From positions 62,001 to 126,000 of the forward strand of contig JAAVVG010000025.1 of assembly GCA_012976225.1 (NCBI GenBank): 64,000 nt of DNA, written 5' to 3'. The position numbers were made by a program, and so were the translations under genes. The DNA is from Golubevia sp. BC0850 (taxonomy: Eukaryota; Basidiomycota; Exobasidiomycetes; Golubeviales; Golubeviaceae). The notes under the pieces are model-generated. The model did no database searches. It saw nothing but the letters and a program-made list of their open reading frames with translations, and was not told where the DNA came from. Of this stretch, positions 1 through 64,000 are shown piece after piece (the first letter of the stretch is position 1; each line of letters starts with the position of its first letter).

Positions 1-456
1 AGAAGTGGTCCAACTACAGTTTTAGATCGTTCAATGATGGAACACAATCTATTAGCTGCTTCTAATATTTATAAAAACATTACTTTAAAAGGTTTAGGGA
101 TTCTTTTGGACTTGTCTAAAGGTGGTTCTGAAGCTTTAGCAAGAAGAATGATTAGTCAAGGTAGATTGAAAGCTGAAATCGATCAGGTTGATGAAGTGGT
201 GTCGTTTTTTGAGAACATTTCTTCTAATGAAATTGGTGGTCAAGATGCTTTGGCTATGGAGAAAGATGAAATCAACCAAGATGGTCCCAATGGTGAAATT
301 CCAGATGAAGAACTTCCAGATCCGGGTAGTGAGAATATCAAATTGTGGGATGAAAAAATCGCTAGAACTGCTCATAGATTGGAAGATGTTTGTCAGAGAT
401 TGACCAAGGAAGGTTTGTTACCTTTGGAAATGGGAGTTGATGTTGGAAATGCTTAA
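1..456 (+). CDS. CSN4: COP9 signalosome subunit 4 (CSN4), 3' end only
   Basis: The reading frame is open from base 1, so the window cuts this gene and only the last exon (about 151 residues) is present. The translated PCI/winged-helix end reads LDRSMMEHNLLAASNIY, then GLGILLDL and RRMISQGRLKAEIDQVD, which matches the C-terminal PCI region of CSN4 in order and spacing. CSN4 is a scaffold subunit of the COP9 signalosome, which removes Nedd8 from cullin-RING ubiquitin ligases in nucleus and cytoplasm. After the PCI motif there is an acidic insert and a C-terminal helix (about residues 115-145), as in other CSN4 proteins. The stop is TAA at 454-456. The related PCI subunit Rpn5 is the main alternative, but the EHNLL and IDQVD wording fits CSN4 better. 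Confidence 0.85.
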   Translation, partial: RSGPTTVLDRSMMEHNLLAASNIYKNITLKGLGILLDLSKGGSEALARRMISQGRLKAEIDQVDEVVSFFENISSNEIGGQDALAMEKDEINQDGPNGEIPDEELPDPGSENIKLWDEKIARTAHRLEDVCQRLTKEGLLPLEMGVDVGNA

Positions 457-849
457 AGTGGGGAGGTCTAGTAGGAAAAGACGGGGAAGTGGGGTAAAGG
501 AACTGAGAAGAATGAGAAAAAATGAGAAAGCAATTCAGTGATAAGAAAAATCAGACTCAAAAAGAATTGCAGTTCCAAAAGAAAAAGAAAACTGACAAAA
601 AGAAATCGTGTCCGCCTCTCTCTCAACTCATCATGTACAAAGATACACAAATATTCAGTCCCAAAACTACGCTTCTTTTTCTTGAATCTGAAAAGAACAA
701 AATCTGGTTTTCACGATAGAGGGGGAGGGATAGAATCAAAGAGTGAAGTGGGACTTGACTTTCAAAACGAAAGGGGGTGGAACATCAGGAGAAAATATGA
801 ATGATAAAGTCAAGACTTTGGTTTCACCACTTTGTTTCGGACGCAAGCT
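457..849. other. intergenic, no gene seen
   Basis: Purine-rich on the plus strand downstream of CSN4. The short open frames here are low-complexity Lys/Phe/Ser-rich shadows with no start context or motif. It probably holds the CSN4 3' UTR. Confidence 0.5.
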
Positions 850-1782
850 TCAGGAACATGTGGAAGAGAGACGAGTGAAGGAACATCCATTCGGAAGGCC
901 AAATCTGATAGAAACGAGAACTAGAAAGAAATACTGAAAATTGGAGGAGAGTCTTCGGGTGAAGGGGATGAGCTTTGGAGAGGTGAGTAGTAGACCCTTA
1001 AGGTCAACTCTTGATGTCATAATGTTCTCAGAATCCGAACCTAGCGATTGACTTCTTGGTCTGATTTCTGTTTCTCCAACTCCGATCAAATCGTCTTCCT
1101 CTTCATCATCATCTTCTTCGTCGATCATCTCGTCATCTCCTTCTTTTTCTGCCTCGTCGTCTTGAGAATCCATCCCTAAATCCAACTCTTCACAATCACA
1201 ATCACCAGAGTGATCCTCTCCATTCATTTCCTTCTCCATCTTCTCTTCCATAGCTTGTAATCTGTCGAAATAAGGATCATCATCTGGAAGTAGAAATTCT
1301 TTTAACGATTCGACAGCTTCCAAATTTTCCTCCTCGGAAGAGTTGACCGCTGGCTCCTCCTTTCCATCATCTGAATGAGCTAATTCTTTTTCAGAATGAG
1401 GATCCTCGTGATTTTGATACCAGTGTCTTTGGGAGATGATTGATTTTATCACTTGAGATCAGAAGAAGAGAACTAGAAGCTGCTGCGTGATCTGGGAGAG
1501 ATTGAACTGCTGAAGATCTTCCGTCTTGACTTGCTTGCGTTTCGCTTTCACTCTCTCACTCCATTTAAATGGATTCTTCTTGACCTGAAACTGAAGTTGA
1601 TCTGCTTTCAGAATCGATCTCTTGAATTCACATTTCATGGAATCGTCATTTTGATCTTTATCTGAGGTTTCCGCTTCGCTTGAGGATTCGCCGTCACTCT
1701 TGATGAACTCCAGGAGTGAATCGTTGTCGTTCATCTCATCATCCTCGTCATTATCATGTCTCTTGTCACTTTCGTTACTCAT
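850..1782 (-). pseudogene. acidic protein remnant, in-frame TGA
   Basis: Two minus-strand open stretches (1459-1782 and 850-1452) lie in the same frame and are separated by one TGA near 1459. Both halves are strongly acidic and Ser-rich (for example DNDEDDEMNDND and DEEDDDEEEDD), which suggests that they once formed one reading frame. No GTGAGT/GTAAGT donor with a good acceptor spans the TGA, so an intron is not supported. Acidic tails of this kind are common at the C-termini of fungal chromatin and ubiquitin-ligase proteins, and the Cys-containing exon at 1918-2006 just upstream could belong to the same gene. I do not recognise the family. A sequencing error at the TGA would make it an ordinary CDS. 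Confidence 0.35.
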
Positions 1783-1917
1783 AGAACTTAAAGTTCGAAG
1801 AAGAAGTCATCCTCCTCGAGTCTTTGGTCTTCCTTGTGGCAGCTGGAATCGAACCAAGGGGAGAGGAGAAGAAATCAGTGTCAGAAGTGCTGCTCGCTTG
1901 AAATATTTAGACGACTC

Positions 1918-2398
1918 TTATTTTGGGCAAACAAATCGAGGCTCCAGCTCCCAGGAGCAGATGCTGCACCTCCAGGTCTCATCGTCAAAGTGCCAGACGG
2001 GGGCGGCTGTGGTACAGAGAGAATTCTAAGAGTCAGGCGGCTGATCAAATTTGACTTTCCCTAGCTACAAGAAATCAATCCCACTCATGAAACCCTTCTC
2101 GGCTTTCAAACATTGCGTTCTGGCTTCACTCACTCAAGGCCTCCTCATTCTCCTGCTCGGACAACCCACCTCCACCTTCTTGAAGCAGATGATTGGCATC
2201 TTCGTCTGACTTTTCGCCATCGAATCTGTCGAGAACATTTCGAGAGGTTTGATTGATGGCTTGCCATGTCTTCTTCATCTCTGCCATTTCAGCATCCTTT
2301 TTCCTGATTTCGAGATCTTTCTGTGATTCTCTCTTTCGGGAGGCAGCTAGAAGACCTCTAATTTTTTTTTTTTCTACTGTTGATTGATGAGTGCTCAT
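1918..2398 (-). CDS. hypothetical protein with coiled coil and Cys pair motif
   Basis: Proposed exons on the minus strand are 2398-2134 and 2006-1918, joined by a GTGAGT...CACAG intron that keeps the frame (phase 1). Exon 1 encodes a charged helical segment (LAASRKRESQKDLEIRKKD, about residues 14-60), probably a coiled coil. Exon 2 gives WHFDDETWRCSICSWELEP followed by RFVCPK and a stop. The Trp-x-Cys-x2-Cys-Trp-Glu pattern recalls the C-terminal Cys motif of fungal RING-type E3 ligases such as Psh1 relatives, but no RING domain is visible, so that link is inference. The product would be about 117 residues, which is short; the gene may be truncated and may originally have run on into the acidic frame at 850-1782. 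An ATG at 2500 in the same frame is also possible. Confidence 0.35.
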
Positions 2399-2500
2399 GT
2401 TATGGAAGTAAAAGTTGACAGATTTCGGAGTGTTGTTGTGCGGTAGGACGAAGATCGATGATATAGAGAAAGCGAGAAAGTTGTTGGCCCCATTCGACAT

Positions 2501-3122
2501 CGACTGGCATGCGGTACCATGCGGAATGACTTCTCAATCAAGTTCAACTCGAAAGTTGATTTCGATCTCAGTATGACCGATCTCAGTATGACCCTTAAAA
2601 ATTAACTTTTGGATGGACTACTTCTTCCTCGAAAGAGTATTAGAGCTAGACTCTTTGCACAGTCCAACTCCCGTCCTCTTCTTTCAAATTATAGACTACT
2701 GATGAAATTCAGATCTTTGTAAACATTGAAATCTCGTGTTCGACTTTTGTGCCGCTCAGCTCACGATGAAAGAGATGGGGTTCCCGTTGGACCTTGGCGA
2801 CCCTTCCTCCTTTCTCCTTCTTCTCTTCCCCCCCCCTTTTTTTTTTTTTTTTTTTTTTGCTAACCCTACATAACATGGCCACTAGAGCTTGATAAGTTTC
2901 TCTAGACTCTACTGTGAGCTGTTTAGATACTATCTTTATGTCTCCCTCTTTTTGCCACCTGCTCGTCGAACGTCCGCTGCCTGGGGGAGGGGGGGCTCGG
3001 AACGACCTTCCCAGAGCTCGAACCCATTCTTCACTCGAATTAAGTGAGAAGAACTCTTGAACTTTCAAAATTAAGGAGTGCTTAAATAAGAGGATGCGGA
3101 TCGTACTTCAGCGCCATGGATC
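2501..3122. other. intergenic with long poly-T run
   Basis: No credible gene. It contains a C-run/T-run (about 2829-2858) and CT-rich stretches. The region upstream of 3123 is the promoter of the secreted-protein gene. Confidence 0.5.
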
Positions 3123-3130
3123 TATAAAAG
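3123..3130 (+). promoter_or_regulatory. TATA box of the secreted Cys protein gene
   Basis: TATAAAAG lies 75 bases upstream of the ATG at 3205 and is followed by a CT-rich leader, the typical arrangement for a strongly transcribed fungal gene. Confidence 0.6.
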
Positions 3131-3204
3131 TCCTTCCTTCTTTGAATTTCTTCCCCCTCACCTCATCCTCCTGCTCCTTCTCCCTTCTTGAGTCTTCTTT
3201 CAAG

Positions 3205-3937
3205 ATGCTGTTGTCCACTTCTAAGCTCGTCTTCGCTCTGGGACTTCCATCTCTAGTCTTCTCTCAAGCCGCTCGTCCACGTTCAACTCCTCTTCCATCA
3301 ACCACCATCTGCGAACGCTCTCCAGTTGACACTCTTTGCTCACCATCAAAGAGCAAAGACTTCGTTCAATACTTCGATTTGACTTTCAGAGGTAGAAACC
3401 CAGAAGTAGATGGATCTGTCACTGAGTACGTTCAGGTCGATCTCCTCAGTCAAGATTACAAACACAAGTACGAATTTGGAAAATTTGCAACCAAAGATGA
3501 ACTTCTCCCAGAAGTGATCAGAGGTTGGAACATTGGAACGCCATGTGCTCTGAATGGGACCTACGTCATTCAGGTAAGTAGAACTTTTTCGGTCCAATAA
3601 CTCTCTACCGAAAGAGTCGCTGGAGGAGAAAGATCTACCTCGATGTTCTTCAGAGATCTCTTTCCGACTGTTAACCTTTGATTTTGATTCACTTTGAATC
3701 TGCTACCATCGATCAGGCCATGGACGTCTACGTTGAGAAATCAGGTGCCAGAAACCAGAATGTTACCGAATGGGTAAGTCGACGCTTCTGAATTGAGATC
3801 CACCTCGAATTCACTAGATACACACCCCTGGATCTTCCAAACATTTTGACTGAGACTCCACTTTCTTCTCTTACACCCCATATTCCGTTCAGGGTCCTTT
3901 CGAGCTTGTCACCGGAGACTGCACTACCACTTTCTAG
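3205..3937 (+). CDS. small secreted cysteine-containing protein
   Basis: Exons are 3205-3573, 3717-3773 and 3893-3937; both introns are GTAAGT...CAG in phase 0. The product is 156 residues. The N-terminus MLLSTSKLVFALGLPSLVF is a clear signal peptide with cleavage predicted near residues 20-23. The mature part has four cysteines (ICERS, DTLCS, TPCAL, GDCTT), enough for two disulfide bonds, and two N-glycosylation sequons (LNGT, QNVT). I do not recognise the family; it looks like a beta-rich secreted or cell-wall protein of the kind often listed as an effector candidate in basidiomycetes. The ATG at 3205 was chosen over the upstream in-frame ATG at 3094 because it begins the signal peptide and lies downstream of the TATA box. 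Function is unknown. Confidence 0.75.
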
Positions 3938-4107
3938 ACCCTCAGCTTTGACGGACTTTGAAGACACGCCCTGTTGCTAATTTATCTGATTTTCTGAAAT
4001 CTGAGAGTATGTCCGACCTAATGTAAGTGGTCGCAATCGACCAGCCTCGCCATATTCAGCTAGTGAGGTCGAAAGAGAGCGTCTCGAATTGCGTCAGACT
4101 TTTGAGT

Positions 4108-4390
4108 CTAACCAAGCAGGGTGGTAGACGGATATCTATTGCCTTTAAAGTTCGTCTTGAGAATTCCAGTAGAACAAAGATCCGTTTTGAGAGTGTGCTT
4201 TGGAGTCGGATCAATTGGTAGATCGATGTGTCTCTGAACAGATGGATTGGTAGAGGGTACTTCCTCCCAAACTTTGCTGACGCTCATCATTTGACCTAGT
4301 TGGGTAGTAGATGGGTATTTGAAGGTTGAGGAGAAGGATTCTGAAGGTAGCTTCTCCATCTTGGAAGTAGCTCCAGCGGAAGCAAAATTG
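4108..4390 (-). pseudogene. F-box gene relic (L1)
   Basis: The minus strand encodes EKLPSESFSSTFKYPSTTQL followed by GQMMSVSKVWEEV, an F-box core (Leu-Pro start, hydrophobic helix, Val-x-x-x-Trp end). It closely resembles the F-box at about 41,320 (FSTFEYLSTIEMGQMLSICK). No leucine-rich continuation of useful length follows on either side in any frame, so this is a fragment. F-box proteins recruit substrates to SCF ubiquitin ligases. It lies next to secreted-family copy A, mirroring the arrangement at 41-45 kb. Confidence 0.55.
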
Positions 4391-4499
4391 AGGTAGGCTG
4401 GGAATTCGGATGTCAGCAGATCTGTAAGCCAGGAAGGAACGAAAACGCAACAAATGCTGTGTTGCCAAGATCTTCAGAGGTGCTGATCTACTCACCTAA

Positions 4500-5790
4500 C
4501 TCGGCGGAGATCGTGGAGAAGAGCTATGTAGGAGAACGGAGAGAAGAGAGTCGCTCGGAACTCGTATCCTTCGAAGCGTTCGACTTTGAAAAGCTGCTAA
4601 TTGGTCTGATAGTCAGTCCATAGGGCTGTTTTCCGATGTTGCTTAAGGAAAGAGAGGGAATGCCAATTAGGTTGAAGAGTAGGAAAGGAAGAGGCAAAGA
4701 CTCGACTCCCTTATGCTGGCAGCTTCTGGAGCTGCTCGGATAAAGTTAGATGTCTGATGAGACTGGCTTGTTCTTTGATCGATACTCAAAGTGATTTGAA
4801 AAGAAATTGAGTAAAGAGGATTCGATGATGTATTGTCAAGACGAGCGACTTTAAGAGGACGAGTGACCATTTCTGCTTCCAAGTGCAACACATGCATGAA
4901 TCACCTCAGACGATACCAGTCAGGCAGTCACCCTCCACTATCTTTTATTTCAGACCTGAAATACTATCCGATTCAATCAACCATAGAGCTCGAATCAAAA
5001 CCGTGGCTAAGCTAGCTAGCTTCTGTCTCCGGCCTGGGCTTCCTCAATCTTCATCTTATCTAGGCCGAGGAAGGGTCCTATTGAATCGACCAGATGGTTT
5101 TAAAACAGGCTTTCCATACTTCCAGAGAATTCTGAGAGAGGGAGATAGAGCGGAAAAGAAAGAGGCAGCAGCAAGGGGAAGGTGAGATCTGAGACTTGAG
5201 AGGCATGCTGCTTCCCTCCCATCGTCGGTCAGCGGAGGCTTACTGTGAGTACACAGTCCGCCGTAATCCCTCATAGTATATGCGAATCTCGAATCAGAAG
5301 AAGGAGGGAACCGATCAAAGAGCAAAGTGGCTAGGGAGTGGAGGAGGAGTCAGAACTTCACTGGCTCGCCTTTGCGGACCAAGGTGGAATCGTGGGAGAT
5401 TCATTCTCATCGATCTCATCATAGAAGTGAGCTGGGAATGACCCTCAGAAACGCAGTCGAGTTTGCCAATAAGAGCATAAGACGTTGATAAGAAGACCAG
5501 GGCCTTTCTGTTCCCATGCCTCTCCCTGCCTCAGTTGAACAGCAGAAGGTTCATCAACTGTCAGTTTGAGTTCAAACCTCTTTGTAGAATGCAAAGACCA
5601 GTCTCGCTAATCTTCCAGCGCAGATCTCGGAGACGGATCTTGATGATATATCCGCCTTCAGCTTCAGCGCTTCACTTCAACTAGTGACTCTACCAGTTTC
5701 GTAGCCTCTCTTCCTCAAAAATAGCGACAGGCTCTACTTCAAGTAATCAAGACTTTGATTACGAGGACGGCGTCTCGAAACTCATAAGTG
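4500..5790. other. intergenic, no gene seen
   Basis: No frame here carries a recognisable domain or a convincing start, and none has the splice pattern of the neighbouring genes. It may contain more decayed F-box sequence, but I cannot show it. Confidence 0.4.
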
Positions 5791-5860
5791 ATTCACACCT
5801 GCCATCTCCAAAAAGTTAGTTCATTCTCTCCGTCTTCTCTCATGCTGGAGAATTGGAGAT
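5791..5860 (+). promoter_or_regulatory. conserved upstream block of secreted family, copy A
   Basis: The block starts ATTCACACCTGCCATCTCC and contains TCTCATGCTGGAGA. Nearly the same words occur in the same order at 43,244-43,300 upstream of copy B. It lies about 225-290 bases before the copy A ATG, outside any coding frame, so it is either a shared promoter element or recent duplication residue. Confidence 0.55.
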
Positions 5861-5905
5861 CTTAACCCGTTGAATTGCCCGAAGCCTTCACCGCTTCACC
5901 TGTAG

Positions 5906-6020
5906 TATAAAAGAGAGTGTTGTAAGTGCTCTATGGTTCGAATTTCCTCCAACCCAATTTTCAACTTCAAAATCTTCCCAAGTGGTTAAGCTGGTCTTTA
6001 CCTCTTCTTTTCTTCTTTCT
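5906..6020 (+). promoter_or_regulatory. TATA box and conserved 5' leader, copy A
   Basis: TATAAAAG at 5906-5913 is followed by a leader (about 5951-6020) containing CAATTTTCAACTTCAAAAT and AGCTGGTCTTTACCTCTTCT. The same leader recurs before copy B (43,391-43,460) and copy C (44,889-44,960). Confidence 0.6.
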
Positions 6021-6081
6021 CATCTCTCTCTCATTTCTTCTTCAACCTTTAATCTTCTTCAATCTTGCAAGTTTGCTCTAG

Positions 6082-6603
6082 ATGCAATTCATCAAGATCT
6101 CGTTACCACTACTTGCGTGTGTCGCAACTCTTTCCACTGCCAGGCCCATCGATCTTCAAGGAGACCAGTCTCAAGTAAGTTTGTTGCGTGACGCTCAACT
6201 ACTTTCATGCTTCATGACTCACTTTCTCCCATTCTTCTCCTTTTTTGTTTCCTCTGTCAAAGTTGACAATTTTCGAAACTAGAGATCTCTCTTTCAATCT
6301 CAAGAGAAGCGACATGGCCGGCGCCATCTTTCCTGCAGCTTTCCTCGCGGCTACAACGGCTGGTCTTGGAGGATTTGGGATCTTTAAAGGTATTCAAAGT
6401 CTTGTAAACAAAGAAAGTGAGCATTTGTCCAGTCTGTCCCTTTTGAGCCTCTGAGTAACTCGGATCTCTCTTCCTATCACTCCTTTCCTATGGCACAAGA
6501 CTTCTTACTTTCCAATGAAGGAGAAGCTTTCGTTTCCAAGCTGGCTGGTTCGGAGAAGAGAGAAGAAGGAGCTGAAGAACTGTTGAAATTGTTAGGGTTT
6601 TAA
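6082..6603 (+). CDS. Kex2-site secreted precursor, copy A
   Basis: Exons are 6082-6174, 6263-6416 and 6500-6603; the product is 116 residues. A signal peptide (MQFIKISLPLLACVATLSTA) is followed by PIDLQG, a Lys-Arg site (SFNLKR), a glycine-rich hydrophobic segment (AAFLAATTAGLGGFGIFKG), then GEAFVSKLAG, a second Lys-Arg site (GSEKR) and the 13-residue C-terminal peptide EEGAEELLKLLGF. At the acceptor of intron 2, copy B has CCTGTAG, whereas copy A has CCTATGG; the next AG six bases downstream keeps the frame and costs two residues, and I used that one. Lys-Arg sites are classic Kex2 (furin-like) targets in the Golgi, so peptides are probably released. The role is unknown. Paralogues are at 43.5 and 45.0 kb. 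Confidence 0.7.
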
Positions 6604-7425
6604 TTGAGGTAAGTCTCATTTCTCTCCAAATCGGTCATCTCAATCAGGAATGGATCGATTGCTCATCTCTGATCAATTCTTCGCAGGCATAATCAACTGT
6701 GAGCTCATTTAAATCACTCAGAGTTCCTTCTGTTGACCAGAAAGTTGTGATCTTGAACCATGAGTGAAAGATGGTAGCAAGAAGGACAAGCTTGTAGTCG
6801 ATCATCCTGTCAACCCCTGTTTTGCTACTATCTCGTATCTTGATTTAATCCTACAACACGTCTTTATCAACTTGGCTTGTGGCTTTGGATTGAATTTCTA
6901 TCTAGTAGCAGGCTGGCGGCACGCGTCTCGGGAACGATGGAGCTTTTGTTCACTCTGGTCTCTCCCAAAGAATCTTGCAAAAGTGAAACCGATAGTGTTT
7001 GTGAAACGGTGGGTTCAAGCTGATGTACGTTGAGTGGGTTGAACCTTGAGATTTGTAAACGGTGATGGTCGGAGGGAAGAAGGAACGGTGGAGAGTGATT
7101 CAATCTGGGAACACCTTTCTCAAACAATCCATGTTTCATTCAAATCCTTGATCTAGAAAGTGGGATGAGTCTGTCGAGTGTTATATGACAGTGAGGATTT
7201 GAACTTTGAAGGTCCTGTGAATAAGGCCCGAAACTTCCTTTCGGCTTTATCTTTTTCTCGAGTCTTCGACTCTTCCAACTTTTTCCTTCTTTCTTTCCTA
7301 TTTCTCACCTTAATTCACCTTTTCATTCATTCTCTTACCTTTTAGTTATCAATCTTTGACTCGCTTCCAATTACAGCAATCTCTGCATCTGTTACTTGTT
7401 AGCTAATCCAATCAAACATTATAGG
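6604..7425. other. intergenic with duplicated 3' flank
   Basis: About 130 bases after the copy A stop there is GACCAGAAAGTTGTGATCTTG (start near 6736), which also follows copies B (44,390) and C (45,707), showing that the duplication included 3' flank. The rest is CT-rich upstream DNA of the SSU1-like gene. Confidence 0.55.
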
Positions 7426-9526
7426 ATGTCGTCTGCATCTCCCCTGTCATCACCTCTAACTTCAACTCCAGAGCAATCTTCAGATGCATTACATCAACTA
7501 CATCGAGCAATCTCTGGTGCTTCTTACCAAGAATCAAAACATCTTCATCCAGCTAAAAGGGTCTCAATCTCTTCAAACAATGATCAATCCAGACGGAAAG
7601 CTGTCGGTTCTAACACCTCGACTATCGGATCGAGGCACGATGATAAGGAAACTCAATCTGCTCCCGAGAGGTTACAGAGTGGGAGTCAGAGCCAGAAAGG
7701 TGGTGAAGAGAAAGCTGCAAACGGAGACGAGGGATCGAAACCTCCACAGATACCTAGACCTAGGAAAGGTTCCAATCTGAGAGAAAGAGTTCTACATATG
7801 ACCCCTTCTTGGTTCACTGTTACTATGGGTGAGTAGGATTCTGCGTTTTTTGCTGACGTTTTGAGTCTGTCTTCTGTCAAATCTGTGCTTCGAGAGTCAG
7901 GTCTCAGGCTCTGTACTCTCTCCTCTCTTCCTCTCTTGACCATCTAATTAATTTTCAGCTCTAAAGTAGTCCATGGCAGATACCGAACTCACACTCCACC
8001 CCGTCTCTTTCCCTCCCAGGTACTGGTGTGATCTCAACTTTGATCCACCTCATTCCATTCGATTCACTCCAACCCGTTCTAAGATGGTTCTCTTTAGTAT
8101 GGCTGCTTCTAGATTCAGCAATTTTCATCATCTTCACTCTAGCTTTCTTGGCTAGGTACATTCTCTACCCAGAAGTTCTACCTCTGACTTACAAACATCC
8201 TCAAAAATCCATGTTCTTGGTGAGTAGAACAGCTCTTCAAAAGAGATCCTCTCTTTCTCTTGTTTCCCCTCCTCAAGATAACAGCAAAACCCCCCCCCCC
8301 CAAAAACTCGGGACAAGACAAAGGAGAAAAAAGAGAAGCTTGAGCCTTCCACCTGACCTCTCTCCCATTCTTTCTCCTCTCCAGGGGACTTTCCCAATGG
8401 CCCTAACAACAATCTCAGGTTCCATAGCCTTACTCTCAACATCTTCCTTCAACCTCCCACACGGCTGGTTAATCTTCGCCTCGGTCCTCTGGTGGATCTC
8501 CGGTCTAATCGGAATTCTAACTTCAGTTCTCGTCCCATTCTCAATGATGAGCTACCAAACCCATCATTTGAGTGGAACCACGGCTGCTCTACTACTCCCA
8601 ATCGTTCCACCAATCACAACCGCAGCAGTAGGAGGAACTCTCTCCCTCTTGTTCTCAACATCCAATTCAGATTACGCCTTCACAATTCTAATTTTCTCCT
8701 ACTGCGTTTTAGGAGTAGGTTTACCAATCGCTCTGATGATCTTGGTTCTATACTTTCAACGTCTTCTGCTCTTTAGAGCACCTCCTAGAGATATCATTCT
8801 TTCAGTTTTCTTGGCTCTTGGACCTCTAGGACAAGGTGGCGAGGCTTTGATAAGATTAGGACAAGGAGCTTTTAGGTTGATGCCTATCGTTTACCCAAGT
8901 GGTATTGGAAGTGGAGTTGGAAATGGAATTGTAACTGAAGGTTTGACTATTGGAAAAATTGATCCTGAATGTTTTGGTTATGCGATTTATGGAAGTAGTT
9001 TGATTTCTGGATTGTTGCTTTGGGGATTTGGTGCTTGGTGGGCTGTGGTTGGACTTATGACTGTTATAAGAGAGAGAAGGGCTAACAGATTACCTTTCAA
9101 TATGGGAGTGAGTATCTTGGATTGAGGTGTCGACTCATCCAGCTCATCGATCTCTTAACGATCTTTCCCTCGTTTCTCCCCATTCTCCAGCACTGGGCCG
9201 CATCCTTCCCAGTAGCTTCATTCTCCATCTTAACAGCTCGTATAGCTACAGTTTTAGATTCTTTGACTTTCAAAATCCTCTACGTAGGTCTGGTACTCAT
9301 CAACATTGGATTCTGGGCGTTCTGCTTCGGTCCAACTGTCAAAGGTTTCTTGACTGGGGAGCTTATGCTAGCTCCTTGTATTGCGGATCTGCCTCTAGAC
9401 TTGAGGGAAGGTAGAGGAAGACCAAAAGAGAATGGGAAGGAAGCAAGGGAAGATGGGATAGTAGAGGAAGGAGAGGCGGGGGAATGGAATGGACAGAGGG
9501 AACGAAATCTTTCCCAGAAGCCATAA
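7426..9526 (+). CDS. SSU1: Ssu1-like sulfite efflux / TehA-Mae1 family transporter
   Basis: Exons are 7426-7828, 8020-8219, 8385-9107 and 9191-9526; the product is 553 residues. After a disordered N-terminus (about 120 residues) comes MTPSWFTVTMGTGVISTLIH, the first membrane helix of the SLAC1/TehA/Mae1 family, then about ten membrane segments in total, including GWLIFASVLWWISGLIG, LPIALMILVLYF and the late GFGAWWAVVGLM. Ssu1 members export sulfite across the plasma membrane; Mae1 members move C4-dicarboxylates. Long loops and a glycine-rich segment with PSGIGSG fit the Ssu1 branch. Introns have GTGAGT donors. The C-terminal 40 residues are Glu/Arg-rich and probably cytosolic. The family call is firm; the sulfite substrate is inferred. 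Confidence 0.85.
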
Positions 9527-9983
9527 ATCCATGTTGCTAGGCAGTCAGTTTCAATTTGTACTTTTAGAGGTTCGCGTTAATATATTACTGGCTTTTGAAT
9601 TACACGCTATGAGCTGACTGCGTCGCTTAGAGATCCTCTGCTTTTCAAATGTCGATTCTTGAACAAGGGGTAGCTTCAGAAAACAAACAAGTTCTTCGCA
9701 TAAATAAAAGAAGATGATGATGCGGAATCGACACGGCGATTACAATTTCCTCATTTTGAGACAGCTCTGAAAGAAAGTGTTCAGAGGGAATGTTATGTCC
9801 GATACGACGTAACTGCTGCAAGACAAAAATGGACCAGAGATCCGGTGTTCTCAACAATCGGCTAGGATCCGGAAAGAAGAGCCCGTGATCTTGCGATCCA
9901 GAAAGAGGAGATAGAGGTGCTCGGAACATCAGCGTTCGCGTTTGATTGTCTCGAGTCCTGTACTCTAACGCAACATTGAGCAC
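9527..9983. other. intergenic / possible extra exon of L2
   Basis: It lies between the SSU1-like gene and the convergent L2 locus. A minus-strand GTGAGT donor at 9987-9982 suggests that L2 may have a further short exon here, but no frame stands out. Confidence 0.35.
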
Positions 9984-11120
9984 TCACCATTGCCCTCGAG
10001 AAGGAACTCGAATCAGGCCGTCTTCGACGTCGAAGGCCTTTACATTCTCTTCAGGCCAGACTTGTGATTTGACATCCAATTGAATCGGTAAATAGGTTCC
10101 CAAAGTCTCGATAGCAGACGACCTTGGCTCTGGATCTTCCATCTCTTCTTGAACTATGTTCTCAGTTAAAGCAGAAGCTAAATCTCCCGATCCAGCAAGG
10201 ACGACGAACCGATCCTTTGAACCTCTTTTCAATGCTAGCCTGGCAGCAACGAAGCTGGCAGGGGCTAAGCCATTCATAGGAATGCCAGTCTCGTGGAATT
10301 CTAAGTAGAACTCCTTCAATTTAGGGAGTAGTTGATAATATCGAAGCCCAGATTGAACGTTTTCTCTTGTAAAAGGAGTCATTAAGTAAAGTAGATGAGA
10401 CCAAGTTGAAGAGCTTGTTGAGACTGGCAATCGCAAATCTAACGTATGAAGTTCTTTCCAATCTTTAATCTTATCAATTAGGGAGGCTACTGCCGACTCT
10501 CCGCAGTCGCTATTTGGTTCTGCTACTGATAGTGAATCAATTTTCAGTGATTTACAGCTTCGAGCTTCTAAATCTTGAAAGTCTTCAGGATTTATCTTCT
10601 TGGATCTAAGTAGTTCTATCTTCCGAGCTTTTAATTTTCGAAAGAACAAAGTTGAATCTCCAGAGATATCCTGAGGCGGCGATTCTGGCCAAAGGAAAGT
10701 CAAATTGGGTAAATCGAGTGTTGAGATTTCGGTTGGGATCTCGTTCCTGATCTTCGGTATCGAGACTGAGACTAAATTTGGAGCTGATGAAAGTAAATCT
10801 GCTACGAACTGAGAACTGATGTTCTCTCGACCTCCGATTTTGACGTGTGTTGCATGCTGAAGTCGGTCCAGCATGGCTTGATCGCATACTAGATTATGTC
10901 TTCCTGTGCACCAAGCGAAATGAGTCAGCGATGGCATCCATGAAGAAGGGAATTCCAGAGTAGCAGCGAGCTCCGATGGACGAGAGATGGAATCGTCTCG
11001 ACCTGAATTCGTAGAGGATCTCGAGAACCTTGAGATTTGGGCATTGAATCGCGATGCGATAAATCGCCGCCTCTAAATCCTTGGAATGAGAGACCATCAG
11101 TCTCTTGATAGACCTTGAGG
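9984..11120 (-). CDS. F-box/LRR-family-like protein (L2), probably decayed
   Basis: The main open frame (9984-10937) encodes leucine-rich-like repeats such as LSSAPNLVSVSIPKI, LDLPNLTFLW, LHTLDLRLP and LPKLKEFYLEF. It aligns along its length with the neighbouring locus L3 (shared ADLLSSA/QDLLSSA, STWSHLLYLMTP/STWSHLCYLITP). Upstream sequence (10,980-11,110) encodes the matching RLMVSHSKDLEAA stretch, but in another frame. Bridging it would need a 58-base intron with a weak GTTCTC donor, or else there is a frameshift. No F-box is found in good order upstream. In this family the N-terminal F-box binds Skp1 and the repeats bind substrate. Either this is a partly broken gene or its first exons escape me. 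Confidence 0.5.
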
Positions 11121-11832
11121 AAGGTGAGATGGCTATTTTCAAGAAAGGTACAAAGCTCAGGAAACCAAGAAACCGCGACAGTGCGACAGAGCCTCGCCCT
11201 TCTTCCACTGGAGGCAAGACTCTCTTGGAAGAGATGAGAAGACTGACGATCTGGTTTGGAAGAATGAAGAAATTAAAGCCAATCTGAACAAAAGCATGAC
11301 GTTCTTGCAAGGGGAAAGAGGGAAAGGAACTCGATTAGGACAGAGAGGGTGGTATTTGGTGCAATCTGTTAGATGAAACGGCAGGAAGAGCACGGTCGAG
11401 AGCGTGATTGGTGGAAAAGTGAGTTTTTGAGCGGAAAAGGTAGATGTGGAGGGAAGAAAACAGAGAAGCAGGCATTAAAACCGAAGCGGTAGAGAAAAGT
11501 CGAAGCTTAACCAGGCCGATGAACTGGGAGCAAATTTGACGTTTGACGAGACTTTCTTGGGAGTATAGGAGCAGAGCTTTCGACATGGACAGGTTCATTT
11601 GACAGTGTCGTGAGCTTTGGTAGGGAGAGTGAATTGGGTTTTGATGCGAACCTCGAAGGAAGTGAAGGTTTGATGTCAGATCTTGAGAATTTGTGAGTAA
11701 AGCTTCGTATCGTTAGTAGAATGGTCTTCAACGGGCAAAGAGACTCTGAAACCAGTTGAAGGAGAGAAGATTAGTTTGTTGGTTTCAGTCACCGAGATGA
11801 TCGCAGATAAGAATAAGACCTTCGAGACTCAC

Positions 11833-13970
11833 CTAGAGAAAATATTTCTCTTCTATGTCCAGCTTGGATACGTTCTTTTCGAGCCAAGAGCGAGTTCTCT
11901 GATCTATTGCGATTCGATTGGTTACTGTTATTGTCTTGATTTTGGCCCATCCCTCGTTCCGGGGGTTCCCAACTGGAGCTCTCTTTGAAGCTGACTCAAA
12001 GTCACCGCTTGATGATAGCATGAGACTCCTTAGATCTAATCCTTTCCTCAAGCCCATCCTCACAGCCACTAAAAAGTCCAATGCATTCCATTGATGGCTG
12101 AAGCGTCTTGGAGGGAAGAGTTTTTCTTTTTTTCCGAGACGGAGCGTGTAGAGCTTTGGTAGCACATCTTCGTCTTTAAACCCAGCTTGCACAATTTATC
12201 GAGTGGGAGGAGTTATTAGATAGCACAAATGACTCCATGTAGAAGAACCTGTACTTGAGAGTTGAAGATCCAGGGTACCGAGGTTCTTCCAGTCTTTGAT
12301 GGACTTGACAAGCGCAGTGATCCATAACTTGTCACAGGAAGCTCCTGTGATGTTCAAGTAACTTTGTTCTTTGCTAGATAGGTGATAGAGGTCTTCAGGG
12401 TTGTTGAGGTGCTGGAGAGTCAGGTTTCTCAGCTTTGGCGCATCCAACTGTTGGCAGAACATACTTGAAGGGAAAGAGCTTAACCAAAGAGTATTCAGTT
12501 TAGGTAAGTCCATGATATGAGGCTCTAGAGTCTCAATAGCTTCCATCCAGGGCATAGTACGCCTAACTAAATCAGAAGCTGAAGAGAGAAGATCTTGCAA
12601 CTAAGCCGATGTGGCACTTCCATCGCTAAGCCTGATAGTCCGAGAATACTTAAGACGTTCAATCATAGTACTATCTAGTTCCAATTGATATTGACCAGTT
12701 ACCCAAACGAATTGTATCAGATGTGGGTTCCAACTAGCGGGGAATTTTAGAGTCCTCCCTGTACTGCTACCTGGATACAGAATGCTCTCGTGACCTAAAT
12801 TTCTTGATTCCAAATAATTCAAAGAATGACAGATAATCGCTATCTGGAAGGTTTGAAGCTCGAGATCTTTCTGACGAGAGACAATAAGCACTCGAATTGA
12901 TTGAGAGCTTTGCGAAACGACAGTTTGAAGCTCCTCTTTATCCGATTCGACGAGCTCGTCTTGAACGTCTATGATGATTGATTGAATAGAGCTATTACAT
13001 CTCCGACTGGACATCTCGATTCCCTCCATAATTTGTCTTCCTTTCCCTTTCATTTTGAAGCGTGAATAAAGAGAAGAATCCAGAACTTCATTTCTCCATT
13101 TAGTTGATACTCCGAAGCCATGGCTAGATTTGGAGAGTCTAAGAATGAAAGAATTCGAATTAAGATTGGCGAAGAGATTCTTGCGAAAGAGCTTCGATCA
13201 CCTCTGTTCTTGAGAGCTTGAATTCCTGATGTTAGTTCCCCGAAGGTAGTACCGAGAGGTGGAGAAGAATTAATCTTGGCAGTGGTTCGAGACCTTCCTT
13301 GAGCTAGTCTGATATGGCGCAGTGTCATCCCCATGTGAGCGAAAGCTGCTCTCATGTGAGTCTGGTGAGTCTGGTGGGAGAGAAGGGGGGGAAGGGGTCA
13401 GAAATACAGCGCTTCTTCAATCTAAATCCTCAGTCTTAGAGACGGAACCAAAAACCACCAGAAACCAACTGACTTGTGCCATTACTAACTGAGACAAAGT
13501 CGTCATCCACTTCAATTGCTCTCTGTGCATCCTCCAGCGCCTCGTGAGCTTCACCTCTCTTCTCCAAGCTAGCGCTCCTAAGCATGAGAGCCTGGGAGAT
13601 GTCTTCAGCACCAGAATCGATGATCTGAAAAGAAAGAGTGGTAACAGAGATGCTACGTCAGGAGTGAGCTCTGTTGTCAGCTTGAACGTGGAAGGCTTGA
13701 AGAATAATCCTCCAATCTCTCCTCTCACTTTCTTCTCTTGTCTTCCTCTAGAGTTTGGAGTAGATACTAACCTCTGTACAGATCTCTTCAGCTGACTTAT
13801 AATCCAACCTATCTAAAGCCTCCTGGGGTCTCTCGAGAGGGTCCTTAACCACCTCTGCCTCTTACCTCGGCCTCTACCACTGCCTCTACCTCTGGTGCAG
13901 CTCTCTTGGCTGCAGGTTGCTGAGACTCATCTTCATCTTCATAAGACCTTTTTGATCCTCTGAGTTTCAT
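11833..13970 (-). pseudogene. TPR-F-box-LRR protein (Pof3/Dia2-like), broken (L3)
   Basis: The order is that of fission yeast Pof3 and budding yeast Dia2. An N-terminal TPR-like part (ALDRLDYKSAEEICTE, then SQALMLRSASLEKRGEAHEA and EDAQRAIEVDDDFV) sits on exons joined by GTTAGT...CAG introns. Next comes MGMTLRH, the F-box (ISSPILIRILSFLDSPNLAM), then repeats ending near 11,833. Three lesions are visible: a one-base shift inside the F-box near 13,120 between MASE and VSTKWRNEVLDSSLY, an in-frame TAG at about 12,601, and an in-frame TAA at about 12,196. At the TAA the paralogue L2 reads TRENVQ. Dia2/Pof3 are SCF adaptors acting in replication and genome stability. If the lesions are read errors, this would be the window's real Dia2/Pof3 gene. 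The start (ATG 13,970) is 151 bases from the hexokinase ATG. Confidence 0.6.
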
Positions 13971-14121
13971 GACTTGTTGTTTGCCTCCTTGATAGAAAGA
14001 GTAGTTGAATAAGATTGGGAGGAAATGGTCTGGCAACAACGGAGAATCTTTCTTTCCTTCTGATTTCATTGCCCTATTCACGCTTCAACCTCTTCTAAGC
14101 CTTCATTCAATCTCAATTAGG
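13971..14121. promoter_or_regulatory. compact divergent promoter, L3 / hexokinase
   Basis: Only 151 bases separate the inferred L3 ATG (minus strand) from the hexokinase ATG (plus strand), so one short region must serve both. Confidence 0.5.
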
Positions 14122-16642
14122 ATGCCAGCAGCTCTAACTACGACTCTGGCTCAAGCCATGGCAAATGTAGAATCTCAGTTCGCTTTGGATACAGAGACTC
14201 TCAACGGAATCGTCAAACACTTCTTGCACCTCTACGAGCATGGTCTCGCAAACAAGGGAGCTGCCATGGCCATGATTCCAAGTTTCGGTGAGTTCATCTA
14301 GGTAGACAGGGCTCATTGAAGTCTCTCTGTAGGGATGAACATCTCCCGAAAGTGAGATAGAAGAGAAACAAAGGCACAAAGATAGCAGATTGGAGGACCA
14401 TGTCTGTCTTGTCCTTCCCATCATACCCACCTTCACCCTCTCTTCTGTTCTCTCCTTTTCAGTCACTGGAGTTCCCGATGGAACTGAGAAGGGAACCTAT
14501 CTAGCGCTCGATCTAGGTGGAACTAATTTGTGAGTACTGAAGCGACGATCATCTCTGTCCAGCACCTCCACCAGCTATCTCCTTCACTCACTCCTTCTTC
14601 CCTTCTGATCCGATGCGATCTTCCATCCTTGGGCATTAAAAGGAGAGTTTGTGAAGTGACTCTGGATGGAGATGGTTCTTTTGAGATGAAACAGGAGAAA
14701 TACAAGGTGTGAGTGATATGATCCGCAAGCTTGGCGAGTGAGGTGAGGGTGGGAGGGGGGATGGCATGGGCAGGAGGACGTAGGCAACGAGTACAAGTGA
14801 AGCTGCAATAGATGAGACCTGGCTTATAGAGATGAAGTTGTGGGAAGCCGAATCGAAGATCTGGCTGGAGGAGTCCTTCCTTCTCTCCCTCGAAGCTCAC
14901 CCTCTATCTTCCAATTCTCTGCCTTACAGCTCCGATGCTCTCAAATCTGGCCCAGCTGCTGCTCTTTTCGAATACATTGCTCGTTCAGTGGATCAATTCT
15001 TGACCGACTATGGTAGTAGCTCGAAGGAGGATGAACTTCTGATGGGATTTACTTTCAGCTTCGTGAGTCTCCGATTTCGATTCAGGGAAAGCTTCTTCCG
15101 ATAATCGAGTTGTTCGGATACGTGATATATGAGTCAAGATGCTTACTTTACATTGCTACATGCCTTCGTCCTCTTCTCCCTCAGCCTGTCGAACAAACCG
15201 CTATCGACAAGGGAACCCTTGTAAGTCTATCTTCTGCTCGCTCTCCTGCCCTTACCTTCACCTGCTCACTTACTGAATCATCTTTTTCCCGATAACTGAT
15301 CCCAGATCTCTTGGACGAAAGGATTCAACTGCCCCGATGCGATAGGAAAAGATGTAGTCAAGCTACTCCAAGATGCTCTAGATCGCAAACACATCAAAGT
15401 CAGAGTGAATGCCTTAGTGAACGATACTGTCGGAGCTCTATTAGCAAGAGGTTATCAAACTGGGGGTTGTCTTTTAGGTGCCATTTTCGGAACGGGTACG
15501 AATGGTGCTTATGTTGAACAAATCGAAAAGATTAAGAAATTACAAGCCAAAATTCAAGGTGGACCAAAGGACATGATTATCAATACTGAATGGGGTGCTT
15601 TTGATGATGAGGCAAGTTAGAATGGAAGAAGCGTTGCTAAAAAGAGACGTTTGGAATGAGAATGAGGAGGCTCTTGCTGACTTTCCACTCTCTTCTTCAA
15701 ACAGCGCGATGTTCTTCCTATCACCCAGTACGACAACTTTGTCGACAGAACCTCTATCAGGCAGCGTCATCACGTTTTCGAAAAGATGATTTCTGGACTT
15801 TGTGAGCTTCTCTTTGCGAACTTGCGATTTCATCTATCAAACTCACTAATCTTTCCTTCCTTCTAACCCTTGCCCCTCTCAGATCTCGGTGAAGTAGCAC
15901 GAGCGGTATTCCTTGATCTCATAGATCATCTTCATCTCTTCTCTGGATTCTCTTCTCAAAAGATGAACACCCAGTACGGATTCGACACCGCCTATGTTTC
16001 AGCTGTCGAGGGAGACACTAAAGAAGCTTCAGATCCAACAAGCGAAACCAGGAAAACGCTAGTCTCAACTATGGGAATCGCAGACTCTAAAATCTCAGAA
16101 AGAGACATTCAAACAGTTAGGAAAGTCTGCAAGATCGTTTCAACTAGAGCTGCTAGATTGAGTGCAACTGCTATTGCTACCACTCTGATTCATACAGGAA
16201 ACGTACAGTCCAACAATGCTCCAAAAGGTACCAAGGAGGATGCAATTGAAGCTTTGGAAGAGAAGGAAGGGCATCAAGTTGATGAAGGTGTTGAAGTTGG
16301 AGTCGACGGAAGTGTGGTTGAATTCTTACCGCATTTCCAAGATCGTATGAGAGATGCTTTGAGGGATATGATTGGCGAAGAAGCAGAAAAGAGAACAAAG
16401 TTTGGATTGGCTAAGGATGGGAGTGGAGTTGGAGGTGAGTACAGAACGAATGCTAGAACTTCCCGTTCTTCTTCTGACCTAGCTTTTCATTTGTCTTCGC
16501 AGCTGCTCTTTGTGCTCTCCAGGCTTTGAAGCAGGAACAGAGTGGTCATCGTGTCGAGTGGGTATCAGAGAAGCGACGGAGAAAGAGGAGCCTGAACCAG
16601 ATAGCTATCAGCCATCCTAGGACTCATGAGCCGATCATCTGA
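14122..16642 (+). CDS. HXK: hexokinase
   Basis: Nine exons: 14122-14287, 14463-14529, 14643-14708, 14930-15062, 15185-15220, 15306-15611, 15705-15801, 15883-16434 and 16503-16642, giving 520 residues, normal for a fungal hexokinase. Seen in order: LALDLGGTNLRV (ATP phosphate-binding loop, about residue 70), SWTKGF (sugar-binding), VNDTVGALLARGY with the catalytic Asp, GAIFGTGTNGAY, and INTEWGAFDDE (glucose-binding Glu). The enzyme phosphorylates glucose and fructose at the start of glycolysis in the cytosol. Intron 6 begins GCAAGT at 15612, a GC-AG intron; reading straight through gives a stop within two codons. The last residues (KRRRKRSLNQ) are basic. The GGTN motif and length favour hexokinase over glucokinase, but the sugar preference is not provable here. 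Confidence 0.93.
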
Positions 16643-17152
16643 CATCTCTTTCTCTCTTTTCTTTTCTTGTTTTGCGTCTCATTCGTTCCTCTAGAGAATA
16701 AAAGAACGCACTTCAACCAAATCTCAATTTCTAGTCGTCTCGTCACCCAAGTAAATACATCAAGCAATTAAAACAACTTCTTTCTATCTTACCTTGGCCT
16801 CGCCTTGCCCCGACTATCATACAATGCTCTTGGGATAGCTCAAAAAGTACTAACCAAGATCCGTCGAGATGAGATCGACGTGCGTCATCTCATCGGAATC
16901 TACTGACATGGGGGTTCAGCCTACCAATCCAGAAGATCGACGGAGAGGCAGAACCGTCAACTTGAGGACAAGCCTCCCGAAGGACAAGCTAGTGTCGATA
17001 GACTGTTTCCTTTCGAGAACTCGAGTCAAGGCTTTAAAATGACACCATTTTTTAACCAATCTATAAGGAACTTCTCAATTCCTCTTCCATCCCTATTCCG
17101 TCTATCTACCCTTTCAGGGAGCCTTTCAGGGAGGAGTGAGAACCGCGACGAC
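16643..17152. other. intergenic, no gene seen
   Basis: Hexokinase 3' flank and upstream region of the 7TM gene. An in-frame ATG at 17,039 could extend the 7TM protein by 38 residues. Confidence 0.5.
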
Positions 17153-19258
17153 ATGAAACCACATAACTGGGGAACCGCAGAGCTAGCTCTTCCTCGATTC
17201 GACGACTCCCCAACCAAAGGTAATGAATTTGCTAGACAAGACTCAAACCTACAGGGAATGAAGAACTGATCGGAGCTTCGTTCTTTCTGTCTCGTTCGCA
17301 GAGCTTCAATCATTTCTCAAATCCTTCTTCGTCCTCAAGCTGCCCCGGACTTTTTACAATCAGCATATAGCATGCACAGTAGTACTGGGATTTCTTCATG
17401 TTTGTGGGGGTCTGATTATTATCAGAGGCATTAGAAGTGGGAAATGGTGGGTTTTCAGAAATCAAAGGACGACGTCGAACAGCAAGCTCTATCTCATTCC
17501 AAACGCAACCAGCTGCTACATTTTGATAGAAGGTGTGTATTTTTGGTGTTGGATTGCTTACACGTATTACTCGAGGTGTGTCGATATGGAGGTCGTGGGT
17601 GGAAGTTCAAGGTGAGTTCGAGGCTGGACCAAGCCTCCTTGAATCTGAAGGTGACGCGTGATTTCTACCTCTTCTCTTCTACTACCCCTTATGTTCTTCC
17701 GATGAAGAGGCTATTTCATCCTTTTAGTATGGTTTCCATGTTGGCTAGCGTCTGTGAGTGCTAGAACTCACTGTAGACTCATTCATCTCCGATGCTTCCA
17801 TATCTCATCGAACTTACCCAACGCTCATAGTGGGCTGGAGCGGTTGGCACTCTTTACGTCTCCCCAGGATCCACTCTTCGAAACACAAAGGATGATCAAA
17901 GCATCAAAAACTTCTTCGTACCTTCTCCCTCATTGGTTAATTGGATCGCTTTGGGGTTTCCAGTCGTGATCCTGGCTGGAGTTCTAATGCCTTCTGTACT
18001 TGGTGGGATCGAGTACAGTGAGTTCATCGATTGGTTGGCCAGGCATCAGATGGGAACTGAACCTAATTTCTCACTCCTTTTTGTAAGGCAGCGCTTGGCA
18101 TCTCTGGCATAACTTCGACGCCACCCTGGCGATGCAGGATCCGGAGTTCACCATCTCTACACAACAATCCGAAGTCGCTTTGAAGATTTGGACAAAGTTT
18201 TCTGAAGCATACTTCTACTTCTCTATCGGATTCTTCGTTCAAGTCGTAGGAGCTATCGCTCTAGCTCTGAGTTATGGCTGCGTCGCCATCAATCTTTCCC
18301 TAATCCTCAGAAGTCAGATCAAGGAGTCGGAAATTCTTTTCGGTAGCTTCAGAGTTCCAGTGACTATTGAAGAGGCGGAGAGAAGGGTCTCGGTATGGAA
18401 CTCGGTTAGGACGAAAAGAGGAGAAGTTGCAGCGACAGAAGAAGAAACAAGGTCAGTACATGTATAGGTCAAGGGGTGCGAAGGAGGCAGCTGAGATATC
18501 AGGTTTCTTGTCTTCAATCATTTCATCAGGGCAGTCCAGTCCAGATTCTATCCTTCTGTCCGAGGAGCGACAGCTCAGGTGAGCAGAGACACAGGTTGAG
18601 TCGCTAACTGAAGAAAACTTATCGCCTTGCATCCCTTCCCCAGATCGCAGCCGCAGACTCGCCAGAGCAGAGATCGAAGGTTCTCAAAGAAGCACTGAGT
18701 ACAGTCGTAACTTTGTCGGTATGCATCAATTGTGGCATTTTAATCTTCATAGCTTGGTTGCTGTATGTCACCACTCGATGCTACGAGGATTCTTTGAAGG
18801 GACCTCGTGCTTTCACTGGGCTTCATAGGTAAGCAATTTACAGAACTGCGTTCAAGTGTGAAGATAGTTCAGATTGCTTACCCGATGGGCCTCTCAATGC
18901 TCACAGAAGCTATCATCTCGTTGCGGGTCAGTCGACGTCGTTTCGTTGCAAAGTGAATCGAGAGCCTGGAGTAGCGCCCGCCTGACTCGACGACTCTTTT
19001 TCCCTTCCTTTTACTCCAGCATGGAACGGAACTGTCGTTGGAGTCATTTCTTTCTATTTAGTCTTAAACAGGACTTACCAGACCTTCTTCGAAACCCATC
19101 CTTCAAGATCATTAACCTCTTCCTTCATGAGAACAGCTGAGAAGCTTTTGCCTCTGTCTTTTAGGAGAGGAAATTCGGAACAACCAACCCTTGATCCGGT
19201 AGTAGTGGTCATAGAAGAAAATAAAGCTCGACGGAAGATGTGGAAGAATCCAAGCTGA
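17153..19258 (+). CDS. orphan seven-transmembrane protein
   Basis: Nine exons: 17153-17219, 17302-17611, 17708-17753, 17831-18017, 18088-18451, 18503-18578, 18644-18828, 18907-18926 and 19020-19258, giving 497 residues. All junctions keep the frame. Two introns use GTCAGT donors (18452 and 18927), and exon 8 is only 20 bases. Seven hydrophobic segments fall at about residues 44-64, 95-115, 127-149, 175-198, 245-273, 368-392 and 412-433, with a long loop between 5 and 6 and a basic/acidic C-terminal tail of about 65 residues. This topology resembles fungal G-protein-coupled receptors, but the pheromone-receptor (Ste3) signature is absent and I recognise no family. It is probably a membrane sensor or receptor-like protein; ligand and coupling are unknown. 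Confidence 0.75.
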
Positions 19259-19608
19259 GGGAAGTCTTGAAGTCTGGGCTGTCTTGGGGCTCGAGAGAAG
19301 AGGACTCGATAGGGAGGGGGTTTGACTTTTTGCACCATTTACTTTTGTTTCAAAGGACTATGCCCGTTTCCTTTGAATGATCTATCCTCTTGACGAAGAC
19401 AAGCAAGATCTTTGTGACTGAGCAAGATTGTCCAACATTGGATTGTGAATGGAGTGACTTCTCACTTTTTTGAGGTCCAGTTAAATTTCTCCCAACTGGA
19501 TAGCCATTGGAAGAACTGAGCGATTGGTAGGCAGTCAGCAGACAGCAGAAAGCGGGCAACGAAAAAAGAAGCTATCAGAAATCCGGGACAAATCAGAACA
19601 ACAAAAGA
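19259..19608. other. intergenic between convergent genes
   Basis: It holds the 3' ends of the 7TM gene and the PRXL2-like gene. No other feature is seen. Confidence 0.5.
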
Positions 19609-20340
19609 TCAGTGTCCTTCCACTTTCAGTCCACACTTCTCAGCTAAAATTAGATACTCTGTATGATCCCTCCCGGTGACCATTCGATGAGCGAAGATTG
19701 GCTGTCCAGTCGAGTCGAAAACTAAATCAGCTCCCAGCTGTGGAATTTCTCCTCCCTTGGTAACCAGTGAGCCCGATTTGATGGCATGTGCAGCCGAAGA
19801 AAGAATAATCCCAATGACAGATCCGCTACGTTGATGTTTTGGCTTTGGAGATAGACAAGGGGGTGGAAAGTAGGGTCAGTACTTGGGGAGTGGAGGTTCC
19901 CAAGGCGGAAAAGAAACTCACTCCTTCAGGCCCAAGATCTGTTGTCTTGATAGTGATTCCCAAAGCTTTGTATAGCTTCTTTTCTTGATCGGCATAAATT
20001 TGACAGTTCAAACCTCCTGCAAATTGCCTGAAGTTCTCAATTCCCTCTGGTTTGCCATGTCCAACTACCACCAGCTCAAATTTCTTGCTCTCCTCTGAAT
20101 TATCGTCGAAAAGAGGTCGAAAGTAGGGCTTGTCTTTGAGTTCCATCAGATAACCACTGCAGAGTCCACAGAACCAGTGACGAACGAACAGTTTAAGGTG
20201 ATCTTGTTGGAGTTTCTGACTTCTCCGAATTTGACCGCTTTTCCTGAGGAGTTGAAGATTTCGCATTGGTCTGCCTCTGCTGGTTGTGCAGAAGTTGGAA
20301 GTGTATCATCAGCGACTGTTCCTGTTTGTTTTCCTATAGT
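19609..20340 (-). CDS. PRXL2 / AhpC-TSA_2 thioredoxin-fold protein
   Basis: Minus-strand pieces: exon 19922 upward and exon 19609-19842, joined by a GTGAGT...AAAG intron in phase 0. The protein has EIFNSSGKAVKFGEV, then FVRHWFCGLCSGYLMEL (thioredoxin-like Cys-x2-Cys active site), VVVGHGKPEGIENF, YADQEKKLYKALG and the C-terminal GADLVFDSTGQPIFAHRM, all in the order of the PRXL2 (FAM213) family. These are peroxiredoxin-like redox proteins. Between KFGEV and KLFVRHW the frame shifts by one base: adding one A to the run at about 20,194 would restore it. No intron fits. Either a homopolymer read error or a real lesion is present. No convincing ATG was found upstream; the first exon may lie above 20,340. 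Confidence 0.65.
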
Positions 20341-21002
20341 GATTTGAGTGAGAGTCTGATGTGGTTTGAGGATTGAAAAACCTGTCGGAACGCTCCCGTG
20401 GGATCAGGGCGAGGGCGGAGAGATGAGAGGGGTAGGGTTCCAAACAAACAAGTAGATAGATAGAAAGAGATTTGGAGAATTGCCTGGTGATTAGCTGGTA
20501 TATATGTATACTGGTATGTAGGACTGGAAAGGGAAAAATAAAAACAAGGCAAGTCAGATTGAAGAGTGAGAGAGGAGGGAGGGTGGGAGAGCAATGCGAA
20601 TGTGAGTGTCTATCACTAGTATCATTCATTTGTTGCGCTTTGTACAAATTGAAATGAAACTTCTGAGTGTATTGAATGTTAAAATTGTCAGAAACTCAGG
20701 GGAAACACCAGGATTGTCGTTTGAGAGGTTCTAGAATAGAAGACAATAAGACAACCCCCTTTGGGAATCTTTGATTTCAAGCTCAGCAAGATAGTGGAAC
20801 TGGAACTCTCTCCCATTCTTCCACCTTCTCTCCAATTTCTACCTGCTACCCTACCTCCTATTCCTATTCCTACCCTATTCAAGTCTCGACTACCATCTTC
20901 TCCATCCTGGCCATCCCATCCCTCCCCTCTCCTCTCAAAGTGATCCGTCTATCTTGAAGAGCGAGGGTCAAGGCCGCTGGTATCCAACTCTCAGCCCTCC
21001 AA
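20341..21002. other. upstream region of RhoGAP and PRXL2-like genes
   Basis: Divergent intergenic DNA, CT-rich, with GATA/TATATA-like runs near 20,455-20,515. It may hold the missing first exon of the PRXL2-like gene. Confidence 0.4.
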
Positions 21003-24000
21003 ATGTCATCAAGTCAAGTTCCACCTTCATCGATTCCACTTTCCTGGTCAGAGAAAAGAGCCATCTATCTTTCACAGTCTCAGAATGATCATCATAGGCC
21101 ATCACAGCCAGCGGTAGAATCTCATAGGATTCAAGATCAAGCTTCAACTTCAACACCTCTTCGATCGCAACCACCTGCCATTCCTCCCAGGTTACAAGGC
21201 GCAGATGATCCTAACTTCTTGAATAGAGAATTGGCTAATTCAATCGGAATCAATGGGCTACCAAGTGGCAATCCTGGTGAGTTTCGTTCGAGAGTAGAGC
21301 ACAGGACCTTGCAGGACAGGATAGGGCAGACAAGGTATGGAGAGAGGGATCAGTGCAGTTCCGATGAGGATCAGAAGCACGGTTAAGCGATTTGAATCGA
21401 CACATTATCTCTACTACTGGGACTAACGCTCTCTCACCATCTCTCGTCAGCTCAATCCCTCTTCCCAGGATCTCAATCCAACTCTCCAATCCCGCCAAGA
21501 AGAGGTTCCAGCACAAGTATCACTTCTTCTTCTGATTCTCAAGATCCAAGTTTTTCAAGAAAGAATTTGATCCTGCAAGCAGTTTCAAGTGGTGCAACTT
21601 CAACTTCTTCAATCAGTTCCAGTCAACCACATCATCAACCCTCCGACTCAACTCTAGCGATGCCCACCACTGCCATTTCCACTCCTTTACCGACTTCTAG
21701 TGGTAAAAGTTCTCCATTGCCAAGTTCAAGTAGAGGAACATCTCCAATCCCAAGCATGAATTCTTCTACTCCAACCGCTAGTTCTAAAGCTTTACCTCCA
21801 TTCTCAAATGCTACTACCTCAAGTCCTTATTTGAATGCTAGAACTCAAGCTATGGGACAGAGTTCCGGAAACAGTACGGAGAGAGGTAGTTCTCCTTATG
21901 GAGATAGAATCTCGAAAGCTTCTACGAGTAGTTTGAATCAAGTTCAACCCACAAGTTCGATTGGTTTGGCTAAATATTTGGCTTCTCAACCTAACAATTC
22001 GAATAGTAACGCTTCTCCAGCTTCTTCGATCAATCCTTTCAATCGATTAAATCAACAAGAACCAGACGGTTATGCTGGTAGAATGTCTTCAAATTATGAA
22101 CCAAGTTTCAGATCCTCCAATTCAGATTCTATAGCTTCTTCACCTAATCGATTTAGAAGTTCTACAAATCCTAGTACATCTAGTTTTGGGAATCATCATT
22201 ATCAAGAGATTGCACCTCCACCACCGCCTAGAAAGAAAGAAAAGAAAAGTTTCTTGATGGATAGCGATTTCAACCTGGAACCTAATGTTTCTTCAACAAA
22301 AGACAAGGAAAGAGAACGGGAGAAGTTACTGGAAAGGGAAAGAGAGAGACAGAAGAAATTGAAAAGACAGAAACCACCTGAAAATGAGAGGAGAGGTGGT
22401 GGTGGGATTGGAATTGATTCGGAACAGAGTTGGAGTAACGGACCTTCGGCTTCTACTTCTAATTCTGGAGGTGGAGTTGTGAATGCCTTAGGACATTTCG
22501 GTGGATTAGTTGGAAAGAAAGGCTGGGATTTCGTCAAAGGATTGAATGGACCTACTAGTCCTTCTTTAGGTGGACCTGCTTCTTCTTCATCATCATCTTA
22601 CAACTACAATAACAACCAAGTTTTGTCAGATCCGATTTCAGGTTCTCAACATCGATCCTCAAATTCAAGATCTCAGTCTCCACTTCCACCTCCTCCTTCC
22701 CATCCGAATCGGGGTCAAGTTGGTCAGACAGCCAATTTGGGACATGGTTCTTCTCAATCTTTGAGTTTGGGACAAATGTCCGGAGTTGCTTTCAACGCTT
22801 TGAAGAGAAGCGCTGGAGTTGCTACTGGTTCAAATGAATATGGTAGAGCAAGTCAGGATTTAAAGAGAAGTTCGATTTCAAGTTTTGAATTGAATGATGC
22901 TACTAGGAAATGGTTAGCTGCCCCTGAACCTCCGATCGCTGGTGGTGTTGGACCTCGAACTGTTGGAACCACCGGTAGAGCTAGAGGAAAGTCAAGTTCA
23001 ACCTCGACCTTCTCGACGACGACGGGAGGTGACGGGAAAGGAGTTTTCGGAATGGAATTAAGAGATGCAGTCTTAAGAACTAGGTTAGGTAGACCTTCAA
23101 ACGATGATCTTAATCAGAATTCAGATCTAAGGAACTTGGATCTGGATCTTGATTTAGGAAATGAGTTTGGCCTTTCTGATTCTGAGGTTTTAAAGATTTC
23201 TTCTGCTAATCATTCAAATCCTAATTCTAGGAGGTCTTCAACTACAAATCAGTTCCCTCCTTCACCGCATCCTAAACCTAAAAGATTATCTTCTAATAAA
23301 ATCATTAAAACTTCAGGTGAAAGGCAACCGTACACGCGAGAGGAAGCTAGAATCAGGTGTTTACCTGCTATAGTCACCAGATGTTTAGAATCTTTAGAAA
23401 AATTCGGTAAAACCGAAGAAGGGATTTATAGATTAAGCGGAAGAAGTTCTCATACTAATAAACTGAGAGGCATTTTCGATGTTCCAGTTTCTGCTCCTTC
23501 TTCTCATTCGACTTCGGTTCGACCTCCTGGGAAATCGAAATCGAAATCTATATCTCAAGATTTCATTTTACCAGATTTAGAACTATCAGAAATAGGTCCC
23601 GCTGAATTGGATCTGAATTCCGTTTGTTCGGTTCTGAAATCTTATCTAAGAGATCTTCCAGAACCTCTGTTAGGAAAGGATTTGGTTAAAGAATTCGATG
23701 AGAAATGTTTGAAAGTGACTGGTAGAGTTGCCAGTGGCGGGACTTTAGGTATGGGGTTGGTCGGTCAGAATCCTACATCTCTGACAGCTACGAATTCTAA
23801 TAGTACAGGAAATTCTACTGGTGGAGGAGGAAAGGATGAAGATCCAGAAGTCCAAGCTGCAAGACAGATTGAAAAATTGGCCAATGAGGTTGAACCTTTG
23901 ATGAAAAGGATACCTTGTCAGAATTGGTATTTGCTGAGAGAGATTGCAATTCATTTGATGGATATGACTAGAGAGGATGTCGTCCAGGTCACTAAGATGG

Positions 24001-25269
24001 TGAGTTCGAAAGAAAGCAAATGGGAGAGAGACGAACCTGTAGCGAACTGAAAGACGGATACTGACCTGTCATCGAAATGCATTGCTTCGTTATTCTTCCC
24101 TCCAGCCTCTATCAAATCTCTGTCTCGTCCTTGCTCCCACTCTTTCTCTTTCAGGCGTTCTGCTGAGGGCTTTGGTGATTCATAACGAGCGACTCTTTTC
24201 TATCGCTCCTCCAGCAGATGAAACTATCGATGGTCCGATCGTAGGATGGACTTCCACTTCTTCCACCACTCCGAAAGCTGCAACTTCTAATCTCACTCCA
24301 ACTGGTATGGCTTCCATGTCAATGGAGGATCGAAGGGGCTCAACAATGACAGTCAGGCCACGAAGTAACACTCAACCACAGTTTTCAACTACTCCGACAA
24401 CTAGCCCGAACTATCAATTCTCATTCGGTCTTTCGAATAACAATCCCAACTCCGGTCCTGATAGTGATCCAATTCAAATCATCTCTGGTTCTGGTCGTTC
24501 TTCTCCTTCGGGGATGGTCATTCCACCAAGTAGCTTGAACAATTCATCTCGATCAGCTTCTCCTTGGACGCTGGCTTCAGTGCCAAGTTCGTCAGAAGAA
24601 GATTTGAACTCGAATTCTGAGCCCAAGATCGCTAGAAGATTCATCAAGACCTCTCAAGGTGGTCTAATGAACACTGCTTCTTCAGCAAGTCTATCCTCAA
24701 ACCCAAGTGAAAATGGAAATGGTAGTGGAAGTAATTTCAGTCATTCAGATCAAAGTCATCAAAGTCTCACTAACTCTACTTCTCATCCAAATTCAATAGA
24801 TCAAGTAGATGATGCAAGTTCTTCAATTTCTTCCCACCATGACGCTCCAAAAAGGGAAGCACCCATCATTCCTAACAAACCTCCAATTTCAGCATTAGAT
24901 AGACCAAGACCTCCAACTAGAGGTTCCTTCTACTCATCCTTCAGTGGACCGGTTATTCCTACTCGGTCTAGAAGGAGAAACAATGCTGCTGATTCAGATA
25001 CTTCTGGTCCCCCTTCTTCAGCTTCTTCTCCGATTATTGAATCTGGTTTTGGGAATCAGCAGAATATCTCTTCCGCTGGAATCACTTTACTTGGGAATTC
25101 TTCTTCTAATTTCGATACTGAATCTAGGAATAAGGATCGGAATCCTGGTAGTACGAGACTGGAATTGGATTTTCAAAGTCTGAAACTTGGAGATTTTAAT
25201 GGGGTTAATGAAGAGGAAGAAAACTTGGTTGGAGTTGAAGAGAGAAGGAAAATGTGGGAAGGTAAATAA
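21003..25269 (+). CDS. RhoGAP domain protein
   Basis: Exons are 21003-21276, 21451-23999 and 24106-25269, giving 1328 residues. The first 700 residues are Ser/Pro/Asn-rich and disordered, with a charged stretch KEREREKLLERERERQKKLK. The RhoGAP domain runs from about 715 to 985: IRCLPAIVTRCLESLEKFG, then EEGIYRLSGRSS with the arginine finger, KLRGIFD, LKSYLRDLPEPLL and the final LSGVLLRALVIHN. The domain carries two low-complexity inserts. RhoGAPs switch off Rho/Rac/Cdc42 GTPases and thereby control polarity, cell wall and actin. The C-terminal 340 residues are disordered. The intron at 24000-24105 lies inside the domain and has a GTGAGT donor. The particular GTPase target cannot be told from sequence. 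Confidence 0.88.
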
Positions 25270-25972
25270 AAGTATTGTCGTGTTAATTTATTTCCTCATA
25301 ATCATCAAACTTATCATCGAATCATGAACTTCAAAGAATCATCAAATTCGTCAAAATCCTGTTTCTTTCTTAGGACTCTTTCCCTTGTAATCATCCCCCC
25401 CCCCTCTCTCTCTCTCTTTTCTCTCTCTTTGTTTAATAATCGCTCTTTTTCTTCTATTTGCTCTTTCCATCGTTGCTCTTTCCCCTTTTGTTGGTCTCTT
25501 TTGGTCTTTCTAAACTCATGAACGTTAATTTTCAATTTCAACAAATTTTTGCCAAAAGTCGACGTAGTGTCTCTGGTGAGTGTGCTAGCTTCGTCAAAGG
25601 AAGTCTCACTAAATGAAAGAGATGCTCATTGATTAGTATAACAATCCAGGGCAAGCTTTAGAAACCTGGAAAGGCAAAACAAAGGGCGAGCGTGAGGAGA
25701 CTTTTGATGTGAAACTGGGTTGAGATCCGACTCTGCTGGTGAGATCAGGTAGCGATAGAAGAATGCCATTTATGGCCTCCAGTTTTCGAAGCATGGATCC
25801 TCTGAAACCCAATTTTGGAGGATTTTTGGAATTCCTTTTTTCCCCACCCTCCCGGATCGATGGTCGAAGCCGGCTCGAAAAAGTCCAGAAGTTTTTGATC
25901 TGGGCCAACGGGGGTTTTCGTCAAAGCTTGTTGAATTTGAATTTTTTCCAATTTGCCTAGAAACCCATTCGG
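25270..25972. other. intergenic
   Basis: 3' flank of the RhoGAP gene with a C-run and CT microsatellite (about 25,396-25,430). Open frames at 25.6-26.1 kb overlap the tRNA and look spurious. Confidence 0.5.
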
Positions 25973-26077
25973 GCCCGTGTAACTCAGTCGTACGAGTGTT
26001 CCACTCGTAATCGCTTGCGTACAACGCTTGATGAAACAACAATGGAGAAGTCCGTGGTTCAAATCCGCGCTCGGGCC
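25973..26077 (+). tRNA. tRNA-Thr (CGT anticodon) with 32-base intron
   Basis: The cloverleaf is complete. Acceptor GCCCGTG pairs with CTCGGGC (one T-T mismatch), then T8 A9, D stem ACTC/GAGT, anticodon stem TTCCA/TGGAG, loop CTCGTAA with anticodon CGT at 26006-26008, variable AAGTC, and T stem CGTGG/CCGCG around loop TTCAAAT. The B box GGTTCAAATCC is perfect. The intron is 26010-26041, at the canonical place after base 37, and would be removed by the tRNA endonuclease. CGT reads ACG threonine codons. The discriminator base would be C, which is unusual for Thr. Confidence 0.85.
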
Positions 26078-27196
26078 AATCTTTTTGAGGACACGAAGAT
26101 GCTTCACCAGTCCATAAGCAGTGCCTCAGTTCTTACTAATATGCGGTTCTTGCGATCTTTCTGTTTTGCTTTTGATGTTTCGGTTTGGAATTTGGCCTTC
26201 TCGGGGAAAGAAGACTGTTGATAAGATTTTGTTTTTTTCTCGAATCTGTTGAATTCCATTGCAATCAAATATCAAGATACAAAACTACCCTGAAAAACAA
26301 AGTTAAAAATTTACAGTTTGCAATGTTAAAGGTTAAAGAGTTCGAGGTTTGAGTTTGAAGTTTAAAAATTGAGTTAAAGGTTGAAAAATAATGATGAGAG
26401 TTTAAAAGATTTGGGGAATACAAAAAAGGAGGTTGATGTTTAAAGAGGGTGGAACGAAAAACAAGGGTTAAGCGATCGGAGACACAAAAGGGAAAATAAA
26501 ATAAAGCGAGTCTGAAAAAAACTTTTTTGGCGCGCAAATCTCCAAAGCTATATGCAAAGCTAAGTCGTTCAACCATAAAAGAGCACACAAAGGAAGTATC
26601 AAAAGGAAGCGGAAATGCATTGCAAAGAATAAAGAAGAGGCGAAACAAGCCTTTTCCAAAGAAAAAGAGAGAGTTCCAATAATTGTACAAGGGACAAAGG
26701 AACGAATGATAACGGACAATGATACTTATGAGATGCTTGCGGAACCGAGGTGTTTTTTGCTAGTAACAGATTACAGAAGGGGCGAGAAGAGGGGAGGGGT
26801 GGTCTGAAAGTACGAGAGAGGGGTGAGGGGGAAAGAAAGGGGAGGAAAAAAGTTTCTTGAGAGGTCATGAAAAGAGATAGATAAAAGGATAGAGAGAAAG
26901 AAGAATAGTAAGCTTGATGTTGGATCTTGAAGAAAAGAAAAGGAGGTGCAGAAAAGAAGAAGAAGAAGAAGAGTGATCTTTCGTGTTTGGTTCGTTGAAG
27001 AAATGGGGTCTATGCTTTGTTTGAAAAGGCTAAAGAAAGAAGAAGATTCGTGACTGACTTGAAAGTAGAAGAGATCTTGAGTGCGTTATTTTGAAGAGTG
27101 ACGAACGAGAAGGAGAATCCTGAGAGAGAGATTTGAGGCGAGAGAGAGAGAGGTCGTTTTCTATATTCCAAGATGGTATCCCCCATCTTTTCCATC
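26078..27196. other. intergenic / 3' flank of MCM1
   Basis: Purine-rich on the plus strand with GA repeats; apparent Phe-rich open frames on the minus strand are low-complexity shadows. It probably contains the MCM1 3' UTR. Confidence 0.45.
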
Positions 27197-29297
27197 TTAA
27201 GCTCCCCAGCCTCCATAATCTCCACCACTACTTCCATTCCCACCATTATATCCAGCTCCAACATTAACATTAATGTCACCCTGATTACCATTACCATTAC
27301 CATTACCAAACATGGTTCCTTGATTTCTATTCAACAAAGTCGGATGATTCAATCCCATTCCATTCGGTCCAGTTTGATTTGAACCATTCCAATGATGATT
27401 AGAAACAATGGGAGAAGAAGAGGTAGATAATTGAGGTGAACTAAATTGACTTTGATGATTTCCAGTCAAATGTTGTTGTTGTTGATAAGGATTAACAGAA
27501 GAGAGAGAATGAGAATGAGGACGTTGATAATGTTGATGAGGATGAGAAAGTTGAGGTAATTGATGTTGAGAATTTGGATTTCCTGAATGAGAATTAGAAA
27601 GATGATCTTGATGAACTCCTGCATTTCCATTTGAATTTCCACTTCCAGATGCACCACTTCCACCTGCATTATTCCAATAACCTTCCAATCCATCACCAGC
27701 GCTATGCAAATTTAAGTCCAAACTAACATTTGAACTATTTTCACGACTTCCATAAGGATGACCATGACCGCCAATTCCACCGACCATTTCATTCATTTCA
27801 TCTCTACTTCTTTTTTGAGGTCTGTTGAATTCATCCGCATCTCTTGCACTTCCAATAGCACCTCCAGTCAAAGCTCTATCTCTGCCAATCATAGGAGGTG
27901 GATCACTCAAAGTCCCATTAGCTCTCTCATTTTCAATCCTTTCTCTTTCAATTCTCTCTCTTTCCAATCTTTCATTCTCAACTTGTTGAGCTTGAGCTTG
28001 AGCTAGGGCTAAAAGTTGAGTTTTAGTTAATTTCTTAGGTTTAGGAACTTTAGGAGCCTTTGGAACTTTAGGAGTTTTGATTCTAGCATTGAAATTAGCT
28101 TTCTTTGGTGAATTCTTATGAGGTGGTGGAACTGGACTTGAAGTCTCTCTTCCAGCTTCTCCTCTTGAACCTTCATCTTCATCATTCATTCTTAGATATT
28201 CAGATCCTAATTCTTCTTGACTTCCAATTCCCCCTACTCCTAATTGACTTTCTTGTTCAACTTCTCCATCATCTTGACCACCTTGAGTTTCACTACCTGA
28301 TTCTCTTTTCACTCCTGGAACATCATCATCTGGAGCTTGTAAACAGTTTTGAATCAAGACTTGTCCTTCGGTTTCCATGACTATACGTTGAAGTTTGGGA
28401 GTTGCGAAGGTGAAGACTTGATCGGTTTGAGAAACTATTAGGAGGAGAACTTGAGTTCCTGTGAGAGTTGCTAATTCGTATGCCTGGAGAGAAGGGGAAA
28501 GGAGGATTAGAGCGAGAGGTTGTTAGTTGGGTGTTGTGGGTTGAGAGAGGGGAGGGGAGGGGAGGGGAGGGTCCGAACAACACTCTCTGGAATTGACGTG
28601 GTTGCAAAAAACTCTGCAACAAAACCACTTGACTCAGCTTGCAAACTGATATATCAATATATCCTTAGCCTAAACGTTTTCCATCCTCCATCGACCCATT
28701 GTTTGTGCTACGCTCTTAACTCACCTTTTTCATGATGCCCGCCTTCCTCTTACTGAAAGTGACATGTCTTCTATTATCATCCTCAACGAATTGAATCTTG
28801 ATCTTTCTTCTTCCAGTGATTTCATCATGTTCAGATAAACCACCGATTGGAGTTCCATTTCTACCAAGACCTTTTTCCTTTCTGGCAGTGACACTTCCAG
28901 CCCTCTTTCCACCACCACCTGATTTCTTTGCACCAACGGAACCTTTACGTCTTGATCTACCACCAGAAGCAGCTGCTTGTTGAGATTCAATAGAATTATC
29001 ATATTCGCCATCTTGTGGATCATCTTCTGGTTCTAAATCAACTTCATCATCTTCTAAATCTTGATCAATTTCTGCTTCTTCTTGATCTTGATCTTGATAA
29101 TGTTGTTGTTGATGACGATGTTGATGATGTTGTTGTTGTTGTTCGATTGAAGGAGTTGGAGATTGACCTAAATTTGAATGACTACCCGATGCAGCACTGT
29201 TTGTATTTGAATTTGAAGTTGAACCGCCACGAACTAAACCAGTTGGATCATGAAGTTGAACTGTTCCATATGGAACTGAATACACTTGATTTGACAT
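27197..29297 (-). CDS. MCM1: MADS-box transcription factor, Mcm1/SRF type
   Basis: Minus-strand exons are 29297-28725 and 28483-27197, 619 residues, joined by a 241-base GTGAGT...CAG intron in phase 0 that splits the MADS box. The box (about residues 162-225) reads GRRKIKIQFVEDDNRRHVTF, SKRKAGIMKKAYELATLTG and QVLLLIVSQTDQVFTFATPK, followed by LQRIV, the SRF/Mcm1 subclass wording rather than MEF2/Rlm1. Mcm1-type factors bind CC(A/T)6GG sites as dimers and recruit partners to control mating, cell-cycle and metabolic genes. The N-terminal arm has Gln/His runs (QQQQHHQHRHQQQ) and an acidic stretch; the C-terminal 390 residues are Asn/Gly/Ser/His-rich, typical transactivation-type disorder. A CArG box lies about 480 bases upstream, which suggests autoregulation. 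Confidence 0.92.
28549..28571 (+). repeat. G4-A repeat in the MCM1 intron
   Basis: Four runs of GGGG and a fifth of GGG, each separated by a single A, lie on the plus strand inside the MCM1 intron. On the transcribed RNA this is a C-rich pyrimidine tract. The DNA could form a G-quadruplex with an i-motif opposite. Confidence 0.7.
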
Positions 29298-30422
29298 TGG
29301 GTTTGGACTCCTCTTCGCTATGGATAGAGCGTGTACGCGTTCTGTACCACTTTACTAGACTTAATGATTAGAAATCTCGACTGGCTCTTGATTGATGAAA
29401 GTTCAAGATAGATAGATGAAATCAAAAGGGAAGGAAGGCAAAGTTAAAAGATCAGTAACCAATCTTTGAAGGAAGCTTGGATGGAATGGCAATGCAAGGC
29501 AATGGTTGAGCAGCAGCATTCAAACTTATATAGAATCCCTGACTGCGCTCAAGACTCACTTGTTAATGAAACTAGTTTCAGATTCAAGCTTGATCTTGAG
29601 GTTAGAATCAGACGAAAGAGGTAAGTGAGAGAGGAAAAAAGAGAGAGAGACAACTGTCAAAAGACCAACACTTGCCCAAACCAGTCCCAGTTCCAGAGCA
29701 CCAACACAACGTCTCAGGCTTCCAAATTCCGAGCTCAGTTTCAGTCAAATTTCGACGCATGCCAGCTGTTTTCCAATTAAGGTCCATCTTTCATTTCCTC
29801 TGCTCATCTGCCTTGGGACTGACTAATCGCATTCAGACAGGTCATTTTCGAGTTTAAATCTCCGACTGAATCCGGTAGCGCCATCGATACAACTTGTACG
29901 CCACACAACAATCTTGACTTTCGAGCTCGTTTGTTTGTTGTTGAATGCGGTTTGAAGATCTCTTTCGAAATTTTTGGAAGATCCGGTTTGGGTAAGTATG
30001 CACGTATTGTACATAATGTAGATCTTCACATCAACGCGAGCTTTGAGATTGATCATTGAAGGGCGGCCTTCTCTCTCGAAACACAACGCTCGAAGAAACC
30101 TCTTTTGGCTCTGTGTATTCCTTTTGTTTGAAGCCATCATATCTTGAACAACTGTCAAAGAAATCGATATACGCTTGTCCTACCCACCCCTCCTCCTTCC
30201 CCCTTAGTACATGTAGTACTCAGTCACGACCGTCACGGCGACGCCATACGTGATTAGATTCAAGTCAACAAGAGCAGTGAAGAAAAGTCGTAAAATTCGT
30301 TGATTCAATTTTCAAGAATCAAAACCGTGAGCATCAGATACAAGTAAAACATCCCGTAAAGGTAACAATCAAAGAACCGTAACATCAAAGAAGTCAAAAG
30401 GGAACCCCATCAGCCTAAACAT
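29298..30422. other. long upstream region of MCM1
   Basis: About 1.1 kb without a supported gene, longer than most intergenic gaps here, consistent with a regulated promoter. Apart from the CArG box, no further element is clear. Confidence 0.45.
29773..29782. promoter_or_regulatory. CArG box upstream of MCM1
   Basis: CCAATTAAGG is a perfect CC(A/T)6GG motif, the site recognised by Mcm1/SRF proteins. It lies 475 bases upstream of the MCM1 ATG in the 1.1-kb region shared with the JEN1 3' end. Confidence 0.5.
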
Positions 30423-32758
30423 CTACTTATTGAGAGTCTGAACATTTCCAGTCTTCTCTTCATCGAAAGATTTCTTTTCATCCTCGCTTGGAGTAGAAGG
30501 AGCTTCATGTTGAGATTCCAAGTCGGTAGGGTTCTTTGGAAGTTCAGCACCAATGACGGGAACATCTTCAAAGTTGAAACCTTTTCTTTCAGGTCCTACT
30601 GCAATCCAAAAGGCGATTGAAAGTGCGATGATGGCTGTGGCGATTCCCATCACGGGTCCAAACGCTTCAACTCTTTCTCCCTGGTAGTTGGTGATGAAAG
30701 TCCTGGAGAAAGAGGACGAAGAGAGCGAGGAGAGGGGGTTAGCCTGATGCGGAGCGGGAAGTCCTTGCCTCGTACTCACTTCTCAGAAATTTCAGTGACG
30801 ATCTGCGCAGAGGGAGAACTGATAGCGTTACCTAATTGGTAGCTAATACTGTGTTTCGGTAGAAGGGAGAGAGAAAGGGAGAGTTGGATCAGTGACCAGA
30901 GGTATAAGAATCAACCACCCCCGCGCAATACTGACCCTGGGAATGAGGCTCTAAACATTGGTGGAGCCAACTCGGTCAAGTGCTTTGGGAGGGAAAAGAA
31001 ACAGAGTTAAGTTCTGATGCTCGAGGGTGAGGCCAGCTCGAAAGATGGGGAAGGGGTCACTTTATCGACCTCCTGCCTTTCTCCCTTTTTTCAACTCTTT
31101 ACTCACCACTGGGATGACTCCCCAAGCTCCTTGAATAAAGAATTGAATCATGAATCCAGACGCAGAGAGTCCGGCCTCGGTAGATGGCAAGATCCAAGCA
31201 GGAATCAAGCAGCATGAGATGATAGCAGCGACGAAGATGGAACGACGACGACCGAAAGATTGAGAAAGCCATCCAATGATCGTACCTCCGACACAGGCAC
31301 CAGTCTTCATCAAGATAGAAGCTCTGGAAGCAGGTGAGTTTCCAAAAGATTTGGTCTCTAGGAGGAAAGTAGTGTAGGTGTCTTGAGAAGTGTGAGAGTA
31401 GAAGTTGAAGAGAGCCTATGGTGAAGAATAGAGATCGAGATCATTAGACTGAGTTCCAAGTCTCCTTGCCACTCCATCAGATCTTTATACTTACCATGAG
31501 GATAACAGCATAGACGATTCTTTTCCACTCCTTCTTAACGCACGTTCCAGCTTGAGCGAGGAAAGCTTGTGTACCAGCTCCTTTCTTTCCATCTCTTTTT
31601 GCTTCGATGAATTGTTGGCTTTCAGGGAAACAAAGACGTAGGAGTCCTACTCCAATAGACATTCCAGCTCCAACCCAAAACATTTTGTGGAATCCTAAAT
31701 TTGAGAGATCGTTGAAGGAAGGTCGGCTGAGTGATCAAAACGGAGATGAAGAAGACGACCTTGTTCCCGAGATGATCTACGCACCTTCTGGCTCTGCTCC
31801 CCAACCAAGGTTCATGCAGGCAGCAAGAACATATCCAAAGGAGTAACCCTGCTGCATGACTCCACTAGCAAGTCCTCTGACTTCGACCGGAATGTTCTCT
31901 AGAGCCATGGAGACTGCGCTTCCCCAGATACCTCCCATGGCGATTCCAAAGAGAGCTCTAACAGCTAAGAAAGCTTGGAAGGAAGGAGCGTAGATGGTAC
32001 CGATTTGTAGGGCTCCCAACATTAACAGATTGAGCGTCATTGGGTACTTCCTCCCGTAGAAGTCAGAAGTGACACCGAAAAGGACAGCTCCAACAGATCT
32101 CAAAAGCAGAGCTGAGGGAAGAGACGAGCGGGTCAGATAGAAGTCAAAATAAAGAATCCTAATCGTTTCTTCCACTCACTTAATGTGATAGCTAGAGAGA
32201 CGTCACTCTTGGTTACATCGTAGAAGGCAGCAACTTTGGTCATGGAAATACTCAAAGCGTGGAAATCGACCTATTGCAAGAAACGTCAGCCAAAATCCTC
32301 CAGCCTCTGTCAACCTATTTGCTACTTACAGCATCAGCAGTCCAGGCAAGGAAACCACAAGCGTAGAAAAGCCAACCTTGAGAGGGGAAGAATCAGGAGG
32401 GACGGGCGGATGAGCAAGTGGCAAAACGGACTCAACAAAGTGAATGCACCAGCTTCCTCATCAGGATCTTGATCGACTTTTGAGAATCAAACTTGATTAT
32501 CTAAAGCCTCTGAAATCTGCCTCTCATAGCCAAGGATCCCACTGTTACTTCCAACTTCGTCGACGACTCACCTTTCGCAGAGACCATGGCTAGTAACTTG
32601 AATGGATTGACTGGCTTTTGCATAGGTTGGTACTCAATAACCTCTTTCCCATTTTCATCGATTGTCGTGATACGGTTACTGAGGCGGAAGAGATCTTTAA
32701 CGGATTCTTTCGCGCCCGCTAGGACACCGAGTTGAGCTGGTTCTTGCTTTTCAGACAT
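30423..32758 (-). CDS. JEN1: Jen1-type monocarboxylate/proton symporter
   Basis: Nine minus-strand exons: 32758-32572, 32376-32330, 32270-32180, 32111-31785, 31694-31495, 31415-31107, 30982-30936, 30848-30780 and 30702-30423, giving 518 residues, usual for the family. The protein is an MFS transporter with about twelve membrane segments. It carries the JEN signature NFYSHTSQDTYTT in TM7, plus DFYGRKYPMTLN and RGLASGVMQQGYSFGY. Jen1 proteins import lactate, pyruvate and related carboxylates with protons at the plasma membrane, and are normally repressed by glucose. One intron uses a GTCAGT donor (minus strand at 30,935) and another GTGCGT (31,784). N- and C-terminal tails are hydrophilic; the C-tail is Glu/Ser/Lys-rich, typical of regulated endocytosis. 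Dicarboxylate preference (Jen2 type) cannot be excluded. Confidence 0.92.
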
Positions 32759-33858
32759 TAACTTGAGGAAGGATGGAAGGGGTAATAGGGAAAGAAAGGA
32801 AGCAAGGGAGGAAGATAGAAAGGCAGAAGAGGTGCGAGGGGAAGGAGAAAGATAAGAAATGGGGAGAGGGGTCTCTTTTAACTCCTTTCGAAAGAGTCCT
32901 CAAAAACGCGGGGTAAAACGTGGTTTTATTTCTGCACTTCTTTCCTCAAAATCTGCCCTCAAATGCCTCTTGAAGGAAGGATCTGACTTCAGAATCAGGG
33001 ATAGACAATTGAAGCTAGTGAGGCGCCAAGCATGCACTTCTGAAGCCCCTTGAACCTGCGGTGCGGCTCCGCGGACATTTGCCACTCCCCAAAGCATGGT
33101 CATCCTTCGCATGTTCGCAAGAGACTTTCAACTCCTTACTTTCGTCGTCCTTAGAAAAACTGAGTGGGATTCCCTTCGATGTGGGCGAAGTTAGAGAACC
33201 GCCACCAGAAAGACTGTGGGGGGAAGATCTTGGTTTGAAACTCCGATGTTCTTTTGAGATTTCCTTGACTTCTTCTCTCGGAGGACCCACGGTCTACGCA
33301 GAGCGGTTCGAGCTTAATCTGCCTTCTATCAATGCCTCAATTCGAAGGAGAAAACTGTTTGATCGCTGAGCTCAGGATATCGTGCGGATCCAGCTTGAAC
33401 TGAAGGAGAGCCTCGAACTCCCTCAACAATCTTTCACTTTACCAAACAGAGAACTTCCAAACTCGTCTGGAAGTGGGTCAACCAGTCAAATTAGTCACGA
33501 GAGACAAGAGTACGAGGACATGAGGACATGACCCGAAGAAGAGGAATAGAAGGGACGCAAAGATTGATTGCTCTGGTTCATGTGCTTCAACTTCACGAGA
33601 AGTGAACAATCTGGTATTGCATGTTGTGACTTGTGAGAAATCAAGACGACTGCAAGGTGAGAGGGACAAGAGTAAGCCATCCCCCAAACGCCACCAAATC
33701 GCGTCACGTCTTAGTAGGCGCCTGATTCGTCACATCAGGAAGCAAGAGTACCCCGGAGAAAAGCTGGTTAGAGGACACATTCTACATAGTGTGCACCAAC
33801 GTTAGCAAAGGTCGCGACAGAACAGAATTGGGAAAAGAGAAGTGACGAGAGACGAGCC
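32759..33858. other. intergenic, JEN1 promoter and PRP18 3' flank
   Basis: 1.1 kb with no supported gene; the open frames show no domain and no splice logic. Confidence 0.5.
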
Positions 33859-35994
33859 TCAGCCCATTAACATCGAAACGTCCTGTTGGAAAAGCGAAGG
33901 ATGGGAGTCAGTCAAACGAAACAAAGTTTCCTGATCCTTGAGGAGCTAAGAAGGTGAAGAGAGGTCATGATTCGATTCAGTGCTCACCTTTGGAACCCAT
34001 CTCGTCTGAGCGAAGGTCATCAGACGCTTCAGACTCTGAATGTACTTCCTACTGACTTCGTCGTTGAGTACTATTGGAATGAAGGAATTACGTTGCCAAG
34101 AGAAAGCGAAGGAGGAAAGAAGAGAAGAGAAAAGAGGTTCAGGGAGGCGAAGACAGAACTGTGATCTAGAGGATGGATCTCAGAACTCCAGAAGATCTGA
34201 TCGCCTATCAAAAAGGAATCGCCAAATATTGAATTTAAGGGAGGGACAAGGGACCCCGTCTAGACCAGGTAGAGAGAGCTCCTTCTGCGTTCTCCTTCTG
34301 CTACTCTTCTCTCCCAGGTCCTTACTCACCATGAGCCACATTACTACTGAAGATCTTTTCTCTTCCACTACGTTCATGGATACCTACCATAGTGACACCA
34401 ATAGGCCAAGGAGCATTTCCAATACTAAGTTGAAGATAACGATCATTCGCATGACGATATTCTCTTTTCTGCATGAAGTGAACGATTTCAGAGAGTCTAG
34501 CTAAAACGTCTGGAGGAAGGGCCTAGAAGAAGTTTCGATAAATCAGATAGAATTAAGGTAGAAACAGAAAGAAGGGTGAAATCAGAAGGAAATCAAGTGA
34601 GTTAGTACAGACAGATGATCAGAGTCAGAGGAGGGGCTCAAAGTGACTCACCCTCTGCCTCAAGGATTTAAAAAGAGGTTTCAAATATTCAGCCGATTGA
34701 ACTTGAGTAGCAGCCATTAATTTTCCTTGAGCAGACCTTCTAACATCATCAGGTCTATTGGCTAAACTTCTTTCCCATTCTCCCAAAACTTCTTTCAAAG
34801 TATAATAAATGATAGGATACAATTTTGCAGTATCTTTTCTAATCAATTCCAAATCTAAAACTTGATCCATTCCAACTCCATTTTGAGATTGCTGCTGATT
34901 TTTAATGTTAAGATCTGAGGTTGTTTTTTGAGATGTATGATTTGGATTTGGTTTTGAAGGACCTGAGCCTGATTCTTCCTCCTCCTCCTCTTCACCATCT
35001 AATTTGGTTTTTGAAATTGGTTTCTCAGCTTTTAAAGCTTCGCCTATTCTTTCAATTTGCTCCAAATTTAAACCGCTCTCTTGACCTTTCAAAGCTGCCA
35101 TGAATTCATTTTGACCACCTTGATTTCTACCTGCTGCCGTATTCCCTTCTATCAATTCTAAAGCTCTCAATCTTAAACGTCTATCTCTATCTGATTCTGC
35201 GAAAAGACGAATTGGTTGTCCTTTGGCACGTAGACGTTTGATGGCTTCTAAAGGTGAAATGTTGAAGACTTCGATTGAGGAATTGGAGAGAGTTGAAGGA
35301 TCGGTGGAATCTGGAGCTGGAGAGGATGAGTCAGGAGGTTGAGGAGATGACTGATGGTTTGTTGGGAAAGATGGGATGAATAGGAGGGAGGAGATGGGTG
35401 AGATGAGGATGGGAAAGGCTGAAGTGATACTGGCAGGTCGGATTAGATCCTCTCCTCTCGGCGTCTGCCCTCTCCCAAGTTCTTAGTCAAGAGCAAGGCG
35501 TTCTGAAAGAGTCGATCCCGAAAGCAAATTGCTATCTGACTCAACGAGAGAACAGGCCCATGTCATCAGACCTGCAAGCAGCTGAGCTTGCCTCTCGACC
35601 AAAAGGTTCCTCTTCTCTCTATCTCAATCAGTCACAACCACTTGCATTCTTCTCAATCCACTATCAGCCAGCATGTCATCGATCCTCAACTCAACTCCAC
35701 TCCACTCACCTCAGCGTCACTGTTTCCCTTTCCTTTCCCTTTAGCCCATCTCTTTCTCTTTTCTTCCTCCTTTCTAATCTTTTCCAACCTTTTCTGTTCC
35801 TTCTCCTGTTGTTCTAGTTGTCTCTGTCTCGCTTCTCTTTCTAGCTGTTCTTTTTGAGCATCTCCTCTACGAGTATACTTTGATGAAGCAGGTGAATCTG
35901 TTGAGTCGGTCTTGGATTTGGAAGTTGGTTGAGGTGAAACTGAATCTTCTGTAGCTTTACGCTTCTTAACTATCTCTGCTTTTAGGAAATCCAT
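33859..35994 (-). CDS. PRP18: pre-mRNA splicing factor Prp18
   Basis: Minus-strand exons are 35994-35710, 35350-34652, 34522-34330, 34070-33988 and 33882-33859, giving 427 residues. The start [14 protein letters not shown] and the middle [20 protein letters not shown], then [20 protein letters not shown] (PRP4-like/SFM motif), are classic for Prp18. The helical C-terminal domain gives [39 protein letters not shown] and [20 protein letters not shown]. Prp18 acts in the U5/second-step spliceosome at exon ligation and 3' splice-site choice. The last coding exon is just 24 bases (DVSMLMG and stop). An acidic linker with seven consecutive Glu residues separates the two conserved parts. The gene is divergent to MDM34, with 295 bases between the two ATGs. 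Confidence 0.95.
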
Positions 35995-36289
35995 TCTAGA
36001 AGGGGAAGGATTGGAAGAGATTCAGAAGTAGAATCAAAGATGATGATGCGATGATGGTGTTGTTACCAAGAGCTGCTGCTGCTTGGCTCTCTCTCCTTTA
36101 TCCTCTCCCACCCACCCATGCTGCTCTTATTATGATGAACTGTTCTACTCTTTATTCTCTCTCTCTTCTCATAACCAACTGATCAATTAACTAAGCTTTC
36201 ATGAAGACGCAATTAGACTCTCTCTACCTCATTACGATCTACTCTTTACTAGCCAATCTACTTCTACTTACACTTCCACTTGTATCAAC

Positions 36290-39200
36290 ATGTCCTTCAA
36301 CTTCTCTTGGCCAACTTTCTCTCCTTCTTTTCATGAAGATGCCGCAAAAATGTTGGATGCTGCTCTGAACAGAGGTCCAAAGCCAAAGGTGATTGCAGAT
36401 GACATTCGAGTAGAAGAATTGGGAATGGGTAGAATAGTGAGTATAAACAATTCGAGGAATGAGTGATGTGATACAGGGATAACTGATGTAGAGCAGAAAC
36501 ACTAGAAACTTCGTATTAGAAACCGTGTTACTAGCTGGAGAGGGGAGAAGGAAGTACAAGAGAAGGGTGTCGAGTTAGGCAACGAATTCTGCTACCCTCG
36601 ATTCTACCCATTCAATGATCATCAAAGATGGGCGGGAAAGATCCAGGTGTTGAGATTCTTTGCCTGCTTTGCGGCGTTCCCTCGTAAGAAGCTGTTTTCC
36701 TAGCTGAGAGGCAACTTCCCATCCTCTCACTCCGGTGAACTCGATTCCCCTTCTGGATCCGACTCGCATGCTTTTACTAGATTGCTCCTTCTGACTGACC
36801 TCTCAACTATCCATCTCTTCGCGCTCCGTCTCTCAGCCTCCAGAACTAGAAATCTTAGAAATCGGAGAGCTTTCAACCGATCGATTTCGAGGGATTTTCC
36901 GTCTCACCTATGCAGGAGATGCTCACCTAGTTCTCTCAACAAAAGTCCAAGCAAATCCTCTATCAAAGAAACCGGACCCTTCTTTCACCGATCCGAGTTC
37001 CACCTCGACGCCTTCACCCTTCCTCTCCTCAAGAACAACCTCCACAGGTCTGTTCCCATCATCTCCTTCATCTTCTTCTTCATCTAGAGGTATTTTATTT
37101 GCAGCTGCTCCATTGATCGTACCAATGGAACTCAGATTATCGGCAGTCAAACTGAGAGCTATAGTGGTCTTAGTGGTGTCTAAAACCAAAGGGATCACTT
37201 TGGTTTTCAAAAACGATCCTCTCGAAAGTTTAGAAGTTTCAAGTACTTTTGATAGTGTTGCTGTGATTCAGAAATATTTACAACAAGAAATTGAAGGTCA
37301 ATTAAGAGAAATGTTTAGAGAGGATCTACCTGGAATCATTCATAGATTGAGTCAAAGATGGTTAAGTGGTGATAATCAAAGAGGGAAAGAAAAGTCAAAA
37401 GAATCAACTGGATCTAGAGATGAAGGTTTACCGAAATCCGTTAGTGATCCTCAGAATCTAGGAGGTGAAAATGAGAAAACTCCAAGAGCTAGATCCAAAT
37501 CTAGAAAATCAAAGGGAAACAATTTCTCACCTTCCACTTCTCCTAGGAATCAATCGAATCCCACCTTCAATAAAAAAGCACCTTCAAATGCGTCTACTAA
37601 CCATTTGAATGGTTCTCCAAAAGTCAAATCTAAAAAATCGAGTTCTAATGTTAATCCTTCTCATTATACTAGACCTGGTCATAATTCTAAAGCTGCTTCC
37701 ACTTCTTTCGCTAAATTAAATGGTGAACTCAAAAGTCCTCTGAAGAAGAAGGGTGGCTTCGCTAGTTTCTTTGGTGGAGGTGGAAATGATGAGGAAGAAT
37801 CATCGACAGGTGGGAATCAAATTCAAGGCCTCTCATCTTCTTATGGTCATGGATCCATCTTTGAAGGATCTGAATCCGTGTTTGGTGACATCGAAAATTA
37901 CGATCCTACTTATGGTTTGAGACCTGATGATTTACCGGTTAGAGGCTCTGGTTATTCTGGATTGGGAAAATTGAACGGTTTGGTTAGTGGTGGTCTAGGG
38001 GATTTGATTGGTGAGAAAGGAATGGAGAGCGGAAAGGGAAAAGGGAAAGGGAGGTTGCATGATGGAGTCAGTGGGAATGGAAGTAACAGAGGATCGAATC
38101 CTTCTGTTAGAAATGGAGGACGCAAAACCGGAAAAGACGAAGATGAATTGAATGGAGACATTAGTGGAAGTTTCGGATCAAGCTATAGTAGGAGAAGGAA
38201 TTTGAACTCCAGATCTGCCGAGAAGGAGAGGGAAGACAGCCATCAAGATGCTAATATGAAGGCTGGTTTAGATGCAATCGAAGTTCCTGGAGAACCGATA
38301 GGCATCTCTGGAGACGTTTCATCTTCTTCGGAAGAAGAAACAGAAGAGGAAGACACTGCTTCTGGAGATGAAGATGATGATGACGAAGAAGAGGACGTAC
38401 AGGATCTAGATGCTCTTGGCCACTTCGATCGATCTTCAAATTCAATATCTAAGCCTGTCAACAGGTACGAAGACGACGTAGAAGACGACTATACTTCAAC
38501 CGCAAATCAAGATCAAGAGGATCAAGACATCGATTATTCTAGATTCGGTTACCCACCTCCAAGTGCCGCGTTCTCCGATACTGCTCTCAATGATCCCATC
38601 AACTTCGGGTTCGGAATGAGTCTTCGTGGAAACAGTAACTCTGGTTCCGTCTTCGGTAGAAGTTCAGCAAAGACCGCGTCCAATCGAGGAGGTCTTGGTT
38701 CTCTATTCTCAACTTCTCAGAGCAACAAAGCCAAGTCAAATTACTCGAGTAAAGCCAAATCCAACCATTCCAGATCTTTCAGTAATTCTTCTTCTCGAGG
38801 AAAAGAGAAAGCTCCTGTTGAATATGAGACGATCAAAGGAGTTGGAGGTGGAACGATTACGAGACCTAGAGTCTATCATATCGCTTCTAGAATTCAAGCT
38901 CCTGAGATAGAAGCTGATGATTTCGAAGATCAAGACTTTGAAGATGAAAGTACTAGATATGGAAATAATACGACTTTGAGAGGTGGTGGAAGTTCTGTTG
39001 GTCATAGAGAGAGCGAAAACGCTACTGCTAAAGCTATGAGTCGAGGGAGCGGTTCTGGAAATGGAAATGGAGAGAGCTATGGAAAGAGAACTGGAGTTGA
39101 AGCTCTTGATGGTTGGAATCGAAGTTTGGCTAGACCTGGCATAGGTGATAGATCTGGAAGTTTCAATGAACATAATCCGATTGACTCTAGAAGACTTCAC

Positions 39201-40358
39201 CAAACTTCTAACAGATATGGAGATGATGTCGAAGCCTATGATCCGAGAAGTAAAAGGGAAGATTTCGAACAAGATGGAGAAGAAGATGAAGATCCGTATG
39301 GATATGGAGACGACTCTTATAATCATTATAAGAATCAAAGATTGGGAGGTCATTCAAGACAATCGACTGATGATTCTGACGACCTTGATTCTAAACCTCC
39401 TTCGCTTGCTACTTTAGACCCGGAACCTATGGACGTCAACTCTTACGATTATAAAACTCAAGTCTATCGAGAAAGATATGGTGCAGCTTATAGACAAGGA
39501 TATGGGGGCGGAAGTAAATCTAGTTACGTCGGTTCTGGATCGAACGACAATTCAAATAGCAACTCAGAAAGTGGCAATTATAGTTTCGAGAAGAACACAA
39601 ATCAATCGACAGCCAACACTTCCCTTTCTCCTTCTTCGAAATATCAATCTTCTTCTCAGACGAATTCGAATCCATATCCAAGATCTTCAACTCCAAATCC
39701 TGCTTCAAATCCCAGTAATAGTCAATTCAATTCCAAAACTTTCTCTTCAAGTCCGAATCAATCGCAACTTCAAGGTCAGACTCAAACTAGACCCTCAATG
39801 TCAAGAGATGCTTCTGCTCATTTTCAAGATTTGTTGTCTTCGAATCAAACTCTTTCTCCTTTTACCAGGAATTTAGAAAGCGGATTTGCAGTCAGATCAG
39901 CTCCTGGAAGCGGTCATGGTTATGTTGGAAGTTCAAATCACGATTCAGCTAACGGAAGCTCTTCTCCAAGTAAAAGTTATTCGAATTTATCAAATCATCA
40001 ATCGAATTGGAATAGAAGCTCTCAATCAACTTCTGGTTCTGGAACTTCGAGTCATGGCTATCCTTCTAAGCCACCTTTGAATTCTTCAGCATCCTCAAAT
40101 AATGGGAAAGTGCCGAGAAGAAGAACTTTTCAATTAGGTGGTGATTCGAGTCAGAAGACTCCAGAATCTTTACCGACGAGTCCGGTCAAACCTGATCCTA
40201 TCCGAAGATCCTCAACTGCTTCTTCTAGGAACACAAGTTTGGACCAAGAGAGAGGGAGTGCTGGTAGTGGAGATGGAGGGGTCAGTCCGAGTAGAGCTAG
40301 AGTTGGGAGAGGTTTGAGTGAGAGAGGAAGGTGGGATGGGAATAGTATCAGGGAGTGA
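36290..40358 (+). CDS. MDM34: ERMES subunit Mdm34
   Basis: Exons are 36290-36436 and 36837-40358, giving 1222 residues; the intron has a GTGAGT donor and is 400 bases long. The N-terminus ([73 protein letters not shown]) is the SMP lipid-transfer domain of Mdm34, which continues through [19 protein letters not shown] to about residue 240. Mdm34 is the mitochondrial outer-membrane part of the ER-mitochondria encounter structure and helps move phospholipids. The remaining roughly 950 residues are Ser/Asn/Gly-rich and disordered with an acidic block ([20 protein letters not shown]), making the protein far longer than the yeast form. Long tails occur in other basidiomycete Mdm34 proteins, but this one is extreme. 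Confidence 0.9.
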
Positions 40359-40914
40359 AATTTTTTGGCAGCCCTTCTTTTTTTGCTCTATCTTCTAATG
40401 AACGTAAGATTCCCGAATGTAATGAATAAAGATATACCCTGCAACATGCAACCAATCCCTTTCCACCATTCTTGGGACACAGAGTCTCTCGACATGCCGA
40501 CACATCACGCGTCAGCCCAGAAAGGCAATATTCAAATCTCAACATGACCTTCGAGAGGAGACTGTCAAGATTGCAACAAAAACAATTCCCTCTAACGCTA
40601 CATTCTATCAGATCGATCCCATCTGCCATTTTACCCCCTCACATTTTCTTTTCAGCCCTCCCAGTTTCTGCCATCACCAACAGGGTCAACCTATGCAATC
40701 GAATTCCAGAGGTAGATCCAAATGATCAATTTCGACAATCTTGTCTACCAGCTTCACTCTTTCGAAAGTCGAATCTCTGTAGGCTTTACACGAGAAAACG
40801 CAGTACGGATCCCAGCACTGTAAGTTTCTCATTAATCTCTTTGAATCCCACTCTTGGCAATTTGAGAAAGTGTCTAAAGCTACAGAGACGATGCTTCCAG
40901 TCGACCAGCTTCCC
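40359..40914. other. intergenic, MDM34 3' flank
   Basis: No supported gene. The plus-strand open frame across 40,472-41,086 is mainly antisense to the L4 fragment. Confidence 0.45.
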
Positions 40915-41255
40915 CTACTTCCTCTTCCAGAGCTCAACTTTCGTCCTCCCTGCTACTTCCGCCAGTTCTTTGGAGTACCTTGAAAGGGGAGCTTTCTCAG
41001 CAGTGTTGAATGCTTCAAAGGAGCCTGATTCTAGACGGAGAATTAAGGATGAGCATCTTCCTCCACCCAGTCCCTTTACTCTGTAAGAACTAGAAGAATA
41101 GTTACAAGAAAGAAGTACCTCCGCTAGAAGCTTAACATCGAGTAATGGGTCCTTGCCGATTGCGAGTTGAGGTAGAAGAGGTAAAGGCGGAGGAAGAACT
41201 GAACTGGTTTGCAGGAAACGAATGAAGATGTCGATCGAAGAGACCGTATCATCTG
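40915..41255 (-). pseudogene. C-terminal fragment of an F-box family gene (L4)
   Basis: The minus strand reads SSIDIFIRFLQ, LPLLPQLAIGKDPLLDVKLL, AEVLLS, RLESGSFEAF, SRYSKELAEVAGRTKVELW. This matches in order the C-terminal end of L5 (SSIDFLFRHLQ, LLLHLAISKEQ, LAEVLFS, HLESDALEAF, LRYSKETVEAAGRTKVEIW). Homology stops near 41,255, exactly where the oppositely oriented L5 begins, so only the last third of a gene remains. It is an inverted, truncated duplicate. Confidence 0.65.
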
Positions 41256-41317
41256 TGCCAGGTCCGAATAGGGTTTCGAAAAAGCACGACCATCGTGCCA
41301 AGAAGCGAATCTTCAAC

Positions 41318-42635
41318 ATGCACTTTCTACCGGCCGGAATCGTCTTTTCAACTTTCGAATACCTCTCAACGATTGAGATGGGACAAATGCTGAGCATCTG
41401 CAAAGCGTGAAATCAAGTTCTTCTCAACACTTCTTCTCTCTGGAGAAGAGTCAAGCTAGCAACAGGAAGAGACGCTCTACAAATCATAAAACTCTTTGCA
41501 AAACGCTCAAGAAACGCCTTAGAGATCATAGAGGTTGCAGGACATCTCGGTTGGAAGGAAGCTCAGGAGATTATCTATCTCCTCGAAGAATCCAAAGAGA
41601 CTCTAAGAACTGTGGATCTGTTTCTAGATCCTCATCAAAACCTAAAGCTTCCTCTAATGATGAAGAATAGAAGTAAACAGGGCTCTAAGTACGAAGATCT
41701 TTTTCAATTCTTCCAATCTTTTGCCAAGTTGGAACGTTTAAATTTAATTGGACGAGATTTTCCTAAAGTGAAGGTAGACGTTCCTGGAGCTCTCACTATG
41801 ATCGCTTCCTATCAAGAAAGTAGAAGAGCTTGGGAAAAGAAGGATTTTGCATGCTTAGCTCAAAGGAAAGTTCTGGGATTGAGAATAAAGGAACAGACCG
41901 AAGGTGAAACTTTGTCAGAAGTCGTCTCTGCCTGCAGTCCTAATCTTCTTCATCTCGGCATCAACGATTATACCATCCAAGGTCCCCTTCAATTGGATCT
42001 GCCTAATTTGAATAGCCTAACTATCGTTGAAGAGTACTGGAATGACTTGCTGGACGACATCGAGGTGCCGAAGGTTCGGCACTTCGAGGCTTCTCACGAC
42101 TCACTACTTTCACTTTCTGTTAGGAATTCAAACTCCCTCCGAATTCGAATGTGGGCCAAAAAGAGGCTTGGGAGACGTTCCTGACAGTCTCAGAGAGTCC
42201 GAGAAGCTCATTCAAGCGCCTCAACAGCAAGAACCAACCCTCCAAAAACTTCAGCTAGTCCCAGATGGAACTGACAAAGGAGCCTTCTCTTCAATAGATT
42301 TTCTTTTCCGTCATCTTCAAGTTGGCTTGGCACTTACAGCACCATTTCCGCTTCTACTCCATCTTGCCATTAGCAAAGAGCAAGTCTTCAATCCTACTCT
42401 ACTAGCTGAAGTTCTATTCTCCCGCAACCCACGCTCCAAAGGTTTTAACGTCGAAAGAATCGATGGGGAAAGATGTCGAGCTTTGACTCTTCATTTGGAA
42501 TCTGATGCTTTAGAAGCATTCAAGGAAGAAGAAGAAAAGCTTTTATTGAGATACTCCAAGGAGACGGTAGAAGCTGCTGGAAGAACCAAGGTCGAGATTT
42601 GGAATGGAAGAGATGAGTTGGATGTGTGCTGTTGA
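41318..42635 (+). pseudogene. F-box/LRR-like pseudogene (L5)
   Basis: From ATG 41,318 the frame gives the F-box MHFLPAGIVFSTFEYLSTIE then MGQMLSICKA, after which TGA (41,408-41,410) stands where the F-box consensus has Trp. The same frame continues NQVLLNTSSLWRRVKLATGR and leucine-rich segments (LERLNLIGRDFPK, LLHLGINDYTIQ, LDLPNLNSLTIVEE). A second lesion, a frame change near 42,175, separates this from the C-terminal part (LQKLQLVPDG to GRTKVEIWNGRDELDVCC). Both breaks fall within otherwise well-kept sequence, so decay is recent or the lesions are read errors. The family would act as SCF substrate adaptors. Confidence 0.65.
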
Positions 42636-43243
42636 GTATGGGTAGTTTGGCTCATTCTGTTTTGCTTTTTGAGTTCCTTTTGTCGATCTAAACAGATCAG
42701 TCCACGTGTCAGTGGTTACAATACATTGGCCGATCCTTGTTTCTTGTTGTTGACGGTGCTAACGAGAAAGTGCTTTTGGTAGCTTTGGTCTTTGCGGCCT
42801 TGTTATTCTTTTCCGTGTGAGCATGAAAGCTGATACAGAGCCATCAGACGAAATGATAGATTCTCTCATCGATCTGTCGGATTCACTTTGAATATCGGAT
42901 CACATCGATTCACCTTTCCCAGCGCTCTAGACAAAAGCATGCTTCAAAAACCTCATTACCACTTACCCCAACCACCCATCTTTTCTTTTACCCCTCGAAC
43001 TCAGAAGCAGCTGTATGGGATCAATTGAAATCAACATCTGATCTTTACTGAGGTGTCAGCAGGTACGGAACTTGTTGACTATGTCTCCGCCTTCAACTTT
43101 TCTTTTATCCCAAACGATATTCCGAGCCCTCTTTCCCTCAAAATGAAAATCAGCCTCAACTTCAAGGAATTTACTTTCAATTTGGAGCTCTATAGATTTA
43201 GAGTATTCAAGGCTTCGCCTCAAAAAATCAAGACAATGACAAT
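42636..43243. other. intergenic, no gene seen
   Basis: Between L5 and secreted copy B; no frame with supporting evidence. Confidence 0.45.
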
Positions 43244-43460
43244 TATTCACACCTGCCATCTCCGAAGATTTAGCCTTTTCTCATGCTGGAGATCCCAATC
43301 CGGTCGAACTGGGCAAGGTCAAGACTTTGCCTAAGTCTTACAAGATCGGCTCAAAAGAGAGGAGTTCAGGCCAAGTTTCGCTTGACTTCCCCAACTCAAT
43401 TTTCAACTCCAAAGCCTTTCAAGTCGTTTAGCTGGTCTTTACCTCTTCTTTACTTCTTTT
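43244..43460 (+). promoter_or_regulatory. conserved upstream block and leader, copy B
   Basis: ATTCACACCTGCCATCTCC and TCTCATGCTGGAGA (43,244-43,300) match the block at 5791-5860. The leader at about 43,391-43,460 (CAATTTTCAACTCCAAAG, TAGCTGGTCTTTACCTCTTC) matches those of copies A and C. No strong TATA box is seen here. Confidence 0.55.
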
Positions 43461-43528
43461 TCGTTTCTCTCTTCTACATTCATTTTGCTCACTCACCACT
43501 CTACTTCAGCCTTAACACTTCATTTCAA

Positions 43529-44238
43529 ATGCAAATCATCAATATCTCATTACTACTCGCATGTGCCGCAATTGTCTCCGCTGCCATCGATCTTCCGGGA
43601 AGACAAGCTCAGTCTGATGTGAGTTCATTCAAAAATAAAGTCTTTAAAGATGCCTCTCCACCAGTAGGATGCTCAACAGACTTGTTTCTCCTAATTCTTC
43701 TTCTTTCTGTTTCTCTCAGTCTTTACCGAACAAAAGACTCAATGCAGTCGTAGCTGGAGGAGCCGCCGTCACCGCAGTCTTAGCACTTGGAGGTGGAATG
43801 ATGGGGACAGCTGCTTACATCTGGTCGCAATCGAAAGAAGCCCAAGTTTTCTTAGATACCAATGGACAGGAAGCTTTCGTCTCCAAACTGGCCTCCTTTG
43901 AAACTAGAGATCTCTCTTCCAATCTCAAGAGAAGCGGCAAGTCCGGCCTAATCATGCCTGCAGCTTTCCTCGCAACTTCAATCGCTGGGCTTGGAGGGTA
44001 TGGGGTCTATAAAGTTGTGCAAAAACTTTTTGGCAAAGAAGGTGAGCATTTGACCAGTTCTCCGACCCTCTTGAACCTTTTAGTAACTCGGATCTCCCTC
44101 CTTCTCTTTTTTCACTCTTTTCCTGTAGCACAAGACTTCTTACTTTCCAAGGATGGGAAGGCTTTCGTTTCTAAGCTGGCTAGCTTGGAGAAGAGAGAAA
44201 AAGGAGAGGAAGAACTGTTGAAATTGTTAGGATTTTGA
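43529..44238 (+). CDS. Kex2-site secreted precursor, copy B (two modules)
   Basis: Exons are 43529-43618, 43720-44041 and 44129-44238, giving 173 residues, the longest copy. The signal peptide MQIINISLLLACAAIVSAA is followed by the propeptide start AIDLPG and three Lys-Arg sites (SLPNKR, SSNLKR, SLEKR). The sites delimit two similar modules: a hydrophobic Gly/Ala-rich helix (module 1 VVAGGAAVTAVLALGGG; module 2 IMPAAFLATSIAGLGGYG), then AQ-x-FL, then AFVSKLAS and an E-T/K-R end. The C-terminal peptide is EKGEEELLKLLGF. GxxxG-type spacing in the hydrophobic segments suits membrane insertion or helix packing. Intron 2 has normal GTGAGC...TGTAG ends. Function is unknown; Kex2-released membrane-active or signalling peptides are the working inference. 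Confidence 0.78.
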
Positions 44239-44888
44239 TCTGAGGTGGGTGTCGATGCTCTCCAAATCGGTTGTCTCATCAGTCATGAATGGATCGATTA
44301 CTTACTTCTGCTTCCTCTTTCCGCTTCCCTCTCTTCTTTCTGACAGATGTCGCTTACCACCAGATCTACATTACACAGAGCTCCTTCTGTCGACCAGAAA
44401 GTTGTAAGCGTGGATCAGTGAAAGGTGGCAAGAAAGATTAATTGGGTTTTCAGATGGTACTCCTGTCAACCGCATTTTGTCACTACTTGGTCTCTGATTC
44501 AATCCTCCCATAGAATTCACAATTTTGAATTTGAATTGAATAGCAGTCGGCTCTCTGGAGCGACGAAGCTTCACTCGCGTTCTCGCATTCTTGTTCTCTG
44601 CGTCGCTCGAGCCTGACTTCGATCGCACCGCATGTATAAAGAGCAGGTCCGTGCCTCTACTCCAACTCTTTAAACCGTCCTTTGCGAAGGGAATGAGTTC
44701 CTGTATCAATTCGGAAGTGGGGTCGTGAGTTCTGAGTTGCTACTCAGAGGGCGGCGTGTCTTCTTCCACCTTGCGCTTACCTCCCCTCCGGTCTTGTTCT
44801 GATACCCAGTTGAGGTTTGTATAGCCAAGACTTTTCATTTTTTTGAGTCAGTTTAAAAGGCAGGATGAGATGGTCTTTCTTTTGAATC
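44239..44888. other. spacer between tandem copies B and C
   Basis: It contains the shared 3' flank word GACCAGAAAGTTGTAAG (44,390) and then diverged DNA. TTTAAAAG at about 44,852 is a possible TATA-like element for copy C. Confidence 0.45.
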
Positions 44889-44960
44889 CTCTCAACTCAA
44901 TTTGCAACTTCAAGATCTTCCGACTCGTCTAGCTGGTCTATACCTCTTCTTTTCTTCTGC
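44889..44960 (+). promoter_or_regulatory. conserved 5' leader, copy C
   Basis: CAACTCAATTTGCAACTTC and TAGCTGGTCTATACCTCTTC correspond base for base, with few changes, to the leaders of copies A and B. Confidence 0.55.
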
Positions 44961-45022
44961 TTTCTTCTTCATCTTGCCTTCTTCTATCTTTAGCCTCTTA
45001 CGATCTTGCTAATTTATTCAAA

Positions 45023-45594
45023 ATGCAATTCATCAAAGTCTCATTGCCACTCTTTGCGTGCGTCGCAACTCTTGTCGCTGCAAGCCCGATCGATCTTCAG
45101 GGAAAAGGAGTTCAGTCTGAAGTGAGTTTAGCCAAATTGAAGAGGTTAATTACGTTTCCCAACATGTCTCGGCACAGCGAGGTGCCACTAGATTGTCCAT
45201 TAAGCCTTTCCTTACCAAAGAGAGCTTCCCTGAAATACTTGACTGTGTGATGCTTACTCCTTCACCTTTCCGCTCTCCTGTCCCTCAGTCTTCATTCTCC
45301 AAAAGATTCAACTTAATCTTGGCAGATCTGGCCTCTTTGGAAACTAGAGATCTCTCTTCTAGTTCCAAAAGAAGTCCACTCAAGGCCAACGTCGTCATTC
45401 CTTCAGTTGTCGCTGTGACTTCAGCCGCTGCCATTGCAGCAGCTTCTTTTTGGAGTTGGAGCAAAAATGGAGGAAAGGAAGCCATCGATGGCTTCTGGGA
45501 ATCTGACGAAGGGAAAGCTTTCGTTTCCAAGTTGGCCGGGTTGGAGAAGAGAGAAGCAGGAGATGAAGAAATGTTGAAATTGTTAGGGTTTTAA
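45023..45594 (+). CDS. Kex2-site secreted precursor, copy C
   Basis: Exons are 45023-45121 and 45289-45594, giving 134 residues. The signal peptide MQFIKVSLPLFACVATLVAA and PIDLQG are almost as in copy A. Lys-Arg sites are SSFSKR, SSSSKR and GLEKR. The first module has collapsed to a short remnant (FNLILADLASLETRDLSS), the second keeps a hydrophobic stretch (VIPSVVAVTSAAAIAAASF) but has lost the glycine zipper, and GKAFVSKLAG precedes the C-terminal EAGDEEMLKLLGF. Copies A and B have an intron before the last exon; here the same region is continuous, so an intron was lost or the module was replaced. Tandem with copy B, same strand. Confidence 0.78.
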
Positions 45595-46298
45595 TTGAGG
45601 TGAGTCTTTCGTTTCTCTCCGAATCGAATCTGTTCCTCATCTTTTGTCAATCTCTCGCAGGCTTCGTCTACTACGAGCTCTTCAAGATTACTCGAGAGTT
45701 CATTCTGTTGACCAGAAAGTTGTGATCTTGGGCCCAGTGAAAGATGTTCTCTCATGCCCCCCCCCTTTTGCCACTGTCTCAAAATCTGATTCAATTTAAC
45801 CCCAATTTCAGCAACTTTGACTTGTGCTTCGGAGTGAACTTCTCGCGGTAGACGCGGTTCTCTCGAGTGGTGAAGCTTCATTCCTTGCTCTCTACCCCGC
45901 TGTCTCCCTCGATTTGACTTCAGTTGCACCGCATTAGAGAAAAATGGCTTCAAAGCTCTACTTCGAATACTCAAAGAGTTTATCCGTAGTCTGAAACCTG
46001 GGAGGTAGGGTCGTGGATACTCAAAGTCAGAATCAGACGTGGCGTATGGTCTTCCGTGGCACTGGAGCCTCCCCTCCTCTCAACTCTTCTTGCTACGGAT
46101 CCAATGGAGATAATGTCTGGAGATCATTCAAACAGTGAGATAGTTCCAACAGTGAGAATTTTACGGATATAGAGGGATGTGGCCGGTAGTCGGCGTCTAC
46201 ATCCTTCCTTCTTCCATTTCTCCCCATAAAAGCCAGAGTCAGATCTTCTTTCTACCCCCACACACTCTCTTTCCATTCAATCCCATCTGATCTCAACC
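45595..46298. other. intergenic
   Basis: The start carries the duplicated 3' flank (GACCAGAAAGTTGTGATCTTG, near 45,707). The end is the acyl-CoA dehydrogenase promoter with a CATAAAAG word near 46,227. Confidence 0.5.
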
Positions 46299-48523
46299 AT
46301 GTCTACTCACCCAATCGAAACCATCTTCCCATCTTCAACTTGGCATTTCATTGAAGACAAGTTCTCTCCTCACGCAAAGGACCTTTTAGCTAAAGTTGTC
46401 AACTTCGTCCTAGTCAGTATTCTCATCCCTTATCCCTCTTTCCTATTCCTCTACCCATCTCGTCATCTCATCCTGGCTTCTATTCCCTCCTTCTTCTCTC
46501 TCAGAACGAATGTCAGCCAGCAGAAAAGACTTACGTTGCTCAAATTTCAGAAGATCCAGCCAAACGTTGGACAACGATTCCACCCATTCTAGAAGACTTA
46601 AAGAAGAAAGCTAAGGCTCAAGGTTTATGGAATTTGTTCTTGTCAAAGAAGCATTACCCAGATGTCGGAACCGATTTGACTAACTTGGAATATGCTGTCA
46701 TGGCTGAGGTGATGGGAAGAGGTCATCATTTCACTGCTGAAGCCATGAACTGTAGTGCTCCGGATACTGGTAACATGGGTGAGTAGAATGGAATCAGATG
46801 AGAGCTGAGAACAATGGGAAGAGGAGAGGTCTTGGGGAAGGAGAGGGACAAGCGGGGTTGGGAGGGTTGCAGGAAGAAGCGGATAAAGGATGACCGAGTG
46901 AAGGTCTATTTCCTTCCTGGATGGCAGGATGGAATGAGACTCTGGTAAATACTGATTGCTCTTTCCACTACCCTTATCTTAAATCAGAGGTCTTCGCCAA
47001 ATACGGAAATGCCGAACAGAAGAAGACTTGGCTCACTCCTCTCCTCAATGGAGAGATTCGCTCGTGAGTATTCTCTCCTTTCCTTCCATCTCTTCGGATT
47101 TTGGGATCTTCTTGCCAAAGAAAATCTTCTTTCGAAGGGTTTGGAGATCTATGGAGTTGAATGAGAGCCTCCTGGAGCGTTTCTACTGACTAACCAAGCC
47201 CCTCCTCTCCTTTCACTTTTCCAGAGCTTTCGCCATGACCGAACCTGGTCTAGCTTCTTCCGATGCCACCAACATTCAACTTTCCATTCGTCAAGAAGGA
47301 GACGAAATCATTCTTAACGGACGTAAATGGTGGATCTCTGGAGCTGGAGATCCACGTTGTGCAGTTCATTTAGTAATGGGAAAATCCGATCCAAACAACA
47401 CTAACAGACACAAGCAACAATCTCTAGTAATTGTTCCAAGCAACACTCCAGGAATCAAGGTTATCAGACCAATGAAAGTTTTCGGATATGATGATGCTCC
47501 AGAAGGTCACTGTGAAATATCCTACGACAACGTCAGAGTTCCTCTAAAGAATTTAGTTAAAGGTTGGGGAGCTGGATTTGAGATTATCCAAGGAAGATTA
47601 GGTCCTGGAAGAATTCATCATTGTATGAGATCTATTGGAACTGCCGAATCTGCTTTGGACGCCTTTTTGAGAAGAGCTACTGATCAGAGAAAGAAAGCTT
47701 TCGGAAAAACTCTTTCTGAACATGGAACCATTGTGGCTGGGATTGCTATGTCTAGAATGGAGATCAACCAAGCTAGATTGTTGGTTCTAAACGCTGCTAA
47801 TGAAATTGATAGATCTACTGCTAAAGGTGCTATGAGAGATATTGGAATGAGCAAGGTCATTGTTCCTTCTATGGCTCTTCAAGTTGTTGACCGTTCTATG
47901 CAAGGTGAGTAGGTCGTTTTGCCTCTGATGATCTATTGCTGTCTTTCTGACACCCTTGTTAATCCTTTCTTTACTTTCTATTTCTATTCTCTTCATCTTC
48001 AAAAGCGTGAGTGGTGCTCGAAGATCGTAGAAGCGCTTGGTATTGTCCACTTCATCTCACTTTAACCCTCTCCCTCTCTAACCCTCTTCTCTTCTCCTAC
48101 CACTCTACTTCTGAACACTTTTGATGCCATCGATCTATAGTCGTGAGTATGCTCTCTCTGACAGGCATTAGGTTTGTTGTCTACTTGATCTGACTTTGAT
48201 GTTCTTCCCCTTCTCCTCTCCCTCCTCTCTCTCAGACGGAGCTGAAGGAATTTGTCAGGATACTGATCTAGCTCAAGCCTGGGCTGGATTGAGAACTCTA
48301 CGCTACGCTGATGGACCGGATGAGGTTCACATTCAGCAGATTGGAAAGCAAGAGGTGAGTTCGTCCCATGTCCCTTTCATCATCATTCTTTTCTGACCAA
48401 TCTTTCATTGTTCCTTTCATTTTACAGCTTCGTCGTGCCACAGCCCTCTGGGACACTTACAAACAGACTGAGGTTAAGTCCAAGGCCCTTCTAGAGAAGC
48501 ACGGTCTTAAGGCTCACCTTTAG
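46299..48523 (+). CDS. acyl-CoA dehydrogenase with 1-nt and 2-nt microexons
   Basis: Exons are 46299-46412, 46505-46778, 46988-47063, 47225-47904, 48006 (one base), 48141-48142 (two bases), 48236-48354 and 48428-48523, giving 453 residues. Domain order is that of the ACAD family closest to the ACAD10/11 type: [37 protein letters not shown] (FAD/substrate loop), [41 protein letters not shown], then [15 protein letters not shown] and [11 protein letters not shown]. It oxidises acyl-CoA esters in beta-oxidation, using FAD, in mitochondria or peroxisomes. Family members have two residues between Met-Gln and Gly; direct splicing of 47904 to 48236 would leave one (Asp), whereas including the two microexons gives Ala-His. 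Intron 1 has a GTCAGT donor. The substrate chain length is unknown. Confidence 0.85.
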
Positions 48524-49007
48524 ATAAAGATCAAGAATCAGGTTATCTCTTTTGCTAAATATCTACCAACTTCTTCGGATTGCCCGATGCTTCAGGCCAT
48601 AGAGGCTATGTCTTGTAATTTCGTCGCTCGCCCTTTTCTCAGAATGAATTCTCTTACGTCACTCATTGGTAATATGGTCTTTGAGCGCTGAGCCTTTGGC
48701 ACTGCTTTTCAGGTCTCTTCTCAACTTCCGAGTTCATGATGGTCGTTACCGGAGGTTTGTTCGCCCTCAGCGATCTCAGCAGGTCTCCGTTTCGCTATTT
48801 CTCGCCTTCCACTTGAGGCTTGCCTCGTGATGTCCATTGATCTATCCTTTTCGAAAGCGAAACAAACTGAGACCTTCTGGGAAAGAAGGCACGTATTATC
48901 GTTCGATTTGTAGCGTCTCGTTTTGACGAGCTAACATCCAACGTGAAGATTTTTTTCTTCTTCGATTCGACCTCATCGCCTCATCATCGACGCACTTCTC
49001 TCAAAGG
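48524..49007. other. intergenic
   Basis: 3' flank of the dehydrogenase and promoter of the zinc-ribbon gene; no further feature. Confidence 0.5.
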
Positions 49008-50315
49008 ATGCCTTCAGCATCACAACCTCAGACATCAAGTTCAGAAACTATGAGTCCATTCGGATCACTCGTCTCCAAGAACATCAAGGGCGGATCCAAC
49101 TCTTTAGAAGCATTAAGTAGAGAGGGATTTTCTCGCGTCTCGTCCATCACATTACCTCAACTCTCATCTATTCATTCATCTGAATTCCTAAGGCTGGCAG
49201 ATGAAGAGTCAGAGAACGGATCCATTTCTAAAAGGAAGGAAGGTACTAGGTTCAGAGGAGGACTATGGGGAGAAGGTTCGAAAGAATTTGAAGACCCGAA
49301 TGCTGCTTCTTCTAGTAGCTTTGGAAACACAACAGAGACTAGCAGCTCCTTTGAAGCTCTACCTGAATGGTACTCAATTCATAATCCTAGATGTTTAAGC
49401 TGCCTTAATCCTTTGATCAGAGGTTTAACTACTATCACGACGAATGATGAGAGTGTTCGAAAGACAGCCTGCTCTAATTGCGGCACTCAAGTTCCTAGAC
49501 CTATTCCTAATCAGGAAACCAAGAAGTTTTACCCTTCAGTCAGGAAGCGGAGAAAGATGGAAATCAGTGAATCTAGTGGGAAAGGCTATGAGCAGATTAG
49601 TGGGAGCTGGCAGAAGAACGTCGGATCCAACGCAATCATAGATAATGAGATGTCGACTATTGGGGAGAGTAATGAAAGTAAAAACACAGCTAGCATGGTG
49701 GAAGCTGAGATCACCAACGGGAAGGAAGACTACTTGAATGGCAACAAGACGCAAGAGATCAAGTCAAAATTAAAAGGGAAAGAGAAGGAATTCAACACCC
49801 CTCAGGTTTCTTTGTCTTCTCCAGCTTTATCATTAGAGGAAAGAAAGAAGCAAATGAAGAGCCTTCAGAGTCAAAGAAAAGCAGAAGAGCTGGAAGCCGG
49901 GCCATCTAGTGGATCGCAATCGGTTTCCAAGTCTTCCAGAATCGATCCTTCAACTCCGAACCACTCTTCTACCCAATCCATTCCTTCTATTGATCTAGAA
50001 CCACAGAAAATCTCTGAACTGTCAACTTCGGCTCCCTCCTCAACCACTAAACCAGCCAGCAAGCTCGATCAGAAAACTTCCAAAACTCCAAACAACCTTT
50101 CTTCTTCCTCGCTATCTCCTTCAGCGCCTTCAACATCACAGAACTTACCTTCAGCAGCTTCAAATCTCAATTCTCGTCGCAAGAAACCAGGATCGAATCA
50201 GAAGTCAGACCTGAAGGCTCTATTGATGAAGGACAAGTTGAAGAAAGAAGAGGATGAAAAAGAGAAGAAGAAACGAGAGGGTGGGGGGTTGAGAGGGTTT
50301 TTGGATCTGCTGTGA
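49008..50315 (+). CDS. zinc-ribbon protein, Rpr2/Snm1-like
   Basis: Single-exon frame of 435 residues. In the middle (about residues 125-165) it has SIHNPRCLSCLNPLIRGLTT, then ACSNCGTQVPRP: two Cys-x2-Cys knuckles about 25 residues apart with a Pro-Leu-Ile-x-Gly-Leu-Thr spacer, as in the Rpr2/Rpp21/Snm1 subunits of RNase P and RNase MRP. Those proteins bind the catalytic RNA and help process tRNA and rRNA. The rest is disordered and Ser/Lys-rich; the C-terminal end (LKALLMKDKLKKEEDEKEKK to LRGFLDLL) resembles the charged tail of fungal Snm1. The fit is by motif only, so it may be another zinc ribbon. Confidence 0.55.
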   Translation: MPSASQPQTSSSETMSPFGSLVSKNIKGGSNSLEALSREGFSRVSSITLPQLSSIHSSEFLRLADEESENGSISKRKEGTRFRGGLWGEGSKEFEDPNAASSSSFGNTTETSSSFEALPEWYSIHNPRCLSCLNPLIRGLTTITTNDESVRKTACSNCGTQVPRPIPNQETKKFYPSVRKRRKMEISESSGKGYEQISGSWQKNVGSNAIIDNEMSTIGESNESKNTASMVEAEITNGKEDYLNGNKTQEIKSKLKGKEKEFNTPQVSLSSPALSLEERKKQMKSLQSQRKAEELEAGPSSGSQSVSKSSRIDPSTPNHSSTQSIPSIDLEPQKISELSTSAPSSTTKPASKLDQKTSKTPNNLSSSSLSPSAPSTSQNLPSAASNLNSRRKKPGSNQKSDLKALLMKDKLKKEEDEKEKKKREGGGLRGFLDLL

Positions 50316-50735
50316 AAGGGCCTGAAGCTAAAGAAAAACTGCAATTTATCTAAAAGACTGCGAGTGAACTTTCGAGTGTTGGTTGATGACAAGAACGGTT
50401 GAGATGGTTGCTCACCCCTTCCGAAAGAAATCGAGAGCTGGTCTCATCTTTCTAGCATTTCAAAAAAGACCCTAGACTTATTCTCTAGCGCTCTGCAACG
50501 GAGAAATCGAATGAATTTCTCTGCTACGATGAAGGTCGCGTATTCTTGACTGTGGCTATGGCTTTGAAGCTGCTTGACTTCTTGTTTCTGGTTTCCTCAC
50601 CCAAATCGTCCAATAAGTTCAGGTCCACTGTTAAAGAATCAAATTCCAATCTTCAACCCCCTTTTTTAAGTTCAACGACTCTCAAAGCAAAGCTCATCGA
50701 GTTGCACCTCTTTTCAAAACCCAATCCATTCAATC
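50316..50735. other. intergenic
   Basis: Short gap with the promoter of the RRM gene; nothing else seen. Confidence 0.5.
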
Positions 50736-52662
50736 ATGTCCACTGAAGCTCAACCAATCACTCCAGCTCCCCTCGTAGCCGGAGAGGTAAAGAACGTCGA
50801 AGACCCCTGCAAGGTGAGTAAAATCAGATGCAATCGGAAACCATAGGAGCGCCTCACTTGCTGAGGAGAGATGTAGGACGGTGGAAAGAGCAGAAGGAAG
50901 AACGAAGGACAAGGGTAGTCATGGCCCCTCTCCTCCCATGTTCATCAACATCCTCTCCTTCTCTCTCTTCTTTCGACTCTGACTGTATTCTCTATTCGAT
51001 AGGTCTTTGCTGGTGAGTTTGACTGCTTGTTGAGAGTTCTGCGCTGCCCCTTCCCATCACTCTCCTTATCACTCCTCACCCCGCTCCCTTCGCTCAACTC
51101 CTTCTCCTTCTCATACACTCCCATTTCTTTCTCTAGGTAACCTCGCTTTCTCAACCACTGACGCTGATGTCAAAGAATTGTTCTCAGTCGCTGGTACTGT
51201 GTGAGTAACAGCGCTGCACGATCTTATCCTTGATGTCGGACTTAGCTTTGAGGGAGGATACGTCGGACGAAAGGGACCCTCCTTGCTTTCTATCTTTTTG
51301 CCATGCAAATTGAATCTTCTTGCAAAATCACAGTGGTTTCGCCCGACGCTACCCCAAGTTCTACCTCCCGCTTTCTCACTCTTGCTCTTCTCCTTTCTCT
51401 TCTATCCTTCCTTCTGTCCCTTTTCCATTTCTCCAAACAGTACCGAGGTCTCTTTGATTACCAGAGGAACTCGTTCTCTAGGATACGGTTTCGTCACCTT
51501 CTCCACCGAGGCTGAGGCCAAGAAGGCAGTTGAGACCTTAAACAAGAAGGAAGTTGGTGGAAGAGAAATCAATGTTGAGGGAGCTAGACCTCAGAACGCA
51601 CTCCCAGCTAACGGATTGAAGAAGAAATCCAACAACAAGAAGAAGGCTGCTGGTGTGAGTAATCATACCTTGGAAGGGAGATGAGTCGGAGGTGGGGAAG
51701 GATAAGAGGAAGGTAACGGCGATAAAGAAGGGAGTTGGAAGAGCTCGCATCGAATGAAACGATCTATCTTACGCTACTAGCTCAAGATATGCTTAGCTTG
51801 TATAGAGCTTCAGAAGAGAGAGAGAGAGAGTCTATTCGACTCTGTCCGAACTACAGACCCAATCCTTTCTTGCGTCTCATCCATGAATTGCTGACTGATC
51901 ATTCCTTCTCTCCCCTCTTTCCATCTTTATACAAATATGCAGGCTCGTGCCCGTCGTCCTCGTAACGAGCAAGGAGAGGAAGGTGGAGAGACCGCTGGAG
52001 AATCAGCTGCTGAAGGAGTTACTGAAGAAGTCAACGGTGAAAGCAAGAGTGCCAAACGTCGTAACAAGAAGAAGACTTCAGCCGCCAAGAAAGCTCTTGA
52101 AGGAGAAGCTGTTGAAGGAGAAGTTCCAGCTGAAGGTGCTGCCGCCAAAGCTAAGAAGCCAGCTGCTAAACGTCCTCTAAGACCAAAGGTCGCTCCAACT
52201 GGAGAACCATCAAAGACCTTACTCTTCGTTTCAAACCTTTCTTTCTCCATTGATGACGAGAAATTAAAGGGAATCTTCTCTGATTATAAGGTTAAGAGTG
52301 CTACTGTTGTCAAGCAGAAGTTTGGAAACCAGAGATCTAAAGGTTTCGCTTTTGTTGACTTTGAAACTGAAGAGGATCAACAGAAAGCTTTGGCTAATGA
52401 ACAAGGTAGAAGTGTTGAGGAGAGAGCTATCCAAGTTAAAGGTGAGTGAAAGAAATTTGATAGGGAGACGACAGTGACCTTTCGAGCTTTCAAGGGTGAA
52501 AGTGCCTTGTTTGTAACAGGCCTTGACTGACAAAGATTCTCCTCTATTTCTTCCCTTCTCTTCATTCTTCCAGTCGCTCTTCAAGACAACAAGAAGGACG
52601 ATGAGACCAAGCCTGCTGAGGAGACCGCTGCCAACCCAGCCGTCGAGACTCCTCTAGCTTAG
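50736..52662 (+). CDS. two-RRM RNA-binding protein (Rnp24-like)
   Basis: Exons are 50736-50813, 51003-51012 (10 bases), 51137-51200, 51441-51654, 51943-52441 and 52574-52662, giving 317 residues. RRM1 (about 27-105) has KVFAGNLAFSTTDADVKELF and SLGYGFVTFSTEAEAKKAV; RRM2 (about 210-290) has TLLFVSNLSFSIDDEKLKGI and SKGFAFVDFETEEDQQKAL, both with RNP1 and RNP2 motifs. A Lys/Ala/Glu-rich linker (KRRNKKKTSAAKKALEGEA) joins them. Similar proteins (fission yeast Rnp24, nucleolin/Nsr1 relatives) act in RNA processing in nucleus or nucleolus. The 10-base exon encodes VFA plus one base of Gly inside RNP2, and the frame cannot be kept without it. Introns are long for this window. Confidence 0.85.
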
Positions 52663-53485
52663 ATCGCCTCTTCATTTCACCTCATCAATTCCAAAAAGTC
52701 TTCATGAATCAAAGAACAGAGGTCAGGGACTTCCTTCAATGCGAAGCTTCTCTTCTACCTTCCACTGAGATTCCGTTTAGACAAGATGAATTGGTGAGGA
52801 CAACGCTCTTCCAGACCCTTCTAAAAACCCAACCCTTACATTAAAATAAAAGAGATCATTTAATTCTGATCTCTCCTTAAAACCCTTTACATTAGCTCAA
52901 AAAGATCCGATCTAATCACAAAAATCCTAGTTCAGAAAAAATTAACAGAATTTTAAGATTTAGACAAGTCGTGATTAAGCAAGTTAAAGAAAGAGGATTT
53001 CAAGCAAATCTTTCCCCTCTCTCTCTCTCTTTCTTATCTACCTTCTGTCATGTTTTCTTATTTTCAAAACCCTAGTCCAGTAAAAAAAAAGTTCCGAAAT
53101 CAGTCCTACTCAGTCCATGAAAACAGAACGTCGACAATACAGAATCTTTCGTCAAATTCTCTTTGTCTTTAAATCCCAAAAACCCTCCACCCTCTTCTAT
53201 CTTACCACTTAAGATGGATTTCTTAAATACTATAAAATTGAATCCCAATCAATCTGTTATCTCGAATTGAAGATCATGACGTCCTGGCGTTTTCCTTCGT
53301 CTTGCTCACCGCTCACCCTGTACCTCAAGGAGGATTTCAATTTCCGGCGGCCAACGATTTATTTCAGTTCGAGAGAGCCATTTGAGATCCGAGCCAGCTC
53401 TGTGTGCACATCTACCCAAGTATGTCGACTGACCTCAGGGCTCAAACGGTGGTAGGGGCGTGAATCCTTTTGGTCCAGTTCTTCT
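52663..53485. other. intergenic, AT-rich
   Basis: An AT-rich stretch (about 52,840-53,250) with T-runs and a CT microsatellite (52,994-53,030); no gene supported. Confidence 0.5.
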
Positions 53486-54938
53486 TCACTTCCCTGAAGA
53501 ACTTGGGAACTCTCTCCTCATAGCAAGATGTTCCTCTACATAAGAAGCTTCTTTAGGTGGTCGAGCAATGGCAGCGTGCAGTGGATACACAGTAGGAATC
53601 TGTAGGAGGCTCCTTGGAAGTGTGTTTCTCGGTCCTTTAGGGCAATCTTGAGGCAGCCTTCACTCAAAAGTGACTCTCCCGCTTTGGAAACCTGTCATTC
53701 TCTGGGGTTTTTGTAGTATTTTCAACGCCCCTTCTACGACACCTTGTTGTGACCAACCGGACTTGGATTTGAACCCCCCTGGTGGGGGAGGTTTCCTCTC
53801 TTTGATAGCTAAGGATTGGGAAAGAGCAGCTAGTACTGATGGTGGCATTCGCCTTTGAAGAAGAAGTTGAAGGCACGAGTTGAGCTATCTTGAGTAGAGG
53901 GTAAAGAACTCGATCATGGGTCAGAGAGATTGGTCCCAAGTCGTTTCTAAGTCTTTGTTGTTTCCAATGAATCTCGTCCTTCCAAAGCTTCAAGGTTCGA
54001 TCCACAAGGCTGATTACTACCCTCCTTTTACGACTGATGTTCTTTCCATTGGAATCAGAAGTTAAGAGTTTGCCTAGATTCTCATTTTTACTTTCTTCTT
54101 CTTTCTCTTGACTAGATTCATCTTCACTTTCCCCTTCTGTTTCCTCATTCTGTTCTTCCTCTTCGCTTGAAACATCTTTGTTTGGATTTGGTCTTATTCT
54201 CTTGCGGCGAAGAAAGGTTTTTGCTCGGCTTCCCCTCTGAATTTAACAAATGGAAGACTATAAGATTGTACCACTTGTCAGCCAGTAAGCCCAAGCACTT
54301 GATCTTCAATCAAACACTCACCCGAAGAAACGAGCCTCGCTCTCAAGTTCTTCGCAACTTTCCCCAGAACCTTAAAAGAAAGAGAGCTTGCAGTGTTTCG
54401 ACGAACGACTTTGTCGAACTCTTCTATGAGTAAATCTGGCAGGAAACCGTCCTTCTTGACACTGCCATTAGTGGCAAGAGTCAAATCTATAGGAAACAAG
54501 ATTGCGGATTCAGCTTATCCCAGTAATCTTTTCCATTGTTGAGCTCTAGATAGCACCCAGAGATTGGAGTCGTTAAAAAAGCTTCACCTTTAGTCTCTCG
54601 ATCAAACGAGATTTCACGTCGAGAAGGTAAGCACGACTGGCTGAAGTCGCTTTATTATTAGCTGAGTTGGCCTGATTTTCACGATTGAGAGAGGGCGATT
54701 GAGGTAACTTCTGCTGTTGAACTAGAAGGGGGAGGTTGAGCAGAAGCACCTGCCCAGTCTGAGAGATGGAACGTCTTGCTCTGAAAGCTGAGAGGCACTC
54801 TTTGTGAAAGCTTTTATTGATTTTCGATATTAGTTTATGAGGTTTGACTCCTGTAACGTCCAAAGGGAAAGCTTCAGGGAGGCATCCACGAGCAGACACG
54901 TTGTGACAGAAGAACAACTTGAGAGTCGAGGTTGCCAT
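53486..54938 (-). pseudogene. unrecognised multi-exon gene with frame breaks
   Basis: From ATG 54,938 the first open stretch (MATSTLKLFFCHNVSARGCL to VKSRLIERLK) ends at a GTGAAG donor near 54,587. Further coding-like pieces are GFLPDLLIEEFDKVV (about 54,320-54,480, ending at a GTGAGT donor), an acidic block leading to VVISLVDRTLKLWKDEIHWK and THDRVLYPLLKIAQLV (54,005-53,880), then SVLAALSQSLAIKERK and PTVYPLHAAIARPPKEASYV to 53,486. The third piece moves to the fourth by a frame change near 53,860, and a TGA near 53,660 interrupts the last. I do not recognise a family. Either it is a decaying gene, or the introns have unusual ends. It is divergent to KRE33, whose ATG is 212 bases away. Confidence 0.4.
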
Positions 54939-55150
54939 GCTCGTGTTGATCTCTGATCTTTCTAGTATGTTTGCCTCAGAATAAACTTGAGAATGATTGG
55001 CTTCACTTTCGAGTTGATTGTTGCCGGATTTGGATGGCTTTGAGAGAACAACACTTTTGAGCTGGAATCCAAATTTTTCATTTCTTCCTTCTCTCTATTT
55101 CCCATTCCCATCCAATCCATCACCTGCTCCTTCTCCTCTTCCTCCTCAAG

Positions 55151-58100
55151 ATGCGTAAACAATTAGATCCACGAATTCCAACGTTGATCCGAAACAATGT
55201 TTCATTAAATCATCGATCTTTCTTCGTTTTAGTAGGAGATAAAGGTAGAGATCAAATTGTAAACCTTCATTTCCTACTTTCACAATCCAGAGTTGATTCA
55301 AGGCCATCAGTTTTATGGTGTTATAAGAAAGAACTAGGTTTCACGACTCATAGAAAGAAAAGAGAAGCAAAAATTAAAAGGGATATTAAAAGAGGTATAA
55401 GAGATAAGAATGATAGTCATGATCCTTTCGAGTTGTTCGTTGGTGTAACTGATATAAGATATTGTTATTACAAGGATACTGAAAAGGTGTTAGGTCAAAC
55501 TCATGGTATGTTGATCTTACAGGATTTCGAGGCTTTGACTCCTAATCTTTTGGCTAGAACTGTTGAAACTATTCAGGGAGGTGGGATCGTTGTTTTGTTA
55601 CTGGGGAATATGAGTAGTCTGAAACAACTTTATAGTTTGGGAATGGTTAGTAGATCTATCTTGACTCTTTTAGATGGTTCTATCATGATCTCTTATTTTG
55701 CTTGATCTCCTCTCCTAAACAGGACGTCCATCAAAAGTATCGATCCTCCTTCTCTCCAGATGATCCAGTCGCAAGATTCAATGAAAGGTTCTTACTCTCT
55801 TTATCCTCTTCACCTGATTGTCTAATCTTGGATGATGAACTCAACGTGTTACCTTTGTCAAGAGGTAAAGACATCAAACCATTGGAGGAAACCTTGGTTG
55901 AGGAACAGGCTGGAGATCAATCGGTTGCAAAGGGAAAGAAGAGAGAGAGGAAAGAAGAAGAATTGAAGGAATTGAAGAATGAGATTGGAACGACCAAGCT
56001 GATTGGCAAGGTCATCAAAGAGGCAAAGACCTTGGATCAGGTGAGTGATAGTTACAGAAAATGAGGGATGAGGTTGGAGGATCAAGGATAGAAGGATCTC
56101 AAGGCAGAAAAGGGAAGTAGCCATCAAGCCAGGAGCTAACTCAATTCCAACTTCTGTTTCCACTTCACAGGCACGAGCTGTCCTTTCGATTCTAGATGTC
56201 CTTTCTTCTTCCTCCCTGTCAACCACCATAGCCTTGACTGCCGCTCGAGGAAGAGGAAAGTCAGCTTCTTTAGGTCTCTCGATCGCCTCTGCAGTAGCCT
56301 ATGGCTATTCCAACATTTTCGTAACTTCCCCTTCTCCAGAGAATCTACGAACTCTATTCGAATTTCTATTCAAAGGATTAAACGCCTTGGGATACGACGA
56401 AGTTTCAGATTGGGATCTTCAAAGAGGAACTGGAGAATGGAAAGATTTAGTTCTAAGGGTTAACATTTTCAAAGATGGAAGAAGACAAACGATTCAATAC
56501 ATTCAACCATCAGATTCTCATGTTTTAGGTCAAGCTGAATTGTTAGTGGTTGATGAAGCTGCTGCAATCCCTTTGACTCTTGTTAAAAATCTTTTGGGAA
56601 ATTACACTACGATTTTAAGTTCTACTATCAATGGTTATGAAGGTACAGGTAGAAGTTTAAGTTTGAAATTGATTCAACAATTAAGAGAAGCTAGTGGGAA
56701 TATGATTCAGAATAGTATGATTAAGGATGAAAGTTTGAAATCTTCTAGTCGTAGTAAAAAAGGTGGTGCTTTTTCAAAAGCCATTGAAACTGGAAGAAAT
56801 ACTTCTACTTCTTCTGCTAGGAATCTCAAGGAATTGAGTTTGAATGAACCTATTAGATATTCAGCTGGGGACAATATTGAAGCTTGGTTACATCAATTGT
56901 TGTGTTTAGATGCTTCTTTAGTACCTCTATCTTCTTCTACCTTGTCAAAAGGTTGTCCTCATCCTTCAACATGCACTCTTTATCAAGTCAATAGAGATGC
57001 CCTGTTCTCATTTCATCCAGCTTCTGAAATCTTCCTTCAAAGAATGATGGCTCTCTACGTTTCTTCTCATTACAAGAATTCTCCAAACGATCTTCAACTA
57101 ATGTCAGATGCTCCTTCTCATAGGTTATTCGTTCTTCTACCACCTTTATCACCGGATTCAGATGAGCTACCTCAACCTCTAGCGGTCTTGCAGGTCTCTT
57201 TGGAAGGAAACATCTCAAGACAGGCCATCTTGAACTCCCTAAGTAGAGGGCAGAGAGATGCTGGAGATTTAATCCCTTGGACTCTCTCTCAACAATATCA
57301 AGATACAGATTTCGCTGGACTTTCTGGGGCTAGAATCGTTAGGATTGCAACTCATCCTGATTATGTGAATATGGGTTATGGAAATAGGTGTATCGAATCT
57401 TTAAGAGACTTCTACGAGGGAAACCTTTTGGATTTGAATGCTTTGAGTAAAAGAGTAGAGAGAGAAAATGCCAATGGTGGAGCTGGAGAAACTCTTCAAT
57501 CGATCGTAAAGAAGGGCAAAGCTAAAGCTGATGAAAACGAATTGATGGATGAAAGCATTTCTATCAGAGATGTTAAGAGAATGCCGGCTTTGTTACAGAG
57601 ATTATCAGAACTTCAACCTGAAAGTTTGGATTGGTTGGGTGTAAGTTATGGATTGACTCCTTCGCTATTCAAGTTTTGGAAAAAGTTGGGTTTTACTCCG
57701 CTCTACTTAAGACAGAGTGTCAATGATTTAACTGGAGAGTATACTGCCGTGCAGTTGAGAACTCTAAGGAACAAGGAAGCTCAAGATGACGATGAAGAAT
57801 TCGAACAGTCTGAATGGCTGGGAAGTTTCGCTCTTGATTTCAGAAGAAGGTTCAATCAGCTATTAAGTTACAAGTTCTCAGAGTTAAAAACTGTTAATGC
57901 CCTTAACATCTTGGAAGCAAGCAATACTGGAATCGAAAAGGCAGGGGGAGTTCAAGCGCCAGAAGATGATGTAGATGATGGAAATGGACCTATCAGCGCC
58001 AAAGAACTTCGAACTCTCCTAGGTCCATTCGATCTCAAGAGATTAGAAGCTTATTCAAACAACATGTTAGATCTCAACGTTATCTTAGATCTTCTACCAA

Positions 58101-58747
58101 CCCTATCCAATCTCTACTTCAACCGAAGAATTCTAGTCAACGAATCTTCAGATTCGACAGATTCCCAAGAAGCTTCAATTTTGACTCTCTCAGGCCTTCA
58201 AGCTGCTTTGTTACTCTCAATTGGTTCTCAACGTAAACCAGTTGAAGAAATCTCCTCTGAATTAGATCTACCAGTTCCACAAACTTTAGCACTTTTCGTA
58301 AAAGCGATTCGTAGAATCACTTTAGCTTTGAAATCCATTGAAAAAAATCAGGTTGCAAAAGATTTGAAATTGGATGGTAAAGCTAAGAATTCGGTTCAAA
58401 GAAAAAATGGTGAAGAAGGTGGATTTAAACCTATGGAGATTAGTGTGGAAGATGAATTGAGATTAGCTGGTCAAGAGGATTTGAAAGAAAGAAAAGAGAG
58501 AGAAATTGAAAATGAGAAAGACAACGGTTTGAAATTAAATCAAGATTTGAAACAATACTCTATTGATAATGATCCTGAGAGAGATTGGGCTGAAGCTGAA
58601 AATCAGATTAAGAGGATGAGTGGTGTTGAAGGGGCTAATACTACTATTAGTGTTAAGGGTTCTGGAGTTGGTAAGGCGACTAATTTGAAAGAGAAGAGGA
58701 AAGGAAAGGAGGAGAAAAATGGTGGGAATAAGAAGGCTAGGAGATAG
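55151..58747 (+). CDS. KRE33: RNA cytidine acetyltransferase Kre33/NAT10
   Basis: Exons are 55151-55645, 55723-56040 and 56171-58747, giving 1129 residues. The N-terminal module starts MRKQLDPRIPTLIRNNVSLN with FFVLVGDKGRDQIVNLH (TmcA N-domain). The helicase-like ATPase has TAARGRGKSASLGL (P-loop, near residue 300) and VVDEAAAIPL (Walker B). The GNAT acetyltransferase part has GARIVRIATHPDYVNMGYGN (near residue 660), followed by LDWLGVSYGLTPSLFKFWKK and the tRNA-binding C-domain (DLKRLEAYSNNMLDLNVILD). The tail is Lys-rich and nucleolar-signal-like. Kre33 makes N4-acetylcytidine in 18S rRNA and some tRNAs using acetyl-CoA and ATP, and is needed for small-subunit assembly in the nucleolus. The first donor is GTTAGT; the others are GTGAGT. 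Confidence 0.96.
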
Positions 58748-59559
58748 ATCTGTGAACCCCGAGTCGTCGTTTCCTTTCACCTTTTCGCTTTGCCCCCACA
58801 TTCAATCTGCATTCCTCTCATTGTCTAGTCTGTTTTTGTTCTGCTGTTGACTTCGCTTTGTTTTATCTGTTGTTACTTGTTAATTTTCAATCTTAGATTT
58901 CGTTTGCATTCATCTCGTTTGACCAGACTGAAACGCTTCGAAAGAAAAATGGTCGAATGAGATTGCGTTACGATGTCGTGAATGGGAAGGCTTCAAAAGG
59001 CATTTACAGATTGAAAGATGAATCAAAGAGAAGGGGATCGGAGCACAGAACACCAGAAAGGGGGGGGAGCAGAAGCGAAAACTTGACGATACAACAGGAC
59101 AGAGAATGAGAACGATGAGGACCTTTTTTGTGGTTGAGAGGCTTTTGATTCCGAATGGCGACCTTGGGGAGAAGATGAATATTGAGGAAGAAAGAAAAAG
59201 GAGAATGAAGGCCCTTAAATGAATTGCTGGAAATTGAAGACCGAGAATATCTACATCTCAGAAATCTGCTCTAGAAGTTGCGAGTTGGAGATCTGAGGAG
59301 TTTCATGAAGCTTTGAAGAGAGACACCTGCTTCAGGCCCCCACTGGAGTGAGGAAGAAAAGAACAAGAGAGTGACACGGTAGGTCAGATTGCAGTCAACT
59401 AATTTGGAGCATTTGTCTGATTAACTCGCCTCTCCAGAAGAGATCTCTAAAAGACAGTCACCGAACTCTTCTGTACCAGAAACCGAAGACCAATTGTCAT
59501 CTGAACGGAGAGGAAAATCGAAGAAAAGCATGATCAGTACATCGAGATCAATTGAAAAT
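58748..59559. other. intergenic between convergent KRE33 and BTB genes
   Basis: No supported gene; the region is purine-rich on the plus strand toward 59,200. Confidence 0.5.
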
Positions 59560-62460
59560 TTACATCCAATTGCCCGTCGAATCCAAGAATAACTCACAAA
59601 CCCAACCTCTAACTCCCAGTTGAACATCCTTATAAAGCCCAGTAGCCAACAAAGTAGGAAATGCATTTCTAGGATTCAAGTTCTTTAGCAGGTGCTTTTT
59701 TGCCAGCTCCGCTAAGTCGGTTTGCCCGTAACGATGACTCAATTTGTAAACCGCTAATGAGAAAGCTTCAGATTCGAATGCAATTGGATGAGAATAAGGA
59801 TCTTGATTCACATTAGAGGTGGGTTGAATAGATGACTGTTCTTGAGGAGTTGGAGAATTCAAACTTGTAGGAGAAGATAATGAGTTGGGTTTATTCTGAG
59901 AATCAGTTGAAGAAGTTCCATTCCCATTTCCAGTAAGACTAGTTCTCGAAGTCAAAGATCTTTGAGAAGTTCTTCTATCCAAACCGAAGTCTCTAGGATG
60001 TTGTCTTTGATCTTCATTCCCTCCAGCTTCATTCGTGTTCAATTCAGATGCATCCCCACTTTCTTCCAATTCTTCCAAAGTTTTCCATTCCCAACAGATA
60101 TGAGCCTTTCCTTCCATTTCATCTAAACCAAACTCCATTCCAGAACTCTTAACATCTTCCAATTTTTCGAATGAAATCTCATTTAAGTATAGGTATCTGA
60201 GTAACCAGTAAACAGTGACGAGATCTGCATCACCAATCCTTAGGGTCTTGACCCTTCTATTTCTACCTGTACCATTGTCTCTAAAAGTGTTAGCTTGATG
60301 CACTTCCCCTCTTCCCTCTTGAGGTTGTTCTTGGCTTGGTTGATACTGATATCCTTGGTTACTCTCAAATTCTTGACTTTCATAAGTATTCCATGTTGGA
60401 AGATGTTCATTAACCTCTCTTCCGTCCAACTCTTCTTCTCTGGCTTCAATAAATTCAGAGTCCAGCATGGTCTTGAAATAATCAGACCTGGCTTTTAGTA
60501 CCGAAGAATGAGCCCAAAGAATTCTGTGTCTGTAGACTTCATTTGGTCTTCCTTCTTCATCTCCATGAACTTGAGGATTGAACCAAGTCGGTAAAGAAGA
60601 TCCAATCGGAAAAGATTGGACTTCATAAGCGATGACTTCACTTCCAGTTGAGACTTCTGAAGGTCTTACAATGCCTCTTTCTCTGACTAAAATTCTAACA
60701 TCTGCAGTGGCCTTACAATCCAATAAGCCATTCAAAGAAGAAATCATAGAACTCGGAACTTGTTTACTTTCAGGTAAATGGAATGGGAAAGATATCTTTT
60801 TTGGATCAAAGAAAGGAATCATAGGTTGAGTCTGATTGGGATGATGACTTTGAGTCGAATCATTAAGTTGCTGTCTCGACAGTTCCGAATAAGCAGAGTT
60901 CACCATTTCTCCAACCATTCCATTTCCAGAAGCTAATTGAATGACCAAAACTACTGAATCTCGTTTCTGAACTGTCTCGTGAGTGAGTAGATTTGAAAGG
61001 GTAGGTAAATCATGATGCTCAAAGAAATCATGTTCTTTAGAGAAACTGAAGGTAGTGAAACGTTGATAGATCCATTCATCAGAAGTTGAATTTGAAGAAC
61101 TAGTCGAAGTTGAAGGTTGATCAGCTTTCAACCCAATCATAATGTGAGTTAAAGAAGTGTTTTGAGCATTGATAGTAGAGACTTGTGAGTTGATGGAAGA
61201 AAGTAAAGATGTTAAATAGACTGATAGAACTGTAGTTCCTTTCGCAGTCTTTTCATCTTTGACTTGATCGTTTTCTGAGGTTTCTCCGTCCGTGTTCTCA
61301 CTTTGATGCTCCTCAACCTGACTCTCATTCTCTTCATTAATCGAATCTTTCGCTTGTTCTTCTACTCCTTCATCAGCTCTATGAGTTCTAACCAATTCAA
61401 CTTTCCAACTCCCACCACCAAAGACCGGCTGTCTTGTCCAAATTTCACTTTTCCCAGCTCCAGCTGAAACACTTCTACCACCTTCACTTGGCATCGGACT
61501 TAATTCAACTTCGTCTCTGAGTAGACTCAAATCTGAAATCAGCCAGTTGAAAGACAGAAGAGTGTTTTCTTCAAAGGGAGAAGTTGAGAAAGGAGAAGGT
61601 GAAAAGCCATTTGGATCATTAGACATGAGGGTTTGATTGGCTGATCCAAGACTTCCATTTCTGAGCGGGTAGGTTTGTGAATTGAGATTCCAAGGAGTTG
61701 AAAAAGAACTTTGAGGTCCAAATGATTGACCGAGACTTGACGTGCCTTGGGTTGGATAAGGTCCGTGGAGAGAGCTGGCGTCTTGCTGCCAACCACTACC
61801 AGTATTTGCACTCATTTGATTGACTTGAGAAGGATTACTACTGAAAGCACTTGGACCTAAGCCTCTACCAGTAGGGCTCGCATGAGCAGGTCTCACCCCT
61901 CTAGAGCCAGTATTAGTAGCCGACGAAGATTGACCTGCTTGACCTTGAAACTGATTTGAATAATGAGGTACATAAAGCTGAGGTTGCTCATTAGATAGAT
62001 TAGTAGATGAAGATGCTCTTGATGAGCTTTGACCATTCGTTGCCCCTGAACTTCGTGGCGGGGCTGAAGGTTGAGCTCTGCCGCCTGCTCTCATGGAAGG
62101 AGGTAGATAACTTGTGTATAAAGAGCCCTGAGCGGAAGTTGAAGGTTGAGTAGCTAAAGCAGAAGCAGTTGAACCGGATGGAAACCTATTGTGAAGAGAG
62201 AGAGAAGTATGAGGTCTTCTTGGAGACGAACTATTAGAGGTAGAGTGAGATGCGGAAGAGGTGGATCCGGTTGAAGAGCTGTTACTGATAGGTTGAGGAA
62301 TTCTTGGAGTTGGAGTTGAAGATCCAGAAGAACTTGAGACATGAGCAGTCGTTTGAGTTGCAGCCAGAGGAGGAATGTTAGAGGCAGCTTCCACTCCTGG
62401 TCGAGTAGCTGTAGCTGTCGCTGGAGTTGAAAGTGGTACGTTGCCTCCATTGGGATTCAT
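59560..62460 (-). CDS. BTB/POZ domain protein
   Basis: Single-exon frame of 966 residues from ATG 62,460 (an upstream ATG at 62,553 is possible but would overlap the TMEM70-like coding start). The first 280 residues are Ser/Thr/Asn-rich. A MATH-like part follows (SFNWLISDLSLLRDEVEL, then GSWKVELVRT). Then a BTB fold: DVRILVRERG, HRILWAHSSVLKARSDYFKT, MLDSEFIEARE, and after an insert TVYWLLRYLYLNEISF; the C-terminal helices are LAVYKLSHRYGQTDLAELAK and FPTLLATGLYKDVQLG. MATH-BTB proteins are substrate adaptors for Cul3 ubiquitin ligases. The BTB is split by a long disordered insert, as in many basidiomycete relatives. The substrate is unknown. Confidence 0.8.
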   Translation of the reverse strand: MNPNGGNVPLSTPATATATRPGVEAASNIPPLAATQTTAHVSSSSGSSTPTPRIPQPISNSSSTGSTSSASHSTSNSSSPRRPHTSLSLHNRFPSGSTASALATQPSTSAQGSLYTSYLPPSMRAGGRAQPSAPPRSSGATNGQSSSRASSSTNLSNEQPQLYVPHYSNQFQGQAGQSSSATNTGSRGVRPAHASPTGRGLGPSAFSSNPSQVNQMSANTGSGWQQDASSLHGPYPTQGTSSLGQSFGPQSSFSTPWNLNSQTYPLRNGSLGSANQTLMSNDPNGFSPSPFSTSPFEENTLLSFNWLISDLSLLRDEVELSPMPSEGGRSVSAGAGKSEIWTRQPVFGGGSWKVELVRTHRADEGVEEQAKDSINEENESQVEEHQSENTDGETSENDQVKDEKTAKGTTVLSVYLTSLLSSINSQVSTINAQNTSLTHIMIGLKADQPSTSTSSSNSTSDEWIYQRFTTFSFSKEHDFFEHHDLPTLSNLLTHETVQKRDSVVLVIQLASGNGMVGEMVNSAYSELSRQQLNDSTQSHHPNQTQPMIPFFDPKKISFPFHLPESKQVPSSMISSLNGLLDCKATADVRILVRERGIVRPSEVSTGSEVIAYEVQSFPIGSSLPTWFNPQVHGDEEGRPNEVYRHRILWAHSSVLKARSDYFKTMLDSEFIEAREEELDGREVNEHLPTWNTYESQEFESNQGYQYQPSQEQPQEGRGEVHQANTFRDNGTGRNRRVKTLRIGDADLVTVYWLLRYLYLNEISFEKLEDVKSSGMEFGLDEMEGKAHICWEWKTLEELEESGDASELNTNEAGGNEDQRQHPRDFGLDRRTSQRSLTSRTSLTGNGNGTSSTDSQNKPNSLSSPTSLNSPTPQEQSSIQPTSNVNQDPYSHPIAFESEAFSLAVYKLSHRYGQTDLAELAKKHLLKNLNPRNAFPTLLATGLYKDVQLGVRGWVCELFLDSTGNWM

Positions 62461-62579
62461 CTTTCGGGGATCTTTCAGAGATGAGATGCTGTTGCTGGTG
62501 GTGTTGGAGAGAAGGAGCCAAAGCGCGATTACAATCTTCAAGCTGCCCTCCAATCTCCAATTTAATCCAATTCATCAAG
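62461..62579. promoter_or_regulatory. 119-base divergent promoter, BTB / TMEM70-like
   Basis: Only 119 bases separate the two inferred ATGs, so the genes must share a bidirectional promoter or their 5' UTRs overlap. Confidence 0.5.
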
Positions 62580-63635
62580 ATGAGCTTCCAGCCAATGATT
62601 TCGATTTGCAAATCAAATCCAAACTGTTTTCTGAATTCAACGAGGAATTTAGCAAGGCAGCGAAGTTCAATCTTAACCATCAGCAGCAGCAGCTTGACCC
62701 AAATCAGATTTCACTCAAACTTACCATCCATCAAATCCAAATCAACTTCTTCCAATCCTCAGTCGACGAAAATTAATTCCACCAAATCAGTCTCATCAAC
62801 CTCAAGATCCGAACTTCGACCTTTCCACTCTTCATCCTCTAGACTCAATGCCAACCCAACTTCTTCCACCTCCTCCGCTTCTCCTTCACTTCCCCTCTAC
62901 CAAGGACCTCTGTCCTCAGTTTTCAGACGTTTAAAACTCTTCTCACTTTCATCCTTCGGTTTAGCAACAGCTTTAACTCCTGTGATTCTATTCGCTCCTG
63001 CAGATCTAAACACAGCAGGTAGGATAGCCTTAGTGATAACTGCATTGGCAACTTCAGGTTCTTCAACTGCTTTAATAGGTTGGATCTCTGGTACTTATGT
63101 CAGTGAAATGAGGTTAAGGAAATCCTACTCAGGTGAGAATTCAAATGCACCGATACAAGAGTTAGGAGATGGAAAGCCAAAGGAAAATAAGTTGAAAAAG
63201 TCAGTTTTAGAAGATGAGGTTTCGAAAAAGGCAGAGAAGGATGCAAAAGATCAAGTGATATTAGAAACTCTTCAATTGAATTGGTTGTTGGTACCTATGA
63301 TCACAAGCATCTATAAAGCTGACTTTTTGAGAGGTACTGAAAGACCTTTTACTAGTTGGGAATTAACTAAAACTCCTCCTCTTAAAGACCTTTCCTCTGA
63401 AGACCTTTCTTCTGATCAAAAGGACATTGTCGAGATCTTAATAGCTGAAACTAGACATGCTAAATCAGGGGCTTTGAAAGGAAGGTATTTGGCTAGATAT
63501 TCTAAAGGTGCTAAATCTAAGGGAAAAGATGGAGAATGGAAATCTGAGGGAGTTTGTTTGGAAGAAGGGAAAGTTCAGAGATATTTTAATGTTCATGAAG
63601 AATTGTTGGGTGAGGAATGGAAGGTTTTGGGATGA
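62580..63635 (+). CDS. TMEM70-like mitochondrial inner-membrane protein
   Basis: Single-exon frame of 351 residues starting at ATG 62,580. The N-terminus is rich in Ser, Arg and Asn and lacks acids (for example LNSTRNLARQRSSILTISSS), a likely mitochondrial targeting sequence. LPLYQGPLSSVFRRLKLFSL precedes two membrane helices (FGLATALTPVILFAPADL and ALVITALATSGSSTALIGWI), the hairpin typical of the TMEM70/TMEM186/TMEM223 group. Downstream are a charged loop and a soluble domain ending EELLGEEWKVLG. TMEM70-type proteins help assemble respiratory complexes (ATP synthase or complex I). The family match is by architecture and the GYSG-like hairpin context, so the subgroup is uncertain. Confidence 0.65.
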   Translation: MSFQPMISICKSNPNCFLNSTRNLARQRSSILTISSSSLTQIRFHSNLPSIKSKSTSSNPQSTKINSTKSVSSTSRSELRPFHSSSSRLNANPTSSTSSASPSLPLYQGPLSSVFRRLKLFSLSSFGLATALTPVILFAPADLNTAGRIALVITALATSGSSTALIGWISGTYVSEMRLRKSYSGENSNAPIQELGDGKPKENKLKKSVLEDEVSKKAEKDAKDQVILETLQLNWLLVPMITSIYKADFLRGTERPFTSWELTKTPPLKDLSSEDLSSDQKDIVEILIAETRHAKSGALKGRYLARYSKGAKSKGKDGEWKSEGVCLEEGKVQRYFNVHEELLGEEWKVLG

Positions 63636-64000
63636 AGAGTGGGAGGGAGAAGGGAAAGTCAGTTCAAACAAAAATCGTCGAAGGGTCTTGCGAAAGATTC
63701 TCGGGTCAGTGTCATGCATTATCAATAGAAACTCATTCATTACTGCTTCAAGAATGCTTTTCGAAAGTAGGATTGATGAAGAATTCCCGTGATGGTTTAT
63801 GAAGATTCGAGGACTGACGGCTGTTCATGGTACTCAATTCTGGATCCTCTTGAGCTCGCCTTGGGAAATCCATTTGATTTGTTGAGTTCTGATCTTTCTT
63901 GATCTGTCATATCTAATTTTTCGGTTTCAGAATTCTCACCTTGATCTCCCACAATCCTATTGAAACCGACGAACAAAGGATTTGTCTCTCAATTCTTCCA
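63636..64000. other. 3' flank, no gene seen
   Basis: Sequence after the TMEM70-like gene to the window end. Short open frames have no motif; a gene could begin just beyond the edge. Confidence 0.45.

Follow-up and report, generated by a model that had tools for sequence, protein, structure and literature searches.

The question raised by this locus is whether a coding gene can contain an exon of a single nucleotide followed directly by an exon of two. The gene encodes an acyl-CoA dehydrogenase of the ACAD10/11 type and lies on the forward strand at positions 46299–48523 of the window, the whole 64,000-nucleotide stretch of DNA analyzed from Golubevia sp. BC0850. The genome comprises 25.8 Mb in 64 contigs, of which 264 kb were used for several of the scans described below. 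From the ATG to the stop codon, introns included, the gene spans 2225 nt, and the in-frame model yields a protein of 453 aa. Exon 1 (46299–46412) begins with the ATG at 46299 and is followed in the model by exon 2 (46505–46778), exon 3 (46988–47063), and exon 4 (47225–47904). The next full exon occupies 48236–48354, and the last coding exon (48428–48523) ends with the stop codon at 48521–48523. With the interval between exon 4 and the next full exon counted as one, the introns measure 92, 209, 161, 331, and 73 nt, and on the same count their donors are GTGAGT in four cases and GTCAGT in one.

The Pfam N-terminal, middle, and C-terminal domains (PF02771, PF02770, and PF00441) all scored above the cut-off. 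The best PDB match to the last two thirds of the protein was ACAD11 (2wbi, E 2e-83). The nearest named homologue among the matches listed came from Pseudozyma flocculosa (75% identity), and the nearest named ones in these matches belonged to smut-type basidiomycetes. Directly downstream of the gene, at 48927–50315, there is an open frame of 462 aa, rich in serine and with two CxxC pairs (CLSC and CSNC). Two further open frames at 51034–51684 contain what appear by eye to be pieces of an RNA-recognition motif (LGNLAF and GYGFVTF) and are probably parts of a single intron-containing gene.

The unusual part of the gene is the 331-nt interval. Exon 4 ends with ATG CAA G, that is, with Met-Gln in phase 1, and the exon at 48236 opens with ACGGAGCT, read as AC GGA GCT, after an intron end of CTCTCTCTCAG. 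Joining 47904 directly to 48236 keeps the frame and leaves a single residue between Met-Gln and Gly-Ala (MQ-D-GAEG), exactly as the original prediction had stated. That prediction placed three introns and two microexons here, and its anatomy was recovered in full. Intron a (47905–48005, 101 nt) runs from GTGAGT to AAAAG, with a branch candidate CTGAC at 47947–47951. It is followed by the candidate 1-nt microexon C at 48006, in the context AG-C-GTGAGT. Intron b (48007–48140, 134 nt, GTGAGT to TATAG) has a branch candidate CTGAA at 48111–48115 and leads to the candidate 2-nt microexon TC at 48141–48142, in the context AG-TC-GTGAGT. Intron c (48143–48235, 93 nt, GTGAGT to CTCTCAG) has a branch candidate CTGAC at 48190–48194; the exon behind it would complete a His codon and continue with GAEG. 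Each of the two microexon contexts occurs once on the forward strand within the interval. Both candidates are thus flanked directly by an AG acceptor and a GT donor, and the neighboring introns are of viable length. The distance from branch candidate to acceptor is 55 nt in intron a, 26 nt in intron b, and 42 nt in intron c; in the other introns of the gene, it is 31–35 nt, the first intron having no such candidate.

The spacing of the Met-Gln/Gly segment was inspected in a set of 267 homologues, the best listed of larger sets from three protein searches. Exactly two residues separated Gln from Gly in all 255 of the listed matches in which a pattern search placed the motif, in line with the predicted family requirement, and the one-residue orthologues that would have spoken against the prediction were looked for among them and not found. 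The inclusion of the microexons is therefore needed for a conserved protein, as judged from these 255 homologues. Of the other 12 proteins, three open with the motif's Met and likewise have two residues (AH, VH, and LH), one (P0121) ends in the intron, six stop before the segment, and in P0168 and P0267 the motif was not resolved. The ACAD11 chains and a bacterial relative among the PDB matches listed aligned to a query with XX at this place and showed no gap there, their residues being VC, VH, VH, and IH. Among 120 listed homologues, the pairs included SF (44), AF (22), AH (19), VF (7), and VY (1). The suggestion that His is often found here held for the nearest homologues, where AH is the usual pair, but Phe is the commoner second residue among the 120. 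Adding AH raised the PF00441 score from 83.5 to 97 bits. In acyl-CoA dehydrogenases, this segment presumably lies close to the FAD site of the neighboring subunit, which would account for the strict spacing.

These data bear on the simplest alternative, namely, that the whole 331-nt interval (47905–48235) is removed as one intron, the MQ-D-GAEG form having arisen by a 3-base deletion beside the acceptor, natural or introduced in assembly, and the AG-N-GTGAGT sites being due to chance. It would demand a one-residue form without a counterpart among the 255 listed homologues, and Asp where the tabulated homologues show His, Phe, or Tyr. The splice sites were scored against a reference of 49 introns, obtained from 66 predicted ones after the removal of 14 with GTAGTN donors (a loose pattern) and of three from the gene itself; the 66 came from a looser prediction that replaced a strict-threshold set of 38. 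A single intron would use the two outer sites of the interval, an acceptor at the 100th percentile and a donor at the 47th. Its length is also within the range of the genome, since 15% of the 66 predicted introns have 300 nt or more, and the sequence around the junction is rich in C and T, a setting that makes a small deletion or an error in the consensus plausible.

The inner sites gave a mixed picture. GTGAGT is the main donor among the predicted introns (42 of the 66), and when 19 GTs of the interval were scored, the donors at 47905, 48143, and 48007 ranked highest. With C before GT, the inner donors fell to the 12th and 18th–20th percentiles of the 49 references, and two undisputed donors of the same gene were equally low (12th for the one at 46412, 18th for the one at 47063). 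Against this reference set, which is biased to pyrimidine-rich acceptors, the acceptor before C, ending in CTTCAAAAG, was at the 12th percentile, and the one before TC, ending in ATCGATCTATAG, was below all 49 (0th percentile). An unused AG before 48165 scored above both of them. The weakness of these acceptors, above all of the one before TC, speaks against the microexon reading.

We then enumerated all ways to obtain two residues between CAA and GGA, chaining any donor (GT or GC) with any AG acceptor and requiring every intron to measure 40 nt or more. Four paths were found in the interval. The first uses C and TC with three perfect GTGAGT donors and gives GCT CAC (Ala-His); the second also gives Ala-His, via a GC donor (GCTTGG); the third includes ATC at 48024–48026 with the donor GTAGAA (Asp-His); and the fourth includes TAT at 48148–48150 with the donor GCTCTC (Val-Tyr). 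Only the C and TC path, which restores MQ-AH-GAEG as predicted, has all its donors within one mismatch of GTGAGT. Allowing introns of 20–24 nt added two more paths (AN and VH), both with poor inner donors. A single intron with shifted boundaries was rejected, as no such solution yields two residues; exon 4 cannot extend beyond 47904 because the reading GGT GAG TAG stops. C and TC must be included or skipped jointly because either of them alone shifts the frame. An exon of three nucleotides, ATC or TAT, in place of the pair accounts for two of the four paths, and Val-Tyr does occur in one of the 120 homologues listed. We consider it very improbable: the donors GTAGAA and GCTCTC are poor, both acceptors score negative, and neither exon produces the Ala-His of the nearest relative.

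This relative, P0001, was the best of 8000 scored homologues. It is of equal length (453 aa) and identical at 408 of 453 positions (90%), and it reads VIDRSMQAHGAEGI, with the segment SMQAHGAEGI, that is, with the Ala-His predicted by the path through C and TC. The contig encoding it has 1512 nt, less than the 2225 nt of the Golubevia gene with introns. A second protein, P0121 (225 aa, from contigs of up to 2705 nt), was the top match when exon 4 served as the query in its open frame, which continues past the exon end and terminates in the intron as MQGE. P0121 agrees with P0001 at each of 223 residues and closes with GE (SMQGE-stop) where P0001 has AHGAEG. This end matches the read-through of exon 4 into intron a as GGT GAG TAG and fits the exon 4 boundary. 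On the simplest reading, P0121 and P0001 would derive from a single gene of a sister species, the former unspliced and the latter spliced; the intron of that gene, to judge from the protein letters, would start at the same base as intron a. A search for the downstream exon of the relative gave 28 fragments, the best of them 77% identical and none evidently its own, so the Ala-His of the relative could also derive from one intron ending in AG followed by CNCAY.

The uniqueness of the strong-donor path, the Ala-His of P0001, and the end of P0121 at the exon 4 boundary together support the microexon interpretation: the interval very probably consists of three ordinary U2-type introns around the candidate exons C and TC, which complete GCT CAC. 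For Golubevia sp. BC0850 itself, the splicing of C and TC is predicted from the genome sequence. Removal as one intron appears improbable next to these data, since it leaves to chance two perfect donors that yield exactly the Ala-His of the relative, and the remaining protein matches P0001 in length.

How much chance could contribute was estimated in several ways. In the 64-kb window, AGNGTGAGT had 3 matches versus 2.55 expected, and AGNNGTGAGT had 10 versus 2.43, a number reached in none of 100 shuffles; of these ten, at least the one at 48351 simply marks where an ordinary exon ends. Each motif alone is uninformative, and what is unusual is their combination. Control intervals were generated with the dinucleotide statistics of the interval itself (Markov intervals, for which the training included both candidate sites, a choice that favors chance) or drawn, with overlaps, from the 264 kb of the genome. 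With perfect donors, two or more microexons were found in one of 200,000 Markov intervals, not as Ala-His, and in none of 200,000 genome intervals, so that a two-microexon Ala-His solution was absent from all 400,000. Single microexons with perfect donors gave Ala-His in 10 Markov versus 0 genome intervals and any family pair in 140 versus 229 (200,000 each). When one donor mismatch was allowed in 20,000 Markov intervals, Ala-His appeared in 14 and any family pair in 139; many of the "any solution" cases in this control may be trivial acceptor shifts. Calculated analytically from a model that excluded both sites, the expected number of ordered pairs that encode Ala-His and have perfect donors was about 7e-9. 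Among the 49 predicted reference introns (7,728 bases), an internal GTGAGT was present in two, and AG-N1..3-GTGAGT in none. These figures apply to one interval chosen after the fact; the window may contain, by our own estimate, roughly a hundred introns, and a post hoc choice among so many does not overturn the conclusion.

There was no sign of a genome-wide class of such exons, a further point against the microexon reading. Counts of the AG-N{k}-GTGAGT spacing in 264 kb were not elevated for k = 1 or k = 2. A strict genome-wide pattern for 1-nt exons, which would not match the acyl-CoA dehydrogenase site either, had 5 matches versus 19 in the reversed control. The best-looking of the five by eye (L037, 1501–1533; G000:C62:433329–433361, minus strand) was rejected as an ordinary exon start, AG followed by AGTGAGTATG. 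It has AG-N-GTGAGT, a branch motif, and a pyrimidine tract and is nevertheless ordinary, which calls for caution in microexon searches based on patterns alone. A coding-frame scan of 264 kb for single exons of 1–12 nt, which cannot build a pair, revealed no other microexon. The sole chain that it returned, at the acyl-CoA dehydrogenase locus, joined TC to a wrong acceptor (48427) and was discarded as no confirmation. The origin of the three introns by duplication was also rejected; the repeats they share are short and CT-rich.

If C and TC are exons, introns a, b, and c would probably be removed successively by intron definition because an exon of 1–2 nt can hardly hold acceptor and donor complexes simultaneously. 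The removal of intron a would join C to exon 4 and leave a normal donor, AAGC/GTGAGT, after which b and then c could be excised; the reverse order would be equally workable. At each step, the donor and acceptor would be complete beforehand, and each tiny exon would turn into the terminus of an ordinary exon as soon as an adjacent intron has been excised. Skipping both microexons would keep the frame and lose a residue, and skipping one would shift the frame. A spliceosomal twin intron, also excised stepwise and with nothing kept in between, resembles this scheme, as the stwintrons of fungi are likewise neighboring introns removed in steps (PMC5639578). It is the least probable of the alternatives, however. 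The three GTGAGT donors and the AG acceptors are each contiguous in the DNA, no splice element is interrupted by another intron, and removal without retention would give the one-residue form. Nor does the site correspond to recursive splicing with a reconstituted donor, as defined in PMC6224609, as the donors here are complete before splicing. Returning to the two-microexon arrangement, we suggest, tentatively and as a possibility somewhat short of probable, that three introns within four coding bases (G/C/TC/AC) form an obligatory succession of a 1-nt and a 2-nt exon that is shared with the sister species, evolutionarily stable, and a minimal natural substrate for stepwise, intron-defined splicing.

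In Candida parapsilosis and its relatives, single-base exons occur in non-coding snoRNA host transcripts, and nested and zero-exon recursive splicing was described in the same snoRNA cluster, with ordered or alternative pathways visible in RNA-seq (PMC5033589). These are likewise fungal spliceosomal introns with a one-base exon between them, but in non-coding transcripts of ascomycete yeasts, whereas the bases considered here complete codons of an enzyme and comprise a 1-nt and then a 2-nt exon. The single-nucleotide exon of Arabidopsis APC11, for which Guo and Liu favor stepwise intron definition (PMC4674806), also lies between normal introns of a nuclear coding gene; it is only one microexon, and in a plant. 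Plants have 1-nt microexons with GTRAGT donors in APC11 and VPS55, as well as adjacent microexons of 5 and 12 nt (PMC8831610, PMC11096116), a pair that totals 17 nt versus 3 nt in the Golubevia gene. A plant survey mentions microexons shorter than 3 nt in general terms, so isolated exons of 2 nt may well have been reported already. In the mitochondrial cox1 of placozoans, a His codon is assembled from a lone C and the first two bases of the next exon (PMC5436844), and in Ophiostoma mitochondrial rnl a one-base exon lies between two introns (PMC12308204), but both cases are organellar and involve group I or group II rather than spliceosomal introns. Functional microexons were said to be undescribed in filamentous fungi before a 2024 study of Trichoderma Xlr2 (PMC11121469). 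That gene and the P450 genes of the basidiomycete Phanerochaete (PMC1184071) share with ours the presence of microexons in fungal coding sequence, the shortest exon of the P450 genes being 6 bp. Stwintrons (PMC5639578) differ in that the Golubevia gene keeps exonic bases between its introns and has uninterrupted splice sites. Searches of the text of open-licence papers brought up no description of a 1-nt exon followed directly by a 2-nt exon. Annotation misses such exons silently because skipping both preserves the frame. If true, a 1-nt exon followed by a 2-nt exon in an enzyme gene would extend the limits of how small an exon the spliceosome can handle, would allow questions of splicing order and steric constraint to be addressed with a construct only a few hundred bases long, and would place this arrangement among the most extreme described.
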